From: Alicyclobacillus sp. ALC3
GTDB lineage: Bacteria > Bacillota > Bacilli > Alicyclobacillales > Alicyclobacillaceae
Reading direction: 5' to 3'
NCBI RefSeq assembly: GCF_028751195.1
Contig: NZ_CP066784.1
Location: forward strand, 1,054,001-1,118,000
DNA length: 64,000 nucleotides
Made by a program: the position numbers and the translations under genes. Below are positions 1 through 64,000 of this stretch, in pieces. Position 1 is the first letter of the stretch, and each line of letters opens with the position of its first letter. The notes beneath the pieces are model-generated. The model ran no database searches and was not told the DNA's origin. It was given only the letters and a program-made list of their open reading frames with translations.

Positions 1-133
1 GGTAGTCGGCTTCTTTTCAATTCCTTCTTAAATTGGTAGTCCTGCGAGAGCAACTGCTCTTCCACCACTGACGGTATGAATGTCCTTCACTGTTGTTGGT
101 TCTTGTCTTTTCAATAGAGAAAGGAGACTGTGC

Positions 134-1747
134 ATGGCACAAGGAAAACTCCGTAAGTCCTTGAACTTGCTTGACTTAACATTTCTGGGGTTGGGAGCAA
201 TTATCGGCTCCGGGTGGCTGTTCGCCGCACAGGCGGGCGCGGTCATGGCTGGTCCTGGGGCGTGGATTGCATGGGTGTTCGGCGCTGTCGCCTGTATGCT
301 CATCGGTTTGGTCTACGCTGAACTGAGTTCTGCGTGGCCACGAGCCGGCGGTATCATTCGCTATCCTCAGTATTCTCATGGATCGATGGTCGGTTTCTTC
401 ATGGGGTTTGCGTCGCTATTGGCCTATTCTAGCGTCGCCGGCATCGAAGCGCAGGCAGTGCGTCAATACGCGTCGCACTACATTCCCGCTTTGACCGTCG
501 CCAACAGTACTACACAGAATTACACAGGCCTTGGCCTCGTGTTTGAGATTGCGTTCCTAGTCATTTTCTTCTTGCTGAACTACTTCAGCGTCACGGTTTT
601 CGGCAAAGTGAACACGGTGGTCACCGCGTTGAAGTTCATCATGCCGTTTCTCACCCTGGTCATCTTGTTGTTCAACATGCATCCGAGCAATTTTTCCGTC
701 GGCGGTGCCAGCCCTGGCGGTGCACACGGTATCTTCTCGGCTATTTCGACTGCCGGTATCGTCTTTGCTTTCCTTGGTTTCCGCCAAGCTGTAGACTTCG
801 CAGGCGAGGCCAAAAACCCGCAGCGTACAGTTCCTTGGGCCATCATTCTCTCGATCTCGCTGGGAGCCTTGGTCTACGTCCTGTTACAGGTCGCGTTCGT
901 CGGTGCAATGCCCGTCAAGGACTTGGCTCACGGCTGGGCGTCAATCAACTTCAACGCGCCGTTTGCGCAGTTGGCGATTGCGATTGGCATGCAGTGGCTG
1001 GCTCTCCTGCTGTTCGCTGACGCTGTCCTCTCACCGGCAGGTACGGGTAATATCTACACTGGCTCCACCTCGCGCGTTCTGTTCGCTTGGACACGCAACG
1101 GCTACTTCTACTCGCTGTTTGGCAAAATTAACGCTCGCACAGGCTTACCTCGGCCAGCTATCGTGCTCAGCTTCTTCCTCGCCGTGATGTGGATTCTCCC
1201 TTCGAACTTCCACTCTTGGCAAGGTCTCGTTGGCGCAGTTACATCTGCGACAGTAATGACCTACGTGTACGGCCCAGTTTCAGCACTCGCGATGCGCAAG
1301 TCTGCCCCGGACCACCCGCGTGTCTTCCGCCTCGGCGGCATGGGCATCATTGCCCCGCTGGCGTTTATCGCAGGTACATGGATTGTGTACTGGACCGGCT
1401 GGACAATCGACTCCGAGCTCATCGCGATGATTCTCGGCTCCCTTGTCCTCTACTTCGCGTTCATGGACAAAGGCCCGGATAGTATCGCCCGGATGAAACG
1501 CGACTGGAAGTCTGGTATTTGGGTCATCTGCTACTACCTGTTCATCGGCGTGATGACGCGCATCGGTTCGTTCGGACCGATGAAGCATCCGGTGATTCCG
1601 GGTCCATGGGTTGACTCCTTGGTAGTCGCCCTCGGCGCCATCGTGTTCTTCTACTGGGGCGTCGCCAGCCGCCTGAAGGTGCCGGATTTCGCGACGGATG
1701 ACGAGAGTGACTTGTCCAACCACTCAGTCGCTGTCTCCGAAGCGTAA
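134..1747 (+). CDS. APC-superfamily amino-acid permease (YveA-like)
   Basis: A 537-residue polytopic membrane protein of the amino acid-polyamine-organocation superfamily, with about 12 hydrophobic segments along its length. The first segment carries the family's glycine-rich substrate motif (GAIIGSG), followed by the segment with AELSSAWPRAGGIIRYP, which resembles the Bacillus aspartate:proton symporter group (YveA-like). It probably imports an acidic amino acid by proton symport; the substrate is inferred from resemblance only. The ATG at 134 was chosen because GAAAGGAG lies 7 bases upstream; an upstream in-frame start at 80 has no ribosome binding site. The C-terminal tail is acidic and cytoplasmic. 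The gene stands alone and a long hairpin follows it. Confidence 0.88.
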   Translation: MAQGKLRKSLNLLDLTFLGLGAIIGSGWLFAAQAGAVMAGPGAWIAWVFGAVACMLIGLVYAELSSAWPRAGGIIRYPQYSHGSMVGFFMGFASLLAYSSVAGIEAQAVRQYASHYIPALTVANSTTQNYTGLGLVFEIAFLVIFFLLNYFSVTVFGKVNTVVTALKFIMPFLTLVILLFNMHPSNFSVGGASPGGAHGIFSAISTAGIVFAFLGFRQAVDFAGEAKNPQRTVPWAIILSISLGALVYVLLQVAFVGAMPVKDLAHGWASINFNAPFAQLAIAIGMQWLALLLFADAVLSPAGTGNIYTGSTSRVLFAWTRNGYFYSLFGKINARTGLPRPAIVLSFFLAVMWILPSNFHSWQGLVGAVTSATVMTYVYGPVSALAMRKSAPDHPRVFRLGGMGIIAPLAFIAGTWIVYWTGWTIDSELIAMILGSLVLYFAFMDKGPDSIARMKRDWKSGIWVICYYLFIGVMTRIGSFGPMKHPVIPGPWVDSLVVALGAIVFFYWGVASRLKVPDFATDDESDLSNHSVAVSEA

Positions 1748-1778
1748 ACACAGAAATCAGCGTTCGAGCAGCTTTCAT

Positions 1779-1822
1779 GAGGGCTGTCCCAAAAGGCAGA
1801 ACATGCCTGGCGGACAGCCCTC
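1779..1822. terminator. Hairpin after the permease gene
   Basis: GAGGGCTGTCC (1779-1789) pairs perfectly with GGACAGCCCTC (1812-1822), and a small inner AGGC/GCCT stem extends it. There is no clear T-run, so it could be a weak terminator or another structural element. The outer arm resembles the terminal repeats of some insertion sequences, but no transposase is nearby. Confidence 0.45.
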
Positions 1823-1944
1823 GTTTGCTGTACGCACACGTATAGCCGCTGCCCACGTTGCGTCGGTGAGCGCAAAGTTTTTTCGTGGTACACTGTCCGG
1901 AGTTGATGAATACAAACACTTGGCACGGAAGAGGGAAGTCGCCG

Positions 1945-3009
1945 ATGTACCCGCTGGTCCGCAAGCTCTTATTTGGCCTGAACGCAGAAACCGCACACGA
2001 GCTGACCCTGAACGCGCTCAGACGGATGCCTGGCGCAGCGCGCCTGCTCAGTGGTCCGCCACATCCTCCTGTGAACCTGCGCCAAACTGTATGCGGGCGC
2101 ACGTTTGTTCACCCAATCGGCCTTGCCGCAGGGCTCGACAAAAACGCTATTGCACTCCCTGCCTGGTTCGCCGTCGGGTTCGCGTTCGCCGAAGTAGGGA
2201 CGGTCACCCCACTGGCGCAACCAGGAAACCCGCGTCCGCGGCTGTTCCGTTTGCGGGATGACGAAGCACTGATCAACCGCATGGGCTTTAACAACGAAGG
2301 AGCAGCGGCGATGAGGCGGCAACTGGAATCTTGGCAAAGACGCCGCCATGCCGGGGTAGTCGGTGTCAACTTGGGTAAAAACAAAGCGACACCGAACGAC
2401 GAAGCTGTGTCTGACTACCTCAAGCTCACAGAAGAACTAGGCCACTTCGCAGATTACCTGGTTGTGAATGTCAGTTCTCCCAACACGCCGGGACTTCGCG
2501 ATTTGCAGACGGAGAACTCCTTAGTACCGTTGGTGCGGGCAGTACTGACGGCTCGAGACAAGCTGCAGAACCACCCACCTGTATTTGTGAAGCTCGCCCC
2601 CGACCTTGCGGATGATGCCCTCACAGAACTGGCGCAGCAACTGGCCGATGTTGGTGTCGACGGGCTGATTGGCACCAACACAACCATCCGCCGCGACAGC
2701 CTGACGTCGATGCACAGCGACGAGACGGGGGGACTAAGCGGAAGACCGCTAGAGCAGCGGTCGACGACCGTGATCAAGTTGTTGTACCAGGCAACCGACG
2801 GAAAACTGCCGATCATCGGTTCTGGCGGCGTGTTCAGCGCCGCAGACGCGTACAGAAAAATACGAGCCGGCGCCACCCTGGTTCAGGTGTACACCGGCTT
2901 CATTTACAAAGGGCCTGCCATTGTTCGAGAAATCGTCGAGGGACTGCCCAGCCTGCTCGAACGCGACGGATTTTCACACGTCAGTGAAGCCGTGGGGGTC
3001 GACGCTTAG
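1945..3009 (+). CDS. pyrD: Dihydroorotate dehydrogenase (quinone), class 2
   Basis: Oxidises dihydroorotate to orotate in pyrimidine synthesis and passes electrons through FMN to membrane quinone. At 354 residues it has the length of class 2 enzymes. The N terminus (YPLVRKLLFGLNAETAH) is the amphipathic membrane-association helix of that class. FAEVGTVTPLAQPGNPRPR and the later RMGFNN are class 2 signatures. VNVSSPNTPGLR carries the serine used as catalytic base in class 2, and IGTNTT and IIGSGGV are FMN/phosphate-binding segments. The ATG at 1945 gives the usual class 2 N terminus; an earlier in-frame start at 1885 adds an unconserved tail. It is not next to other pyr genes. It converges on fabI. 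Confidence 0.95.
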   Translation: MYPLVRKLLFGLNAETAHELTLNALRRMPGAARLLSGPPHPPVNLRQTVCGRTFVHPIGLAAGLDKNAIALPAWFAVGFAFAEVGTVTPLAQPGNPRPRLFRLRDDEALINRMGFNNEGAAAMRRQLESWQRRRHAGVVGVNLGKNKATPNDEAVSDYLKLTEELGHFADYLVVNVSSPNTPGLRDLQTENSLVPLVRAVLTARDKLQNHPPVFVKLAPDLADDALTELAQQLADVGVDGLIGTNTTIRRDSLTSMHSDETGGLSGRPLEQRSTTVIKLLYQATDGKLPIIGSGGVFSAADAYRKIRAGATLVQVYTGFIYKGPAIVREIVEGLPSLLERDGFSHVSEAVGVDA

Positions 3010-3081
3010 CATGATTGACGATGGACACTCGGCTTCAAACCAAGCCGCCGCGAATTACAGTCGTCTCGATTCAGACAAGAG

Positions 3082-3858
3082 TCACACACCGAGAACGTGG
3101 AAGCCTTCGTCGACGTGGATGGTCTCACCCGTGACGCCGCGACTGAGGTCGCTGAACAAGAAAGCCGCCACGTCCCCAACCTCTTCGGGCGTAGTCGACC
3201 GTCTCAGCGGCGTACGCTCTTCCATCTCGTGGACCGCTTTGTTGAAGTCGTGAATCGCCTTGGCGGACAGTGTCCGAATCGGGCCTGCCGAAATCGAGTT
3301 GACGCGAATGTTCTCCGGTCCAAGGTCTGCCGCCAAGTAGCGAACGCTATGTTCGAGCGCTGCTTTGGCGACGCCCATCACATTGTAGTTCTCGACCACT
3401 CGTTCCCCGCCGATATAGGTCATTGCCAGCACGGAACCACCTTCGCTCAAAAGCGGCCGGGCGTGGTGCATAACAGCGACCAGCGAGAACGCGCTGACGT
3501 TCTGTGCGAGCAGGTAACCCTCACGGGACGTGTTCACGTACTGTCCCTGGAGCTCGTCCGTTTTGGCAAAGGCGATGCAGTGAGCAACTCCGTGTAGCAC
3601 GCCTACTTTCGAACCGATTTCTGAGAAGGCTTGGACAAGTCCGTCATCGTCCGTGACATCGCAAGCCACCAGGGGAAAGTCCGCGCCCTCCATGTGTTCC
3701 GCCACCAACTCTTGCAGGTTGTCGCGCTGACGGTCGCCCTGGTATGTAAATACCAGCTGTGCACCTTCCCTGTAGCAGGATTTCGCGATTCCCCACGCAA
3801 TACTGCGCTTGTTTGCAACCCCCATCACCAACACGGTCTTGCCAGTCAACAATCCCAT
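3082..3858 (-). CDS. fabI: Enoyl-[acyl-carrier-protein] reductase (NADH)
   Basis: Catalyses the last reduction of each fatty-acid elongation round, trans-2-enoyl-ACP to acyl-ACP, in the cytoplasm. The 258-residue protein is a short-chain dehydrogenase with the atypical FabI nucleotide motif near residues 13-23 (GVANKRSIAWG). The FabI active site is Tyr148 and Tyr158-x6-Lys165. Typical 'classical' SDRs have Tyr-x3-Lys, so the six-residue spacing argues for FabI. The start at 3858 was chosen over an in-frame ATG 14 codons upstream because the family begins with MGLLTGK and a GGATGGTG element precedes it. It ends convergently with pyrD. Confidence 0.95.
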   Translation of the reverse strand: MGLLTGKTVLVMGVANKRSIAWGIAKSCYREGAQLVFTYQGDRQRDNLQELVAEHMEGADFPLVACDVTDDDGLVQAFSEIGSKVGVLHGVAHCIAFAKTDELQGQYVNTSREGYLLAQNVSAFSLVAVMHHARPLLSEGGSVLAMTYIGGERVVENYNVMGVAKAALEHSVRYLAADLGPENIRVNSISAGPIRTLSAKAIHDFNKAVHEMEERTPLRRSTTPEEVGDVAAFLFSDLSRGVTGETIHVDEGFHVLGV

Positions 3859-4089
3859 ATCTTCACCATCCAGGTTAAAATGCGTTGTACGCCTGCACAA
3901 CTCAATTCATGTATATCATCAAACAGAACTATCATCAAATTTCAGTATTTTACTCGCCACCGCTTCATCGTCCCCAATGCAAGGGGTCTCACACTTCGGA
4001 GTGACCTGCCCGTTTGTCTGGAAAAGGCGTACGGATTGCGCTAAGATGAAAAGGAACGAGATATCTGAACTTACATAGGAGGGATTCTC

Positions 4090-4698
4090 ATGGCATATGA
4101 ATTGCCGCCGCTTCCGTACGCAAACGACGCGCTGGAACCACACATCGACGCGATGACGATGGAGATTCACCACGACCGCCACCACGGTACCTACGTGAAA
4201 AATGTCAATGCAGCACTCGAAGGTCACCCTGACCTTGCAGCGAAGAGCGTGGAAGACCTCCTTCGCTCAATCGACTCCGTGCCGGAATCCATTCGCACCG
4301 CAGTCCGCAACAACGGCGGCGGCCATGCGAACCACAGCATGTTCTGGGAGATTTTGAGCCCGAACGGCGGTGGACAGCCAACAGGGGCAGTCGCCGACGC
4401 CATCAACGCGACATTCGGCAGCTTTGACAAGTTCAAAGAGGACTTCGGAAAAGCAGCGACAGGTCGTTTTGGCAGCGGCTGGGCTTGGCTAGTGGTCGAC
4501 AACGGTCAACTCGCCATCACGAGCACGCCGAACCAGGACAGCCCGTACATGGAAGGCAAGACTCCGATTCTCGGCCTTGACGTTTGGGAGCATGCATACT
4601 ACCTGAAGTACCAGAACAAGCGTCCGGATTACATTTCAGCATTCTGGGACGTTGTGAACTGGGCTGAGGTCAACAAGCGCTACGAAGCAGCGAAGTAA
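4090..4698 (+). CDS. sodA: Superoxide dismutase, Mn type
   Basis: Converts superoxide to oxygen and hydrogen peroxide. The 202-residue length is normal for the Fe/Mn family. All four metal ligands are present: His27 (MEIHHDRHH), His82 (HANHSMFW), Asp164 and His168 (DVWEHAYY). GGQPTG and the [17 protein letters not shown] block match Bacillus manganese enzymes, so Mn is preferred over Fe by resemblance. The ATG at 4090 follows an AGGAGG at about 4078 with ideal spacing. It is monocistronic with its own terminator. Confidence 0.97.
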
Positions 4699-4712
4699 AG
4701 ACAGCAGCGAAC

Positions 4713-4746
4713 AAAGCCGGCCAACCCCCAACAGTTGGCCGGCTTT
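4713..4746 (+). terminator. Rho-independent terminator of sodA
   Basis: A 13-bp perfect stem, AAAGCCGGCCAAC (4713-4725) with GTTGGCCGGCTTT (4734-4746), closes an 8-base loop 15 bases after the sodA stop. A T-containing tail follows. The A/T ends of the stem would let it work for the convergent gene too. Confidence 0.85.
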
Positions 4747-4772
4747 GTGTGTATGTAGTACCAGAGTACCTT

Positions 4773-5186
4773 TTACTGAAACTTGCCGGTGTCATCGGAT
4801 TGCCCCCCAGCACCCTCCAAGCCTGAGGTTTTCACCTCTGCGTCCGCATCAGGAGATTTTTCCTCTGAGTCGTCCGCTGGACTCCCTGATCCGTCTGTAT
4901 CTCCTTGATTTACCTCAAGGTTAGCCTCTGCTTCGCGCAGCGCATGTTGCAACTCAGCAATTTGACGACGCAACTCGTTGCGCTGCCCACGCAGTTGCCA
5001 TGCGCGGAGTGACCAGAAGATCGCCATTAAGATCATCCCAAACAACAGAGACAACAAAATCACCAAAACCAAGCTAACCTGCGTCTTGGCAAACAGAAAG
5101 TCCACAGTCACCTTCGTCGTATTGGTTAGTGTAAAAACTGCGACGATGACAGCAAACACAACGAGCCCCAGCACCTTCCAGCGCAT
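4773..5186 (-). CDS. LapA-domain (DUF1049) membrane protein
   Basis: A 137-residue protein with two transmembrane helices near the N terminus (residues about 5-22 and 38-60). They are separated by a short loop containing TNTTKVTVDFLF, the characteristic LapA/DUF1049 layout. A basic, leucine-spaced helix that could form a coiled coil follows (about 62-95), and then an acidic, serine-rich tail. In Gram-negatives LapA proteins assist lipopolysaccharide assembly; in Bacillota the role is unknown. The ATG at 5186 has an AGGAGG eight bases upstream, which decides it over the longer frame. It is transcribed towards the sodA terminator. Confidence 0.8.
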   Translation of the reverse strand: MRWKVLGLVVFAVIVAVFTLTNTTKVTVDFLFAKTQVSLVLVILLSLLFGMILMAIFWSLRAWQLRGQRNELRRQIAELQHALREAEANLEVNQGDTDGSGSPADDSEEKSPDADAEVKTSGLEGAGGQSDDTGKFQ

Positions 5187-5324
5187 TTCCAAACCTCCTG
5201 CGGACAATAGCTTTAGCTTCAGTATATCACGCGAAAACAATTTCCAATTGGCAGGAAATATCCGTTATAATAGACTCTGTACTAGAGGTCATGGAATCGT
5301 TCGATGGTCAAAGGGGGTACTGAC

Positions 5325-6755
5325 TTGCCGCGTAGGCTTCTTTCTCACAACCTGTCATGGCGGCGCGTCGTCCGCACTGCGGGCCCTCCCGTTGGCACAC
5401 TTCTGCTGTCCCTTGCTATTCTCTCCACGGCTCTGTGGATAAGGAATCGTGAACAGGCCGTGAATATCAACGTGTCTTCGGTCGCACCCATTGGACTGTC
5501 TGGAAAGCAAGTCACCCGCGGCAGAAACAAGACCACAACTGCTCCCGAGCACGTCCAAACCAGTTCAGGCACTACTACAGGAGGTCAACATCCACTGAGT
5601 AGCAACGCGGCCCTGAAGAATCACGGGAGCTCGTCGACAGGACAAGGACATGCTGTCGGCACAAGTGCTAAGCCAGGGTCTTCCGCACACCAGAGCGCCG
5701 ACGTCGGCTTCACGCCGGTCAGCGGCGGTGTGGTCACAACCCTGACGAACGCAGCGCCGCCATCTCCGACAGATGTGTCTGCAGTTGTTAGCCAGTTGGG
5801 CATACACCCAACGACGACGTGGACGACAAGCACGGTCACGGGCCCTGGAGGGTCAACTCTCACCATCCCTTCGAACCTGTCGCCGACTTCGTTACTCGTG
5901 CTGCCGCTAGCCAAAGGTGTCCTCTGGTTGCAAGTTCAGCCGACTCAGATTGGACCCACTGGCACACTCGGGCCAGCAACATCCGACACCACGCTCTGGT
6001 ATACACCCTACCCCATCTCCGGGTCACAGATGCTCACCGCAGGCGCGCAGCAACTCGGCGTGGTTCCAGCCGCTTCAACAAATCCTGCGGCACTGCAAAG
6101 TGTGGCTCCGAGCAGCGACATGCTTTCAGTCGCAGCCCCGCCGTCTTTCTGGTACACGCCAGTCGGCGCAAGTAGTCCCTCTGCAACTACCCGCACAAAG
6201 ACGGCAGGAAATTCAGCAGGGAACTCGGCGAGTACATCGGCAGCAACACAAGCAACCAACTCAACGGGATCAACATCAGGTGCGAAAGGAGTGACGCAAG
6301 GCACTGCCTCGGCGTCTACAACGAACTCCGCGTCCAGTTCCACTGCACTGGTGTACTTTTACCCAGCTGGTTTATACCAGACCTCGCAGGGCGCAGTCAT
6401 CGCCCTTGAAGCTGTGTCGAGCACCGCGCCAAATATGACTTCCACCTGGCTGTACACGTGGAACGAGGCAACAACCCAGTTGACACCCGTCACCTCTTTG
6501 TGGAACGGCAACGGAACGTATTCCTGGTATGCAGTCGGCACCAACGTACTGTATTTTGGCATGCGCTCCGTCATCCCCCCGTCAGCCACACGTTACAGCG
6601 GGCACCAGTACCTGTACGACACCACGAAACTAACGCTCACCCCGATTCGCATCGGGACCTGGACAAGTGACGCCTACGCCAACGGAAATCAGTTGGTGTT
6701 TGAGGAACGAAACTCTACCACATGGGCATCTTTTACTCCGAGTGGGCAACCCTAG
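5325..6755 (+). CDS. Ser/Thr/Ala-rich membrane-anchored protein, unknown
   Basis: I do not recognise this gene. The TTG at 5325 follows AAGGGGGT six bases away and is a better start than the ATG at 5304, which has no binding site. The 476-residue product has an N-terminal positively charged stretch and one hydrophobic helix (PPVGTLLLSLAILSTALWI), predicting a signal anchor with the rest outside the cell. A low-complexity Ser/Thr/Gly/Ala linker with repeated TST and NSAG runs occupies roughly residues 60-165 and again about 290-340. The C-terminal third is rich in Trp and Tyr and looks folded, possibly beta-propeller-like. iadA follows after 31 bases and may be co-transcribed. Confidence 0.72.
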   Translation: MPRRLLSHNLSWRRVVRTAGPPVGTLLLSLAILSTALWIRNREQAVNINVSSVAPIGLSGKQVTRGRNKTTTAPEHVQTSSGTTTGGQHPLSSNAALKNHGSSSTGQGHAVGTSAKPGSSAHQSADVGFTPVSGGVVTTLTNAAPPSPTDVSAVVSQLGIHPTTTWTTSTVTGPGGSTLTIPSNLSPTSLLVLPLAKGVLWLQVQPTQIGPTGTLGPATSDTTLWYTPYPISGSQMLTAGAQQLGVVPAASTNPAALQSVAPSSDMLSVAAPPSFWYTPVGASSPSATTRTKTAGNSAGNSASTSAATQATNSTGSTSGAKGVTQGTASASTTNSASSSTALVYFYPAGLYQTSQGAVIALEAVSSTAPNMTSTWLYTWNEATTQLTPVTSLWNGNGTYSWYAVGTNVLYFGMRSVIPPSATRYSGHQYLYDTTKLTLTPIRIGTWTSDAYANGNQLVFEERNSTTWASFTPSGQP

Positions 6756-6786
6756 TCTGGGTGAACCCCTATGAAACGGAGGAGAC

Positions 6787-8121
6787 TTGTTGCCAGCACT
6801 CACTTTGATCCGACACGCTAATCTGTTCGCGCCAAAACCCCTCGGTGTCAAAGACATCCTCATCGGGGCCGGGTCAATCCTCGCGATCGAGGATAGCATT
6901 GATTTACATGGAGCCATCCCAGACATCGAAGTAATGGATGCACAAGGGTTATACTGCTTCCCCGGTTTGATCGACCAGCACGTCCATATGGCTGGCGGCG
7001 GCGGTGAAGGCGGCTTTCACTACCGAACGCCAGAAATTTCGCTTAGCCACATCACAACCGCAGGTGTCACAACCTTGGTCGGCGTGCTTGGCACCGATGG
7101 GGTTACGCGCTCAACCAGCGAGCTCTTGGCGAAGGCCCGCGGTTTAGACTTCGAAGGGGTTACTACGTATATCTACTGTGGGGCCTATCAGGTGCCCACC
7201 CGAACGCTCACTGGCACACCGAGATCAGACCTAATTCACATCGACAAAGTGATTGGCGTCGGTGAAATCGCCATCTCGGACACGCGGTCAAGTCACCCGA
7301 GCGAAAAGGAACTGGCAGAACTCGCTAGCGAAGCTCGCGTCGGTGGACTGTTAGGGGGCAAAGCCGGAGTGTTGCACTTGCACGTCGGTGATGACGACAG
7401 CAAACTCGACCCGCTGTTTCAGGTGTTGAAGAAGACGGAGTTGCCAAAATCCGTTTTTACGCCAACGCACGTGAACCGCAACCCGGACTTGCTCGAAGAT
7501 GCCCTGCGCTATGGCCTCGAAGGCGGATTCGTCGACGTGACCTCCGGAATTCGGCCCGACAAGCACGACCACGTCTCGGTCAAACCCTCGAAGGCCATCC
7601 GCAAACTGCTTGATGCCGGCGTCCACCCATCCCGCATTACGATGAGCTCGGACAGCAATGGAAGTTCGCCAATTTTTGATGACAAAGGGAAACTCGTGGC
7701 AATGGGCATCGGATCAATCGCGACGCTGTGGGAGGAAACACGCGACGCAATCGTTGAGGAGGACATTCCGGTCGAGGTTGCCGTCGGGATTGTCACACGA
7801 AACGTTGCGCGAGTTCTCAAACTTGGACACAAAGGACACATCCATGCGGGACTCGACGCGGACCTGCTGTTCACAGATGAGCAGTATCGAATTACCCACG
7901 TCTTCGCCAAAGGTCGGCAGCTCGTACAAGCTGCCAAACCGATCGTCTTTGGCACGTTTGAAAACGCAGACCGGGTGCCTGGCGCCCCAGACAGCAAGGA
8001 GTCGTCCGGGATGCCCGACACCAAACGCGGACGTCCAATGATTTCGCCTGATGAGGATGACCCGGACGATTTCCCCGATCCCGATGAACGGCAGCGCAAG
8101 AGTCGGCGTCCGTGTTGCTAA
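6787..8121 (+). CDS. iadA: Isoaspartyl dipeptidase
   Basis: An amidohydrolase that cleaves beta-linked isoaspartyl dipeptides arising from damaged proteins. Metal-site residues are visible: GLIDQHVHMAGGGGEGG (HxH of strand 1), GGKAGVLHLHVGD (carbamylated-lysine region and His), THVNRN (His) and MSSDSNG (Asp). At 444 residues it is about 50 longer than typical IadA. The extra C-terminal tail (about residues 400-444) is rich in Asp, Glu, Pro and Arg and ends in two cysteines. Two adjacent TTG codons at 6787 and 6790 follow GGAGGAG (6778-6784); the second has the more usual spacing. Confidence 0.9.
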   Translation: MLPALTLIRHANLFAPKPLGVKDILIGAGSILAIEDSIDLHGAIPDIEVMDAQGLYCFPGLIDQHVHMAGGGGEGGFHYRTPEISLSHITTAGVTTLVGVLGTDGVTRSTSELLAKARGLDFEGVTTYIYCGAYQVPTRTLTGTPRSDLIHIDKVIGVGEIAISDTRSSHPSEKELAELASEARVGGLLGGKAGVLHLHVGDDDSKLDPLFQVLKKTELPKSVFTPTHVNRNPDLLEDALRYGLEGGFVDVTSGIRPDKHDHVSVKPSKAIRKLLDAGVHPSRITMSSDSNGSSPIFDDKGKLVAMGIGSIATLWEETRDAIVEEDIPVEVAVGIVTRNVARVLKLGHKGHIHAGLDADLLFTDEQYRITHVFAKGRQLVQAAKPIVFGTFENADRVPGAPDSKESSGMPDTKRGRPMISPDEDDPDDFPDPDERQRKSRRPCC

Positions 8122-8124
8122 GCA

Positions 8125-9090
8125 TCAGACGACTCGATACCTGGGTGAACGCCCGAGCAACGCCTCAGTCAGGTTGTCTGCCGCCTGCCGGGCCATCGCC
8201 ATGCGTGTGTCGACCGTGGCACTCCCAATGTGCGGCAGCGCGACCACGTTTGGCAGAGACAAAAGTGGGTTATCGGCACTGACAGGCTCACGTTCAAACA
8301 CGTCGAGACCCGCACCCCAAATTGCCCGGTCCCGTAACGCCTGATAGAGTGCCTGTTCGTCAACAACCGACCCCCGGGCCGTGTTCACCAGGACTGCGCT
8401 CGGTTTCATCCATTGCAGTTCCCGTTCGCCAATCAGGTGGTGCGTTTGTGGCGTGTAGGGGGTCAGGATACAGACGAAGTCGGATTCCGCGAGCAACTCG
8501 GGCAGGGTGGTATACACGGCTGACAGTGTCGCCTCCGCCTCTTCATGCCGCTGCCTACTCGTATAGAGGATTCGCATGCCGAACCCCTGCGCGCGCCGGG
8601 CGACTGCGCTGCCGATGCGGCCAAGACCAACAAGGCCAAGTGTCTTGTGATGTACGTCTTGCCCGGCCAGCAGAAACGGAGCCCAACTGTGCCAGGCGCC
8701 CTGTCTGATAAAGTCCGCGGATTCGACGACTTTGCGAGCGGCTGCCAACAGGAGAGCAAAGGTTAAATCTGCGGTTGTCTCTGTCAGAACATCCGGCGTG
8801 TTGCAGACGATGACGCCGCGTGCCCGAGCAGCTTGAAGGTCGATGTTGTCGTAGCCGACAGCCATGTTCGAGACCACCTTGAGCGACGGCGCGCTTGCAA
8901 GCAGTTGTGCATCAATGACTTCAGTTAACATCGACAGCACACCATCTGCGGTAGCGACCTCTTCGAGCAGGCGCTCGCGCGGAACCGGCCGATCGGCTTC
9001 AGGGTAGAGCCGACAGTCAAATAGTTCACGCAACGGTAAAAGCACCTCATCCGGCAATTTGCGGGTCACAAACACTCGCTGTTTCGTCAA
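8125..9090 (-). CDS. D-isomer 2-hydroxyacid dehydrogenase (glyoxylate/hydroxypyruvate reductase type)
   Basis: A 321-residue NAD(P)H-dependent dehydrogenase that probably reduces glyoxylate or hydroxypyruvate, or oxidises D-glycerate. It has the split catalytic/Rossmann layout: the nucleotide motif GLGRIGSAVARRAQGFG lies near residue 150, then catalytic Arg in NTARGSVVDE, Glu in AGLDVFEREP and His in LPHIGSAT. Exact substrate cannot be read from sequence. An ATG at 9135 would overlap the divergent rnz gene. The TTG at 9090, preceded by GGGGTGG, gives the usual family N terminus (TKQRVFVTRKLP) and was chosen. It converges on iadA with 3 bases between stops. Confidence 0.87.
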   Translation of the reverse strand: MTKQRVFVTRKLPDEVLLPLRELFDCRLYPEADRPVPRERLLEEVATADGVLSMLTEVIDAQLLASAPSLKVVSNMAVGYDNIDLQAARARGVIVCNTPDVLTETTADLTFALLLAAARKVVESADFIRQGAWHSWAPFLLAGQDVHHKTLGLVGLGRIGSAVARRAQGFGMRILYTSRQRHEEAEATLSAVYTTLPELLAESDFVCILTPYTPQTHHLIGERELQWMKPSAVLVNTARGSVVDEQALYQALRDRAIWGAGLDVFEREPVSADNPLLSLPNVVALPHIGSATVDTRMAMARQAADNLTEALLGRSPRYRVV

Positions 9091-9133
9091 TTGGTTCCAC
9101 CCCGTTTGCAGCTGATGGTCAAGGAGGTAGCAC

Positions 9134-10084
9134 ATGGATCTGTGGTTCTTGGGTACAGGAGCAGGTCAGCCAAGCAGAGACAGAAATGTGGCCTCCATCG
9201 CGTTAACCTGGTTTCAGGAGCGTGGCGCGTTCTGGCTGTTTGACTGCGGCGAAGCCACCCAGCATCAAATCCAGCGCAGCCCACTTTCCCTCGCTAAGCT
9301 TGAAAAAATTTTTCTCACCCATTTACACGGGGACCACCTGTTTGGTCTGCCTGGCATCCTTGGCAGCCGGTCTTTCAGTGGGACTACCCTGCCACTGCAG
9401 GTGTTCGGGCCAAAGGGACTGATGGCATACATCGACGCTACGCTCGGCGCGAGCCTAACGCACTTGACCTACCCGCTCGAGGTCGTGGAGATTGCACCAG
9501 GTCGAGTGTTCAAAGACGCAATGTGCACTGTGACGTGTCAAAAACTTGACCACACAATTGAATCTTTCGGGTATCGCATCGTCGAAGCAGCCACGCCAGG
9601 GGCCCTCGACGCGGACGCGCTCCGTCAAGCAGGATTACCGCCCGGACCGCTCTACGGGCAATTGAAGCGCGGGGAGTCTGTGCGACTTGCTGACGGCACC
9701 GTAGTGCAACCTGCCAATTTCATCGGTCCGGCGCAGCGGGGGCGCATTGTCGCGATTCTCGGCGACACGCGGCCTACGCCGGCTGCCATCCCGCTCGCGC
9801 AAAACGCTGACGTCCTTGTCCACGAAGCGACCTTTGCGGCAGAGGAGGCCGAGCTTGCTCCCAGCTACGGTCACTCGACTGCCAGCGATGCTGCGAGAGT
9901 CGCACAGACGGCAAACGCCCACCTGCTCGTGTTGACCCATATCAGCGCACGTTACTCAGGACAGGCGTCTGGCCAATTACTCGCAGAAGCGCAGGACATC
10001 TTTCCAGCAACTCGACTCGCATATGACCTCCTGCAGGTGAATGTCCCCAAGCGACCCGCCGGGGACGAACCACGGCGCGTTTGA
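9134..10084 (+). CDS. rnz: Ribonuclease Z
   Basis: A tRNA 3'-processing endonuclease of the metallo-beta-lactamase superfamily, 316 residues, matching the short bacterial RNase Z form (300-320). The zinc motif is His63-x-His65-x-Asp67-His68 in THLHGDHLFG. Later ligands are in LDHTIES, GDTRP and LTHISARY, and the exosite region with flexible glycine/proline residues (GLPPGPLYG) lies around residue 170. An AGGAGG at about 9123 sets the ATG. It is divergent from the dehydrogenase gene with a very short shared promoter region. Confidence 0.95.
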   Translation: MDLWFLGTGAGQPSRDRNVASIALTWFQERGAFWLFDCGEATQHQIQRSPLSLAKLEKIFLTHLHGDHLFGLPGILGSRSFSGTTLPLQVFGPKGLMAYIDATLGASLTHLTYPLEVVEIAPGRVFKDAMCTVTCQKLDHTIESFGYRIVEAATPGALDADALRQAGLPPGPLYGQLKRGESVRLADGTVVQPANFIGPAQRGRIVAILGDTRPTPAAIPLAQNADVLVHEATFAAEEAELAPSYGHSTASDAARVAQTANAHLLVLTHISARYSGQASGQLLAEAQDIFPATRLAYDLLQVNVPKRPAGDEPRRV

Positions 10085-10100
10085 TAAACGGGATCACTAT

Positions 10101-10286
10101 CTATTCGCGCCCCTGCCTGGCCTGCTCAATCTTGGCTGCGATGTCGGGGCGTGGCACCCAGCAGGTAAACCGGTAACTACTCTTCGTTGTATAGCCGAGC
10201 CTGCTGCACATCAAGGTATGCCCTGCGTTCCCGCGAACCACCCGAAAGTGCTGACACGTTGCACAGCAGTGATAGTTTTTCGACAT
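10101..10286 (-). CDS. Small four-cysteine conserved protein
   Basis: A 61-residue protein with CCATCQHF near the N terminus, MCSRLGY in the middle and FTCWVP towards the end, suggesting a small zinc-binding fold. Proteins of this pattern occur widely in Bacilli without assigned function. The ATG at 10286 is preceded by GAGGTGG; the longer frame starting at 10328 lacks a binding site. Confidence 0.72.
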   Translation of the reverse strand: MSKNYHCCATCQHFRVVRGNAGHTLMCSRLGYTTKSSYRFTCWVPRPDIAAKIEQARQGRE

Positions 10287-10348
10287 ACGCCCACCTCGCC
10301 TTAGCCATTCACCCGTAGTGTAGCACACCGCAACTTGGTCATCGGGCG

Positions 10349-10387
10349 TAAAAAAGCGGCAGCTCGCAGGTCTGCGAGTTGCCGCTT
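10349..10387 (-). terminator. Rho-independent terminator for the glycosidase-like gene
   Basis: The 16-base arms at 10354-10369 and 10372-10387 pair with a single G-T wobble around a tiny loop. On the minus strand the stem is followed by a run of T (10349-10355 on plus). It lies directly downstream of the minus-strand gene ending at 10411. Confidence 0.85.
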
Positions 10388-10410
10388 GCGTCCATCTCAG
10401 CCACGGCCGT

Positions 10411-11625
10411 TCAGGGACTGCAGTCGACGCCGCTGTCCCGGAACTGAACCGTGTTATACTTTGCCCCCCAGCCGGTCACCGTTTGTACGTCCGTGGTTGC
10501 TGGGCAGGACGCGTAGTAGGCGTCGTAGCCTTCAATGTTCCCACCTGTCACCTGCGGTGTATTGCCCTGGATTGGAGAAACCGCAATGAACGCCGGGAGG
10601 TTGATGGCCTTCAGGTCGTACGTCGCGTACTGACTTTGGTTCGCGTAAAAACCAGGTTGCAGGTTCGAGTTGACCTGCCTCAGACCGTCTGCCCAACCCG
10701 TAATCCAGTCCGACCACTCTTTCGCGGTGGACGCAGGTGTGTTGTATCCCTCAGGGTCGACAATCACGGCGTTTGGCAACACCTTTCCACCGTAGCCCAT
10801 CAACGTCTTGCCCGCGTACTGCCCGGCTTTGTACCCTCCCTCGTAAAACGAGTCGCTTCCAGTCGGCCAACTGACAGTCCAGAACGAGAGCCAAAATACG
10901 TTGTAGCTCCCTGGACTAAGCACCCCCGAGATGAGTTTATCGATTTGCGAAGACAGTTCTTGCGTGTAGGGCGCCGCAGGAGTTCCGAGTGCACCGGTCG
11001 CTGCAACGCCCTTCCACCCCATTTGGATCGCGTTTCTCACCTCATTGCTCGAAGAAAAGGAAGCATAGACACCGACGCCCCCCTGTGATTGCGGAGCGCT
11101 GCGTGAAGGCGTGCCACTTGAAGTCGGCACCGGGATCACGTTGGCCGCTGCGCCACCGCTCACGGAAAGGTCGGAACTCGCATTTGACACGCACACTTTC
11201 CGCGGTGTCTCTTGTTTTGGCAAAGTGGTCCACTGGGCCGGGAACACCCCGTGCACCGCGTAATAGGCCATCATAACTGCGAGCTTCAAGCTGTCGATTG
11301 CAGTGGTCCCCGCTGCGTTGACAAAGTAATCAGCTTGCAGCGTATCAATTCCACGGCCGCTCGGGTGTACGGCAAAGGGTGTCGAGCCTGCCGCCTGACC
11401 ACTCGGGTTCGACCAACCACACTCGTTGTAGTACAGCGCATAGAGCGCTGCGCCGCCAACAGCGATCACGAGGTCATTTCCACCCTGAACTCTCGTCCAG
11501 GCCTCAGAAAACGACCCAAGAACGTTAGACTGTGGCACGCCTGCTGCGTTCGCCGCCGCTACGCATTTGACGTAGTCGAGGGGCACTGCAGCGTATAGAT
11601 ACACATTGGACGACGTCACTGGCAT
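10411..11625 (-). CDS. Glycoside-hydrolase-like two-domain protein
   Basis: A 404-residue protein without an evident signal peptide. The N-terminal domain (about 1-150) has alternating hydrophobic strands and helices (LVIAVGGAALYALYY). A Ser/Pro-rich linker spans about 165-190. The C-terminal domain (about 195-404) resembles TIM-barrel glycosidase-like folds: GVYASF at strand 1, NAVIVDPEGYNTP with an acidic pair at a likely active site, LQPGFYANQSQY, and a final NTVQFRDSG typical of GH25-like or DUF1906-like lysins. A role in cell-wall or spore-coat hydrolysis is inference. The start at 11625 has AAAGAGGTGA upstream. Its own terminator follows. Confidence 0.68.
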   Translation of the reverse strand: MPVTSSNVYLYAAVPLDYVKCVAAANAAGVPQSNVLGSFSEAWTRVQGGNDLVIAVGGAALYALYYNECGWSNPSGQAAGSTPFAVHPSGRGIDTLQADYFVNAAGTTAIDSLKLAVMMAYYAVHGVFPAQWTTLPKQETPRKVCVSNASSDLSVSGGAAANVIPVPTSSGTPSRSAPQSQGGVGVYASFSSSNEVRNAIQMGWKGVAATGALGTPAAPYTQELSSQIDKLISGVLSPGSYNVFWLSFWTVSWPTGSDSFYEGGYKAGQYAGKTLMGYGGKVLPNAVIVDPEGYNTPASTAKEWSDWITGWADGLRQVNSNLQPGFYANQSQYATYDLKAINLPAFIAVSPIQGNTPQVTGGNIEGYDAYYASCPATTDVQTVTGWGAKYNTVQFRDSGVDCSP

Positions 11626-11853
11626 GTTTGTTCACCTCTTTCGTTGTTGCAGGCTATGCGAACCGCGTCGCATCTTTGCCGGACAAACACAGAATTGGGC
11701 CCACCGTCGCTGTGAAAGAGGGACACTCCCCTACCCACTCTGGCGGCGCTGTGCATTCACTACAGGTGTGTCTAATCGGCTGGCATACACAGACTCCAAA
11801 GTTCAAGCGTCTGCACGTATAGATGCGGGCGTAACGCAAACGAGGTGACGACA

Positions 11854-12507
11854 ATGCTGTACACGGCACTCGGCGATTCCATTACAGCGGGCGAACTGGC
11901 CACGTCGCCTGCGCGTGCATATCCAAGTCTAGTCACACAAAATCTCCAGCAACATCGCCGTGGCTGGTTTGGAGAGGTACTGGCGGAACCTGGCTGGACA
12001 AGTCAAACACTGAATGCCGCGGTTTGGGAAAACGGCCCCTTACCGCTACGAAAGTCTAATGTCATCACCATTTGGGTCGGAGGCGACAACTTAGCTGACG
12101 CAGCACTCGCCATGCTGAATGGAGCGCGGCCGGCGATTCTGAAACGTTCGCTTGCAGGGTATACCCGAAGTTTACGGGCTCTGATAGTGGGCATTCGACG
12201 AGTGAGCCGTGCGGGGGTCGTAGTCTGCACACAGTACAATCCATTTCCAAACACGCCCCTCGCCGCTCAGGGTATTGCCGCATTGAACGAGGCCACACGC
12301 GCCGTAGCAGCTTCAACCAACGCTGCAGTTGCTCCGGTTGACGTGTGGTTTGCGGGGCAACAAGCGAGACTGATCGCTGGCTACCGAACAGGCAGAGTGC
12401 AGGACGTATTTCGGGCAGTGCCCGTGCCGATTCACCCAAACAACCGCGGGCACCGAGTCATCGCAGACGGACTTACGCCTATCGTGGCAAATGCATACAC
12501 ACCTTGA
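11854..12507 (+). CDS. SGNH/GDSL-family hydrolase
   Basis: A 217-residue esterase-like protein. Block I is GDSITAGE near the N terminus with the catalytic serine, and block V is IHPNNRGH with the catalytic His. Block III reads GGDN instead of the usual GxND, a swap that could affect the oxyanion hole. Spore-formers have related cortex or germination phospholipases (LipC type), and the position directly before sigK fits a sporulation role, but this is inference. The ATG at 11854 sits five bases after AGGTGA; the GTG at 11845 overlaps that site. The stop is 10 bases before a sigma-E/K-like -10 element. Confidence 0.8.
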   Translation: MLYTALGDSITAGELATSPARAYPSLVTQNLQQHRRGWFGEVLAEPGWTSQTLNAAVWENGPLPLRKSNVITIWVGGDNLADAALAMLNGARPAILKRSLAGYTRSLRALIVGIRRVSRAGVVVCTQYNPFPNTPLAAQGIAALNEATRAVAASTNAAVAPVDVWFAGQQARLIAGYRTGRVQDVFRAVPVPIHPNNRGHRVIADGLTPIVANAYTP

Positions 12508-12517
12508 GCCCAACTCT

Positions 12518-12526
12518 CATACAGTA
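12518..12526 (+). promoter_or_regulatory. Possible sigma-E/sigma-K -10 element for sigK
   Basis: CATACAGTA matches the mother-cell sigma-factor -10 pattern CATANNNTA. It lies 34 bases before the sigK start and just after the upstream stop. A sigma-K-type AC lies at a plausible -35 distance; the sigma-E -35 is not clear. sigK in other species is transcribed by these sigma factors, so the fit is sensible but not proven. Confidence 0.45.
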
Positions 12527-12559
12527 CGACATCCCGCATTCTGCACGGAGGTGAACCGC

Positions 12560-13114
12560 TTGCTGTCTTTGGCGCTCGCCGTGACATCTTTGGTGCGCAA
12601 CTTTACCCTGGTGACAGGGTATGTAAACCAGTCGTTTCCTCAGCCGCTCAACAAGGAACAGGAACGAGAGTGTTTCGAACGTTGGCAGAACGGCGACCGC
12701 GAAGCATACCACACGCTAATCGAACACAACCTCCGCCTGGTTGCGCACGTAGCCAAAAAGTTTGATTCGAGCGGGATCGACCACGACGACTTGATCTCCA
12801 TCGGCAGTGTCGGTCTCATTAAGGCCGTGGAAACCTATCAGCCCACAAAGGGCACCAAATTCGCTACCTACGCAGCCCGTTGCATTCAGAACGAGATCCT
12901 ACTGTCAAAGGGAACTGAGAAATATCCATCTTTTATGATTCATCCACAATTCCATCGCATTGCCTACGAGTCGGGAGTACCGAATCCCCCATCAATGGAA
13001 CGGACGCTGGTCGGCAGCCCCGTCCTCCACGTTGGATACATCGGCTGCCAACCAAGTTCCCTTCTAGCCTTTTCATTTGACGCTCCCCGTTCCCACGGCT
13101 CATGTTCCGTTTGA
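12560..13114 (+). CDS. sigK: Pro-sigma-K, N-terminal fragment (gene interrupted)
   Basis: The 5' part of the late mother-cell sigma factor. The TTG at 12560 follows GGAGGTGA. Residues 1-20 are the hydrophobic pro-sequence (LALAVTSLVRNFTLVTG), with the likely SpoIVFB cleavage point before Tyr21-Val. Region 1.2/2 follows: SFPQPL, LIEHNLRLVAHVAKKF, DLISIGSVGLIKAVETY and TKFATYAARCIQNEIL. After the codons for N-E-I-L (to about 12900) the family match stops. The frame runs on for about 70 unrelated residues to a stop at 13114, so the unrearranged gene cannot give a full sigma factor. The break is at the same conserved residues where B. subtilis sigK is split by skin. The next piece resumes at 36202. 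Confidence 0.93.
   Translation: MLSLALAVTSLVRNFTLVTGYVNQSFPQPLNKEQERECFERWQNGDREAYHTLIEHNLRLVAHVAKKFDSSGIDHDDLISIGSVGLIKAVETYQPTKGTKFATYAARCIQNEILLSKGTEKYPSFMIHPQFHRIAYESGVPNPPSMERTLVGSPVLHVGYIGCQPSSLLAFSFDAPRSHGSCSV
12893..12900 (+). other. Left attachment site of element 1 (in sigK)
   Basis: GAGATCCT at the N-E-I-L codons matches GAGATTCT at 36202-36209 except for one base. Joining left and right sequence anywhere within this core gives Glu-Ile-Leu-Met in frame, the sequence expected in sigma-K. The true crossover dinucleotide cannot be fixed by eye. Confidence 0.7.
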
Positions 13115-13851
13115 GCAACAGGCAACGGGGCACCTAACGCGTGAGCATATACAGGCAACCAGTCCATTCCGGACGCTGGTTCATCATCCACAATGTTCAC
13201 AGTACAAGTTGGCCAGTCCAAGGCAAGGAATGCCGCGTTCGCGGCGTCTTCAACATGTATAAACGAAGTGACGCCTGCGGTCGCGGCAACCCTCTGCTGA
13301 CGAACCTGTGCAGCCATGAAACCATCCCCGGCATACCAGGTCCCGGGTCCATAGAACAATCCATAACGCAGGATAACATGCTGAGGGACCTTTGACACAG
13401 CCTGTTCCAAAGCGACAATTCCCTCCAAAAGACTCCTCCGAGGGGCAGGCGCGACGATGTCCAGTGGCACTTCTTCGGACGCAGGACCAGCCCCTGCTTC
13501 ATACGCCCAAGCGACGCTTTGCCCAATCATTCTGTCAACACCACTTTGAAGGGACGCATCAACCAAATTCCGTGTGCCGTTCACTCTTATCCTAGTGTTT
13601 TGAACAAAGTCACGGTCCGCGAGTGAAGTGAGTTGGTGAATGACCACCTCCGGTTTGATATCTTCCAGGAGTGACCTGATGCCCTCTCGATCAAGAGCAT
13701 CACCTGTGACTGCATGAGCGCCTAAACCTTCAATGATTGCTTTTCGTTCTGCCGTCCGTGTCATTCCAGTGACTTCGTGATTGGCATGGACCAGTTTGGG
13801 GATCAACAAGCGCCCGACCACACCCGTTGCACCTGCGACAAAAATCCTCAT
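12964..13851 (-). CDS. NAD-dependent epimerase/dehydratase (extended SDR)
   Basis: A 295-residue Rossmann protein beginning with the nucleotide motif GATGVVGRLL. It acts on a sugar nucleotide or similar small molecule that cannot be named from sequence. The usual Tyr-x3-Lys is not obvious: the region after SVAWAYEAG is divergent, and RYGLFYGPGTWY is conserved as in NAD-binding epimerase relatives. The ATG at 13851 is fixed by AGGAGG eight bases upstream. Its 3' end lies only about 65 bases inside the left attachment site and overlaps the out-of-frame tail of the broken sigK frame. Confidence 0.82.
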   Translation of the reverse strand: MRIFVAGATGVVGRLLIPKLVHANHEVTGMTRTAERKAIIEGLGAHAVTGDALDREGIRSLLEDIKPEVVIHQLTSLADRDFVQNTRIRVNGTRNLVDASLQSGVDRMIGQSVAWAYEAGAGPASEEVPLDIVAPAPRRSLLEGIVALEQAVSKVPQHVILRYGLFYGPGTWYAGDGFMAAQVRQQRVAATAGVTSFIHVEDAANAAFLALDWPTCTVNIVDDEPASGMDWLPVYAHALGAPLPVAQTEHEPWERGASNEKARRELGWQPMYPTWRTGLPTSVRSIDGGFGTPDS

Positions 13852-13940
13852 TTGTGTTCCTCCTACGTGCGCATTCACATTCTGGGTCTCGTCACCGCCA
13901 CTGGGAAAAGCCAGTTTGGGCATAAAGGCCGAGCAACATC

Positions 13941-14786
13941 CTACAAAAAATGACCGTTCAATTCTTGATATGACATTTCGGATAGCAAGGAGTGATCATA
14001 GGTTCCAGCGGTGAACAACTCAGTTGCAACCTTTTTCACCGCCCCCATCGCAACCTTGAGTGCAGCGGGACCCATGCTGATTCTGGAAACGCCGATTGCT
14101 TGCAATTGTTGCACAGAAGGCATTCCACTTCCGGCCATAAAATTCACCGGGCCATGGATTTCGCGCACCAGTTTGTGCATGATATCAACATCTTTCACGC
14201 CAAACACAAAAATACAGTCAGCACCTGCCTGTCGGTACAGAGCCGCTCGATGAAGCGTGTCCTCAAGCAATTCATCGGTCACTTTCTCGCTATGCTTGAA
14301 GGTATCGATTCTGGCATTGATGAACAGGGCAAGATTGCGCGCTTCGCTCACTTCGCGTATTGCAGCAATCCTCTGCACCTGAAACTCCTCTGGGAACAGG
14401 GCCTCATCTGCCAGTCCAACCGAATCTTCAATATTGATTCCAACAATGCCGGTGTCTACCAGTCTGTCAACGTAATCCGCCGCTCTCTCCGGTGTCAGTC
14501 CGTAACCCGACTCGATGTCTGCAGACACGGGGACATGAACACTTTTGACGATTCTTCCAAGCGCCGAGACGAGCATATCAAAAGGCAAGTAGCCACCATC
14601 CGGATATCCAAGTGCCATTGCCATGCCCGCACTCGTTGTTCCGATGGCCGGAAATCCAGCACTTTCAAAAATGCGCGCCGTGATGGCATCCCATGCATTC
14701 GGCAATACCAGGGGCTTCGAAAAATAGTGTAAATCTCGAAATGACCGTGCCTTCGACGCTTGTTCATTCACGGGTGTGACCCCCAT
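13941..14786 (-). CDS. Isocitrate lyase/PEP mutase family enzyme
   Basis: A 281-residue single-domain TIM-barrel enzyme of the ICL/PEPM superfamily. Metal and substrate elements are recognisable: LPNAWDAITARIFESAGF, SADIESGYG with the metal-binding acidic residues, GINIEDS and FINARIDTF. The typical isocitrate-lyase catalytic KKCGH loop is not seen, so it is more likely a carboxy-phosphonoenolpyruvate mutase-like or oxaloacetate/2-methylisocitrate-type lyase. The start at 14786 is a compromise; a GTG five codons later, after GGGGGT, is also possible. Divergent MocR suggests control by an aminotransferase-like regulator. Confidence 0.82.
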   Translation of the reverse strand: MGVTPVNEQASKARSFRDLHYFSKPLVLPNAWDAITARIFESAGFPAIGTTSAGMAMALGYPDGGYLPFDMLVSALGRIVKSVHVPVSADIESGYGLTPERAADYVDRLVDTGIVGINIEDSVGLADEALFPEEFQVQRIAAIREVSEARNLALFINARIDTFKHSEKVTDELLEDTLHRAALYRQAGADCIFVFGVKDVDIMHKLVREIHGPVNFMAGSGMPSVQQLQAIGVSRISMGPAALKVAMGAVKKVATELFTAGTYDHSLLSEMSYQELNGHFL

Positions 14787-14890
14787 TCCCTCACGGATGT
14801 GTTCAAGCACCTTGACGAAATCATAAATCCACACTGACTATGAAAAAAGGTTCAGATTACGCTAAAATTATAAGGTCAGGAGGGATTTCT

Positions 14891-16294
14891 TTGTTTGATC
14901 TCGCTTTTCATGTCAACAACGAAACAAAACTCCCGTATTACCGACAACTTTATTGGTTTATCCGCACGGAGATTGAAGCGGGACGCATTGCAGTTGGTAC
15001 CAAGCTTCCTTCGGTTCGAGAACTCGCAACTTCCCTGCAAATAAGTAAAACTACCGTGGAATCTGCATATCAACAACTTGTAGCAGAAGGGTATATAACG
15101 AGCACGTCGCGGACCGGTTTCTTTTCGTTGCCTCCTGAAGAGACATTTGTGAGACCTTCACGAACACAGACACTTACGGCGCACTCAGGAGCAGATGAAA
15201 CCGCTACTTGCGAGATCGACTTTCATCCGGCCCACACGGATACCTCTCAGTTTCCAAAGACTACATGGAGGAAGCTATTTAATGAAGTTTTAAACAACAT
15301 GGACGATGAGACACTGCAGTTCGGGAACCCCCTTGGAGAATGGGGGTTGCGCCAACAGATCGCACAGTATCTGCAGCAGTCTCGAGGCGTCCGGTGTACG
15401 TCCGACCAAATTGTGATTGGTAATGGTTTACACTCCTCCATTCAACTGCTCTGGCAGCTGCTGAATAATGACAGGACAATGCTGGCGATGGAAGACCCGG
15501 GGTACACAAAAGTGAGGTCATGGTTTCATCGACTCTCAGTGCCTGTTATACCGATTGAAGTCGAAGATGATGGACTCAGTGTGAAGGGGTTGCAAGAGTC
15601 ACAGGCGAATTTGGCCTATGTGACCCCTTCTCACCAATTTCCCAACGGAATGGTCATGTCATATACGAAACGCAAACAACTACTGCAGTGGGCCTCTGTT
15701 CGGAATCGCTTTATCCTCGAGGATGATTACGACGGTGAATTTCGTTATACAGAAAAGCCAATCCCTTCCTTGCAGGGACTGGACATGAATGACACAGTTG
15801 TATACATTGGGACATTTTCAAAATCGTTGTCATCGGCATTACGTATGAACTACATGGTGTTGCCGATACAACTGCTAAACCGTTTGATGGACTTGCGCCT
15901 TCCGCTCGAACCCGCTGTATCGCGCATCCTACAAGCGGTCATGGAACGCTTCATGGAGTCGGGTCATTGGGAAACGCACCTACGCCGCATGCGGAGAGTG
16001 TATCGAAAAAAGCATGAGGTGCTGATTGAGTCGCTTCGGGCTGAGTTCGGGAGTTCAATCGTTCTCAAAGGTTATGGGGCTGGCCTACATGTATCAGTGA
16101 CCCTCGTGGACCATCCACGGAAGGAGGTCGAACTCATTGAGAGTGCAGAGTCTGTCGGCGTTGGAGTATACAATTTCCCACAATCAAGAGAGCACACCGA
16201 TTCATATTCACCCACTCTGTACCTTGGATTTGGCGGGCTAACTCCCGAGCAAATTCGCGATGGCGTACACCGATTAAGGAGAGTTTGGTTGTAA
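14891..16294 (+). CDS. MocR-type transcription factor (GntR HTH fused to aminotransferase fold)
   Basis: A 467-residue regulator. The N-terminal winged helix (about 15-80) contains the GntR signature LPSVRELATSLQISKTTVESAYQQL. After a linker, a fold-type I PLP domain follows, with EDPGY, YVTPSHQFP, DDYDGEFRY and the Schiff-base lysine in GTFSKSLSSALRMNY. Such proteins sense amino acids or vitamin B6 and control neighbouring genes. The TTG at 14891 is preceded by AGGAGGG and chosen over an ATG at 14840 with no binding site. It is divergent from the lyase gene, its likely target. A broken relative lies at 26.3-26.6 kb. Confidence 0.9.
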   Translation: MFDLAFHVNNETKLPYYRQLYWFIRTEIEAGRIAVGTKLPSVRELATSLQISKTTVESAYQQLVAEGYITSTSRTGFFSLPPEETFVRPSRTQTLTAHSGADETATCEIDFHPAHTDTSQFPKTTWRKLFNEVLNNMDDETLQFGNPLGEWGLRQQIAQYLQQSRGVRCTSDQIVIGNGLHSSIQLLWQLLNNDRTMLAMEDPGYTKVRSWFHRLSVPVIPIEVEDDGLSVKGLQESQANLAYVTPSHQFPNGMVMSYTKRKQLLQWASVRNRFILEDDYDGEFRYTEKPIPSLQGLDMNDTVVYIGTFSKSLSSALRMNYMVLPIQLLNRLMDLRLPLEPAVSRILQAVMERFMESGHWETHLRRMRRVYRKKHEVLIESLRAEFGSSIVLKGYGAGLHVSVTLVDHPRKEVELIESAESVGVGVYNFPQSREHTDSYSPTLYLGFGGLTPEQIRDGVHRLRRVWL

Positions 16295-16394
16295 GATTGA
16301 AATGATGTCAGTCAGCGGTACAATCCAACTGGATGAGACTCAATTCGATGTTGAGCTCATGTAAGATTGTCATTGCATGCTTGTTCCCTCATCT

Positions 16395-17201
16395 CTAGAG
16401 GGGCAATTGTCGTCTACGAAAACCTGCGATTGCAATCCCAAATAGGACCACACTAGCAGCAGCAAGTGAAACAGAATCAGCAACGAAGTGCCCCTGTCCA
16501 CGGATGAGATTTTGCGGATCGAAGACGTTGAAGAGAGTTAAATGGTTCATCCAGTCAAACTTGGTAGTCAGGTCACCCACCGTGTGCAAACCATAAAAAA
16601 CAATGGTCAACAGAGCCGATAGACCCAGTGCGGTGCGTTCATCGCGAACTAGGCATGAGAACAGAAAGCAGTAGCCGGATACAACGGCAAACAGTAGTAC
16701 TCCAACGATGTTCATCTGCACGAAATGCGTGTCATTCATTCCCGAATGATGGACCAACCAATGAACGCCGAGCAGGGCTCCTACTGTGCTAACCACCCCA
16801 ATGGCAAGGACTCCACTGGTCAGCACAGCCGCCTGGGTGGTCGCAATTTTTGTGCGGGATACAGGAGAAGCCAATAAATACGCCATCGACCCCGTGTCGA
16901 CCAAATGCGCAACCAGTTTCGTTGCAACAAAAACAGTATAAACGCTCATAATAATCAAATAGAGGAGACTGTAGAATTCGCCCCCGAGAAAGTCGCCGAT
17001 ATGTGTAACGCCAACTGTATAGCCGAGCACCTTCATCAATCCCTGGGGCATTTGTCGTAAAAGGTTGTTGAGCGCTTGTGACCCGGCGAACGATGGATAG
17101 ATCCAAATGAATAACCACAGATAAAATAGCATGCCGAACGCATAGCTTGAAATCGTCTTCGCATTCGATTTTAACTCATTGAAATATAAGGCCCAATTCA
17201 T
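16395..17201 (-). CDS. ABC-2 type transporter permease
   Basis: A 268-residue protein with six hydrophobic segments (for example YAFGMLFYLWLFIWIYPSFAG, GVLAIGVVSTVGALLGV, ASVVLFGIAIAGF). It is the membrane half of an exporter with the ATPase just upstream; the two genes are separated by a single base. The start at 17201 follows GGGGAGG. It is the last gene of a TetR-controlled operon. The substrate is unknown; a drug or bacteriocin efflux role is typical for this arrangement. Confidence 0.85.
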   Translation of the reverse strand: MNWALYFNELKSNAKTISSYAFGMLFYLWLFIWIYPSFAGSQALNNLLRQMPQGLMKVLGYTVGVTHIGDFLGGEFYSLLYLIIMSVYTVFVATKLVAHLVDTGSMAYLLASPVSRTKIATTQAAVLTSGVLAIGVVSTVGALLGVHWLVHHSGMNDTHFVQMNIVGVLLFAVVSGYCFLFSCLVRDERTALGLSALLTIVFYGLHTVGDLTTKFDWMNHLTLFNVFDPQNLIRGQGHFVADSVSLAAASVVLFGIAIAGFRRRQLPL

Positions 17202-17202
17202 C

Positions 17203-18087
17203 TCAAAGCGCCTCCCCTGTTCCATAAAAGTGCATGAAGACTTCTTCCAAGTTGAGTTGGTGAATGTCTAATGTGCGAATATTACACTGGGCCAACACTT
17301 GAATGAGTTCGTTATAATTACCTGTCACTTCAATATCGACTTCGTTCTGTCGTCGCTCTATGATTTGTAGCCCGGCATTAACCAGTGTTGCCTCGTCATT
17401 TGCGTCCCCAATGCCGACGGTGAGGACTTTGCGTTGCACTTGACGCAAAGTCTTGACGTCTTCCACGGCAATTAGTTTTCCGTCTTTGAGAATGCCAACT
17501 CGGTCGCACACGCGTTCTACCTCTGGAAACATGTGCGACGACATGAGAATAGTGACACCCCGCCCCTTTTCCTCTTTGATGAGTTCCAAAAAGCGCTGTT
17601 GCATCAGGGGGTCCAGACCGGATGTCGGCTCGTCTAAGACGAGCACGTGCGGTCTATGCATGAATGCTGCGACAATCCCTACCTTCTGTTTCATTCCTTT
17701 GGACATCTTACGGATGGGTGTCTTGACGTCCAAGTCGAAACGGTCGACCAGTTCATTTCGCCTTCGTGAATCATGCAGCTTTCTCATGCCAGCAAGCAAG
17801 TTGAGGAACTCAAGTCCGCTCATATTATCGAGAAAAGCAATCTCACCAGGAAGGTAGCCAAGCTGCTCCTGCACGCTCGCTGCCTGGGTCCAGCAATCCA
17901 TATCGTTAATGCGCGCAGTACCCGAATCCGGACGCAAAAAACCCATCAGATGCCTTATAGTCGTTGACTTCCCGGCTCCGTTAGGACCCAGGTAGCCAAA
18001 AACTTCGCCGCCTGACACGGTTAGAGAGAGGTCAAAGATACCGCGTCCATTCGAGAACTCTTTCGTTAAGTTCTGAAGCACAATCAT
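17203..18087 (-). CDS. ABC transporter ATPase
   Basis: A 294-residue ATPase with Walker A GPNGAGKST, signature MSKGMKQKVG, Walker B VLVLDEPTSGLDP and the switch His in MSSHMF. A C-terminal extension of about 80 residues follows the core, as in ABC-2 exporter subunits. The ATG overlaps the tetR stop by four bases, so translation is coupled. It works with the downstream permease. Confidence 0.92.
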   Translation of the reverse strand: MIVLQNLTKEFSNGRGIFDLSLTVSGGEVFGYLGPNGAGKSTTIRHLMGFLRPDSGTARINDMDCWTQAASVQEQLGYLPGEIAFLDNMSGLEFLNLLAGMRKLHDSRRRNELVDRFDLDVKTPIRKMSKGMKQKVGIVAAFMHRPHVLVLDEPTSGLDPLMQQRFLELIKEEKGRGVTILMSSHMFPEVERVCDRVGILKDGKLIAVEDVKTLRQVQRKVLTVGIGDANDEATLVNAGLQIIERRQNEVDIEVTGNYNELIQVLAQCNIRTLDIHQLNLEEVFMHFYGTGEAL

Positions 18088-18722
18088 GATTCTGACGCCC
18101 CCTTATACATCCCAAACCTTAAGATATCTAGGTACACGTTTAATTCATCAATCATTGGCTGGAACGAGTGCTCTAGACGTTCATCAACCACATCCGGAAT
18201 AGACGCCATGTATTTCTCCTGCAACCCGAAGCCAACCCACGTAATAAAATTCATCACGTGCTCCCACGTGAGCCCCGGACGGAGTTGGACTTGATGCAAC
18301 ACCTTCTTCAAGTCATCCGCAAATTGTTGCACAAGTGAGAACTGACTTGCCACGACCTTGGCGTATACAGGATGCTTTGGTTCCTTCAAAACCCGCACCA
18401 ATAGTTGATACGTCAGCGGATGGTGATGTATAAATTGCATCTTGTGGAGCGTTGTTCTCCGTATAAAATCAAACAGACTATCCGCCGATACCCGTGGAAT
18501 GCTCTCAAAATAATCCCCCATGCACACATCGCAAACGTAAATGAACAGCGCTTCTTTATCGCTGAAATATTTGAACAATACCCCTTTGGAAATGTCAGCC
18601 CGCTCTACAATGCGGTTGGTGGAAGCTAAATCGAAACCGTACTCGGCAAACTCGGACAGGCTGGCTTGAATGATTTGCTCCTGCTTCTCCTTTGATAAAT
18701 TCCAAAACTGTGATGCTGGCAT
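18084..18722 (-). CDS. TetR-family repressor of the ABC exporter operon
   Basis: A 212-residue protein. The N-terminal helix-turn-helix (about 10-55) reads IIQASLSEFAEYGF then VERADISKGVLFKYFSDKEAL, a TetR pattern. The variable C-terminal ligand domain is all-helical. It is first in an operon with the ATPase and permease. A perfect 18-bp palindrome sits over its own promoter start, implying autorepression relieved by a ligand exported by the pump. The ATG at 18722 follows GGGGTGA. Confidence 0.9.
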   Translation of the reverse strand: MPASQFWNLSKEKQEQIIQASLSEFAEYGFDLASTNRIVERADISKGVLFKYFSDKEALFIYVCDVCMGDYFESIPRVSADSLFDFIRRTTLHKMQFIHHHPLTYQLLVRVLKEPKHPVYAKVVASQFSLVQQFADDLKKVLHQVQLRPGLTWEHVMNFITWVGFGLQEKYMASIPDVVDERLEHSFQPMIDELNVYLDILRFGMYKGASES

Positions 18723-18790
18723 GTAGTCACCCCGATTCATGCACTTCGTTGCAGACCAATACTCCGAGCAGTAATCACATTCAAAACATC

Positions 18791-18842
18791 CGTGACCACG
18801 TGGTCACGACATGATAATAGTTCACAGCGGATCACGTGTCAA
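18791..18842 (-). promoter_or_regulatory. Sigma-A promoter with TetR operator
   Basis: On the minus strand, -35 TTGACA (18842-18837) and -10 TATTAT (18819-18814) are separated by 17 bases, an almost perfect housekeeping promoter. Five bases beyond the -10 lies CGTGACCACGTGGTCACG (18791-18808), a perfect 18-bp palindrome covering the expected start point. Binding there would block transcription of the tetR-ABC operon. Confidence 0.85.
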
Positions 18843-19035
18843 GGATACCTAGATAGTTTACATTCCTTCTCCGACATGCGCCGCCCTAACCTAAGAGCTT
18901 TCACAAAAATGGATTGTTTAACTCACGATACTCCCCGCCAACCGGTCGTGGAGACCCTAGGATGGCTTGCCGTGGGGACAACGGTTTCCCCCAGTAAGCT
19001 CGGACAGGTCGTACCTCCCGCCATGCATGCCGATA

Positions 19036-19737
19036 TCAAACCAGAACCTGCTTCATCCATTCCACGATGCTTCCTCCAAAGGTTTCGCGGATGTGATCCG
19101 TATAGTCCATTGCACTCACCTCACCATGATTGAGCAGAACAGCCATATCCAATAGTGGTTCGACTTCGTCCACCTCGTGAGTCGACAAGACTACAGTTTG
19201 ATTCTCTAGGTCGATGAACGAAATAAGTCCCTTCAAGATGGACTGTCGTACCAATGGGTCGAGTCCCGATAGCGGTTCGTCCATGACAATCAGCGGCACT
19301 TGACGGGATACAGCCAGGACAATTTTCAGACGACCGAGGTTCCCCTTGGAGAGGGTTCTAACGCGTTGATTGCCATCCAGTTGCATAAATGTAAGCATCT
19401 CTGTTGCCTTGGCAACGTTAAAGTCTGCATAGATACCAGCATAATAGTTAACCATCTGACGAACGGTATAAAAGCCGTATACTGCACCCGTGTCCGAAAG
19501 GTAGGATACCTGTCTCGCCATCATCCGATTGATCCGTTTGTTCTGAAACAGGACTTGACCGTCATTCGGATGTAGGAGTCCTGTCATCAGTTTGAGTGTT
19601 GTGGTTTTCCCACTGCCATTCGGACCAATGAGTCCAATGACCATTCCTGTGGGCAAATCAAAGGACAGGTGCCGCACAGCCTCCTTCAGTTGATATCGTT
19701 TCGAGACGTTTTGGAAGGAAACAATCGTGTTTTCCAT
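19036..19737 (-). CDS. ABC transporter ATPase (YtrB-like)
   Basis: A 233-residue ATPase with Walker A GPNGSGKTT, signature LSKGNLGRLK, Walker B LIVMDEPLSGLDP and switch His in LSTHEVDE. It is short, like YtrB-type subunits paired with GntR regulators. It is the third gene of the operon permease-gntR-ATPase. GGAGGTTGCC precedes the ATG at 19737. In Bacillus such operons respond to cell-wall antibiotics; here that is inference. Confidence 0.9.
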   Translation of the reverse strand: MENTIVSFQNVSKRYQLKEAVRHLSFDLPTGMVIGLIGPNGSGKTTTLKLMTGLLHPNDGQVLFQNKRINRMMARQVSYLSDTGAVYGFYTVRQMVNYYAGIYADFNVAKATEMLTFMQLDGNQRVRTLSKGNLGRLKIVLAVSRQVPLIVMDEPLSGLDPLVRQSILKGLISFIDLENQTVVLSTHEVDEVEPLLDMAVLLNHGEVSAMDYTDHIRETFGGSIVEWMKQVLV

Positions 19738-19756
19738 GGCAACCTCCAGTGGAGAG

Positions 19757-20134
19757 TTATTGTTCGAACAAGTCCAAGGTTTGACGGTCTTGCAGGACAC
19801 GTAAAACTTCTTCCAACGTAAATCCCATCTCCCGGATATTGCTGAGAAATGCGGTCACATGACTCGCCATCAGTTCGTCTCGAAGCTCTCGAAGACGACC
19901 TTCGTCACTAGTCACAAAGGTCCCCTGCCCTCTCCGTGTCTCAGCTACAGTAATTCTCTCCAATTCGGTGTATACCCGCTGAATTGTATTGGGATTAACA
20001 CCCACCTTAACCGCCATGTCACGCATAGACGGCAACTTTTCTCCAGGAGAGAGCTCACCGCGTACAATTTGCCTGCAGAGTCTCTGGACCAACTGGAGGT
20101 AGATGGGCTGTGACGAGGTGAATTCCCCCACCAT
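19757..20134 (-). CDS. GntR-family regulator, YtrA type
   Basis: A 125-residue regulator. The winged helix contains PIYLQLVQRLCRQIVRGEL and LPSMRDMAVKVGVNPNTIQR, typical of the small YtrA subfamily with only a short dimerisation tail (about 75-125). GGAGGTGTAATA precedes the ATG at 20134, which excludes the much longer open frame upstream. It lies between permease and ATPase genes. Twin palindromes upstream of the operon are its likely binding site. Confidence 0.9.
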   Translation of the reverse strand: MVGEFTSSQPIYLQLVQRLCRQIVRGELSPGEKLPSMRDMAVKVGVNPNTIQRVYTELERITVAETRRGQGTFVTSDEGRLRELRDELMASHVTAFLSNIREMGFTLEEVLRVLQDRQTLDLFEQ

Positions 20135-20136
20135 TA

Positions 20137-21015
20137 TTACACCTCCATATAGCGTTCGATTAGGAGTCCAGCGATGAAGAACAGGAGGACAACCAAGATG
20201 GCATTGAACACGAAATAGCCGGATACAATCGCTGCCGACGTGTGCCCCGGAAAGAGCGCACGAACATCGGATGGAAACAGGTTCAAGACAGGAAAACTTC
20301 CCCATCCAAACAGTTGTTTATAGAGAGTCGTGTTCTTCAGCGCACCAAGTCCCCAGATAGCACCCAGCACGACTCCAAATCCAACTATCCAGCTGAACTT
20401 CTTTAGTTGATTTCGAACGGCGTACACTGACATATATATCAATGTGACCCACACAGATACATACAATCCGTAACACAGAAGCAACAACATTACATAAAAT
20501 TCAATCCGTGGGAGCTGAGCCACCAAAATCGAGATATGTCGCGGGGACAGGTTCACCAGAGTTATTCCATTCTGCGTATTCAACGTGACTCCGTTACCGC
20601 TTCCATGAGTCTGACTCTGATTGTGCAACGGTGGCAAGGCATGAGCAATGTTAACGGAGTGGAACAGTGCGAGCGCCAGCGAGTAACAAACTACAAAATA
20701 CATGAGTGCGCCTATGAGACTGCTGATGAGTTTAGAACCAAGCATTGCCCAGCCCGACGTAGGGGTATGCAACCACAGAGGCGCGGTTCCTTTGATTTCT
20801 TTGTTTATCCCACGAGCCATTTGTGCCGGGAGCGCCACAAGAGGCGTGAACATCAGGATAACCCCCACTGTGAGCGGAGCCCATGCATGTAAGATGCCCA
20901 AGGAACTACCTGTGAGAACTCCTGCAGTTGCAATCACGGCGACTCCCAGGAAACCAAACCACTGGTTCTTCAAAATCCAAATATCCTTCTTAAGAACGGT
21001 AACCCATACCGACAT
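20137..21015 (-). CDS. ABC-2 type permease of the GntR-controlled operon
   Basis: A 292-residue protein with about six membrane segments, beginning just after a positively charged N terminus (VTVLKKDIWILKNQWFGFLG). A larger extracellular loop (about residues 115-165) contains NQSQTHGSGNG. It is the first gene of the operon, and its stop is two bases before the gntR start. AGGGGTGAAGTCGC precedes the ATG. Confidence 0.82.
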   Translation of the reverse strand: MSVWVTVLKKDIWILKNQWFGFLGVAVIATAGVLTGSSLGILHAWAPLTVGVILMFTPLVALPAQMARGINKEIKGTAPLWLHTPTSGWAMLGSKLISSLIGALMYFVVCYSLALALFHSVNIAHALPPLHNQSQTHGSGNGVTLNTQNGITLVNLSPRHISILVAQLPRIEFYVMLLLLCYGLYVSVWVTLIYMSVYAVRNQLKKFSWIVGFGVVLGAIWGLGALKNTTLYKQLFGWGSFPVLNLFPSDVRALFPGHTSAAIVSGYFVFNAILVVLLFFIAGLLIERYMEV

Positions 21016-21030
21016 GCGACTTCACCCCTT

Positions 21031-21079
21031 GTATTAGTGCACTAATCGAATAGTGCACTAATACACAATGAGGTGTCAA
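21031..21079 (-). promoter_or_regulatory. GntR (YtrA-type) operator and promoter
   Basis: GTATTAGTGCACTA (21031-21044) and TAGTGCACTAATAC (21051-21064) form a perfect 14-bp inverted repeat with a 6-base spacer. Each arm itself contains the palindrome TAGTGCACTA. A TTGACA -35 lies at 21079-21074 on the minus strand, so the operator covers the -10 and start region. The arrangement predicts autorepression of the permease-gntR-ATPase operon. Confidence 0.85.
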
Positions 21080-21117
21080 GCGATGAATTTTCAACAAGAA
21101 CGGTATCATCTCGTATC

Positions 21118-21470
21118 CTACAAAGTCACTATTTCAATCGTCTCCCCTTGTTCGAAAACCCTGACTTCCTTGATGACCGTCCGCAGTAAGTCCCGTCCCG
21201 CTTCCGCACCTAAGTCTTGCACTTCTACACTCGACAGCGAGTCCCAAATTGTCGTCAACCTAGAACGCCGGTACTCAGCTTCTTCGCGCACATCTTTTCC
21301 AGTTATTTGTCAAGCCGCCGCGTTAGGTCTAGCTTCCTTTGATTCAAACCTCGTCTTTCGTTCTGCTCACCCTTTAGTTTTTCGCATATGTCCTGTTCAT
21401 CAATGTCGGGGTCACTGAGGAAGTTCAATAAACGGCGACCCACGACTTCTAGACGCTCAGCTCTGTCAGA
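21118..21470 (-). pseudogene. Remnant of a second SpoIVCA-like recombinase (C-terminal part)
   Basis: About 350 bases align closely with the last part of the intact recombinase gene at 34486-34845, including the same terminal Val-Thr-Leu-stop. The frame is broken by small deletions, for example near 21300. The N-terminal catalytic part is absent. The orientation is the same as the intact gene. It indicates that another element of the same kind once ended here, or that the recombinase was duplicated. Confidence 0.85.
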
Positions 21471-21550
21471 CATACCTGGTAAATACGCGCCTTTTCATAC
21501 CTAACGTGGCCGCCTAGATACCACATCACCGCTCAAAACCAATCTTTCGA

Positions 21551-22204
21551 CTACTGATACTGCATAGTAACAACACCTGAATAGTGGGACAAACTTGATT
21601 GGTTAATGTCTAAGATGCTCACTTCTGTCGTTGTTCGTTGACCCGTCGCTTCAATGAAACTATCTACTTTATCGAATAGTAACATCCCAGGAAGCGACAG
21701 TGCCTTCGTCCGGTAATGCATGGGAATCGTAACAGAAGGTTTTAGTTGTTGAACCACTTTGGCGCCGTCCTGTCCGTTTAAGGTCATTCTGCCTCCGACC
21801 GGGATCATGAGAATGTCAACGTTGTCGATGTCGTGTACCTGCTCCGCCGTTAATAAATGACCTAAATCTCCACAATGGCAGATTGTCAAACCATCCACGG
21901 CAAAGCGAAAGACAATGTTCTCTCCCCTCTTCTTCCCGTGTACATTGTCGTGGTAGGTCTTGAACCCCTTAACGGATACACCGTCCCGCTGATACTCTTT
22001 TGGTTCATTAACCAGCAGATAGTCTCCCGTAGCCACCCGAATTTTATTGTGATCGCCGTGATCATGCGTTACTGCCACGATCTCCGTTTGGATTGGCTTC
22101 GGCATCCGATATCGGATCATTCGATCAAATGGGTCAATTAGAATGCGCACCCCTGCTTCTGAAGTCAATAAAAATGAAGATTGACCAAACCACTTGATTT
22201 GCAT
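21551..22204 (-). CDS. MBL-fold metal-dependent hydrolase (UlaG-like)
   Basis: A 217-residue protein of the UPF0173/UlaG-like group of metallo-beta-lactamase folds. It starts with IKWFGQSSFLL, has the metal motif THDHGDHN near residue 47, CHCGDLGH in the middle, MIPVGG and PMHYRT. The natural substrate is unknown; relatives hydrolyse lactones or phosphodiesters. GGGTGATGAC precedes the ATG at 22204. It stands between the recombinase remnant and the MFS gene. Confidence 0.88.
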   Translation of the reverse strand: MQIKWFGQSSFLLTSEAGVRILIDPFDRMIRYRMPKPIQTEIVAVTHDHGDHNKIRVATGDYLLVNEPKEYQRDGVSVKGFKTYHDNVHGKKRGENIVFRFAVDGLTICHCGDLGHLLTAEQVHDIDNVDILMIPVGGRMTLNGQDGAKVVQQLKPSVTIPMHYRTKALSLPGMLLFDKVDSFIEATGQRTTTEVSILDINQSSLSHYSGVVTMQYQ

Positions 22205-22247
22205 GTCATCACCCTATCCATGTTTTCGGTGGCGTTTGGTGCGCAGT

Positions 22248-23639
22248 TCACGACGCGGCAGTTGCTGATTCTTTCCTAACTGTCTTAAGGCGACGGTCAG
22301 CAATGGTCATGATTAGCGCGATGGCACTTATCGTGGTCATAACGATAGCAATATGATGGAGACCGCCATCCGACACTCTTGTGTGAAAGACAATGCCAAT
22401 TAGTGCAGAGGAAGCAATCGAACCAATGTACCCGAAGGTACGGAGTAACCCTGAAGCTGTCCCGATCTGGTCCGAAGTAACCTGTAGGTACAAAGCGGTC
22501 TGATTGGCACTGGCCATCGTACCCATTGTGACCCCGAACACTGCGGTAATGAGCAAGATCCAGATAATTGAGGTGCTCGTGGTGAGAAAAAGCACCCCAA
22601 ATGAGGCAATGATGGACGAGCCAGCGCAAACAATGAGTGGTCCGCGCACTAAGTTTCTCTTCGAAACTGGAGCTACAATTAAAGCCGAAATCATGCTCAT
22701 GGGCAGAATCAGAAGACCGGCTTCAAGTGATGAGGTTCCACGTGCAGCACCGATCCATTCGGTGACGCCATACAGCACGGTGTAGATGCACAACGTAATT
22801 AGTGAAAATCGAGTGTAGGTACGGGCTAACGCTAAGTTAGCGGCAAGCATACGTACATCGATGAAAGGATGGTCTGTTCGCAGTTCCCACCAAATGAGTA
22901 GAGCGCCGAGTACAACAGCAAGACCAATGGCAACCCAGTCAGGATGGGGAAATGAGAACAGGAATACCATCAGTGCGTTGATGGTTGCAGCGAATCCCAC
23001 GATGCCCGTGATATCAATGCGAGATAAAATCCCACGAACTGTCCGGGAACCCGTGATAGCCCCGTCTCTGGGAATCCAAAGAGTAGCCATGACAAAGGCG
23101 ACGATGGCAAAGGGGATATTCACCAGAAATATGGTTCGCCATCCCCATGCATCCACGAGCACGCCGCCAATAGGGAGTCCCACTGCTGCCGTGATGACCC
23201 CAGCAATCTGAAGTGCACCAAGCACGTTTCCTGGCGGTTTCGACATTCCGACCGATTCCGCACGTCTACGAATGAGAAGCATGGCAGATGGATAGGCGGT
23301 GGAAGTCCCAATGCCAATTAGAATTCGTGATACGATCAACATAGTCAAGTCACGTCCGAAACCGCCGAGAAGCCCCCCTAAAAACACCATGACAATACCT
23401 GTTAGAAAAACCCTACGAGGACCAAACTCCGTGGAAAGCTTTCCGGCAGTGGGTTGAGCGATTGAACTTGCTAGATAGAGAGCGGTTACTAGTATTGTGG
23501 TTTGAGCAACTGAAACACGCATAAATGCCGAGATTGGCACTAATGCGGTGGCTAGCATTGAGCTATTGATTGGGTTCAGCGTTGACCCCATATACATGGG
23601 TGCGACGAATCGCCATGAGAATGGGTTCTCACTCGCCAT
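22248..23639 (-). CDS. MFS efflux transporter
   Basis: A 463-residue protein with 12-14 hydrophobic segments. Motif A-like sequence is in GKLSTEFGPRRVF between helices 2 and 3, and the motif C-like GALQIAGVITAAVGLPIGG suggests a drug:proton antiporter (DHA2-like). The substrate is not predictable. AGGAGTGAAG lies ahead of the ATG. It is divergent from a TetR gene with shared tandem palindromes, so expression is probably induced by the exported compound. Confidence 0.88.
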   Translation of the reverse strand: MASENPFSWRFVAPMYMGSTLNPINSSMLATALVPISAFMRVSVAQTTILVTALYLASSIAQPTAGKLSTEFGPRRVFLTGIVMVFLGGLLGGFGRDLTMLIVSRILIGIGTSTAYPSAMLLIRRRAESVGMSKPPGNVLGALQIAGVITAAVGLPIGGVLVDAWGWRTIFLVNIPFAIVAFVMATLWIPRDGAITGSRTVRGILSRIDITGIVGFAATINALMVFLFSFPHPDWVAIGLAVVLGALLIWWELRTDHPFIDVRMLAANLALARTYTRFSLITLCIYTVLYGVTEWIGAARGTSSLEAGLLILPMSMISALIVAPVSKRNLVRGPLIVCAGSSIIASFGVLFLTTSTSIIWILLITAVFGVTMGTMASANQTALYLQVTSDQIGTASGLLRTFGYIGSIASSALIGIVFHTRVSDGGLHHIAIVMTTISAIALIMTIADRRLKTVRKESATAAS

Positions 23640-23819
23640 GCTTTACTTCACTCCTGTTGTCTGCAACTGATGTGGGGACTACTCATCACCTACCCAATCC
23701 CCGACATCAAGACATGGTCTTCTTCAAGATGCAATACGGCACGGTTTGCCTATCGATTGACTGGGAATGCGGATGAACTCAGGTTGTTGTACCTACCTCA
23801 ATACTCGGCTATATTAAAT

Positions 23820-23865
23820 GGAGATATCTCCTTTTAATATAAGTGGAGATTTCTCCGTTTGTCAA
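23820..23865. promoter_or_regulatory. Tandem TetR operators over the MFS promoter
   Basis: GGAGATATCTCC (23820-23831) and GGAGATTTCTCC (23845-23856) are two near-identical 12-bp palindromes, centres 25 bases apart. Between and around them on the minus strand lie TTGACA (23865-23860) and TATATT (23841-23836) with an 18-base spacer: the MFS promoter. The tetR gene starts to the right. Both directions could be repressed from here. Confidence 0.82.
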
Positions 23866-23906
23866 GCGTGAACGATTTCGCGCAAGGTGCGGAAAGGACA
23901 ATACAA

Positions 23907-24533
23907 ATGAACGAAAGGGATAGAAGCCATACCCGTATAGAACGTCGTGATGCAATTGAGAATCGACAGCGTATATTGCACGCGGCACTTCGATTATTCG
24001 ATCAACATGGTGTGGAAAAAGTGAGCATGAATCAAATCGCCGCAGAAGCTCAGGTCGGTCCCGGAACCCTGTATCGGCGGTACGGCGACAAAAGTGAGCT
24101 ATGTTTGGACTTAATCAAGGACAACGTTGATTTGCTTTTTGAGGACATTGCGTCGTACTTGAAACGAAACAATGATGAACCCCCTAGTCGACGATTGGAG
24201 GAGGTTATCCGCTTTTTTATTCGTTTCCGTGAGAGTAAGGCACAGTTGCTCGCGGGTGTCGAAGATTCCGCCATGCCATTAACAAAGCGGCATAGCTTGC
24301 GGACGCAAAGTCCGATATATAACGAATTGCATCAACTGTTCGTACAATTGTTTAGTGAAATGTCCGTCGCCGACCCGAACCACCCAGACAGTGTCTTTAG
24401 AGCCGATATGTTGCTAACGGCTTTAAACCGGGAATCCTATACATTTCTGCGAGAAGTGCGAGGTTTTACCCCAGAAGCTGTACTAGAGCAAATCTGTTTA
24501 ACGTTTATTAAGTCCGCCGAACCCTTTGATTGA
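23907..24533 (+). CDS. TetR-family repressor of the MFS pump
   Basis: A 208-residue regulator. A basic N-terminal tail is followed by the helix-turn-helix (about 15-65): ILHAALRLFDQHGVEKVSMN and EAQVGPGTLYRRYGDKSEL. The C-terminal helical domain would bind the inducer. The ATG at 23907 with AAAGGA upstream is preferred to an earlier frame opening at 23859, which would include the operator. It is divergent from the MFS gene. Confidence 0.88.
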   Translation: MNERDRSHTRIERRDAIENRQRILHAALRLFDQHGVEKVSMNQIAAEAQVGPGTLYRRYGDKSELCLDLIKDNVDLLFEDIASYLKRNNDEPPSRRLEEVIRFFIRFRESKAQLLAGVEDSAMPLTKRHSLRTQSPIYNELHQLFVQLFSEMSVADPNHPDSVFRADMLLTALNRESYTFLREVRGFTPEAVLEQICLTFIKSAEPFD

Positions 24534-24979
24534 TCCAAGCGAATGATTACTCCTCGCTCTCAACAGTCATAAATCAAAACGGCACGATTGTGCGTCAGCC
24601 TAGCGTGTCAACCTGACTCAGACTGAGCGTTCAGAACGTAACGCAGGAGTTGGGTCATGCATGTTCTAAGAAGCCCTGGTGTCTCTAACAGTCGATGTAA
24701 CAAAACGCCACAGAACAACGTCTGATATGTGTCAGGCGGGACTTCCTATGAATTTAGTCATTAGCCCCCCTAAAAGGCGTAGTTTACCTTATCGCGATCA
24801 TGTAAACTATGCTGGCATTTATAAATAAAAAACCCATGATATCCTTTTGGTGTTAATATGTTAGAGTTCGGACCAATTTTTGTTCACATGCACTAAAGGG
24901 TTCTGACGCGCCAGCTTACAAACTCAATACGCGCTGAACTGCAGGCATCCACAACAATAATGGAGTTGAATTACTGAGC
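24534..24979. other. Non-coding stretch, nothing recognised
   Basis: About 446 bases, AT-rich towards the right, between tetR and the flippase gene. I see no convincing reading frame with a ribosome binding site, no strong hairpin and no clear operator. It may hold the flippase promoter. Confidence 0.4.
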
Positions 24980-26284
24980 ATGATCGGGCGTCTGCTTCGA
25001 ACCGTAGTTTACAAGCTAGGAACATCTGGGCTGTCTTTTTTCATCGGCATCCTTACCGCACATTTACTCACCGTCGGAGAGCGGGGATTTTATAGTAGCG
25101 TGGGAATCACATTGCTACTCGGGAATACATTTATCGAAGGATACGCAAGTTTTTTTAATTTCGGACTCAATCGACTTAAACTCAACCGTCAACATGTCGT
25201 AAGTACCGCCGTTCGACATGTGATTTTGATTTCCTCAGTGAGTTTGCTTGTACTCATCATTGCAACTCCACTTGCATGGAAACATCCATTGGGACTTCAA
25301 ATCTTGTTCGTCCTCGGTGCTTTACCGTTTATAGTGACTTTCTCTTACTGCTCCCGTCTTCTTCAGGCACTGAATGAAATTGACTTGCTTAATCGACTGA
25401 ATCTTATTCAGCCGGCCACTTTGATAGTCGGGCTAATTTTTTTGTCCGGTGAGATACGCAGGGAGCGCAGATTTCCGCATGCCGCGCTCACCATCACACT
25501 TTCGATGTATCTTTTATCCTACCTGTTCGCAGCTCTCATTGCCCTTATAGCAACTAGGCGCAAAGCCTCGGTGTCCCTTCGCCCGAAACGATACGAGAAG
25601 ATTAGTAGCCTCATGATGCCCTACGGTCACCGAGTAGCCACGCAAAACCTTCTCACTCAACTCAATTACCGTGGCGATTTCTACATGGTGGAGTGGCTCG
25701 CGGGATGGAAATCAGCTGGCTGGTACGGAGTCGCCGTTTCTCTCTCCGAACTGCTGTGGCAAGTTTCTCAAAGTTTATCCCTGATCGTGTATACAGGCAT
25801 CGCAAGTGCGGATCACAGGGATTCGATGGCGCTTACCGAACGAACCTTTCGATATTCATTCTGGTTTCTCATCGTAGGTGGCGGACTCATGTATCTGGCG
25901 GCTCCTGTTGTCCCTGTGTTGTATGGTCACAAATTCGCTCGCTCAGTTCCTCTATTTGAAATTCTGCTTATCGGAACAGTCGCATATGGAGCAACCGGGG
26001 TGCTTACACAGTTTTTCACCGACCAACTAGGCAAGGTTAAATACCCGGTATACCTGCAAGGCTGGTGCGTGGTCGTAAACCTTGTAACGTGCTGGTTTCT
26101 CATCCCTCGGTTGGGCATGCGGGGCGGCGCCATTGCCTCCTCCGCCGCGTATATGATGGCTCTCATTTTAACGATTGCGTATTACAGACTGCAGACGAAA
26201 CGTCCACTGCTTAACTTGTTCATCTTTGATGCCGCAGATATCATGCTGTTGCGTAGAATTTTTCAAGGTCCAGCGACGCGGTAG
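24980..26284 (+). CDS. Polysaccharide flippase-like membrane protein (MOP superfamily)
   Basis: A 434-residue protein with about 12 membrane segments. It begins with RTVVYKLGTSGLSFFIGILTA, the usual Wzx/RfbX first helix. Charged loops contain GVAVSLSELLWQVSQSLSLI, and the C-terminal GGAIASSAAYMMALILTIAY resembles MATE/Wzx lipid-linked oligosaccharide flippases. No glycosyltransferase genes are adjacent, so it is orphaned from a polysaccharide cluster. The Shine-Dalgarno sequence is weak (GGAGTT, far upstream), so the start is uncertain. Confidence 0.78.
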   Translation: MIGRLLRTVVYKLGTSGLSFFIGILTAHLLTVGERGFYSSVGITLLLGNTFIEGYASFFNFGLNRLKLNRQHVVSTAVRHVILISSVSLLVLIIATPLAWKHPLGLQILFVLGALPFIVTFSYCSRLLQALNEIDLLNRLNLIQPATLIVGLIFLSGEIRRERRFPHAALTITLSMYLLSYLFAALIALIATRRKASVSLRPKRYEKISSLMMPYGHRVATQNLLTQLNYRGDFYMVEWLAGWKSAGWYGVAVSLSELLWQVSQSLSLIVYTGIASADHRDSMALTERTFRYSFWFLIVGGGLMYLAAPVVPVLYGHKFARSVPLFEILLIGTVAYGATGVLTQFFTDQLGKVKYPVYLQGWCVVVNLVTCWFLIPRLGMRGGAIASSAAYMMALILTIAYYRLQTKRPLLNLFIFDAADIMLLRRIFQGPATR

Positions 26285-26299
26285 GGATGTAGCTTGTAA

Positions 26300-26610
26300 C
26301 TAGGCAGATGCTTTTGAGAAGTATCTCCCGCCCATCTCTACAACAGTCCAGCGCCATACCCTCGGGAGTCCCTGAGATACATAGCAATTTGCCTTCGCAA
26401 TCCAAACTCCCCTCGAACATCACCATACTCCAGCATCTGTAAACCGTCGTCTTGCTGACTTTAAGAGCGTCGGACAAACCATGAACCGATGGCAACCGCG
26501 TCCCTGTGACAATCCTGCCGGACTCGATCTCTTGACGTACAGACTGATAAAGCTGATGATAATATGGAATTTTGCTCTCGGGTTCAAAGGTAAAAATAAA
26601 TTCCAGTGTG
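26300..26610 (-). pseudogene. MocR/GntR regulator remnant (HTH part)
   Basis: Minus-strand translation across two frames gives a GntR N terminus: IPYYHQLYQSVRQEIESGRI, then LPSVHGLSDALKVSKTTVY. This closely resembles the intact MocR at 14.9 kb. After the HTH the frame is disrupted and no PLP domain follows. It is divergent from the mmcQ-like gene. Confidence 0.78.
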
Positions 26611-26686
26611 CGTCACCTCTGACGATTTTGGTCATGTTAACAGATGTCTTCAACATACCATCATGCTGCTTAGCGGGGTGCGTACA

Positions 26687-27046
26687 GTGGCAGTCAATCA
26701 CAGCCACCTCATTGAATTAGGTCTCAAGTTTCCCGGGGCGAGTATGAAATTCCCTTTTCGATTCGATTTGCCCGTACTTTACGTTCGTGGGAAAATGTTT
26801 GCCCTGCTCGGGAAACAGGGGAGCGACCAAAGTGTAAACCTAAAGACATCTCCCGACGAAGCGGGGTGGCAGCGTCAAACATACCCTGGCTCCGTGATTC
26901 CTGGCTATCACATGAATAAGGAACACTGGAATACCGTGATCCTAAATGGGAATGTCCCGGACGATGTCGTGTTGCAAATGCTGCACGAATCTTATCAACG
27001 GGTCGTCAGCAAATTGCCCCACAAGGATAGAATTGGGCTTGAATAG
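26687..27046 (+). CDS. MmcQ/YjbR-family protein
   Basis: A 119-residue protein of the MmcQ/YjbR (DUF419) family, a small CyaY-like alpha/beta fold reported to bind DNA; its cellular role is unclear. Family landmarks are LIELGLKFPGAS, KFPFRFDLPVLYVRGKMFALL, VNLKTSPDE, YPGSVIPGYHMNKEHWNTV and a C-terminal SYQRVVSKLPHK. The GTG at 26687 after GGGGTG gives the family N terminus. Longer frames upstream run into the MocR remnant. Confidence 0.82.
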   Translation: MAVNHSHLIELGLKFPGASMKFPFRFDLPVLYVRGKMFALLGKQGSDQSVNLKTSPDEAGWQRQTYPGSVIPGYHMNKEHWNTVILNGNVPDDVVLQMLHESYQRVVSKLPHKDRIGLE

Positions 27047-27084
27047 GGACGGTGTTGCCACTGGGGACGGTATGCGAACGTCCT

Positions 27085-27405
27085 TCACATTTTGGCCATT
27101 TTCACTCCAACCTCTGCATCCACCTTGTCTTGAGGGTGTGTCTTGGGAATATCTGTTTTCCGGCTGCTTTCCTTAAACTTCTTACTTTTGGTCTTGCGCT
27201 GCTCGTACATATCACGAACCCATTCCTCAACCGGAGATTTCCACAGTTGTTGCTGGTTTGGGATATTTTTTATTAAACTCAAGGGATTTAACCCCATTTC
27301 TTTAGCCATTTTCACTGCTTCATTACTTAACTTGCATCGCACTTTAGCTTCTTTCCACCGCTCAGCCTTCTTGTCAGGATTAAAAATGGAAATTCCTCCG
27401 TCCAT
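27085..27405 (-). CDS. Small basic conserved protein, unknown
   Basis: A 106-residue, strongly charged protein. Its core (MAKEMGLNPLSLIKNIPNQQ, WKSPVEEWVRDMYEQR) resembles a small uncharacterised family common in bacteria with a W-K-x-P-x-x-x-W/F motif. The Lys/Arg-rich C terminus suggests nucleic-acid contact, which is speculation. The start at 27405 lacks a clear ribosome binding site; GGAGGA occurs just inside the frame. It lies 10 bases after the nos stop and may be its second gene. Confidence 0.6.
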   Translation of the reverse strand: MDGGISIFNPDKKAERWKEAKVRCKLSNEAVKMAKEMGLNPLSLIKNIPNQQQLWKSPVEEWVRDMYEQRKTKSKKFKESSRKTDIPKTHPQDKVDAEVGVKMAKM

Positions 27406-27414
27406 CTATGAAAA

Positions 27415-28473
27415 TCAATAGAGGTTCTCTTGTCGAAAGTAGTTTGGCTTCACAACTGTGTCGTCATAATAGCGATGAAATATGTGTGTGGTTGCCGGAG
27501 AAACTGGGGGAATCAGCCATGTCCAGTCTCCCGTGAGTTCACGTCCCTCGTCCATTTCAATCTGCTCAAACCGTTCAAACTGCTTGGCAGCAGTATGATG
27601 ATCAACGATAGTTACGCCACGTTCCTTAAACGACTGCAAGACTGCAATATTTAACTCGATGAGAGCCCTGTCCTTCCATAGTGACGCGTCCGATTTAATG
27701 TCGAGCCCTAGTAAAGACGCTACCTTCGGCAGCATGTTGTAGCGATTCAAATCTGCAAAGTTACGAGCACCGATTTCCGTCTCCATATACCAACCATTGA
27801 AAGGAGCTGCTGCGAATCGAAGTCCCCCGATTTCCAACGCCATATCGGAAATCATGGGTACCGTGTACCACTTAAGCCCTAGCCCTTCAAATTGCGGATA
27901 ATCAGGATGATGGATATCGACTTCCAAAACCAAATCGTCGGGAATCGAAAACCAAACGGGTTGCTCGCCCTCGATTTGCACGACTAGGGGCAGAACATCA
28001 AAGGGCGTCCGCTTGCCTCTCCACCCCAATTCTTCACAGAGACGCGTAATCGCAATCGAATGCGGGTCTCCAATAACACCACGTTCGGTTTCGTAACCCG
28101 CGTAGCGGAGGAGTTGGTGGTTCAAAATGCGCACCTTCGGATTCAATACGGTAATCGTAGGACGTATCTTTCCTTCGTTCGTGGCAAATTCAATATGACG
28201 ATACAGAGCATTTACTACCTTTTCCGGCGTGCTCAGAGATCTCTCATCAAAAACGTTCAGTGACTTCCAAAACAACCGCCCGATACAACGATTGCTATTT
28301 CTCCACGCCATTCGCGCTCCATGTTCCAGTTCTTCGTATGTAAGCTCGTACGTTGCTCTTCGCATCAAACTTTCTTGAATTGCGGTTAATCTATCTTGAG
28401 CATCTTCGGCACTTTTTCCAAGTTCATGGTAGCACTTCGCGATAAACTCTCGTGCTTCATCGTACATTCGCAT
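27415..28473 (-). CDS. nos: Nitric oxide synthase, oxygenase domain
   Basis: Oxidises L-arginine to citrulline and NO using heme and a pterin-type cofactor; bacterial forms lack the reductase domain and borrow electrons from cellular flavoproteins. The 352-residue length fits. The heme thiolate is Cys63 in [14 protein letters not shown]. The arginine-binding Glu is in [12 protein letters not shown], and the pterin and dimer region is [18 protein letters not shown]. In Bacillus NO protects against oxidative stress and antibiotics. AAGGAG nine bases upstream supports 28473. It sits on the sigK element beside the germination operon. Confidence 0.96.
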
Positions 28474-28581
28474 GACAAATTACTCCTTCGTTTAACTCGG
28501 TGCATGGCATTCCGTTCAATTAGTGTACTCTATTTACATTGAACCAACCTAGATTGCCAATTCCAGAAGGAGGTTCATAGC

Positions 28582-28683
28582 TTGCCGAAGGATGTGATAA
28601 TTTTACTTCCATACCATCCTACTAAAGCTGGCCACTCGCTGGCTTCAAATGCCTGCGCCGAATATAAAACACCATCAGTTTGA
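28582..28683 (+). other. Orphan gene start (33 codons) with strong ribosome binding site
   Basis: AAGGAGG (28567-28573) is followed eight bases later by TTG and MPKDVIILLPYHPTKAG. The reading frame enters the 3' end of the convergent gerB gene after 13 codons and stops at 28683. It may be the severed 5' end of a gene cut off when the germination operon was inserted. No homology is recognised. Confidence 0.35.
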
Positions 28684-29725
28684 CAGTGGGCTCAATGATA
28701 AGATACAACCAACTTAGGGGCACCAAAAGGGTTATCACAATCCAGTCCCAGACTTGTTGATTCGGGATGAGTTGAAAAATTACCAGGACTATCACCGCGT
28801 ATCCCAAGACGAACCACTTCTCGCTTGACTTGTTGAGCTGCAGAAGCCGTCGCGACAACTCCGATATTCCCCATAAGTGATTCGCATAGAAGACCGCTTG
28901 AAACAGCGTTGCCACGAATATTAGGGAAACACCAAAGCGCTGGATAATAAATCCTTGCACCTGAACCAGTTGCAACACGAAGTCAACCGGGTGAGCCAAG
29001 ACGCGTACCCCCTCATACCCTACGACTCTCAGGATGACAACGAACACACCCGCTGCGTAGAGGCAACCAAAACCCGCAGCTACCAAAGGTAGCCAAATTG
29101 CGTTTTGCTTTCTGTGATCAAAATACGGATTTACCATCAGATACAGGTTTATCCCCAAGAACAGCGGCAAAAGCAATCCAGCCACTGAAAATGACCGTGA
29201 AACACTGACCGGATGCAGCGTAACCCCCGTCCATGTCCCCCGAAAGTACGCTAAAGCAAAGGACGTTCCAAGAACCAACATGACGACTGGGAACGTGATC
29301 GAGGCAACGCGTGCAATCGTTTCTAGGCCGTAGAGCGCTCCAACAACGGATACGAGTGCAAGTGCCACACCTGTCGCCAAGTGAGGCGTATTGGGAAGTA
29401 TTGCTTTTACAGTTATCGCAAATGAATATAGGCTCACAGCTATAAATAGCAGATAACCCGGAATAAACGACGTGCCGACAATCCTGCCAATAAATTTTCC
29501 AAACACTAAAGTGAGCATCTCCACACCAGTCTGCGTGCGGAGATTCGTCGTGAGTAAACCGTGAACCAAAGCACTGAACAAAGCGAAAAAACAGACGCCA
29601 AAGACTGCCCACTGTCCATCAATTCCACCGTAAAAAGCTGCATAACGTGGGTAAACCCAAAAGAGCAGAGGCAGAATACCGGTAGATACGACGCAGATAA
29701 CTTGATACATGGACAGTTTGTACAC
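28622..29725 (-). CDS. GerAB-type germinant receptor B subunit
   Basis: A 367-residue, ten-segment membrane protein of the spore germination GerAB/APC-like family. It is the likely ligand-binding subunit of a germinant receptor in the spore inner membrane. Landmarks include LPLLFWVYPRYAAFYGG near the N terminus and a C-terminal NQQVWDWI. The start is GTG at 29725, overlapping the gerC stop as TAGTG, with GGGGGG eight bases before. Operon order here is A-C-B. Such operons are made in the forespore under sigma-G. Confidence 0.88.
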   Translation of the reverse strand: MYKLSMYQVICVVSTGILPLLFWVYPRYAAFYGGIDGQWAVFGVCFFALFSALVHGLLTTNLRTQTGVEMLTLVFGKFIGRIVGTSFIPGYLLFIAVSLYSFAITVKAILPNTPHLATGVALALVSVVGALYGLETIARVASITFPVVMLVLGTSFALAYFRGTWTGVTLHPVSVSRSFSVAGLLLPLFLGINLYLMVNPYFDHRKQNAIWLPLVAAGFGCLYAAGVFVVILRVVGYEGVRVLAHPVDFVLQLVQVQGFIIQRFGVSLIFVATLFQAVFYANHLWGISELSRRLLQLNKSSEKWFVLGYAVIVLVIFQLIPNQQVWDWIVITLLVPLSWLYLIIEPTVKLMVFYIRRRHLKPASGQL

Positions 29726-30870
29726 TAAATCAGCCCCCCCTTGCTCCTGATTGCGACCTTCACTTGAATGTCGAGCTTGGCATGTCCGAACATCTGGCTC
29801 CACTGTTGCTTTAATCGCGCTTCTTCTTCTGGATGCGCCTGCAGATAATTTCTCCCGAACCCAACCACATCGGTCTGCTGCTGTTGCAGTTTTACAACCA
29901 TGTCCGTTAACTGTTGTGTCAGATAAATCGATGCCTGCAACTGCAGTTCATTGATGTTCGTTGGCGGTAATGGCTTGGGTGAAGGGTCCACATGCTTCGC
30001 TAAGGTGCCAGCGACCGTGACGTCATCGGCCAGTACAACCTCACTCTTCTTCTTGATACAGCGAACGTGACTTTTTGCCCGCATGTCGGTTAATGTCATG
30101 ACCCCCTGCCCAATTGGGATATCGAACGACATGTCGCGAACTTTACCCATCAAGAGATTCACGTACAACGTTTCATTACGGCTTAACGCAAGTGCCGGTT
30201 TGTTGTTGAGATACACTTCTTCACCTGTCATGGCTAGTGTCTTCTTACCTTTGTCATCTATCTCTTCGGTCGTTAAAATGGGTATCATCGGGACAACACC
30301 AAGTTGCGTCGTATCGCGCCAGTACTCCCACAATTGGCGTCGAACGACGTACCCATGCTGCTTCACTTTTACTGATTTTTCGACAAAATTCATCGGAGCT
30401 GACTCCGATACTTCTGTAGCCATCACTTTTTCAGCACTACCCGGTGTCATGAAGATATAAGCGAGCCGGTTAATCTTCGTCAAGCGCATCAGTTGCCCTA
30501 ACACGCTATCCATGGTTTCTCCTGACAGTTGACTGCTCAAAACGATGACGCGCAGTTGGGCCACATCAGCTTGACGATCCATTTTCGTTTGGATAGTCCT
30601 GATTGCCTCCATCAACGAGTAAGATTCCCCAGATAGGTCTTGAAACTTGGATGTTTCAGCAGAACCTTCCCCCTGTGATTGCCCATTATGGAGAATAGGC
30701 ACCTGGATCGTCACTCTGATTTTCTCAGGGTCATCATGCGCAGGATCAATGCCAAGTCCAATCATTGCGGCGCGCTTATTAATCGCTTCATAATCCCAAC
30801 ATCCAGGTAAAAAAATGAGCGCCGCACAGGTCAACACGATGGCAAGCGACCGCTGCATTATCGATTTCAT
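29725..30870 (-). CDS. GerAC-type germinant receptor lipoprotein
   Basis: A 381-residue lipoprotein. The signal peptide ends in the lipobox LPGC (cysteine near residue 24), followed by WDYEAINKRAAMIGLGID, the standard GerC opening. Three GerC domains follow, with the last containing VGFGRNYLQAHPEE and MFGHAKLDIQVKVAIRSKG. It would be diacylglyceryl-modified on the outer face of the spore inner membrane. Its ATG overlaps the gerA stop by four bases. Confidence 0.92.
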   Translation of the reverse strand: MKSIMQRSLAIVLTCAALIFLPGCWDYEAINKRAAMIGLGIDPAHDDPEKIRVTIQVPILHNGQSQGEGSAETSKFQDLSGESYSLMEAIRTIQTKMDRQADVAQLRVIVLSSQLSGETMDSVLGQLMRLTKINRLAYIFMTPGSAEKVMATEVSESAPMNFVEKSVKVKQHGYVVRRQLWEYWRDTTQLGVVPMIPILTTEEIDDKGKKTLAMTGEEVYLNNKPALALSRNETLYVNLLMGKVRDMSFDIPIGQGVMTLTDMRAKSHVRCIKKKSEVVLADDVTVAGTLAKHVDPSPKPLPPTNINELQLQASIYLTQQLTDMVVKLQQQQTDVVGFGRNYLQAHPEEEARLKQQWSQMFGHAKLDIQVKVAIRSKGGLI

Positions 30871-32513
30871 GTCTTACTCCGTTTGCGCGGAAATTTCGGC
30901 CCCCGAGGTACTTCTAACATCGGATGCTGCACCGGATCTGTATAGTCCGCGGCACGCGTATCCTCTTGGTTGTGATAATGGGCTGCGCGCTTGTCCAGCA
31001 TCGGGATGGGGGCACGAAAAATACCGTCCAGAAAAAAGTCTCGCCAGTGCTCCCCTGATAGCGGATCAAGGTATGAGATTCCAAACGACTTCAGGGATGC
31101 AACATGAAATAAAATCAGCGTGACAACCAACATGACACCGTAGAAGCCAAACACGGACGCTCCAATGATGTTGGTCCACATGAGAAGCCGCAGTGTTGTC
31201 GAAAATTCATAACTGGGAAGAACAAACACAGATACGGCAGTGAGCGCAATAATCACAATCAAAATGTTACTGAAGAGCCCTGCTTCTACAGCGGCCTGTC
31301 CCAGGACCAATCCACCCACAATGCCGATTGTCTGCCCCATCACCTTGGGCATTCGTAAGGCCGCCTCCCGAATAATCTCCATGACAATTTGCATGATGAC
31401 GACTTCGGTGGCGGCGTTAAACGGCACGCCCTCACGGGACTTTGCGATTGCCAGCGCGAGCGTTTGCGGCATCAATTCGGGGTTAAAATCAACGAAGGCA
31501 ATGTATAGCGCGGGAAGATAAAATGAAAGAGTAAACGCGATCATACGTAGCCACCGTATAATCGTTGCCTCAACCCAACTGTGTTGGTCGTCTTCCATAG
31601 TCTGAAAAAAATCGATAACTGTCCCTGGCACCAGCAGGCCTGCCGGGTCCCCATCGACGAGAATCAACACTTTCCCTTGCCCAACTTCCTTCACACAGTT
31701 GTCCACTCGTTGTGTTGCCCGTACCAAAGGGAAGACGGTCCAGTGATTGTCCACTATGCGCTGTTCCAGTGTTGCGCTTCCAGTGAGTTTATCGACGTGC
31801 ACCGCCTGAATTCGCTTGATCACGGTATCCACCAAATTCGGGTTAGCGACATCATGTTCGTATAGCACTGCCACCCGGTTGCGGCTCCGGTAGCCGACCT
31901 GCAATTCCTTCACAGTGAGTGCGTCACTAGTCAGCGCCCAGCGCATGATGCCGATATTTACGTCGACGTTTTCGATGAACGCGACTTGAGGACCGCGCGT
32001 ACTCGATTCCAAGAGCGGTGGTTCCACCGCACGGTGTGGCAGCTTTCTTTCGCCCATTGTGAGAGCAACATTCAAGCCGTCAATAAGCAAGACCAGCACG
32101 CCACGAGATAGCGCCTCGCGAATTTCCCACAAGTTGTTCATGAAGATGGCGTTGCCAATCGGAACCACCCTTCTCATCAAGTAGAAGGGCAGTTCCCTGA
32201 CGGACAGGCGAGGATAATGATGGTCCTGTAACGATTGCATCAGCGTTTCCACCTGGGTCTGGTCGGCAAGCGTTTGGTAATACACAATGACGGCTTCCTG
32301 CTCTTTGACAACCGTTCTGCGCACCACAAAGTCATCACTGGTGCCTGCAGTTTCCCGGATATATTTCAACGTATGACGCAAGTCACCCGTGATCTTGGGA
32401 GCGTCCCGATAATCTGGCACCTTCGGCTTGGGTCTTTCCATGCTTCGGTGCTTGTAGTTTCTTCGTTTTAAGGGATTAAACAAGTTTAACAAAAGGTCCG
32501 CTCCCCGCTTCAC
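30867..32513 (-). CDS. GerAA-type germinant receptor A subunit
   Basis: A 548-residue protein with the GerA layout: a soluble N-terminal domain (about 50-300, starting with YIRETAGTSDDFVVRR), conserved DGDPAGLLVPGTVIDFFQ and EDDQHSWVEATIIRWLR, then about five membrane helices from residue 320. The C-terminal tail (about 475-548) is hydrophilic and basic. It forms the receptor with the B and C proteins. The GTG at 32513 has only AGGA upstream. Start choice is moderate; later ATG codons are possible. Confidence 0.9.
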   Translation of the reverse strand: MKRGADLLLNLFNPLKRRNYKHRSMERPKPKVPDYRDAPKITGDLRHTLKYIRETAGTSDDFVVRRTVVKEQEAVIVYYQTLADQTQVETLMQSLQDHHYPRLSVRELPFYLMRRVVPIGNAIFMNNLWEIREALSRGVLVLLIDGLNVALTMGERKLPHRAVEPPLLESSTRGPQVAFIENVDVNIGIMRWALTSDALTVKELQVGYRSRNRVAVLYEHDVANPNLVDTVIKRIQAVHVDKLTGSATLEQRIVDNHWTVFPLVRATQRVDNCVKEVGQGKVLILVDGDPAGLLVPGTVIDFFQTMEDDQHSWVEATIIRWLRMIAFTLSFYLPALYIAFVDFNPELMPQTLALAIAKSREGVPFNAATEVVIMQIVMEIIREAALRMPKVMGQTIGIVGGLVLGQAAVEAGLFSNILIVIIALTAVSVFVLPSYEFSTTLRLLMWTNIIGASVFGFYGVMLVVTLILFHVASLKSFGISYLDPLSGEHWRDFFLDGIFRAPIPMLDKRAAHYHNQEDTRAADYTDPVQHPMLEVPRGPKFPRKRSKT

Positions 32514-32527
32514 GAATGTCCTGGAGA

Positions 32528-32646
32528 GAGCGTTTCCTTGGTTGCCACGATTTATGTATGCAACCCTTTAAATGGAACACACTGTAAAATATCCGTTCGC
32601 TGCTTAACCAATGTACCGCAACGAGCGTTTCCTTGAGTGCCAACGA
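32528..32646. repeat. Paired 22-base repeats between gerA and the divergent gene
   Basis: GAGCGTTTCCTTG followed by TTGCCACGA at 32528-32550 recurs as GAGCGTTTCCTTG followed by AGTGCCAACGA at 32623-32646. TGTCCTG (about 32517) and CAGGACA (32649-32655) flank the pair in inverted orientation. The repeats lie in the divergent promoter region and could bind a common regulator; none is known. Confidence 0.5.
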
Positions 32647-32675
32647 CTCAGGACAGATGAGGGCAGGAGTGTACA

Positions 32676-33419
32676 ATGATTGAGCAAGATGAGGTCATCA
32701 AAGTCTACCTTGAAGTATTAAATGGGATACGTGCGAGATTCCCCAATCATTTCTTTATCAGTGTGGACGGCCGACAACGGCTCATCATCATTACGCGTTT
32801 TCTGATTGAGGACTACTTGCAGATTCCTGTAGTCGAAATACCGGACCAGGTCTATGCAGATTTGCTATGGAAGCATCGGCTGCGTCCCCCAGCCAATATA
32901 CAGGGATGGAATTTCAGTCAACTGATGGAGCACTGTTACCCGGAAGAAATCAAGGCATGGCATTTTCGTCAGGTATCCAATGGGTACTGGCAAAAGGAAA
33001 AAGGACACAAGCGCCTCATTGAAGCTGTCAAGTATGTCATCGAAGAAGAGTGTCAAATCCCCATCTCCGACATTCCAAGCCGCATCACCTATGAGTTCTT
33101 CAAGCAACATAATTTATACGGCGCTTTTAACCAATTTGGACAATCGACATACCAAATCATTAACGCGGCTTACCCTGGTCTGTTTCATCCCTGGCAATTT
33201 CACACCGTCCCGATGAACTACTGGAGAGACCCGCAGAACGTTGAAAAAGCGATGAATTGGTTACTATTTGACATTTTAAAGGTAAACTCGTACGCCGAGT
33301 CACTGGCCATCATCAAAATAAAGCACTTTGTAGAGAATCAACTTCAAGGGTTACTCCTAAGAGCATTTCATCATCGACTCTATAACGCTGTCGAGTGGAT
33401 CTCGACGCGTTCGGAGTGA
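32676..33419 (+). CDS. Conserved hypothetical with repeated IP-motif units
   Basis: A 247-residue soluble protein. Two similar units can be seen: ITRFLIEDYLQIPVVEIP with DLLWKHRL, then VKYVIEEECQIPISDIP with EFFKQHNL. Each is followed by a block like MEHCYPEEIKAWHF or NAAYPGLFHPWQF. This resembles an uncharacterised Bacillales family (possibly DUF4046). GGAG precedes the ATG. It is divergent from gerA. The function is unknown; location suggests sporulation or germination but does not show it. Confidence 0.7.
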   Translation: MIEQDEVIKVYLEVLNGIRARFPNHFFISVDGRQRLIIITRFLIEDYLQIPVVEIPDQVYADLLWKHRLRPPANIQGWNFSQLMEHCYPEEIKAWHFRQVSNGYWQKEKGHKRLIEAVKYVIEEECQIPISDIPSRITYEFFKQHNLYGAFNQFGQSTYQIINAAYPGLFHPWQFHTVPMNYWRDPQNVEKAMNWLLFDILKVNSYAESLAIIKIKHFVENQLQGLLLRAFHHRLYNAVEWISTRSE

Positions 33420-33610
33420 TGAAACTTGTTCAGCATCAAGGTTTAGCTAAATCCAGCGACATGCCCCCCACATAGGCCGTTCATTCAACCTACGGAATAA
33501 GACTCTTTCCCAAGATACGGACAAGTGCGCGGCAGCCAACCGGAATATGGACACACTCATCGAGAATAGAGTAAATTGCGACAGATTCAAGAGGGAAGTG
33601 AGGTAATAAA

Positions 33611-33865
33611 TTGCCAGCATTCATCATGATAGCCGGACCGGTATCTGTCAGTACGCCTCAGCAAAGCGCGCTAGGTGTATCCATTGGCATCAACAGTGCA
33701 GGCAACTGGGATGCAAATATGAAGTTCAACACTGCCGAAGGCGGTAATTTTGGTGTGATGAGTTCCATCATGAGCGGGTTCAACATAATGCTAGATAATT
33801 TTGAGGTGATCGACGGCGTAATCAACACCAATGACGTCAAAGTCGCGTCTACGGTGGAGTTCTAG
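33611..33865 (+). CDS. Small protein, possibly spore-associated
   Basis: An 84-residue protein from a TTG at 33611 preceded by GTGAGG. It is rich in Gly, Ser, Asn and Val (SALGVSIGINSAGNWDANMK, GNFGVMSSIMSGFNIM) with few charges, and starts with MPA as small GerP-type proteins do. The resemblance to GerPF/GerPA is weak. A perfect 19-bp hairpin terminates it. The neighbours are gerA on one side and a SASP gene on the other. Confidence 0.55.
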   Translation: MPAFIMIAGPVSVSTPQQSALGVSIGINSAGNWDANMKFNTAEGGNFGVMSSIMSGFNIMLDNFEVIDGVINTNDVKVASTVEF

Positions 33866-33918
33866 CGTGAGTGACCAGCCATGCTTCGAGGCTAGCCAAG
33901 GTATACTTCGGTCTACAG

Positions 33919-33960
33919 GGACATGCAAAAGGCGCACGGTTGTGCGCCTTTTGCATGTCC
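33919..33960. terminator. Perfect 19-bp hairpin between convergent genes
   Basis: GGACATGCAAAAGGCGCAC (33919-33937) pairs without mismatch with 33942-33960 around a GGTT loop. It lies between the plus-strand small gene and the minus-strand SASP gene, so it can act in both directions. The stem is longer than usual for a terminator. Confidence 0.75.
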
Positions 33961-34029
33961 GCTTGATTCCACCTCTGTCATGTCGCTTCGACACACAGCG
34001 CCGCGAGCGGAGCATTCACCGTTCACGCT

Positions 34030-34251
34030 CTAGTGAAAGTGTCCAGTTCCCAACTGCTCCTCCGCAATTTGGACCAACCGCCGGGTGATGTGCCCCCCAA
34101 TGGTTCCTGTATCGCGGGTCGTCATCGTACCCCAATATCCGCTTTCAGGTACAGAGATCCCCAGTTCCCGAGCTACCTCGTACTTCATTTGATCCAAAGC
34201 GTGCATCGCTTGCGGAACCACTGGAGTATTTCGTTGCTGTCCAAGTGCCAT
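34030..34251 (-). CDS. Alpha/beta-type small acid-soluble spore protein
   Basis: A 73-residue SASP that coats and protects DNA in the dormant spore and is degraded at germination. The family's two conserved segments are present: MKYEVARELGIS (with the GPR protease site region) and SGYWGTMTTRDTGTIGGHIT followed by RRLVQIAEEQL. AAAGGAG precedes the ATG. A sigma-G-like promoter lies 30-60 bases upstream, as expected for forespore expression. It is carried within the sigK element. Confidence 0.95.
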   Translation of the reverse strand: MALGQQRNTPVVPQAMHALDQMKYEVARELGISVPESGYWGTMTTRDTGTIGGHITRRLVQIAEEQLGTGHFH

Positions 34252-34281
34252 GCATCATTCTCCTTTCGAGATTGGTGCATG

Positions 34282-34311
34282 TATTATGTATTACTCTTCC
34301 GTAAGTATGCA
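34282..34311 (-). promoter_or_regulatory. Sigma-G-type promoter of the SASP gene
   Basis: On the minus strand, TGCATA (34311-34306) and CATAATA (34288-34282) are separated by 17 bases. The sigma-G pattern is TGmATA, 17-18 bases, CATAcTA, so only one -10 base differs. The -10 lies about 30 bases before the SASP start codon. Confidence 0.7.
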
Positions 34312-34485
34312 TCTAGGGCAACTTCAGTCGCCCCTTTCGACACGGTGAGATGGCTCCTTCGTCCATTGCACCCGTGTATTGAGTTGTTGCCTGGCATCAT
34401 GAACCTGTGGACAAAGGCGGACAAGGGTCACGACAAGTACTGTCTGAAGACAGAAGACATCACCTGCCTTCACCGTCTTGTTGTG

Positions 34486-36006
34486 TTACAAAGTCACTAT
34501 CTCAATCCTTTGCCCTTGTTCGAAAACCCTGATTTCCTTGATTACCGTCCGCAGTAAGTCACGTCCAGCTTGCGCACTTATGTCGTGGAACTCTGTACTC
34601 GCAAGCGAGCCCCAAATTGCCATCAACATAGACCGCCGGTGCTCCGCTTCCGTCCTCACATCTTTGCTACTCAATTCATCAAGTCGACGTGTTAAGTCTA
34701 GCTTCTTTTGATTCAAACCCCGTCTTTCGTTCTGAACATCCTTTAGTTTTTCGCGTATGTCCTGTTCATCAATATCGGGGTCACTGAGGAAATTCATTAG
34801 GCGTCGATGCACAACCTCTAGGCGCTCAAGCTCCGCCTGAATGTTTTCCAATTGGCATTGTTCACTCGACAACTGCGGATTGCGTTCCAATTCCGCAATG
34901 AGCTCTTCGTCAGGCGCTCGTATCCAGCTAAGAGTCGTATCCCACACTTGAAGTTCAAGCTCATCACACTTAATATGTGTTCCACACCCCGGGTTTTTTG
35001 CTCCCACCGTTGCTTTGCGGTCACTGTAGTAATACTGTTCTCTCCCCCAAGCCTTCCCCTTCCGACCTGTCATAGTGTTACCGCAGTCCCCACACCGCAG
35101 CAGTCCACTCAACATATAGGTGCGTTTGCCCGCCCCAGCCCATCTTCGTCTCGACTCTGCCAGCAGTGACTGGGCGTAATAAAACTGGTCGGACTCAATA
35201 ATGGCCGGAATCGGCAACCTAATCCATTCTTCTTTTGGTCGCGGTTTTTGCACAATTCTCTCCTCGGGTGGGCGGTAGCGATTCCCGAGCATCCCTTCCG
35301 TGTTCCACTTGTTTTGATAGAACTCGCCGATGTACGACCGGTTCATCAGCATCTGACGCACAACCTGCCGATGAAAGACGCCGACACCTCTCTTTGTGGG
35401 CACGCCTAGTTCCGTTAAGTATTTGGCGATTCCATTAATCCCCTGAACTCTGCCATTGGAATTGGTGAACAAGTCGAAGATGAGCTTTACGATGGTCGCC
35501 TCGCGAGCATTGACGACGAACTGTTCTTTCTCGGAATCGAAGTCATAGCCGTAGATGTGAAAATCCCGTAATACCCTCCCTTGCCGTGCCTTCTCGCGCC
35601 TCCCCCGTGACATGCGTTCGTTGATTTTAGCTTTTTCGAACTGGCTAATTGCGCCGCGCATCTGATAGAACAGCTGTCCTTCCGGTGTCCTAGCGTACTC
35701 ACCGTTCACGAACATTAGCTCGGCACGTGATTCGATTTCATCGGAGATGATGAGTTGATTCATGAGTTTGCGTGAGAGACGGTCGGGATCAAGACACACG
35801 ACCTTGTGGACAAGCCCACTGCGAATATCTTCACGCAGCTTGGAGAGTTGCGGTCGATCGAGAAACTCACCAGATATCCCCTCATCTACGTACTTTAGGA
35901 CATCATCTGTCCCTGCCTTCTTCTTGCATTCCCGGAGCTGGTCCGCCAAGCTGAATCCGTGCTTCGCCTGCTCCTCGGTCGACACCCGCGCGTAGACTGC
36001 TATCAT
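34486..36006 (-). CDS. spoIVCA: SpoIVCA-like large serine recombinase
   Basis: A 506-residue site-specific recombinase expected to excise element 1 and rejoin sigK. The catalytic domain (1-150) has nucleophile Ser9 in YARVSTEEQ and arginines in DPDRLSRKLMNQLI. The recombinase domain holds FHRQVVRQMLMNRSYIGE, and a zinc-ribbon CGDCGNTMTGRKGK and a leucine-spaced coiled coil (about 390-450) follow. Close wording to B. subtilis SpoIVCA is seen along the whole length, especially EGISGEFLDRP and FVNGEYARTPEGQLF. One expected zinc Cys is replaced: YYYSDRK where relatives have a Cys, although GCG is kept. It starts about 195 bases from the right attachment site. Confidence 0.93.
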   Translation of the reverse strand: MIAVYARVSTEEQAKHGFSLADQLRECKKKAGTDDVLKYVDEGISGEFLDRPQLSKLREDIRSGLVHKVVCLDPDRLSRKLMNQLIISDEIESRAELMFVNGEYARTPEGQLFYQMRGAISQFEKAKINERMSRGRREKARQGRVLRDFHIYGYDFDSEKEQFVVNAREATIVKLIFDLFTNSNGRVQGINGIAKYLTELGVPTKRGVGVFHRQVVRQMLMNRSYIGEFYQNKWNTEGMLGNRYRPPEERIVQKPRPKEEWIRLPIPAIIESDQFYYAQSLLAESRRRWAGAGKRTYMLSGLLRCGDCGNTMTGRKGKAWGREQYYYSDRKATVGAKNPGCGTHIKCDELELQVWDTTLSWIRAPDEELIAELERNPQLSSEQCQLENIQAELERLEVVHRRLMNFLSDPDIDEQDIREKLKDVQNERRGLNQKKLDLTRRLDELSSKDVRTEAEHRRSMLMAIWGSLASTEFHDISAQAGRDLLRTVIKEIRVFEQGQRIEIVTL

Positions 36007-36106
36007 GAGGAGGTATCACCCCCTGGCGATATAATTCAAGTAGCGTCCTAAAGAAGTTTCGACGGGACCTGTCCGCAAATTCACCTTCCACGATACGAAT
36101 CTGCAC
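35903..36106 (-). CDS. Possible small leader protein ahead of the recombinase
   Basis: A GTG at 36106 with AAGGGGG nine bases before opens 67 codons that overlap the recombinase start in another frame. The first 33 residues (QIRIVEGEFADRS, FFRTLLELYRQG) lie outside the recombinase gene and read like protein; the remainder is an out-of-frame reading of the recombinase. It could serve translational coupling. Doubtful as a real product. Confidence 0.3.
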   Translation of the reverse strand: MQIRIVEGEFADRSRRNFFRTLLELYRQGVIPPHDSSLRAGVDRGAGEARIQLGGPAPGMQEEGRDR

Positions 36107-36201
36107 CGCGTGTCGCCCCCTTAGGGAACTCTACGCAGTAAAGGAATTGTCCTAGTCGAGGCTACGGCAATTTTTCACGCATCCCGTTAGACGCTAGGAT
36201 A

Positions 36202-36209
36202 GAGATTCT
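36202..36209 (+). other. Right attachment site of element 1 (in sigK)
   Basis: GAGATTCT, followed by GATG, differs from the left copy at 12893-12900 in one base. To its right the sigK frame resumes; to its left is recombinase upstream sequence. Confidence 0.7.
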
Positions 36210-36318
36210 GATGCAACTGCGCGCGCAAAAGAAGACACGCAAGGACGTGTCGTTGTACAGCCCGATTGGCACAGATAAGGAAGGCAACGAGATTACATTG
36301 AGTAATATGACGTCGTGA
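36202..36318 (+). pseudogene. sigK: Middle fragment of sigK, interrupted again
   Basis: From 36202 the codons give [20 protein letters not shown] then [13 protein letters not shown], the segment that directly follows the N-terminal fragment in sigma-K proteins. The match ends near 36294 after E-I-T-L; SNMTS and a stop follow instead of the expected I-D-I-L. Only about 30 codons of sigK are therefore present here. Sigma regions 3 and 4 (for example the D-D-R-E-K-E-V block) are not found anywhere in the window. Either a second element interrupts the gene here or the gene was truncated. Confidence 0.9.
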
Positions 36319-36322
36319 CAAA

Positions 36323-36342
36323 GCCCTCGCATCAGCGAGGGC
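36323..36342 (-). terminator. Hairpin after the DUF932 gene
   Basis: GCCCTCGC (36323-36330) and GCGAGGGC (36335-36342) form a perfect 8-bp stem with loop ATCA. On the minus strand it follows the DUF932 stop and precedes CTTTG. A near copy occurs at 37515-37536. Confidence 0.65.
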
Positions 36343-36366
36343 CATCTCCATCTAGTTTTGTATCAA

Positions 36367-37305
36367 TTAAGCGATGTTTCTGAGCAGCGCCGTCGCTTCG
36401 TCGAATAAATTATCGCCGCGGATTATCGACGAGAAGCGATTCTCCGTGAATGTATCGGTATTCCGAGTGGGTTCAGCGTGACCGACGAAGTCAGCCACTG
36501 CATTCAGGAAGCCCCAGCCGGTCCCACGGAACTGTTTGATGTCCTCCGCCTTGTAAGCTTGCAGAATCCCCTGCTGTTTCAACTTCGCTGTGCTCTTCGC
36601 ACGCTCTGTTGCCTTCTCATCAATTGGAATCAAATTGTTGACGAGTTCGCGCACCTTGAATTCGGTCAGTTTCACGTCTGCCATCAGATTGGCATTTTCG
36701 TTCAGCGCATCGAGATATTCATCGGCGAGCAATAATGTTCGCTGTGCCTCGACCAATTTGCGTGACACATCGCCCACATGGAAGGTCGACCACTGGCGCT
36801 TTGCGGAGTCGAGCGCCATGTTCAACGTGTTGTTGCAAACCACGCGAACCGGGGTCATCAGGACACGCACGGCGCCGCTGCCATCGTGCGTGTTGGTAAA
36901 GCAGATGTATGGGTCGACTTTATCACCCATGATGTCATATTCGCGGTTCATTCTGGCGAGCATCCAAACTTTACGGCCGCCTTTCAAACTTCCTGCCGTT
37001 TCGTACCGAACATCACCGTTACCGACGAGTGCATCCGTGAACGCGAATGCTTCCGCGTTTTGCACGATGGTGTACCGACTGGACACAACACCAAGAACCG
37101 AACAATCGTTGTTTCTGACGTTGGCGAAATGCCCCTCAATCGCATTCGTGCTGTCGCCCAGGTAAATCGGTTCTTGAACCACATCCCAATCAAGCCCTGC
37201 TTCTTGAATTGCAACTAATGAGTTCGGCGCATTCTCAATTACCTTTCCGAGTCCATGCCAAGGCGTTTCCCGTACTGAAAACATTGTTTCGACCATGTGT
37301 GCCAT
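36367..37305 (-). CDS. DUF932 phage/plasmid-like protein
   Basis: A 312-residue protein of the DUF932 family found in phages and plasmids, function unknown. Characteristic parts are MAHMVETMFSVRETPWHGLG at the start, SSRYTIVQNAEAFAFTDALV, then VRVVCNNTLNMAL and a C-terminal GTGWGFLNAVADFVGH. The start at 37305 reproduces the family N terminus with AAGGG nine bases ahead; a longer frame to 37398 does not. It is the first gene inside the second element. Confidence 0.88.
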   Translation of the reverse strand: MAHMVETMFSVRETPWHGLGKVIENAPNSLVAIQEAGLDWDVVQEPIYLGDSTNAIEGHFANVRNNDCSVLGVVSSRYTIVQNAEAFAFTDALVGNGDVRYETAGSLKGGRKVWMLARMNREYDIMGDKVDPYICFTNTHDGSGAVRVLMTPVRVVCNNTLNMALDSAKRQWSTFHVGDVSRKLVEAQRTLLLADEYLDALNENANLMADVKLTEFKVRELVNNLIPIDEKATERAKSTAKLKQQGILQAYKAEDIKQFRGTGWGFLNAVADFVGHAEPTRNTDTFTENRFSSIIRGDNLFDEATALLRNIA

Positions 37306-37514
37306 TCCCATTCGCCCTTTCAGTAGATAAGTGTCCTTGGAACCATTACTTGAGGCCGCCGATGATTTGAAACGCTGCGCCGTACCCGATGTCCACAATC
37401 CGCATGCGACGTCTGAATGACATTACTATCACTTCCTTTGTTTACTGTTTATGTATATATATTAAGATCACCGCTATGTACCGTCAACTAGATATTGGTA
37501 TTTATCCGAAATGG

Positions 37515-37536
37515 AAAACCCCCGCATCAGCGAGGG
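37515..37536 (-). terminator. Terminator of the second ger operon
   Basis: In minus-strand RNA, CCCUCGC pairs with GCGGGGG (one U-G wobble) around UGAU and is followed by UUUU. It begins 18 bases after the gerB stop. The loop and stem match the hairpin at 36323-36342. Confidence 0.75.
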
Positions 37537-37553
37537 CGGATCCGGCGTCAACG

Positions 37554-38669
37554 TCACCTTTTCGCAGAATGACTGAACTGACGACGCAGAAACGCAATCA
37601 TCCACAGAACGAGTGGTATTCCAAAAATCAACACCGGGAGTACAAACGACTCAACAAATTTCTTCGGGTACTCGATGGTTGATTCCGTGATATCCTTCGG
37701 AATCATGGCGATGATGACCGTTATCCCACCAATCCAGAGCAGAGGCGAGTGCCATCTTTTCAAATTTAACAATGCCGCGGTTCCAGAGACAGCTAAGAAC
37801 ATGAACAGTGCAACTCGTACAAACGCTGTAAGAAACCAGATTACCATGACGAAGGCATCGATGTTCTGGATGATCTCGGAAACTGATATATACTGGACCA
37901 TGTCAAAGACAGGATTCCACATCTTCGCACCGAGGTCCGCCCCAAACGTGGCAATCGAGAACATGCCACTGATGACGACAAACAGACTGGCGAATGCAGT
38001 CCCAAAAACAGCCTGCCTCACATTTTGACGCTGATTCTTAACAAATCGAAAAACCATCGTGAGGAATGAGGTTTGTGCCAGAAAGGACACCGATGGAATT
38101 GCGCCATATAGGAGTCCGTACGGGCCTGAGTTGACGTAGACCGGAAGGAGTCGACTCCAAGTTACGTTCGGGAGGTCTAACAGGAATACTCCTAATGCGA
38201 CGAAGATGACCGCCGGACCAATGACCTCTGTAAATCTACCCAATGACTGTAGACCGTTTTTATACAGCAGATACACCGAGACCAAGGCCATGGAGACAAT
38301 GAAGACCCAACTTGGGGTGCGATGAAATTGCGCAGTGATGAAAATGTCCGTGATTTGCCGCATTGCCATGGCTGTGACAACGACCCAGTTAATTACATAC
38401 ACCGTGCCGATAGCTTTCCCTATAATAGTCCCCGTGAGGTCGCAAATGTACTCTATAAAAACCTTGTCTGGATAATAGCGACTTAACCGAATTCCAATCC
38501 AAGTGGCAAACACGCTGAGAATTCCGCTCACAAGCAGAGAGAGCCATGCATCGTTCCTGACTCGTTCAATTGTTGGGGAGATCGTAAGAAACGCCGCCAT
38601 GCCAAGGTCAAACATGCTTGAAATCCAGAATAATTGCCCTCCTGAGATCACCATTGTCCCTGGCTTCAT
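37554..38669 (-). CDS. GerAB-type germinant receptor B subunit (second operon)
   Basis: A 371-residue ten-helix protein of the GerAB/APC-like family. It opens with SGGQLFWISSMFDLGMAAFL and has PKKFVESFVLPVLIFGIPLV near the C terminus. It would bind germinant in the spore inner membrane. The frame is intact although its partner gerA is deleted. GGTGAGG lies just before the ATG, within three bases of the gerC stop, so translation is coupled. Differs clearly from the B subunit at 28.6 kb. Confidence 0.87.
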   Translation of the reverse strand: MKPGTMVISGGQLFWISSMFDLGMAAFLTISPTIERVRNDAWLSLLVSGILSVFATWIGIRLSRYYPDKVFIEYICDLTGTIIGKAIGTVYVINWVVVTAMAMRQITDIFITAQFHRTPSWVFIVSMALVSVYLLYKNGLQSLGRFTEVIGPAVIFVALGVFLLDLPNVTWSRLLPVYVNSGPYGLLYGAIPSVSFLAQTSFLTMVFRFVKNQRQNVRQAVFGTAFASLFVVISGMFSIATFGADLGAKMWNPVFDMVQYISVSEIIQNIDAFVMVIWFLTAFVRVALFMFLAVSGTAALLNLKRWHSPLLWIGGITVIIAMIPKDITESTIEYPKKFVESFVLPVLIFGIPLVLWMIAFLRRQFSHSAKR

Positions 38670-38672
38670 GCC

Positions 38673-39863
38673 TCACCAACTTCCATAGCCTTGTGACAAC
38701 TTACTAGAAACGGGGTTCTTCGACGTCAGGCCCACCGTTTGGATTTTCAGTCGTGTGGCGACATTGAAGGGTGCTTCAGGAAACAGTTCATTCCAGTGAA
38801 GTTTCATCATCTTCCACTGCTTAGGTTGTTGTCTGGCCAAAGCCTGATCAAATCCAAAGATATCGGCCTTGTACTGCTTCTGAACCTTGGCAATCAGTTG
38901 CGTGACTTCATCGTTGACCTCATGTTGCATCGCGTCGTTCAGTTGCTTCAACTGCTTAGGGTCTTTGACATTAAGGTTTGTCTGATTTTCTCTAAGTAAA
39001 CCTTGTCCGGTCAGTTCGACTTCAAAGTGCGGGTGGCCATGTTGAACAACAACGTGGACACGTCCACGGAATTGAGACAAATCCACTGTTGCATACCCTA
39101 GATGTCCAGGAATATGAAAGGTGACCTGTCGTTTGCCCAAAGCATTGACCACCCAAAGGCGATAGTTTGCATCAGAAAAATCTAAATATCCAATTAGTTT
39201 TAACTGTTTGTTGAAAATTGCTCGACCTGCGAACTCAAATGTACTACGGCTTGACTCATCTGACTCTCTAGTAATTTCTACAACCGGTAAAGTCGGGTAA
39301 CTTGTTTGGCTTGCCGCCGCAATTAAGAAGGCCCTCAAGGAATCCCCGACCGTTCCTCCCACGAATCTACGACTCTTGATAATTGTCAAACCCGGATATT
39401 GTTCCAGTGGCGCTTTTATCTCCAATGCGTCTAGGGCCTTAGCTCCACGAACGACGAAAATATCACTCCTAAGACGTACATCTGGGTTGCGTGTGTATTC
39501 GTCCATGATGCCTGTCAAACCGTGTTTTGCCGCCTCTTCCCCGATAAAAATCACACGTCGGTGACCAAGGAAGTACTGTCGGGACAGTTTTGTTTGAAGG
39601 AGTTGCCCAGCATCCACTATGTCTTTTCCTGTCGCTGAAAGGGTTAGAAAACTTTGTCGGGTAATGCTCTCTTGTTTCGACAAGTTGACAGGAATGATGA
39701 CTTGGTCGGTGAGCATCCATCGCCCATTCGCGTCAAGGTCAAGACCCGATGCCATGACCAAAGCGCGATCATTCAATTCCGTACGGTCCCAACATCCGCT
39801 CACCAGGGTACAGATTAAAATCGCACTCGCGACCACTCCTGCGAACTGTTTACGTTGTCTCAT
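38673..39863 (-). CDS. GerAC-type germinant receptor lipoprotein (second operon)
   Basis: A 396-residue lipoprotein. The signal peptide runs to the lipobox LVSGC (Cys near residue 25), followed by WDRTELNDRALVMASGLDLD as in GerC proteins. The C-terminal domain has VQKQYKADIFGFDQALARQQ, then MMKLHWNELFPEAPFNV. Unusually, no ribosome binding site precedes the ATG at 39863, and the reading frame is open upstream into the deleted gerA without a stop. It may therefore be made only as a fusion or not efficiently. Confidence 0.85.
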   Translation of the reverse strand: MRQRKQFAGVVASAILICTLVSGCWDRTELNDRALVMASGLDLDANGRWMLTDQVIIPVNLSKQESITRQSFLTLSATGKDIVDAGQLLQTKLSRQYFLGHRRVIFIGEEAAKHGLTGIMDEYTRNPDVRLRSDIFVVRGAKALDALEIKAPLEQYPGLTIIKSRRFVGGTVGDSLRAFLIAAASQTSYPTLPVVEITRESDESSRSTFEFAGRAIFNKQLKLIGYLDFSDANYRLWVVNALGKRQVTFHIPGHLGYATVDLSQFRGRVHVVVQHGHPHFEVELTGQGLLRENQTNLNVKDPKQLKQLNDAMQHEVNDEVTQLIAKVQKQYKADIFGFDQALARQQPKQWKMMKLHWNELFPEAPFNVATRLKIQTVGLTSKNPVSSKLSQGYGSW

Positions 39864-40355
39864 GAGCGATACAACCGTGACGAATGCTGACGAGCGGAAC
39901 TGGGCTGATCCATATGGGATTGCGGTCGGTCCGACAGGTACTTGCGAGGCACCCGTGTGAAAATTGTCACGTAATTGTTTGAGGTTTCTCGGAGCAACGG
40001 GGGACATATGCGGCACACCAAACGACTCCAGATTCACTTGGTGAATCAGTATCACTATGAAACTAATGGTCAGGCCATAGAGCCCAACGATTGCCGATAG
40101 CAGCAAAACAAAAAATCGCAAGAGACGGTACGAAAACCTAAAATTGTACCGAGGAATGGTGAACGACGTGCGACCCCGTTCAACTCCAAACCGTCGGAAA
40201 CACACATCAGACGAGTTCTGCAACTCAGCACGAAGTTTATGCTCAAGCACCTGAGTATCTTCGTCTATATCACCATGAACAAGACCTTCGTTTGAGACAC
40301 TTGACCGATGAAGTTCGTTCCGTTTGGGCAGGACTCGAGGCGTCAGCTTCTTCAT
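39864..40355 (-). pseudogene. gerA with internal deletion, reading through into gerC
   Basis: GAGGAG precedes the ATG at 40355. The first 60 residues are a GerA N terminus (LEHKLRAELQNSSDVCFRRF). Near 40170 it jumps to a GerA C terminus (FTIPRYNFRFSYRLLR, a membrane helix, then HQVNLESFGVPH). About 370-380 residues, including the ligand-domain core and most membrane helices, are missing compared with the 548-residue copy at 30.9 kb. The deletion keeps the frame and the gerA stop is lost, so the frame continues into gerC. Confidence 0.85.
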
Positions 40356-40530
40356 GGTGTCACTCCTCGTGCAACAGCCGAATCGATGTGACTGTATCTT
40401 GTCCAATTGTTCGTTTGGCATGTGTGCAAAGGTAAGTTTGTTGCTTCGAGAGGCCAAAGTCACAGCGCCGTGCCATAACGTGAACTTCACTTGTATTCTG
40501 AATGCACGATGACAAAAGGAGAGATAAAAG

Positions 40531-40986
40531 ATGTCGCAAGTCGGTGGAGAGAAGGTTGTGCCTAACGGGCTCGAGGCCATTCAGTACTCAATCGATTTCG
40601 TAACAGCCATCCTCTTGCTGACTGGCCGTATCACCACGACGGGTATTTTTGTCGTTCCGGAAGGTTTCTATCTATCCGCGACCGGACCCATTTTGGGAGG
40701 GACCGTTTCACGAGGCAAGACACAAGCACTCTCCTACGCCTTTGGTATGATCAATGTATTATCCGCGCTCTTACTGATACTCAATGTCATTCGTGTCACC
40801 GGGCCATACATCACTAGCAGACGGGCGTTCATCGTATTCTCCGGGGAACTCTTCGGCATCAAGGAAATTGCCGGAGTTGTACGAATGAAGGACATGAACC
40901 ACAGTACGGCAGCACAGTTGGGCCGGTACATTCGCACGCAAGCCCTGTCTATTACCGATCAAAATAATGACCACGAGAGAAGGTAG
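40531..40986 (+). CDS. Small membrane protein, unknown
   Basis: A 151-residue protein with AAAGGAGAG ahead of the ATG. Hydrophobic segments lie around residues 15-35 and 70-95 (LLTGRITTTGIFVVPEG, MINVLSALLLILNVI). The C terminus is hydrophilic with KEIAGVVRMKDMNHSTAAQL. No family is recognised. It is divergent from the ger operon, and a 40-residue membrane peptide gene follows after six bases. A spore membrane role is only suggested by location. Confidence 0.65.
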   Translation: MSQVGGEKVVPNGLEAIQYSIDFVTAILLLTGRITTTGIFVVPEGFYLSATGPILGGTVSRGKTQALSYAFGMINVLSALLLILNVIRVTGPYITSRRAFIVFSGELFGIKEIAGVVRMKDMNHSTAAQLGRYIRTQALSITDQNNDHERR

Positions 40987-40992
40987 AACACT

Positions 40993-41115
40993 ATGGAAAA
41001 AGCTACCGAGTCTTTCAAACTAGGTGTTCGATTCTACGCTATTGCGTTTCTGGTCGTGTTTTATTATTTCTTTACACAGCCCGTCAATCGGACATCTTCT
41101 GTCGAGCAAGAGTGA
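40993..41115 (+). CDS. 40-residue single-helix membrane peptide
   Basis: MEKATESFKLGVRFYAIAF is followed by LVVFYYFFTQPV and a short polar tail ending in VEQE. One transmembrane helix is predicted (about 12-30). AGAAGG lies about 10 bases before the ATG. It is probably co-translated with the preceding gene, six bases away. Function unknown. Confidence 0.6.
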   Translation: MEKATESFKLGVRFYAIAFLVVFYYFFTQPVNRTSSVEQE

Positions 41116-41129
41116 CAACACACCAAAAA

Positions 41130-41340
41130 CCAAGTTGCCGCGGTGTCGGCCACCAGGATCGCGCTCTTGATTTCCTTCTGCGTGACCTTCACACCGAGGT
41201 CCTGCGCCGCGAGTTGCCCGAGTGTGCTGTGCTCGTAATGCGTTGCCATGCGTCAGGCTGCATCTTCAGGTAAGATTCAACCGCAGCGGCAGCTCCGTCC
41301 GAGAGATGAGTGCCTGTCGACGCGATTGTGGGCACCGGTG
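41130..41340 (-). pseudogene. Remnants of phage lysis genes
   Basis: The 41167-41249 part encodes a fragment (LAAQDLGVKVTQKEIKSAI) related to the C-terminal holin-like protein segment seen again at 42.4 kb. Around 41283-41335 the sequence resembles the 3' end of the lysin gene at 45.24 kb, sharing GACGCGATTGTGGGC. Neither has a complete frame. The order matches the intact lysis cassette, suggesting a decayed duplicate. Confidence 0.55.
41167..41209. repeat. 43-bp direct repeat, copy 1
   Basis: Identical over 43 bases to 42420-42462. Both copies lie within holin-like gene remnants. They could mark a duplication endpoint or recombine with each other. Confidence 0.85.
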
Positions 41341-41345
41341 GAGTA

Positions 41346-42222
41346 CATTCAAATTACGAAGTCACAATTCACTATGCGGGATAGTGTGGTCTGTTTCTCG
41401 TCGCATTGACAGTATTCTACCAGGAGACTTTGCATTTCGACTAGTTTTCGATCCTGGTGTTGGGGCTACCGAACAACTTAATCGGCAGTTTGCTTTCGAC
41501 TATTGGGAGAAACTCCTGCGGGGTTCGTTCTACGTTCGGGACTCTTCGAACTCAACTCAACATAAGGGCATTCGCAGATTGAATTGCACATCCCAAGAGG
41601 ATAATCCACGTCGCCGACTCTTCGATACCCTGTTGTAAAGTGCCAGTTACACTCCGAGGCTTGCACAAGCTTAGAACGAAACAAGCACCAGACCTGGTCT
41701 GTTGCCATAGAATCCCCCCACCCCGATATAATTTTGTAAATGGTATATTTATCTATATATTCATAATGATACAGCACAATTAGCGTGTCTATAGGACTTT
41801 TGTCCTAATTTGACCTGTCGTCCATCGATTGTCTCGACTCATCTGCATGAATTTTACAAACTCCATACGGAATGATTGCCTCTCTCGCAACATGATAAAC
41901 GGTCAAAAATATTTTGCACGCTTCACTTCTAGGACAAATGTGCCCAGCCACGCAAAAGAATGTTGGACTACTCCCAGCTACGTATCTGTAGTCATCCACG
42001 AACCATAGTCACTCCTACCACACTCAACAATTTCAGGACTATTCTACATTAAGTCGATGTGTTTTTGCTTGATCACGGGAACGTTTATGGGAATTCGGAT
42101 GGACTGTTCCATAGGTAAGCCCGTTATCCGCCTGTCAATTCTCAGTTTTGGGCCCTGAATCGTGTTCGAACGGGATAGGAAGGGTTGTAGTCGATACGCA
42201 CAAGCCCACCAATAAAATCATT
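41346..42222. other. AT-rich intergenic stretch, no gene recognised
   Basis: Nearly 900 bases without a convincing frame or ribosome binding site on either strand. It separates two sets of lysis-gene remnants and is probably decayed phage DNA. Confidence 0.4.
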
Positions 42223-42251
42223 GACCCTCGGGTGTGACCGACCCGAGGGTC
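42223..42251. terminator. Terminator-like hairpin
   Basis: GACCCTCGGGT (42223-42233) pairs with ACCCGAGGGTC (42241-42251) around a 7-base loop. It lies at the 3' side of the minus-strand holin-like remnant and was probably its terminator. Confidence 0.65.
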
Positions 42252-42299
42252 TTTGCCGTGTACATAGCCGCGTGTGAAGCGCTCACCTCCCTTCCGTGT

Positions 42300-42510
42300 T
42301 AGGCTGTCGTTGTTTTGGCAGTTGCGTTCGGAAGCTCGCTGGCAAACTTCGCCGCCGCCGCGATGACCGGAACTTACGGGATCGCCTGCGCTACCGCATC
42401 GGCTGTTTGCAACGCGTCTTTGATTTCCTTCTGCGTGACCTTCACACCGAGGTCCTGCGCCGTCGTCGCGATGTGCGACGTGATGGCATTGACCTCGGAT
42501 GCTCCATGTA
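42300..42510 (-). pseudogene. Holin-like gene remnant
   Basis: Minus-strand codons give IATTAQDLGVKVTQKEIKDA, LQTADAVAQAIP, a stop codon, then VPVIAAAAKFASELPNATAK. The pattern parallels the C terminus of the intact protein at 44695-45222 (VGITVTSAQVTAVVQ and so on). The internal stop and missing N terminus mark it as dead. It contains copy 2 of the 43-bp repeat (42420-42462). Confidence 0.65.
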
Positions 42511-42600
42511 AGTGGGTCAACGCCCACTGTTCGCCGTCAGTGGGCTCTCACTTGACTCGAGGTGCCGTTGCACGTTTAGTGAAGACGTCCTCGGCTTCAG

Positions 42601-42825
42601 TTATAGCTTCTTACCAGGACGTGTTCGCAGTCTCCGTCCTCGTTGCAACGTCGAGAGCGCGACGAAAATTGTCCAAATGAGCAACCATTGCCAATTCGAC
42701 CACACCATCATGGCCACTCCAACGTTGAACATCCCGAGGGCGACACCACGATTGCCCTTTGACCAAATCATTGCCGGCATGCCGATCATCAGGAATGCGC
42801 CTAGTAGTCCCACAGCAAAACGCAT
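42601..42825 (-). CDS. Small membrane protein, unknown
   Basis: About 74 residues with two or three hydrophobic helices (FAVGLLGAFLMIGMPAMIW, GMFNVGVAMMVW, WQWLLIWTIFVAL) and a very basic C-terminal tail (QRGRRLRTRPGKK). The ATG at 42825 has only GGCGGTG nearby; an ATG at 42846 is possible. No family recognised; it might be a phage holin-like or host protein. Confidence 0.45.
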   Translation of the reverse strand: MRFAVGLLGAFLMIGMPAMIWSKGNRGVALGMFNVGVAMMVWSNWQWLLIWTIFVALSTLQRGRRLRTRPGKKL

Positions 42826-43000
42826 GCACACACCGCCATTCCACAAGCTTTGATAAGAGGAACATCTTAGCTCAGTTGCCTGTCATTTATCGACCAATTT
42901 TCTCACGGCAAAAACTTTAGTCTGCGCATTATGACCAGAATCCTGTCCACGAATATGCTAGAATTTTGTCGAAAGTTGTTACATCGAAAGGAGGGTACAC

Positions 43001-44536
43001 GTGGCGATAGCATGGGCGGAGGACTTCAAAGAACAAGTAAAAGTGTTCGCGGTACTTCTACTGATAGAGGTTGTAGTAGAAGTGGTGTCCTACGAGTGGT
43101 TGGGTGACCATTTGTTTGGTGTAGCGTGGCACTCACATGGGATAGTTGAATACTTGGTACATTCCGTGTGGCTTATGATTGTCATGACACCACTCTTGTT
43201 TTGGTACGTGCGTCGACAGTTACGTACTCAATCACGCCTACACCATGACCTGTGGCAAATGGCTCACTATGACGAATTGACCGGGCTTCCCAACCGCCGG
43301 CTAGCATTTACTAACATGAAGGAGTTTTTGTCTGATAGTGTTGGTTCCGGTCATCCAATGGCAGTTCTTCTAATCGACCTAGATCGGTTCAAGCAAGTCA
43401 ATGACTCTCTCGGTCACGATGTTGGTGATGAGGTTTTGAAGATTGCTGCTGGACGCGTCAGAGATGTTCTTGGTAGGGGAGAAATCGCTGCACGTCTTGG
43501 TGGAGATGAATTTTTGGTCATGATCCCAGCTGCTTCAACCGAAGAAGCTGTTCAAGCAGCTAACTTACTACTCGAACGACTCCAAGAGAAGATTACGTGG
43601 AACGGATATGAGTTCTACTTGACTGCCAGTATCGGAATTGCGCTGTGTCCTGTAAGTGGAGAGACCGTGTCGTCTGTCATGAAAAGTGCGGACCTCGCGA
43701 TGTACGAGGCAAAGCGAGATGGAAAAAATCGATGGCACATCCACATGGAGGCGTTACAAGAGAAGCTCTACTCGACTTTTCGACTGGAAAATGATTTGAG
43801 ACGAGCTCTGCATGAACAAAATGAGCTATTCCTGGAATTTCAGCCTCAAATGAACGTTGGAACCAACCGAGTGGATTCCCTCGAAGCGCTCATTAGATGG
43901 CACCACCCGACTCTCGGTCTGATCCCCCCGTCGGAATTCATACCGATTGCTGAGGATAGTGGCCTGATTGTCAAGATAGGGGCACTTGTACTTCAGACCG
44001 CCTGCGCACAATTGAATGAGTGGAAAAGACAAAACAAAAGCATCCTTCCGATTGGTGTCAATGTGTCTCAGGTTGAACTAGCACAACAGGATTTCGTGGA
44101 GAAGTTCTTGCACGTCCTCTCCGACTACGACATCGACACATCTCTGGTTTTTATTGAGATCACCGAAACGTCCTTAATGAAGAACGAAAGAGAAGTTCGA
44201 GACAAACTGACGCAACTAAGGCAACGTGGGATTCACGTGATGCTAGATGATTTCGGAAACGGATACAATTCTCTAGGGGTATTGCGGCAACTTCCGATTG
44301 ACACGGTCAAAATTGACCGGACATTTGTAAGGGACATTCACAGCAGCGTTGCGGACCGCTCGCTCTTTTCTGCCCTCGTCCACCTTGCCCACTCCTTTTC
44401 TCTCACTGTGCTAGCCGAGGGTGTTGAACACCAGCAGCAACTCGCTGTCGTCAGCGAAGAGCGCTGTGACCAGTACCAAGGATACCTATTTAGTCGCCCC
44501 ATCACAGCGAACAAAGTCGCGATCGACTATTTGTGA
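43001..44536 (+). CDS. Membrane GGDEF-EAL cyclic-di-GMP enzyme
   Basis: A 511-residue two-domain protein. Two membrane helices lie at about 12-30 and 52-70. The diguanylate cyclase domain has an intact GGDEF at 167-171 but no RxxD inhibitory site just before it. The EAL phosphodiesterase domain begins near residue 270: SLEALIRWHHP, NVSQVEL, FIEITETS, LDDFGNGYNSL, PIDTVKIDRTFV and LAEGVE are all present, so both activities look possible. GTG at 43001 has GAAAGGAGGG upstream. It is monocistronic with a strong terminator, and is cargo in the phage-type element. Confidence 0.93.
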   Translation: MAIAWAEDFKEQVKVFAVLLLIEVVVEVVSYEWLGDHLFGVAWHSHGIVEYLVHSVWLMIVMTPLLFWYVRRQLRTQSRLHHDLWQMAHYDELTGLPNRRLAFTNMKEFLSDSVGSGHPMAVLLIDLDRFKQVNDSLGHDVGDEVLKIAAGRVRDVLGRGEIAARLGGDEFLVMIPAASTEEAVQAANLLLERLQEKITWNGYEFYLTASIGIALCPVSGETVSSVMKSADLAMYEAKRDGKNRWHIHMEALQEKLYSTFRLENDLRRALHEQNELFLEFQPQMNVGTNRVDSLEALIRWHHPTLGLIPPSEFIPIAEDSGLIVKIGALVLQTACAQLNEWKRQNKSILPIGVNVSQVELAQQDFVEKFLHVLSDYDIDTSLVFIEITETSLMKNEREVRDKLTQLRQRGIHVMLDDFGNGYNSLGVLRQLPIDTVKIDRTFVRDIHSSVADRSLFSALVHLAHSFSLTVLAEGVEHQQQLAVVSEERCDQYQGYLFSRPITANKVAIDYL

Positions 44537-44550
44537 CATAACCTCATGAC

Positions 44551-44586
44551 GCAAAACCCGCAGCCGGAGTCGTCTGCGGGTTTTGC
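44551..44586 (+). terminator. Terminator of the GGDEF-EAL gene
   Basis: GCAAAACCCGCAG (44551-44563) and CTGCGGGTTTTGC (44574-44586) form a perfect 13-bp stem with a 10-base loop just after the stop. The A and T tracts on the two sides allow function in both directions, so it may also end the phage late transcript. Confidence 0.85.
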
Positions 44587-44694
44587 GACGTTTTCCATAA
44601 TGACCAAGACATAGTGGACATCCAAGTATGATGGGGCCGGTGATGTTGTTGTCGTCCCTATAATAGGAGTACCGGAAACGCCGTCCTTGAATGC

Positions 44695-45222
44695 TTAAGG
44701 TGCCGCCACTGGTAGTGTGATGGTTTCAGCTAGTTTCGCCGCGCTTGCCATCACTGGTTGCACGGCCGCGATCCCATCTTCTACGACTTGCACAACTGCC
44801 GTAACTTGTGCGCTGGTGACGGTGATACCGACCTTATGCAGTCCCGCTTGCACTGTGGTAATCAGTGCGCCTTTTTCTGTCTCGCTCATATCAGTCCAAG
44901 ACTTACCCGACGCCGCAAGAACCTTCGCAATCTCTTGCGCAAGCGTGCTTTGCAACAGTTTGTCCGTGATATGATGCAACTCCACCTTCCCCGTCGCTAC
45001 TTCGCTCGCGAACCAGGGCGATTCGATGAGACCGCGCACCAGTTTGCCTGCGTCGTCGAGCGCAACGCCAATGCCGTGTGGCACCTTGTCTGCGACGAGC
45101 GTAGCTGCATCCTGGGCCAGTTTCGGTTCCTTCTTTCTGAGCCACTTCCAATCTGCTGCCACCTTCGCTACTAGAGCCGCGCCAACAGAAGCTACAACTG
45201 TCCAATCAGTTCCGTTCCACAT
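44695..45222 (-). CDS. Phage holin-like protein
   Basis: A 175-residue protein. The N terminus has one weakly hydrophobic helix (WTVVASVGAALVAKVAADW) followed by a basic stretch. A long helical middle follows, and then a C-terminal KVGITVTSAQVTAVVQVVED that resembles the tail of LL-H type holins. It is last in the lysis cassette, directly after the lysin. AAGGAGGA precedes the ATG. Holin assignment is tentative. Two decayed relatives lie at 41.2 and 42.4 kb. Confidence 0.55.
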   Translation of the reverse strand: MWNGTDWTVVASVGAALVAKVAADWKWLRKKEPKLAQDAATLVADKVPHGIGVALDDAGKLVRGLIESPWFASEVATGKVELHHITDKLLQSTLAQEIAKVLAASGKSWTDMSETEKGALITTVQAGLHKVGITVTSAQVTAVVQVVEDGIAAVQPVMASAAKLAETITLPVAAP

Positions 45223-45234
45223 GCTGATTCCTCC

Positions 45235-46098
45235 TTAGGGTTTGAGAATTGTTGTGGTGCCGTCAGAGAGACGAATATCGGCTGACGCGATTGTGGGCGC
45301 GCTTGGCGCTGGCGCTTCAACTGTGAAATGTGGCACACCCTGCGCATCTCTCGTGAGCTCGAATCCGGGAAGCTTCTCCAGCGCCGACCAGTTGAGCCAC
45401 CACTCGCCGCCCTCGATGCCAGCCTCCACCGGCTGGCCGTTCAAGTACGCCGTTTTCTTGTCCACATTGCCACCCCCTATTCGCGGGTACCATCCAGGAT
45501 CGCTGTAGATGACGTCGTCATCCACTTGCGAACCCGCTATCCAGATGTCGATTTTGTCTTGATACATGGCAGCGTGTGGGCTAATTTTGTTGTCGCTCCA
45601 CGCCACCGTTTGCCAGGCTTTTGTGGGCTTGCTGAGCGCCTGTGGCGAAAACAGGTATTCGATAATCGGAAATCCGCCGTACGGACCAAATCCAAACCGG
45701 CCGTACTGCGTGTGCTCGACTGCCAGCATGTAGGCGTCCACCGCGGTGAAGTCTTCTGGCAGATAAGCGTCATAGTCTACAGAGTAGTAGCACACGACCT
45801 CCGGATCCGGTTGCACACCGAGCCATTCGAACTCGATGAGCACGTCTTGAGCGTCCCGTGAACCATCCTGGACTGTGAAGTATCCGCGTTTCGTGCTGGC
45901 GCCCTCAAAGTTGAAGATGACCTTCATGCCGGAGTCGACATAGTTCTTCAGGTCCTCAGGCGTAACGGCCTTGGTGTAGCCGCGCGTCTTGCGTCCCAGG
46001 TACGCCACAACAGCAGTATGCCCCGCCTGCTTCAACGCAGCGAGCTCAGCTGGCGTGAACGGCGTATAACGATCAACAGCTTGCGCGATGCGTTGCAA
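45235..46098 (-). CDS. Phage endolysin-like glycoside hydrolase (DUF1906)
   Basis: A 287-residue protein. Residues about 1-215 form a TIM-barrel-like domain of the DUF1906/Rv2525c group: VDRYTPFTPAELAALKQAG, VVAYLGRKTRG, MKVIFNFEGAS, VVCYYSVDYDAY with acidic residues, and AWQTVAWSDNKISPHAAMYQ. The C-terminal 60 residues are variable and may bind the wall. It probably cuts peptidoglycan at the end of infection. The TTG at 46098 follows GGGAGGG and gives the natural domain start, unlike a longer frame to 46152. Confidence 0.8.
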   Translation of the reverse strand: MQRIAQAVDRYTPFTPAELAALKQAGHTAVVAYLGRKTRGYTKAVTPEDLKNYVDSGMKVIFNFEGASTKRGYFTVQDGSRDAQDVLIEFEWLGVQPDPEVVCYYSVDYDAYLPEDFTAVDAYMLAVEHTQYGRFGFGPYGGFPIIEYLFSPQALSKPTKAWQTVAWSDNKISPHAAMYQDKIDIWIAGSQVDDDVIYSDPGWYPRIGGGNVDKKTAYLNGQPVEAGIEGGEWWLNWSALEKLPGFELTRDAQGVPHFTVEAPAPSAPTIASADIRLSDGTTTILKP

Positions 46099-46152
46099 TG
46101 CCTTTCCCTCCCTTCGTCTGCGCCAAGAGATAGAACAGCGTGGCCGCGTCAA

Positions 46153-46662
46153 TCATTTGGCTGACGCCTCCTTCGCCCACGGATTGAACTCCATATAGTC
46201 GGCCTTCGCGTAGTCACGAATCTCCGTCCACTTGCTCATGAACAACGCCGCTCGCTGCTCGTTCTCGATGATGTCGAAGTAGTTGTCCTCCAACGATGCG
46301 GATTCGGAGAAGTTCCACGAGCCAGACAGGACGCAGATTCCGTCGACGACCATGAACTTGTGATGCATGTACTTGCCGTGTTGGCTATGCGTGAGCCACA
46401 CGACGATACCCGCCTCACGCATCTCCTCGATGGCTGCTTGCTCGTACCTTTCCCCTCCCTCGGTCGCATCCAAAATGACCTCCACGTCAAGGCCGGCCTT
46501 TTTCTTTGCGATTAGATCGTCTTTAGCTTTTGGCGCGTGCCACGCGAAATCTGCAATGTAGATGGATTTCTTGCCAGACTGAACACACTCCACAAAAGCA
46601 CCCATAGTGTCGTCGTCCGGCGAAAAGTACGTCGCGAGTTTGATGCCTGTCTCAACTGCCAA
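46153..46662 (-). CDS. Phospholipase D-like nuclease/phosphodiesterase (single HKD)
   Basis: A 169-residue protein with one HxKx4D motif, HHKFMVVD near residue 115, followed by GSWNFSESASLEDNYFDI as in Nuc/PLD enzymes. Single-motif members act as dimers and cut nucleic acids or phospholipids. No signal peptide is seen. Being between phage lysis and tail genes is unusual: it could degrade host DNA or membrane lipid. The TTG at 46662 after GAGGTG is preferred; the gene overlaps the upstream gene by 11 bases. Confidence 0.82.
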   Translation of the reverse strand: MAVETGIKLATYFSPDDDTMGAFVECVQSGKKSIYIADFAWHAPKAKDDLIAKKKAGLDVEVILDATEGGERYEQAAIEEMREAGIVVWLTHSQHGKYMHHKFMVVDGICVLSGSWNFSESASLEDNYFDIIENEQRAALFMSKWTEIRDYAKADYMEFNPWAKEASAK

Positions 46663-47149
46663 TGTCCTCACCTCGTTTCATTGCAGCGTTACGTGCGTGC
46701 CTTTCGGCGTCCGTCTCGAGTCGAATAATCGCGTCCGCCTCAGGAGCGGTCATCTCGTCCACTATGCTTTCAACGTCTTCGCCAATTTCGTGGACCTCGC
46801 CATAGACTTGTTGCATCAACCGTTCGAGTTTGGCGTCTCTCTGCACTCCCTGTTTGTGCAATCGGTGAACAGCGTCCGTTTGCACTTTCACCGCCTCGAG
46901 CATCGTCGACTGACCTCGTTGCAGCTCCAACTGCTCATACGTCCACATGACTGTGGCCATGAGGATGACAAGGTCAATCATCACAGGCCAGACGGACAGC
47001 TGATAGTCGATTGATGCCTCGTGGATATGCAGTAAGTGTCGAAAGAAGTAGAGCCCTTCCCACACCACGAAGTTAAAGCCAACACACGCCCATGTAGCGA
47101 GGACCATGACCACCACCAACGTCACACGCTTCCCCCTCGGCGCTCTCAT
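46652..47149 (-). CDS. Phage membrane protein with coiled coil
   Basis: A 165-residue protein. Two membrane helices lie near the N terminus (LVVVMVLATWACVGFNFVVW and WPVMIDLVILMATVMW), then a long charged helix with heptad spacing (about 80-150). The position in the lysis region suggests a holin or spanin-like role, without homology to prove it. GAGAGGTGATGGG precedes the ATG at 47149; the longer frame is not supported. Confidence 0.6.
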   Translation of the reverse strand: MRAPRGKRVTLVVVMVLATWACVGFNFVVWEGLYFFRHLLHIHEASIDYQLSVWPVMIDLVILMATVMWTYEQLELQRGQSTMLEAVKVQTDAVHRLHKQGVQRDAKLERLMQQVYGEVHEIGEDVESIVDEMTAPEADAIIRLETDAERHARNAAMKRGEDIGS

Positions 47150-47160
47150 CCCATCACCTC

Positions 47161-47592
47161 TCAGTAGTGCAAATGTGCCGCCAATGACGTGATAAGGAAC
47201 AATAGAATCCCACCAGCAACGGCCCCGGTGATTTTTACAAACTCCTTTGCAGCATCTGGCCACTTCGATGATTTCTTGGCCGCATTCACACGAAGGTCGG
47301 CCAGCACCTCATCTTGCTCCGTCAGATGCTTATCTACTTTTTCGACCTGGTTCGTGGTCTCTTCGCGCAGGTCACCGATACCTTCTGTGAATTTCTCGGT
47401 CAGGCGATTCTCCATCTTGCCCATGTCATCACGTAGGCTGCTCACGGAGTTGGCGAGGTCTCGCTCTGCCTGCTTATGTTCGTCACTCGCCCTCTCCACA
47501 GCACGCAGCCGTGGCCACATGTTCATAATTCGATCATGGTCATTTCCTACCACGGTTTCGTTGTACTGGTCATCGTCCAACTGTTCGTCCAC
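47161..47592 (-). CDS. XhlA-like phage lysis accessory protein
   Basis: A 143-residue protein: an acidic N terminus, a long coiled coil (about 25-110, with DMGKMENRLTEKFTEGI) and one C-terminal transmembrane helix (GAVAGGILLFLITSLAAHL). This layout is that of hemolysin XhlA proteins, which help holins in Bacillus phages, though XhlA is usually shorter. GTG at 47592 follows GGAG; the upstream stop is at 47597. Confidence 0.65.
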   Translation of the reverse strand: MDEQLDDDQYNETVVGNDHDRIMNMWPRLRAVERASDEHKQAERDLANSVSSLRDDMGKMENRLTEKFTEGIGDLREETTNQVEKVDKHLTEQDEVLADLRVNAAKKSSKWPDAAKEFVKITGAVAGGILLFLITSLAAHLHY

Positions 47593-47596
47593 CCCG

Positions 47597-48127
47597 TCAC
47601 GCTCCCTTCGGGCAGACATGCACGATGTACTTCTTGGCTGCCTTCCACATGTCTGCCGGACTCGGTGGCGGGTACGCCTTTACCGCACGCCATCCAGCAC
47701 GCCAGGTGATGGACTGTGCGAGCGTCGAGCAGTACGGCATCAGCTTGTCGGTCCACGTCACGAACCATCGCGGCAGGTGCAGACGACCGCCCGAGATGTC
47801 CCGCAACGCTTGGTCGATGGTGCCGATCCAACCGTACAGACGGCCGCGTTGCCTGCGTGCCCAGCCGAGGGCGTAGTGGAGAGCCCTTTGACTCTCGTAC
47901 GGCGGCCGGCAGATCACGCAGTTGTGATAGTCGATCGCGTGAATCGCTGTCTCCTTACCGTCTGCCTCAACTTTCGTCCACGGCCCGAGCGCCACCGCAA
48001 CATGCCACGGCCACGGGCCGTCGCTGTGTTCCTCCAGTTCCTCCCCCGTCTGGATTAGCGCCTCCCCGACGTTGTCCGCCTGGAAGTAGAACAGTAAGTC
48101 GCCGGGCTTGCACAGAAACGCGTTCAT
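47597..48127 (-). CDS. NlpC/P60 or YiiX-like papain-fold protein
   Basis: A 176-residue protein opening with KPGDLLFYFQADN, then WHVAVALGPW with a candidate His, HAIDYHN, and YCSTLAQ with a candidate Cys. The order His before Cys fits the permuted YiiX/DUF830 papain fold rather than classical NlpC/P60. It might cleave an amide in peptidoglycan or lipid. GGGAGGTGG precedes the ATG at 48127. It is the first gene after an internal terminator. Confidence 0.65.
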   Translation of the reverse strand: MNAFLCKPGDLLFYFQADNVGEALIQTGEELEEHSDGPWPWHVAVALGPWTKVEADGKETAIHAIDYHNCVICRPPYESQRALHYALGWARRQRGRLYGWIGTIDQALRDISGGRLHLPRWFVTWTDKLMPYCSTLAQSITWRAGWRAVKAYPPPSPADMWKAAKKYIVHVCPKGA

Positions 48128-48153
48128 TCTGACCACCTCCCGATTTAGCCAAT

Positions 48154-48173
48154 AAAAAAAGCCCCGAAGGGCT
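48154..48173 (-). terminator. Internal terminator in the phage late region
   Basis: On the minus strand AGCCC-TTCG-GGGCT is followed by seven T. It separates the tail genes from the lysis genes and would reduce lysis-gene transcription. Confidence 0.85.
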
Positions 48174-48197
48174 GTGAAACCGAATGGATGCCAACGT

Positions 48198-48965
48198 CTA
48201 CGGCGCTGTGACGCTAACGCTAACGGATTGCACCGACTCACCGCCCGAGGCATCCACGGCGGTCACTGCGAAGGTGTACGTCGTCCCTGTCGTGAGTCCT
48301 GTGATGCTGTCCGAGTTGGTTGTCACACTGCCGATCTTCACGCCATCCTGGTACACGTTGTAGGACGCCAGGTCGGTGTCCGGGTTCCCCGCCCATGTCA
48401 GTGTGACCGTGCCGGATGTGCCACCTGGCATGCCCGTGAGACCTTGCGGCACGGTGGGTGCATTCCACAGGACGGTCGGAATGACGGCGTCAGACACAGT
48501 GGCAATCAGCGCCTCTTTTGCCCACTGCTTGTCTTCCAGGCCACCAAGGAATGTCCGCAGTTCGTCGCTAAACGAGAAATACTCCGTTTGCGTCGGTGTC
48601 CACACACTGCCATCAAGCGCCCGCAGCCCCTTTGGTGTGGCTGTAGAGTTGGCTTTGAGGTATGCGTACTCGCCTGCGAGCATCGCCACCGCGAACACGT
48701 CGAGCGGGAACACTTTGCCGCCTGCCGTGGTAGATGTGAACCCTGTCGCGAGTTGCTGCGTGACAGCCGTGGCAATCACGCCGACCTGCGTCGATTGCAG
48801 GTACGCCGTCCACCAGTCGGCGAGCTCTGTCTGGCTTGGCAACGTGTGTTTGGTCGTGTCCCAATATGTGATGACCTGGTTTCCGTATGCATCGTTGCCG
48901 ACGACAAAGCCGACGCCAAGCACCATGTCCGGGTAGTGGTTCTGTACCGCGAGGATGATGTCCAT
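48198..48965 (-). CDS. Phage tail-associated protein with FN3 domain (XkdW-like N terminus)
   Basis: A 255-residue protein. The N-terminal 65 residues (ILAVQNHYPDMVLGVGFVVG, QTELADWWTAYL) resemble XkdW-type tail accessory proteins. The middle part is helical. Residues about 170-255 form a fibronectin type III domain (LTWAGNPDTDLASYNVYQDG, YTFAVTAVDASG) that may contact surface sugars. Its ATG overlaps the stop of the tail-fibre gene, so translation is coupled. Confidence 0.72.
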   Translation of the reverse strand: MDIILAVQNHYPDMVLGVGFVVGNDAYGNQVITYWDTTKHTLPSQTELADWWTAYLQSTQVGVIATAVTQQLATGFTSTTAGGKVFPLDVFAVAMLAGEYAYLKANSTATPKGLRALDGSVWTPTQTEYFSFSDELRTFLGGLEDKQWAKEALIATVSDAVIPTVLWNAPTVPQGLTGMPGGTSGTVTLTWAGNPDTDLASYNVYQDGVKIGSVTTNSDSITGLTTGTTYTFAVTAVDASGGESVQSVSVSVTAP

Positions 48966-51900
48966 TAGTTGCCGCCCTCCAGTTTGTAGACTTTGGCTTG
49001 CAAGTCTTGCACAGCTCCAACCAGGTGCGCGATCACCGCGTAGAGGTCGATCCCTTTGCCGTCCTCGCTCTGCACCTCAACGGGTGCGTCTTCCGCGATG
49101 AGGCCCACTCGCTGTCGCGTCTCACCCTTCACAACATAATCTTGCAGGGACAAGTCGTAGATGACTTTGATGGACTCCGCGATGTTGTGAGCACGCACAG
49201 CCTCTTTCCATGCGCCGCTCGAAGCGTTGTTGAACGCGTAGGAGTACATCCCGCGAAATGCGAAGCCGCTCTCGCCGATGAGGTTCACGTCGTTGGACGT
49301 CGGTATAAACGAGGCGTCGCCGTTCGATGGTGACTGGCGGATTAGGAAATGATCTCCGACCGTCGTGACGGACAAGTGAAGAGACGTGTCGCCCTCGATG
49401 TAGCCGTTGCCGTTGAGCCCAACCCACAGCCTACCCAGTAGTTCCACGTCCCCACCAGCCAAGGCGTGTCCTGCTGTCGTGGTCTGCCCAGTTGTCGCAT
49501 AGGTGAACGTAGTGGCGTCCGTGTTGTTTGACATGTAGACGCCTTGCTGATTGGCAACGAGGATGGCGTACCCAGACCCGATGGCGGTCAAGTTCCAGAG
49601 CGCCAAGTTCATATTGTTTGGGCCGCCGAGGTTCAGATCGCCTGTCGTGATGTTGGTCGCGTTGAGATTGGTCACGTCAACGACTGCCGCGTCCAGTGTC
49701 CCGGCGTTCATCAGGCTTGCGTCGAAGCCTGCGCCGGTACCAAACGTGGTGAATGTCCACCCGCCAGCGCCGTCCTTCTGGTCGCTGATCCCGAAGATAC
49801 CCCCAGCCAACCGAAGCGCCTGCGTGGCGTTCGCATACGTGGAGGCGTTAAGGATGGTGATGCCGTTGCTGTCTACCGTCACGTACCCACCTGCAGACTG
49901 AAGCGCGTTCTGGTCGGCGCTGATGATGCCGCTCAGCCACGAGGTGTCGATGGTGCTTCCCGGTTGCAACGCCGTGCTGGCCGTGACACTCGCCTGGTTA
50001 GCCGTGCTGATGGCAGTGGTCGCAGACGACAGGGCGGATGTGGCCGTCGTGGTGGCACTCGTCGCCGCTGTCGTCGCCTGTGCAGCTTGTGCGGCAGCAG
50101 CCGATGCGTTTTGCAATGCTTCGAGCGCCTGACTGGCAGTTGCCACAGTCGTTGGCATAAAGTTGCCAAACGTGACCTTAGTGTTTAGAGGGTTGAGCAG
50201 GTCTCTGTCGAGTTGAATCACGCGGATGGTGTCTCGCAGAACAGGTTGAATCCCTGTGTCAACAACATTCACGGTGTCGCCGATTCGAACAGCCTCATGA
50301 GCATATCCGGCAACTTGTTCGAGGTCAGCAACCGTCAGCATATACGTCACCGCAGGCTTGTTGACCGTCTGCAGGTAGTCCCACGCTTCTTGCAACAAGG
50401 AATTCGAGTCAGTTTGATTGCTGTCGGTGTAAACTGTGTATCGATTGCGAGTCCCGCCTGCGCGTCCGTAATTGGACAACGCGGTCAGGTCGCTGACGTA
50501 GGCTTGTCCACTAGGTTTGTCTGCAGGATCGCCATTCGCGATTGACCATGCGACAGAAGTGAAGTCCAGTTGGGTTCTGGTCTTCGAGTCTTTCTTGCCA
50601 TAACCGTACACGGCCGTATAAAGAACCGTGGTGTCGATGGTACGTTGCAAACTCTCGATGTCCTTACCAAATTCGTACCGCTTGCCCGTCACGTTTCCTC
50701 GTTGTTGGTACCAGTCAACATACCGCCCGGTGACTTGATTGCCGCTGAACGTCACCCGAAACGCCAGTTCACCGCCCCATGTCGCGACAAGTTTCGACAG
50801 ACCGGAGAGCACATTTACTTGCGTGAGCGTCAGTGACTCGGAGGACGATATCACACTCACATTCCCAACACTCCAACGGGTACCGTTCAAAACCTGTGAG
50901 AGTGCCGTGGATGGCGTTGCCGAGGACAGCGCAAGCGACGGTATGAACTCATCCGCAAGTTCCGCTTGGCCAGCCTGTGTGCAGGTTATTGTCTTGTAAC
51001 TGGTGGTGTTGTCGTAGTCGTCGGTCAGCGTGACTTCGAACTGTTGATAGCTACCGTCCGCAGCGCGGAACACGACCAGCGCGCCCTCGACAATGTAAGT
51101 TGCGTCGGGGTGGTTGATTGGTACATCGAACTTCAGCGTGTTTTGCACCTGCGACTTGCCTGCGTTCGTTGCATTGTAGAGTTGTTCCGTATGGACGGCA
51201 TTCTCGTAGGTTAATGGGCCCGACAACGGATTCGCCGTCGCATCAGTAGGTGCGAGAATAGCTCGCAATACCTCCGAAGAGTCGAAAACATACATCTGCA
51301 GATTCGGAGACGGTTTCGTCTCCTCCGTCTTAGCCGATAGACCGCCAATGCCCACAAATGCAACTGACGGATTCACCTCGACCACTACATTTGCGGACAG
51401 ACTCCCAACACCAGCAAAACCGCCTTGTATCACTTCGCCCTCTGTTGCGTTTGTCGACAGAGAACCAACGCCAACAAACCCGCCTGCGGCTGGCTCAATC
51501 AGTTCTTCTGATGCGCTGAGCGAACCGACACCTACAAATGCGCCAGCGATATACGGCGACTGCAATGTGACGGATGCTGAGAGGTTGCCCACGCCAGTGA
51601 AGGCGCCGGCTGTTTCTTCGGCCTCCATTGGTGCGGCTGAGAGAGATCCAACGACGACGAACCCGCCTGACGTGGTTGTCTCCTCGACGATCGTCGGAGC
51701 TGAGAGTGAGCCAATGCCGACGAATGTACCGCTCACGTCGATTGGGGTGGTCGGGGCAAGCGTCGTGAACGGCGCCTCCGCAACAACCCACGCCCCTCCA
51801 GCCTGTGCGTTGGAGTAATAATTGGTGGAGGACGCCAATCCGGTTAGGTTCACAGAAGCAAAGCCATTCGCATCAGCCGTGACGGATGACTTATTCGCCC

Positions 51901-52030
51901 AAGCTGGCGGGTAAATTCCTCCATTGCTGGTACCCCAGTAAAATACGATACTGGCCCCGGAGGAAGCACCCGACACGGACAGCGTGGCGCTATCGCTTGT
52001 GACATTGGCCACAGATAGAGTGGCAGACAC
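48965..52030 (-). CDS. Tail spike/fibre with self-cleaving S74 chaperone domain
   Basis: A 1021-residue protein. Residues 1-90 are FN3-like. Residues about 100-240 hold seven copies of a GxFxGVGSLSA repeat. The section about 245-600 resembles siphovirus minor structural/tail endopeptidase proteins (VQNTLKFDVPINHPDATYIV, YKTITCTQAGQAELADEFI). An Ala/Thr-rich helical stalk follows (about 635-690), then a beta-rich tip. The last 110 residues are an intramolecular chaperone of peptidase S74 type (GAWKEAVRAHNIAESIKVI, QRVGLIAEDAP), which folds the trimer and cuts itself off. GTG at 52030 has GGGAGGTGA upstream. Confidence 0.82.
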   Translation of the reverse strand: MSATLSVANVTSDSATLSVSGASSGASIVFYWGTSNGGIYPPAWANKSSVTADANGFASVNLTGLASSTNYYSNAQAGGAWVVAEAPFTTLAPTTPIDVSGTFVGIGSLSAPTIVEETTTSGGFVVVGSLSAAPMEAEETAGAFTGVGNLSASVTLQSPYIAGAFVGVGSLSASEELIEPAAGGFVGVGSLSTNATEGEVIQGGFAGVGSLSANVVVEVNPSVAFVGIGGLSAKTEETKPSPNLQMYVFDSSEVLRAILAPTDATANPLSGPLTYENAVHTEQLYNATNAGKSQVQNTLKFDVPINHPDATYIVEGALVVFRAADGSYQQFEVTLTDDYDNTTSYKTITCTQAGQAELADEFIPSLALSSATPSTALSQVLNGTRWSVGNVSVISSSESLTLTQVNVLSGLSKLVATWGGELAFRVTFSGNQVTGRYVDWYQQRGNVTGKRYEFGKDIESLQRTIDTTVLYTAVYGYGKKDSKTRTQLDFTSVAWSIANGDPADKPSGQAYVSDLTALSNYGRAGGTRNRYTVYTDSNQTDSNSLLQEAWDYLQTVNKPAVTYMLTVADLEQVAGYAHEAVRIGDTVNVVDTGIQPVLRDTIRVIQLDRDLLNPLNTKVTFGNFMPTTVATASQALEALQNASAAAAQAAQATTAATSATTTATSALSSATTAISTANQASVTASTALQPGSTIDTSWLSGIISADQNALQSAGGYVTVDSNGITILNASTYANATQALRLAGGIFGISDQKDGAGGWTFTTFGTGAGFDASLMNAGTLDAAVVDVTNLNATNITTGDLNLGGPNNMNLALWNLTAIGSGYAILVANQQGVYMSNNTDATTFTYATTGQTTTAGHALAGGDVELLGRLWVGLNGNGYIEGDTSLHLSVTTVGDHFLIRQSPSNGDASFIPTSNDVNLIGESGFAFRGMYSYAFNNASSGAWKEAVRAHNIAESIKVIYDLSLQDYVVKGETRQRVGLIAEDAPVEVQSEDGKGIDLYAVIAHLVGAVQDLQAKVYKLEGGN

Positions 52031-52070
52031 TAAAAATCACCTCCCGCCCCGTTATGTCATTGCGGGAGTT

Positions 52071-52478
52071 TTAGCCGTTGTAGGACACCAGAGAAAAGGT
52101 CAACGTGCCCGCCTTGATGATGATTTCGTCGTTTGCGCCGCTAGTGAGCGTTTCGGACGGGTTCGATGCGACACGCACGATCATGTTGCCGCCTGTCGCT
52201 GCATCCATCAGGCCGATGAACGTCTCTGTTTCCGTCGCACCTGTCCATGGTGCAAACGTGATGTCACTTGAGTTGGACACCGAACCAGCAGAAGCAGTCG
52301 GGAACGTCACCGGTTGCCGCGCATAGCCGCCGCCCGACAATTCGTTTGTGGTGTCGCCTGCTGTCGTGGGGTCGGAAGTAAATAGCGCCACGTAGAAAGT
52401 GCCGCCCCCAATTGTCACCGTCGCGTTGAGCAGTGCGTTTGCGCCGTACGTCGTGAGATTGCCTTGTCCTGTTGCCAA
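52071..52478 (-). CDS. Phage tail-tip or baseplate-associated protein
   Basis: A 135-residue, mostly beta protein (GGGTFYVALFTSDPTTAGDT, GYARQPVTFPTASAG, FAPWTGATETETFIGLMDA) typical of small receptor-binding or decoration proteins in tail modules. TTG at 52478 follows GGAGG; the long upstream frame overlaps Dit and is rejected. Function from position only. Confidence 0.62.
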   Translation of the reverse strand: MATGQGNLTTYGANALLNATVTIGGGTFYVALFTSDPTTAGDTTNELSGGGYARQPVTFPTASAGSVSNSSDITFAPWTGATETETFIGLMDAATGGNMIVRVASNPSETLTSGANDEIIIKAGTLTFSLVSYNG

Positions 52479-52500
52479 TGTGATCGCCTCCAAAAAATAG

Positions 52501-53274
52501 TTACAGATACCGCTCCGTCCACGCGACAGAGCCAGTTGCTGTCGCCGATGGCGTGATGGTGATTGTGTTGTTGTTTGGTTGAAGTGCAAAAAAATCAGAT
52601 GAGATGTCAAGCGCCGTCAGTGCTGTCGCCCCGTTGATGGTGACGACTTGACGCACGCAATCTATCGTGACTGTATCTCCTGCCGAGAACGAATAGTTGA
52701 GCAGCACAAACAGCCCTGAGCTATGAGCCACTTTGAGCGACGAGGTTGCGGCTGTCAGCGCAAGGCTAATGGTTGGGTATGTTTCTGCTGTCCCGCCCAC
52801 ATTCGGTGATAGCACATCCCCGGCAAACTGCGCCGTGACCTGTTGGCCGTAGCCGTAGGGGTCCGGGCACAGAAACGTCAGGATGGACGACCCCGCGCCA
52901 TACAGGAGCGGTTGATTCGTCGTCGAGCCACCTGCCGCAGCGAGGATAAGTGGCGAGTTGATATCGACCACGGCATAGTAGGTCTTGTCCGGTTCGTCTG
53001 GCAGAACCAATGGCTGAATCTGATTGTTGGGGTACAACCAACCGCCAATTACCTGTTTGGCCTGCGTCAGCGTGACGAGGTCTGTCTTGATGAGCGACAC
53101 GCCAATGTTGACAGTCCGCGGCCCCAGGTCTGAGCGCAAATACCACACGCCGGGTCGTTTTGGTACTGCAACCGTCCGCGCGGTGAGCGGCGGCAAAAAC
53201 GAACGGTCGACCGTGAGGCACTTCAAACCATAGGCATCGCATGACTGACCGCCGAACGTGAATACACGCGTCAT
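52501..53274 (-). CDS. Distal tail protein (Dit)
   Basis: A 257-residue protein of the siphovirus Dit family, which forms the hub joining tail tube and tip. Typical features are an early GLKCLTVDRSFLPP, RPGVWYLRSDLGPRTVNIGV and IGGWLYPNNQIQPLVLPDEP, then YYAVVDINSP. The C-terminal half is a galectin-like beta domain (YPTISLALTAATSSLKVAHS). It overlaps the tape-measure stop by four bases. Confidence 0.85.
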   Translation of the reverse strand: MTRVFTFGGQSCDAYGLKCLTVDRSFLPPLTARTVAVPKRPGVWYLRSDLGPRTVNIGVSLIKTDLVTLTQAKQVIGGWLYPNNQIQPLVLPDEPDKTYYAVVDINSPLILAAAGGSTTNQPLLYGAGSSILTFLCPDPYGYGQQVTAQFAGDVLSPNVGGTAETYPTISLALTAATSSLKVAHSSGLFVLLNYSFSAGDTVTIDCVRQVVTINGATALTALDISSDFFALQPNNNTITITPSATATGSVAWTERYL

Positions 53275-55796
53275 GGCGTCGCACCCGCTGATTTCAATTT
53301 CAGGCGGTTATTGCGCTGCATGGCTTGGTCCATATGTGGTGCGATGAGCGTGGCGAATGTACGACCATCCACCTGCAGGATGATAGGCGCGCCTGCACTG
53401 GAAGCGGCGGCTGACGATGACGTGGCAGAACCGCCCGATGCACCGATATTGACACTCTCCGTGCTTCCGTTCCCGAGGTAATCGCTAATCACTCCGGCGA
53501 CCCGCTGTGTCGCGCTCTGAATCTGCGGGATGCCGGCCATGATGCCGTCTGTATACATCCGCATGAGATTCGGCGCCCATGCATCAGACGTAGCACCTGG
53601 GCCCGCTTCGGTCGGGGATCCAAAGCCGAGGAACTTCTTGATGGAGCTTGCGACGTTGCCGACCGCACTCTCGACATCTTTGACGGCGTTCGAAATGCCC
53701 TGTGCAATCATCTTGACCAGATTCTCTCCCCACTTCTCAGCGCCAGATACAAGGTCGTTCCAGTCCCTAGTGATGTTGGCAATGATGTCGTGAAAGAAGT
53801 TCTTGATTTGTCCCCAGTGAGCGACAATCTCGGCGGGCAACACCAGGAACGGTGCAAAGATGCCAATGAGAATTTTCACGCCCGTGCCGAGGTGATTGAA
53901 CCAGTTCCACACTTCTTTAATCCAACTGACAACCGTCTTCCAATGTGTCACAAGTAGGATCACGCCCGCGATGAGCGCCGCGATGGCGAGTGTCACAAGT
54001 ACGATAGGATTGGCGTCCATGACGAGGTTGAACGCAGCCTGCGCTATTTCTGCGGCCTTTGTTGCGACTGTCTGCGCTGTCTTGGCGACTGTATTCGCGA
54101 CCGTAGCAGTGGTTGAACGAATCCAAGCGAGTGTCTCCGAATCTTTCACGGCGTTGAATGCAGTTTGCACGATCTCAGACGTCTTCGTGGCCGCGGCTTG
54201 CGCCTTGGTCGCGACTGTGCTGGCAATTGTTTTGATGGTGAGCGCCTCGGCCGCTGCTTCCCCTTCGACCTCTTTCGCGGCCATGATGCCAAGGAACCGA
54301 GCGGTCGATACGGCACTGGTGCCAGCGGCTTTGAGCGTGCTCGCAAATCCGGATATTGTCGAGGTAACAGCGTTTACGACTTTCATCGCCGCCATCGCGG
54401 TGATAACGCCCATAATGCCAGACGCCACCGGACCCAGTTCGCTCTCAAACCCTTTGACTGCCGCGATCGGGTGATTGATGTCAGCGAACAGGTCATAGAA
54501 CGCCTTGCCAATCTTATCGACCCACGGCAAAAGTTTGACCATGACGCTGTCCATCAGCATTGACATTGCGGTCTGCAGCATCTTCGTCTTTTCAGCGGCC
54601 AACTGAATCTCGGCCGTGTCCATGACAGGCATCTTCAGGCTCTTGGCATAATCGTCGAGCTTGCTGAAATTCTGAATGAGCGGCAACATCTGAGCACCCT
54701 GTCTGCCGCCAAACGCGGCCATGACGAGCGCAGTCGCCTGCGCCTTGTCTTTGGTGTCGGACATGTACTGGCCGAGCATCTTCAACTTGCCCTCGGTATC
54801 CGCACTGGCGAACTGTTGAAAGTTGAGGCCTGCAGCCGTGAACTGCCGAGCCAATGTGTTCGCTGAGTTCTGCGTCAACTCAAGCCCCTGCCGGATTTGG
54901 TTCAGGCTCGGCAATGCGCCCTTCGGCAACAAGGCCATGTTCACGCCCATGCTTTTGAGCAACGAGTCGAGCGTCTTTGCTGGTAGCGCGCTCTTGTGCA
55001 TCGCATCGGCAACCATTTGCGCCTGCTCGCTCAAATTGGCCTTCGCGAACGCTTCTGAGCTGATACCGAGTTCATTGAGCGCCTTGACCATCGTCGATGT
55101 CGGCGTATTCGCCGTTGCGATGGTTCGATCCATGCGTCCGACCATATTTGTCAGGTCGGTCATGCTTACACCTGCACCACTGGCGACAAGCGAAAGGCGT
55201 TCCAGCGACGACTGCGAGTTACCTGTCTCGTCCTGCAACGTCTGCAGACTGATGGCCGTCTTCTCGGCACCGTCTGTCATGTCGCTGAGCATCCCAGCGC
55301 CGATGAGACCAACCATCCCGAGCAACGCGGCATGTGTGCCCTCGATGCCAGACTTGGTGCTCTCCATGGACTCAGAAAAGCTCTTTTGCTCGATCTCGGC
55401 TTCTTCTGCCGCCGCTCCGGACTCTTCCATGGCTGTGTTGGTCAGTTCGAGGTCGTTGCGCATCCCGGCAAGCGCGGCCTTGGCGTTGTTCAGTTGCACA
55501 GCGAGCTTTTGCGTTGCTGCAGCATCCTCGCCAGCCGATTCTGCAGACGCGGCATATTGCTTCGATAGGGCATCGACACGTTGCTGTTGGACTTCAATCT
55601 CAGCATTTAGTTCCTGCGCCCTGACCTCTGCCTTTTGCATCTCCGTCGCGAACGGACCGAGTTCAGCGTTGGCCGCTTTGAATGAACTCTTAATGAGGCT
55701 CATCTGCTGATTAAGGCCTTTCATTTCGCTGCGGAACCCCGATGAATCGAGTGATGCCTTAACAACGAGATCGCCGACTTCCTCGCGGTTGGCCAT
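53271..55796 (-). CDS. Tail tape measure protein
   Basis: An 841-residue protein setting tail length and probably forming the DNA channel. It has a coiled-coil N terminus (about 1-130), a PhageMin_Tail-like helical section (about 130-450), Ala/Thr-rich helical repeats (about 480-600), hydrophobic segments near 605-680 (LVTLAIAALIAGVILLVTHW, VKILIGIFAPFLVLPAEIV) and a C-terminal Gly/Ser region. The length implies a tail of about 120-130 nm by the usual 1.5 angstrom per residue rule. ATG at 55796 follows AGGTGATATGC. Confidence 0.92.
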   Translation of the reverse strand: MANREEVGDLVVKASLDSSGFRSEMKGLNQQMSLIKSSFKAANAELGPFATEMQKAEVRAQELNAEIEVQQQRVDALSKQYAASAESAGEDAAATQKLAVQLNNAKAALAGMRNDLELTNTAMEESGAAAEEAEIEQKSFSESMESTKSGIEGTHAALLGMVGLIGAGMLSDMTDGAEKTAISLQTLQDETGNSQSSLERLSLVASGAGVSMTDLTNMVGRMDRTIATANTPTSTMVKALNELGISSEAFAKANLSEQAQMVADAMHKSALPAKTLDSLLKSMGVNMALLPKGALPSLNQIRQGLELTQNSANTLARQFTAAGLNFQQFASADTEGKLKMLGQYMSDTKDKAQATALVMAAFGGRQGAQMLPLIQNFSKLDDYAKSLKMPVMDTAEIQLAAEKTKMLQTAMSMLMDSVMVKLLPWVDKIGKAFYDLFADINHPIAAVKGFESELGPVASGIMGVITAMAAMKVVNAVTSTISGFASTLKAAGTSAVSTARFLGIMAAKEVEGEAAAEALTIKTIASTVATKAQAAATKTSEIVQTAFNAVKDSETLAWIRSTTATVANTVAKTAQTVATKAAEIAQAAFNLVMDANPIVLVTLAIAALIAGVILLVTHWKTVVSWIKEVWNWFNHLGTGVKILIGIFAPFLVLPAEIVAHWGQIKNFFHDIIANITRDWNDLVSGAEKWGENLVKMIAQGISNAVKDVESAVGNVASSIKKFLGFGSPTEAGPGATSDAWAPNLMRMYTDGIMAGIPQIQSATQRVAGVISDYLGNGSTESVNIGASGGSATSSSAAASSAGAPIILQVDGRTFATLIAPHMDQAMQRNNRLKLKSAGATP

Positions 55797-55811
55797 GCAT
55801 ATCACCTGCCT

Positions 55812-55994
55812 TTAGAGACCCGGTATATCGTCGATTGGTGTCAACTGCGTTTTCCCTGCGCGATTGTTCAGCCGGAAGAAGTAGTTGATATCCATTTCGT
55901 CGATTTGGTAGAGCGGCCACCCTGCTTTCATGAGGTCCAAGTACAAGTCCATGAGGGTTTCTGAGGCGCTTTTTACCGGCGCCTCTTGCGGGCG
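55812..55994 (-). CDS. Tail assembly chaperone, frameshifted extension (gpT-like)
   Basis: This 60-residue segment has no start of its own: it is reached from the gpG-like gene by a -1 shift at 55994-56000. It reads RPQEAPVKSASETLMD then LYLDLMKAGWPLYQIDEMD and ends just before the tape-measure gene. The gpGT fusion of about 177 residues recruits tape-measure protein in lambda-like tails. Confidence 0.8.
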   Translation of the reverse strand, partial: RPQEAPVKSASETLMDLYLDLMKAGWPLYQIDEMDINYFFRLNNRAGKTQLTPIDDIPGL

Positions 55995-56344
55995 TTTGGG
56001 TCCGGTTGCACACCCTTCATGGCAGCTTGCACAGTCTCGCTCAGAATGCGCCCGAGTTCCGCGGAAAACTGCTCGGTTTCGAGTCCGTCCCACACATCAT
56101 CGGGTCCGAACTGTCCCTCGAAAAGTTCCACAGCGAAATCAACCAGGTCGTCGACGTCCTTGAGTGCTTCGGCAGGCGATGGCTCGCGGCCGGATTCCGC
56201 AATCTCCGCATGACGGGCTTCAATTTCGTCCTGGAACTCAATCGCCCGTCGCAACATCCGAGCTTTGACAAAGGATTGAGTGAAAGTCTTGTATTCGCCT
56301 TGACCGTTCTCACCGGGACCGATGCGAAGTTTGAGTTTCTGCAC
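55973..56344 (-). CDS. Tail assembly chaperone (gpG-like)
   Basis: A 123-residue acidic protein (LKDVDDLVDFAVELFEGQFG, ELGRILSETVQAAMKGV) located between the tail-tube and tape-measure genes, as lambda gpG. It starts at GTG 56344 with AGGAGG seven bases before. The zero-frame product ends in ARKRRR at 55973. Residues Pro116-Asn117 lie on a CCCAAAC slippery heptamer, giving the longer gpGT form. Confidence 0.85.
   Translation of the reverse strand: MQKLKLRIGPGENGQGEYKTFTQSFVKARMLRRAIEFQDEIEARHAEIAESGREPSPAEALKDVDDLVDFAVELFEGQFGPDDVWDGLETEQFSAELGRILSETVQAAMKGVQPDPNARKRRR
55994..56000 (-). other. Programmed -1 frameshift site CCCAAAC
   Basis: In the zero frame the codons are C CCA AAC. A slip of both tRNAs by one base re-pairs on CCC and AAA, the canonical X XXY YYZ form. 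It lies six codons before the short stop and leads into the open gpT-like frame. Confidence 0.8.
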
Positions 56345-56384
56345 AGCCTTGCCTCCTCGCGAACTTGTACTCGGTTCTCAACAC

Positions 56385-56416
56385 AAAAAAGAGAGGGCAA
56401 GGATGCCGCCCTCTCT
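56385..56416 (-). terminator. Internal terminator after the tail-tube gene
   Basis: AGAGAGGGC (minus strand; 56416-56408) pairs with GCCCTCTCT (56398-56390) and is followed by T5 or more (56389-56385). It would make the tail-tube message more abundant than the genes beyond. Confidence 0.88.
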
Positions 56417-56431
56417 GTCATCATGCGGCGA

Positions 56432-57322
56432 TTACGCCGTAGTAAACTCGGTCTCGCTGTTTGCAACCAGCGCAATGCCGGCCGTGTCGCGAACGTTTGT
56501 CGTGGCGATCGCCGTGTAGCTTGTCGTGGCCGCGAGCGAAGCAGTCGGTGTGAAAGTGATTGTCTTCTCGTCTGCCGACTGAGACAGCGCGCCAGCCACC
56601 TGCGCGCCTGTGGTCGAGTCGAGTACGAAGAAGTTGCCACCGTTGACGGTGTTCGGGTCGATGGCGGTGTTGAACACCCATTGCACGGTCGAAGTGTCGG
56701 CGACTGCCGTCGCACCCGATGCCGGTGTCACGGTGACAGTCGGGGCTGCGGTGCTCGTTTGCTGCTCAACCACCGCATCGAACCAAGTCGCGCCACCCGT
56801 GAAGGACACATCGTCCTCGTCAGCTTTCAACATCCACGCATTGTCGCACTGGCGACGAATGAACGTGAACGTGATTTTATCTGGCTGGCCTTTCGGCGTG
56901 GCTTCCTCCGTTTGTGATTGTTCCTGATAGGGCATCGCCTTGCCCTTGTAGAGCCAATAGAAACGATAGTTCCCATTGGCCTTCTTGGATCGGAACCCAA
57001 GCGCAACATACGGAGCGATGTCAGTCGACTTTTGCAGCACGGTCCCATCCGTTCCGATCGTCGCACCAAGCAGTCTCGCTTGGTCTGCAGACGATAACGA
57101 ATTCGTCTCAAAGTCCACTTGAATTTCGCCCACCGCAGTTGCTGTTTCCGCTGCGCCATCGTCGGCGTAAAACGTTGCTGTGTTCGCCTTCGGCTGGATG
57201 TTCGCCGTGACAGCATTCGAAATGGCGTATACCTGACCATAAGTCGGCACGCCGGTGTCCGGGTCGCTCGTCAACAGAGCGTAGTGCAGTTGGTCCAGAC
57301 CCACTCTGATAGATGGTGCCAA
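56432..57322 (-). CDS. Major tail tube protein with Ig-like C-terminal domain
   Basis: A 296-residue protein. Residues 1-190 match the phi13/TP901 type of tail-tube protein (GLDQLHYALLTSDPDTGVPT, EIQVDFETNSLSSADQARLL, YRFYWLYKGKAMPYQEQSQT, PDKITFTFIRRQCDNAWML). Residues about 195-296 are an added bacterial Ig-like domain (Big_5 pattern: VTVTPASGATAV, TITFTPTASLAATTSYTA) that would decorate the tube outside. TTG at 57322 is favoured by spacing from GGGAG; TTG at 57331 is also possible. Confidence 0.87.
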   Translation of the reverse strand: MAPSIRVGLDQLHYALLTSDPDTGVPTYGQVYAISNAVTANIQPKANTATFYADDGAAETATAVGEIQVDFETNSLSSADQARLLGATIGTDGTVLQKSTDIAPYVALGFRSKKANGNYRFYWLYKGKAMPYQEQSQTEEATPKGQPDKITFTFIRRQCDNAWMLKADEDDVSFTGGATWFDAVVEQQTSTAAPTVTVTPASGATAVADTSTVQWVFNTAIDPNTVNGGNFFVLDSTTGAQVAGALSQSADEKTITFTPTASLAATTSYTAIATTNVRDTAGIALVANSETEFTTA

Positions 57323-57345
57323 TCCACTCAACTCCCTTGCATGGA

Positions 57346-57717
57346 TTAAACTTCGGGCGCTGTCCAGTAACGGAGCGCCTTGTGAAGCACAAGCGGTTCG
57401 GTCTGCGCGAGGTCAGCCGAGTGTTCTCGGACAAAGCGAGGTTCGGCAGACGTCAAAATGTCGTTCACCAGGGAGGCAATCGCTGAGTAGTTTCCCTTGC
57501 TCCAGATGTCCACCTGTATGCTGATTTCCGCGCGCGTCTCCGTGTTATCGGCGTAGTCAATCGGCGCGTTGCCGACTTCTTGGATGGTGATGTACGGATA
57601 CACGGCATTGGTTGGGGCCAGAACGGAGTACACCTGGTCGCCGCCGAGCAACGTCGTCAGGTCGGTGTTGGCAAGCAAGAGATTGCGCACGGTCTGCTTG
57701 GCATCAATCAGACTCAT
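57346..57717 (-). CDS. Tail completion protein (DUF3168-like)
   Basis: A 123-residue protein with the gp17/DUF3168 pattern: TVRNLLLANTDLTTLLGGDQVY, YPYITIQEVGNAP and AEISIQVDIWSKGNYSAI. It closes the tail tube towards the head. Its ATG overlaps the previous stop by four bases. Confidence 0.85.
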   Translation of the reverse strand: MSLIDAKQTVRNLLLANTDLTTLLGGDQVYSVLAPTNAVYPYITIQEVGNAPIDYADNTETRAEISIQVDIWSKGNYSAIASLVNDILTSAEPRFVREHSADLAQTEPLVLHKALRYWTAPEV

Positions 57718-58121
57718 AGGCTCAACCCTTTCTGAATGACGCCAGCGACTGTCTGCATGAATTTCTGCTTGGATCGCTTCATACCGGGCTGCATGAACGG
57801 ATGCGCCGGCACATGCCCACCGTTGACTGTCGCATGACCGTACTCGAGAAACCCAGCACGCCACGACGTCTTTTTGCCGGGTCCGATGGACACTTGCCAG
57901 TCACCGTTGACCAGTTCTGGCTCGCCAATTTGGATGTCGTTGTGGATGTGTTCCTCGTTGCGCGTCGAGATCGGAACCGCTGCCGCAATTTCCTCTTGAA
58001 TGGGCACAGCGCCCTCAAGGAGCGCATTCCTCGCAATCTCGTTCTTGAACGAATCCTCATACTTGGCCAGCTTGGCGATAATTGCGTCATACCCATCGAC
58101 CGCAAACACATCAGACGCCAC
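57714..58121 (-). CDS. HK97 gp10-like tail-head joining protein
   Basis: A 135-residue protein of the HK97 gp10 family: FAVDGYDAIIAKLAKYEDSF, then GAVPIQEEIAAAVPIST, SIGPGKKTSWRAGFLEYGHA and HPFMQPGMKRSKQKF. GTG at 58121 follows AAGGGGTGG. It is a neck/tail terminator component. Confidence 0.9.
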   Translation of the reverse strand: MASDVFAVDGYDAIIAKLAKYEDSFKNEIARNALLEGAVPIQEEIAAAVPISTRNEEHIHNDIQIGEPELVNGDWQVSIGPGKKTSWRAGFLEYGHATVNGGHVPAHPFMQPGMKRSKQKFMQTVAGVIQKGLSL

Positions 58122-58470
58122 CGCTTTGCCACCCCTTCACCATGACGCTAAGCCATGTCCGCAGCCCGTCTTTATCCACCATGCCGATGATCGCGAACGG
58201 TTGCCCGCGGTAGATGACGCGCATGGATGCATCCAAGTCCTCGCGATACCGAACGGTGAAAATAAGGTCGTTCTCGGACTGCACCGCGCCCGCGCCATCG
58301 AATTCTTTGGCATAAATGCGAGCTGGGGTGCCTCCGTCCACGTTCGCCCACACGGTGACATAATCGGCGTAGCCGGTGTTCGGGAATCCCTGGGCATCTG
58401 TGCCGCCGCTAACCGTCTGAAATGTGATGCGTTGTCTCATTGTGCCGATGGATTGCGGTGCCGGGCTCAT
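58111..58470 (-). CDS. Head closure protein (SPP1 gp16-like)
   Basis: A 119-residue protein. MRQRITFQTVSGGTDAQGF, YVTVWANVDGGTPARIYAKE and FTVRYREDLDASMRVIYRGQ are the hallmarks of the phage head-tail adaptor/stopper family. It overlaps neighbours at both ends. Confidence 0.9.
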   Translation of the reverse strand: MSPAPQSIGTMRQRITFQTVSGGTDAQGFPNTGYADYVTVWANVDGGTPARIYAKEFDGAGAVQSENDLIFTVRYREDLDASMRVIYRGQPFAIIGMVDKDGLRTWLSVMVKGWQSGGV

Positions 58471-59111
58471 ACGGCAGTCACCTGCACAGCCGTAGACAAA
58501 GCCGACTCATTGCCAAGGTTATCGACTGCGCTGACCTGGTACGAATACAACTGCCCGGACGTCACATTGCCGTCGATGAGTTGCACGATGCCCGGAGGTA
58601 CCGCGTTCTGTTGCGCGATCTCTTCGTCCAGAATAGGCCAGTCGCCGTAGAAGAACGGTACTTGATACATGCCTTCGCCTTCTCGCACAGGGTCTTGATT
58701 GACCTTGACGCCGTTGCGGTAGACGTTGTATCCGCCTGTGTCCGGTGAGATGTTGGGCAACCAGCGCAAGCGGTTGTAGCCAGAGACAGCGATGACAGTG
58801 AGGCCGACAGGCGCGCTCGGGAGTGACGTCGTGACGGTCGTGGTGGCAGACAGTTGGTAAATGAGGCCCGTCACGACGCTGTTCGCCTTGACCGCCAGCT
58901 GCTGGCCGTTCTCGCGGTTCATGTACGCCGATGCCACGAGCATGTAGCAGACGTGCTGCGCAACAGGATTGGTACTGTCGAACGACTTGCCTGTGGCAAT
59001 CGTCAGATACTGCTCAGCGGCATCGATGAGGATTTGAATCAAGGAATCGTCATCGGTGAAGTCCACGCGCAGGAAGTTCTTCGTGTCGGTGAGCTGGATG
59101 ATTTGGCTCAT
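58467..59111 (-). CDS. Head-tail connector (gp6-like) fused to an FN3 domain
   Basis: A 214-residue protein. Residues 1-100 are a helical gp6/YqbG-type connector (LTDTKNFLRVDFTDDDSLIQ, LIDAAEQYLTIATGKSF, VCYMLVASAYMNRENGQQ). Residues about 110-214 form an FN3 domain (APVGLTVIAVSGYNRLRWLP, GGYNVYRNGVKVN, YSYQVSAVDNLGNES). Typical connectors lack this addition, so the fusion is unusual. It overlaps the next gene by four bases. Confidence 0.85.
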   Translation of the reverse strand: MSQIIQLTDTKNFLRVDFTDDDSLIQILIDAAEQYLTIATGKSFDSTNPVAQHVCYMLVASAYMNRENGQQLAVKANSVVTGLIYQLSATTTVTTSLPSAPVGLTVIAVSGYNRLRWLPNISPDTGGYNVYRNGVKVNQDPVREGEGMYQVPFFYGDWPILDEEIAQQNAVPPGIVQLIDGNVTSGQLYSYQVSAVDNLGNESALSTAVQVTAV

Positions 59112-59305
59112 GTGCGGACCACATCCGTTGCGTGCGGCAGAATGATGATGCGCCGCCCGCTACGCTCTTCCTCCATCTCAACCTTTGCCCGAAGGTTCAT
59201 ATACTCCTGGATGCTGAGCGGTCGGTTGCAACGAAAGAACAATGTGCCGTCCAACTCCGCCACTTCGCCTTCGTCCATTGCAGAGGTCTGAGTTTTACGG
59301 GCCAT
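59108..59305 (-). CDS. Small phage head-region protein, unknown
   Basis: A 65-residue charged protein with LDGTLFFRCNRPLSIQEYMN and KVEMEEERSGRRIIILP. AAGGTGGTGA precedes the ATG. It sits between connector and decoration-like genes, with overlap to the connector start. No family recognised. Confidence 0.7.
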   Translation of the reverse strand: MARKTQTSAMDEGEVAELDGTLFFRCNRPLSIQEYMNLRAKVEMEEERSGRRIIILPHATDVVRT

Positions 59306-59319
59306 GCGCAGTCACCACC

Positions 59320-59910
59320 TTAGAGCACGATGAACACGTCGACGTCGTTGCCGTCGAGCGCTGAGTTCAGCGTGATTGTGTTGTTTTCCATATTCGCTAC
59401 GTCCGTTGCCACGGTTGGAGCTGTGCCCTCTTTGACGCCCCCGAGCCATGCCGACAAGACCTCGTACACGCCGAGTTTGAATGGCACACCCAGCTTGTCA
59501 CCGACACCGACGCTGATTTCGTCCGTCGCGCCGTTGGTGTAAGCCGGTAAGTCGATCTCCGTGATGGTCCGGAATGCGACGTTACCGACGACGGTTGTCG
59601 TACCGTTCAGGGCCAACGTCTCGCTGATGGCTTTTCCATCGAACCCGGTGCCCTTGACCGTCACGTTGCCAGCGATGCCGGCAGCACTCCCGACGACCTG
59701 CACGTTGCGCGAGACCGCAGGCCAAGTGATGCCCGTCGTCAGCGTCTGAGCAGCCGCTGTGAGCGCTGTGAGCGCCAAAATGGACGTCGTATCGGCTGCA
59801 GGTGCATCTGCACCATCGACGTGGAATCGGCCGACAAACGCCATCGGGACTGCCACATCAAAGGCGTCGGACGCCAGTTGCATATAAGCACGTTGCTGTG
59901 GTTGCCTCAC
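59320..59910 (-). CDS. Putative capsid decoration protein
   Basis: A 196-residue, beta-rich protein of low charge (ALTALTAAAQTLTTGITWPA, IAGNVTVKGTGFDGKAISET, TEIDLPAYTNGATDEISVGV). It directly follows the major capsid gene, as capsid-stabilising proteins often do. GTG at 59910 follows GGAGGG. Assignment is by position and composition. Confidence 0.6.
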   Translation of the reverse strand: MRQPQQRAYMQLASDAFDVAVPMAFVGRFHVDGADAPAADTTSILALTALTAAAQTLTTGITWPAVSRNVQVVGSAAGIAGNVTVKGTGFDGKAISETLALNGTTTVVGNVAFRTITEIDLPAYTNGATDEISVGVGDKLGVPFKLGVYEVLSAWLGGVKEGTAPTVATDVANMENNTITLNSALDGNDVDVFIVL

Positions 59911-59929
59911 TCAGTTATCCCTCCAATCA

Positions 59930-59956
59930 AATAAGGCGCCGACCGAAGTCGACGCC
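59930..59956 (-). terminator. Internal terminator after the capsid gene
   Basis: On the minus strand GGCGTCGAC-TTCG-GTCGGCGCC forms a 9-bp stem (one wobble) with a UUCG loop, then TTATTT. It would enrich capsid message. Confidence 0.78.
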
Positions 59957-59973
59957 CCTAGTGCAGTCAGATG

Positions 59974-61311
59974 TTACGGCTTTTTCACGCGCAGGAAGCC
60001 CTTGTACTTCGTGACGTTGCCGCCCGCATACATCGAGGCGCGGTAGGCAAGCTGACCACTTGAGAACTTGAAGTCGCGAGACTCCATGACCTCGATGGGC
60101 GAGAACACCGGCAGTTCATACACGGATGGCGAACCGTATGCCATCGTGTACGTGCCGGACGGGGTGTTTGCGCTAGACAATGCCGGCGCACCCGAGTTGA
60201 TAACGAAGTTCACGCTGTACGAGCGATCGGAACTGATGGTGCCCGTCTGACCGTTCAGCGTGATGTTGTAGAGTTTCTGGCCCGTCGTCGCACGCACAGC
60301 TGCGAATGCCGCGAGGTCTGCCTTGTTAAGAATCAGCCACTGGCCGCCTTCAACCGCTTCGTCGCCGCCATACGTCATGACCAAAGTGTCGAGCGTGTTC
60401 TCGTCGATGGCCGTGATCGTGGTGATGTCGCAATCGGCGGTCGGCATGACGTTCGCCGGAGCGCTGAAGATACCCGTTAACTGGTTCGTGCCACCCGCGC
60501 CGAGAAGAATCTGCGCGCCAAGTTGTTTCTTGATGGAGGTGATCATCTGCTGCGCGACATAGTTCTGGTAATCGACGTTCGGCAGTTTCAGCATCTCATC
60601 GGTGATTTCGGTATAGCTAGCGAGTTTCGCCATGCCAATAGACACATACCCGAACTGCGGGTCGGACTCGGTGTAGACCGCGCCTTCAGCCGTATACTGC
60701 GCCTCGCCGGACTGGATTTCAAAGCCCTGCGTGTACCCGACGCCGCCTTGGAGAGGAATCACGTTGACGAGGTCCACCAAGCCGGAGACCTGTTTGAACC
60801 AGGGCTGCAGGATGTTGCTGTACTTCTGCTCGGTGACAACAGACTGGCTGGCAATCGTCACCGCGCGTTGTTCCATCGACGGGAACAAACCACGCAGTTC
60901 TTGCGGCAAGAAAATGACAGGCTTCTTCGCCTTCAAGTCAGCGCCGCGTTGTTCGGCTTTCTCGAACTCTTCCTTCTCGATGTTGCGCTGGTTGATACCT
61001 AGACCATAGGTTGCTGCGGCGACGTTGCTGAGTGGCCCCTGTGGCGTCTGCTGGCCTGTCGGTGCGCTTGCGCCGAGTGCCGAACGAACAATCGGGTCAT
61101 TCGCTGGGTTCGGATTCGGTGCCGGCGTCGGGTCGTCCGGTAGGCTGTCAGCGATACTACGAAGTTCGGTAATCTCGGCATTCAGGGTCTGCAGTTCGGT
61201 GTTGATGGACCGCAGTTCCTCGACGTTGTTGCTACCTTCGACTTTGCCTAACAGTTCTTGCTTGCGTGCTTCTTTCTTCGCGATCAGTTCAAGCAGTGCT
61301 TTCTTGTTCAA
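59974..61311 (-). CDS. Major capsid protein, HK97 fold
   Basis: A 445-residue protein. The N-terminal delta domain (1-60) is a coiled coil (LLELIAKKEARKQELLGKVE) that acts as scaffold and is removed by the protease next door. A linker rich in Pro/Asn spans about 65-100. The HK97 shell domain follows: ILQPWFKQVSGLVDLVNVIP, AKLASYTEITDEMLKLPNVD, LGAQILLGAGGTNQLTGI and a C-terminal YRASMYAGGNVTKYKGFLRV. A terminator follows. Confidence 0.95.
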   Translation of the reverse strand: MNKKALLELIAKKEARKQELLGKVEGSNNVEELRSINTELQTLNAEITELRSIADSLPDDPTPAPNPNPANDPIVRSALGASAPTGQQTPQGPLSNVAAATYGLGINQRNIEKEEFEKAEQRGADLKAKKPVIFLPQELRGLFPSMEQRAVTIASQSVVTEQKYSNILQPWFKQVSGLVDLVNVIPLQGGVGYTQGFEIQSGEAQYTAEGAVYTESDPQFGYVSIGMAKLASYTEITDEMLKLPNVDYQNYVAQQMITSIKKQLGAQILLGAGGTNQLTGIFSAPANVMPTADCDITTITAIDENTLDTLVMTYGGDEAVEGGQWLILNKADLAAFAAVRATTGQKLYNITLNGQTGTISSDRSYSVNFVINSGAPALSSANTPSGTYTMAYGSPSVYELPVFSPIEVMESRDFKFSSGQLAYRASMYAGGNVTKYKGFLRVKKP

Positions 61312-61316
61312 TCAAC

Positions 61317-62381
61317 TCAACTCCCCGCTAGAATTTGTGCTTTCAAACGCAGAACTTCCGCCTCGCGTTTTTCGCTCTCCAGCGCGGACTGATTGCTCTC
61401 CAGCAATGCACGAACGCTCTCCAGCGTGTGCGCGTCCCGAGATGCGGCTTGTATGTCAGTCCCGTCATAAGCCGGGAACGTGACAGCAGAAATCTCAAAC
61501 ACCTTGCCGATTTTCCTGATAGTTCTCAGTGGCAGGCCAGTATCAAGACCCGTCCATTCGTCCTCAGCAACCATGAACCCATAGGACATCTTGTCGATGT
61601 CACCGCGTTGAACAGCCGAATAGAGCGCTCGCGCCTTGTCGTAGTTCTCGACGTCGAGCGTGGCGTCAAACGCAAGTCCCTGGTTGTCAGTGGATAATGT
61701 CATCGTCGAATTGCCATTGTTGCGGCGACTTCGAGCGAGAGGAATGTCGTTCGTGTCGTGATTGACGAAGAACGGCACGTCGGTGAGGTCAGCCCCATCG
61801 AATGCACCAGGCGCGATGATTTCTTCGAACCAGCCTCCGATGTTGGCGCGCTGTCCGTAGACAGCCGCATGTCCTTGAATCCTGCCACCCGGGTCATCGG
61901 TGACATTCGGGTCTCCGGCACGCAGGTCGGTCACAAGGGCGGTCCGCCAAGTGGCGCTTTTCTTGTTCTTCTGCCACGGCGCCACAATGCCTTCGTCTTT
62001 AAACTCCTTCGCCATCTTGTTGTAGTACTGCTCGATGGCTTGTTTGACATGCTTGACGTCCTCGTCCGGAATTTTGACGCCGCCACGGCTTCCTTGAATC
62101 GCCGCAGCGTCACCGAACACGCCTTTTGGCACTGCCATGACCTTGCCGTCGATGACATCACAGAACGGCAGCTTATAGTCGCCCTGGCGGTCGGGAACAC
62201 CGTCCTTGTCCGGGTCCGGCGCGTCAGAGTCGAACCAGAAATGAGTGCTGGCATATTTCAGATAGTCAATTTTGCCATCTTCGCCGGTCGCCCACTCGAC
62301 AATGCGTTTGTTGGCTTCCGATGCGCTCCACTTGGTGTCGCGCGGAGCCAGCGGCCAAGTCAATTTCGCGGCCACACCCAT
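61317..62381 (-). CDS. HK97-type prohead protease with N-terminal extension
   Basis: A 354-residue protein. Residues about 150-310 form the S78 protease: GRIQGHAAVYGQRANIGGWF, EIIAPGAFDGADLTDVPFFV, NHDTNDIPLARS with catalytic His, and MSYGFMVAEDEW with catalytic Ser. The first 145 residues (WSASEANKRIVEWATGEDGK, GVKIPDEDVKHVKQAIEQYY) are an extension seen in some phages, function unknown. The last 40 residues are a coiled coil that may join the scaffold. Confidence 0.92.
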   Translation of the reverse strand: MGVAAKLTWPLAPRDTKWSASEANKRIVEWATGEDGKIDYLKYASTHFWFDSDAPDPDKDGVPDRQGDYKLPFCDVIDGKVMAVPKGVFGDAAAIQGSRGGVKIPDEDVKHVKQAIEQYYNKMAKEFKDEGIVAPWQKNKKSATWRTALVTDLRAGDPNVTDDPGGRIQGHAAVYGQRANIGGWFEEIIAPGAFDGADLTDVPFFVNHDTNDIPLARSRRNNGNSTMTLSTDNQGLAFDATLDVENYDKARALYSAVQRGDIDKMSYGFMVAEDEWTGLDTGLPLRTIRKIGKVFEISAVTFPAYDGTDIQAASRDAHTLESVRALLESNQSALESEKREAEVLRLKAQILAGS

Positions 62382-63623
62382 CTATGATCCACTCTCCTCT
62401 GCTTGCAGTTGTTTTTGCACCTGTGCCTTGCCAAGTTGATATTTTGTGATGACGGTCCGGTCGATATAGTTCAGCGACTGTGTGACGCGGTCACCATCCG
62501 GTATGGGTGGATAGCCGAGAATCGCGAGCTTCTGATTGTCTGTCAGCAATCCTTGGTCGCCAGCTGTCGAGATGAGCTGAATCTTCGCGGCCGTGGACAG
62601 GTACTGCAGCCCTTGCTGATAAAACGAGATGCGGTTGCCGTGCGAAATCTCCATTGGACTCAGCAAAACGCGGGTGAAGTTTCGCGTCAGGCTCATCACG
62701 AGCGGCTGAATCGTGTTACTGTAGAACGCCTCGAACTGAGCGTCCGTGTAGTTGCCCTCAAGGATTGGCAGGGGCACCCCGTAGTAGTTCAGAATGCGCT
62801 GCTGGACGGCTTGCAGCACGTTCGGGTCGACGATTTGCGGGCTCTTTTGAACGGGCGTCACGGTGCCTTTCAGGTCTGTCGCCATGACCGCCGACTTACC
62901 TTCTCGTAGCGCCTTCTCAAACCGATTGCGTTCTTCTTTCTGCGCTTCGTCATTGAGCATTGTGTTGAGTTGCAAGATGAATTGAATCGCCAGACCGGCT
63001 TGCACCGCGTGCTCAATGCCTTCCACGATGACGTCATCCGTCTTGAGCGTGGTCAGAATCGCCTCGTTGAACGGCTGTCCATTCAGGTCCCCGCCCATGA
63101 CCTCGTTGATGCTGAATTTCTTGCGCAGGTGGATGATGTTTGAATAAGGGATGACGAACTGTTCGCCAGACCGGAACGTAAACCGGATGAACATGACACC
63201 AGCTGCGTCTTGCATCCACTCGACCATCGTCGGATTCAGCGGATAGAGCCCGGTGACGTTGCCCTGGTCGTCGCGGGTCGGATAGATGTAGGCGTTGTAG
63301 TTGAGATAGAGTAGCCACGTCACCTTTTCGAGAAACGCGCCGGTGTCCATCAAGTCGTTGGGTCCAAACTGCAAGAGAGCGTTCAATGGACTGTTCACGA
63401 CCGTCCAAGACTTGTCCGACTCGCGAATGTGCTTCGGTTCGAGCTTGCTGATTTCTGTCGCAATCCTGTCGATACACATCTGAACCAAATCCGAATGGTA
63501 GATGTCGCGTCCGAACATGCGGAAAATCGGAACCATGCCATTGAGAACGTCCACATAGCTCAAGGGGTGTTGCTGGGCTCTGTCCTTCGCGAACATGCTT
63601 TTGACTGTGCTAATCCAACCCAA
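62382..63623 (-). CDS. Portal protein, HK97 type
   Basis: A 413-residue protein forming the dodecameric DNA gate. Features are YHSDLVQMCIDRIATEISKL near the N terminus, NSPLNALLQFGPNDLMDTGA, a stem with FILQLNTMLNDEAQKEERNR, and GVPLPILEGNYTDAQFEAFY. TTG at 63623 follows GGGGGTGG. Its stop overlaps the protease start region. Confidence 0.94.
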   Translation of the reverse strand: MGWISTVKSMFAKDRAQQHPLSYVDVLNGMVPIFRMFGRDIYHSDLVQMCIDRIATEISKLEPKHIRESDKSWTVVNSPLNALLQFGPNDLMDTGAFLEKVTWLLYLNYNAYIYPTRDDQGNVTGLYPLNPTMVEWMQDAAGVMFIRFTFRSGEQFVIPYSNIIHLRKKFSINEVMGGDLNGQPFNEAILTTLKTDDVIVEGIEHAVQAGLAIQFILQLNTMLNDEAQKEERNRFEKALREGKSAVMATDLKGTVTPVQKSPQIVDPNVLQAVQQRILNYYGVPLPILEGNYTDAQFEAFYSNTIQPLVMSLTRNFTRVLLSPMEISHGNRISFYQQGLQYLSTAAKIQLISTAGDQGLLTDNQKLAILGYPPIPDGDRVTQSLNYIDRTVITKYQLGKAQVQKQLQAEESGS

Positions 63624-63636
63624 TGTGCCACCCCCT

Positions 63637-64000
63637 TCACTTGAGCAATGTCATATAGTCGCTACGGAATCGGGTATAAGCCGCGTAGGCGATAATCTTC
63701 GCGACCGCCCCGTCAATCCGTTTGTCAGGCTTTATCTTCACCGGCATGATGAAATCGTTGGAGTCGAGTTTGAAACCGACGTTGCCGAGACACCACATGT
63801 CGATTTCGTTGGCGTTGTAGTTGACCAACCCCGACCGCAGGTCTTGACCGAGCAATTTCATCGGACTGGACATGTGATGGCGTTCCTGCGGAATGCGCTC
63901 GAGGTCAAAGCCGAAGTCTTCCATGTCCTTCGCCCAATACTTCGCAAGCGCATTGTCGTAGCCGACTTTGAACGGCCGGATGTTGTATTGCTTGAACAGG
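63637..64000 (-). CDS. Terminase large subunit, C-terminal part (cut by window edge)
   Basis: The frame is open to the window edge. It includes RPFKVGYDNALAKYWAKDME, FDLERIPQERHHMSSPMKLL, IDMWCLGNVGFKLDSNDFIM and KPDKRIDGAVAKIIAYAAYT, typical of the RNase H-like nuclease domain of terminases of this head type. The nuclease cuts concatemeric DNA during packaging. Followed by portal, as expected. At least 120 residues are visible; the ATPase domain lies outside. Confidence 0.9.
   Translation of the reverse strand, partial: LFKQYNIRPFKVGYDNALAKYWAKDMEDFGFDLERIPQERHHMSSPMKLLGQDLRSGLVNYNANEIDMWCLGNVGFKLDSNDFIMPVKIKPDKRIDGAVAKIIAYAAYTRFRSDYMTLLK

Follow-up and report, generated by a model that had tools for sequence, protein, structure and literature searches.

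A truncated second recombinase gene inside a putative sigK intervening element of Alicyclobacillus sp. ALC3

Skin elements of Bacillus subtilis, Clostridioides difficile and other bacteria split sigK, carry a large serine recombinase of the SpoIVCA or CD1231 type beside one half of the gene, and have their att core within coding sequence (PMC5025042). In C. difficile the element is excised by CD1231 together with the directionality factor CD1234 (PMC5025042). For integrative elements it is well established that a newcomer can integrate at the attR of a decayed resident, or accrete onto it at an att site common to both (PMC5704250). The element discussed here (element 1) has the split sigK, the adjacent large serine recombinase and the att core in coding sequence in common with the skin elements, and its removal would likewise restore the sigK frame.

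Element 1 measures 23,309 bp and lies in the window, that is, the 64,000-nucleotide stretch analysed (contig NZ_CP066784.1, positions 1,054,001 to 1,118,000) of a 4.94-Mb chromosome. It splits sigK, with cores at 12893 and 36202 (Table 1). When the flanks are joined without the element, the two pieces of sigK form one open SigK frame. The att sites are paired, with a common core and element-side arms, and both ends are similar to the ends known from other sigK elements; a large serine recombinase gene of its own is found near one end. From these features we class element 1 as a new putative sigK intervening (skin-type) element. By analogy with the skin elements, its intact recombinase is presumed to cut out all 23.3 kb in the mother cell; a directionality factor was not identified in element 1.

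Table 1. Coordinates of the features in and around element 1 (positions within the window)
Feature	Position	Strand	Basis or remark
sigK 5′ piece, open frame	12491..12892	+	Sigma70_r2 and SigK models; actual start possibly further inside
Left att core GAGATCCTACTG, inside sigK	12893..12904	+	Arm comparison, profile scan
ABC transporter and GntR regulator operon, left of the relic	19036..21015	-	G004 and G026, among others, have related genes
Relic: 3′ end of a second large serine recombinase gene, 5′-truncated, frameshifted, stop kept	21118..21463	-	82.7% nucleotide identity to 34487-34833; codon analysis
Junction of relic and metallohydrolase-MFS-TetR module	21464..21487	.	Relic homology stops at 21463; homology to L137 (G025) reaches 21488
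Metallohydrolase	21551-22204	-	Right-hand module (21551..24533), on relatives' chromosomes
MFS transporter	22248-23639	-	Right-hand module, on relatives' chromosomes
TetR regulator	23859-24533	+	Right-hand module, on relatives' chromosomes
Intact large serine recombinase of element 1, 506 aa	34486..36006	-	Pfam Resolvase, Recombinase, Zn_ribbon_recom
sigK middle piece, cut again by element 2	36202..36304	+	tblastn; joined frame
Right att core GAGATTCTGATG, inside sigK	36202..36213	+	Arm comparison, profile scan

Recombinases of this family adjoin sigK halves in numerous Bacilli, Paenibacillus, Aneurinibacillus and Ferroacidibacillus among them. A class-wide search found a close member in 46 of 399 genomes, the nearest relative of the intact recombinase among them being 61% identical. 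The sigK-linked recombinase of one bacterium of the same family (G036) is 49.3% identical to the query, the same figure as for the integrase of phage MMB025, from which we take G036 to be probably Alicyclobacillus acidoterrestris. At the same sigK site another member of the bacterial family (G017) has a 4.7-kb element with a related recombinase and the same arrangement but different cargo, from which we surmise that the cargo at this site is exchangeable. In the window sigK is preceded by an esterase-like gene, and a relative of that gene adjoins the G017 element (L088:575-5284). None of the sigK elements fetched from other genomes contains the cargo of element 1.

The sigK gene of this genome is in three pieces, since a second element of about 50.9 kb (element 2) splits it again approximately 100 bp after site A, at GNEIT; the piece following the one at 36202-36304 is found at L041:3183-3467 (G000:C1:1141183-1141467). 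Two excisions would be needed to restore sigK. Near its right end element 2 encodes a large serine recombinase (G000:C1:1139801-1140943), which is 28% identical to that of element 1. It also contains an exact 43-bp direct repeat (41167-41209 and 42420-42462), perhaps two decayed copies of one gene tail. In other genomes (L012/L098, L037, L052, L099, L015, L051) sigK seems to be interrupted at as many as three different positions (near residue 87 of the query, EIL/MHL and GNEI/TL), in some of them at more than one site at once, and the gene looks like a multi-site hotspot.

Within element 1, besides its recombinase gene, lies the relic of a second gene of this kind. Comparison of positions 21050-21550 with the window (blastn) gave 347 aligned columns with 82.7% identity to 34487-34833 (E = 2e-98; 2.8e-96 when the whole window was compared with itself), and the local alignment score of 393 is far above the maximum of 31 among 200 shuffles. 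The homology spans 21119-21463, corresponding to about 350 bases at the 3′ end of the intact gene. Both sequences are on the minus strand, and their stop codons are aligned, TAG at 21118-21120 with TAA at 34486-34488. The initial annotation had described a match to the recombinase C-terminus at 21118-21470, in the same orientation and including the stop codon, which is congruent with these data. Chance similarity, or a conserved domain in an unrelated gene, we regard as refuted: across 347 bp, as far as the stop codon, 83% of the nucleotides are identical (E about 1e-96), in a region where other members of the family reach at most 36% protein identity.

The description of this sequence as frame-broken and devoid of the catalytic part likewise proved correct. 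Reading by codons reveals one real frameshift, caused by the loss of 1 nt near 21303-21309. The raw alignment shows a further pair of 1-nt gaps, but these are more plausibly substitutions, since the codons read without gaps yield DVREE against DVRTE. The first 390 or so codons are gone, and what remains corresponds approximately to residues 392-506 of the intact protein. The catalytic N-terminal (resolvase) domain, the recombinase domain and the zinc ribbon by which large serine recombinases are recognised (residues 2-356 of the intact protein) are all missing, and no Pfam model matches the approximately 114 C-terminal residues of the relic. A tblastn search of the whole window with the full recombinase revealed no credible further fragment, the N-terminal part included. 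Two small open reading frames (57 and 56 aa) were considered as functional genes in this region and rejected, being the two halves of the one frameshifted frame. The relic thus reads as a pseudogene fragment of the large serine recombinase family and not as a working member of it. It is unable to make a recombinase and, having neither a catalytic part nor an open frame, is not ascribed any function.

In the protein tree the relic and the intact gene are sisters (support 0.97), with branch lengths of 0.17 and 0.14, respectively. Over the region of the relic the two share 76% of their amino acids, the next best relative 36%, and no closer DNA relative of the relic was found among 59 genomes of the order or in phage and plasmid collections. 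The divergence bears the mark of selection on the protein: dS is 0.45 and dN 0.14 (dN/dS 0.30), there are no in-frame stops, and the differences fall 19, 10 and 26 times on the first, second and third codon positions. Each of the two sequences keeps 18 of 46 columns conserved in the family. Simulated neutral decay since the split, with one copy dead from the start, gave a joint P of about 0.004 and a simulation in which 25-50% of the relic branch was neutral fits well, for a short stretch, with mutation rates taken as equal on both branches, and with gene conversion from the intact gene as a process that could mimic constraint in the relic. We conclude that the relic was once a working second recombinase, truncated later, rather than a copy dead on arrival. 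Since it diverged under protein constraint before its truncation, a second recombinase lineage did exist, and this favours a composite of two elements.

The relic is positioned at a seam between two cargo modules. Like the intact gene, it has its 3′ end turned towards the cargo to its left. The TetR-MFS-metallohydrolase module starts no more than 25 bp away on the right, and the end of the relic homology together with the reach of the G025 module homology confines the junction between them. This module shows approximately 80% nucleotide homology to ordinary chromosomal loci in three relatives (G019, G025 and G040), and in the 12-20 kb fetched from these genomes no recombinase of the relic's family lies beside it. 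On the left, a 36-bp near-perfect palindrome (21030-21065) stands before the ABC-GntR operon and is possibly the operator of its GntR regulator. To the left and to the right alike, the cargo consists of chromosome-type genes in a mosaic, with matches to various relatives at various loci, so that the seam need not be the boundary between two elements. Further to the right (27415-34251) are genes for a nitric oxide synthase oxygenase and an alpha/beta SASP as well as an operon for a GerA-type germinant receptor; the cargo thus includes spore-related genes, although excision of the element is expected in the mother cell alone.

An earlier right end near 21.5-22.7 kb had been proposed in the initial annotation. 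Our data do not support it, as there is no att site in that interval and the DNA from 21488 rightwards is the TetR-MFS-metallohydrolase module, so that no old right end can remain there. Scans for an att core and arms through 20.9-24.6 kb, including the region near 21.5-23 kb where a degenerate sigK core had been thought possible, yielded nothing above chance except a single high left-arm score at 23301. This candidate was rejected as an att arm: it is MFS coding sequence, and the chromosomal homologues score as high or higher. Of the marks of tandem accretion, the remnant of a second integrase in the same orientation is present and an internal att site between the elements is absent. The left and right parts of element 1 do not differ in G+C content (both about 0.48), and no genome was found in which just one of these two parts is present at sigK.

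The reading that best accommodates these observations, and to which we give somewhat better than an even chance, is that element 1 grew by the tandem accretion of two sigK-specific elements and lost the internal att site. The left part (about 12.9-21.1 kb) would represent an older element, the recombinase at its right end being the present relic; a newer, related element, with the intact recombinase, would form the right part (about 21.5-36.2 kb) and would have joined the older one at the att site they shared. The internal att site and, from its 5′ side, three quarters of the older recombinase may then have been lost by deletion or rearrangement, and the surviving recombinase would now excise the composite as one unit in the mother cell. 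On this account the relic is what is left, at the 3′ end, of another large serine recombinase of the sigK-element family, one that used to function. The tandem insertion and the deletion are steps that we infer. Speaking for them are the sisterhood of the two genes, the constraint, the common orientation, the module homologues free of recombinases, the link of the family to sigK and the precedent of a known process; the missing internal att site, the equal G+C, the want of a genome with a single part and the mosaic cargo speak against them. The composite of at least two elements suggested in the initial annotation accordingly gains from the second lineage that diverged under constraint, but not from any att remnant at the proposed joint.

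That the intact gene is the closest relative of the relic anywhere in the data, and that no internal att site exists, would also be expected had the recombinase gene been duplicated inside element 1, both copies working for a while until the left one was truncated during cargo exchange. We consider this rather unlikely. A duplicate dead from the start is rejected by the simulation of neutral decay, two redundant recombinases would have had to stay constrained while diverging to a dS of 0.45, and no homology of the flanks was found outside the gene. The tail of a recombinase from a related element might instead have arrived with cargo, by homologous or illegitimate recombination and without tandem integration at sigK. 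Such capture suits the mosaic cargo with its matches to different relatives at different loci, as well as the location of the relic exactly at the seam between modules; it does not predict that orientation and cargo arrangement agree with those of the intact gene, and neither neighbouring module adjoins a recombinase of this family in the relatives examined. We hold it to be a little more doubtful again than duplication.

The relic offers a small glimpse of the way in which an island excised during development may grow at a gene whose restoration is needed in every sporulating mother cell. For much of the time since its lineage separated the second recombinase was at work, and its loss came later. 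If the loads merged under one recombinase and the internal att site is gone, excision of element 1 would stay a single event. A broader view, which we offer tentatively and think somewhat less probable than the accretion itself, is that sigK has been colonised repeatedly by related islands with exchangeable host-type cargo, and that here an older working recombinase was displaced by a close newcomer, their loads being merged into one unit excised by a single recombinase in sporulation.

Among the open-access papers listed by literature searches, none describes a second-recombinase relic in a sigK element in its title or abstract. Unlike the skin elements (PMC5025042), element 1 has chromosome-like cargo (nitric oxide synthase, germinant receptor, SASP, transporters) and a relic of this kind inside. 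Alicyclobacillus phage MMB025, a prophage in sigK (PMC13141910), shares with element 1 the sigK target, a SpoIVCA-like integrase (49% identical to the intact recombinase) and probably the bacterial family of the host; it is a 105-kb infectious phage, whereas no phage genes were recognised among the proteins of element 1 that were examined. In CIME accretion (PMC5704250), as in element 1, remains of a resident integrase lie beside an element with an intact integrase. The CIME keeps both att sites, whereas element 1 has no internal one left, and it is for this reason that accretion here can only be inferred. Accretion accompanied by decay of the resident integrase is already known, and the relic would be one more example of it, an ordinary island fossil that introduces no new principle.
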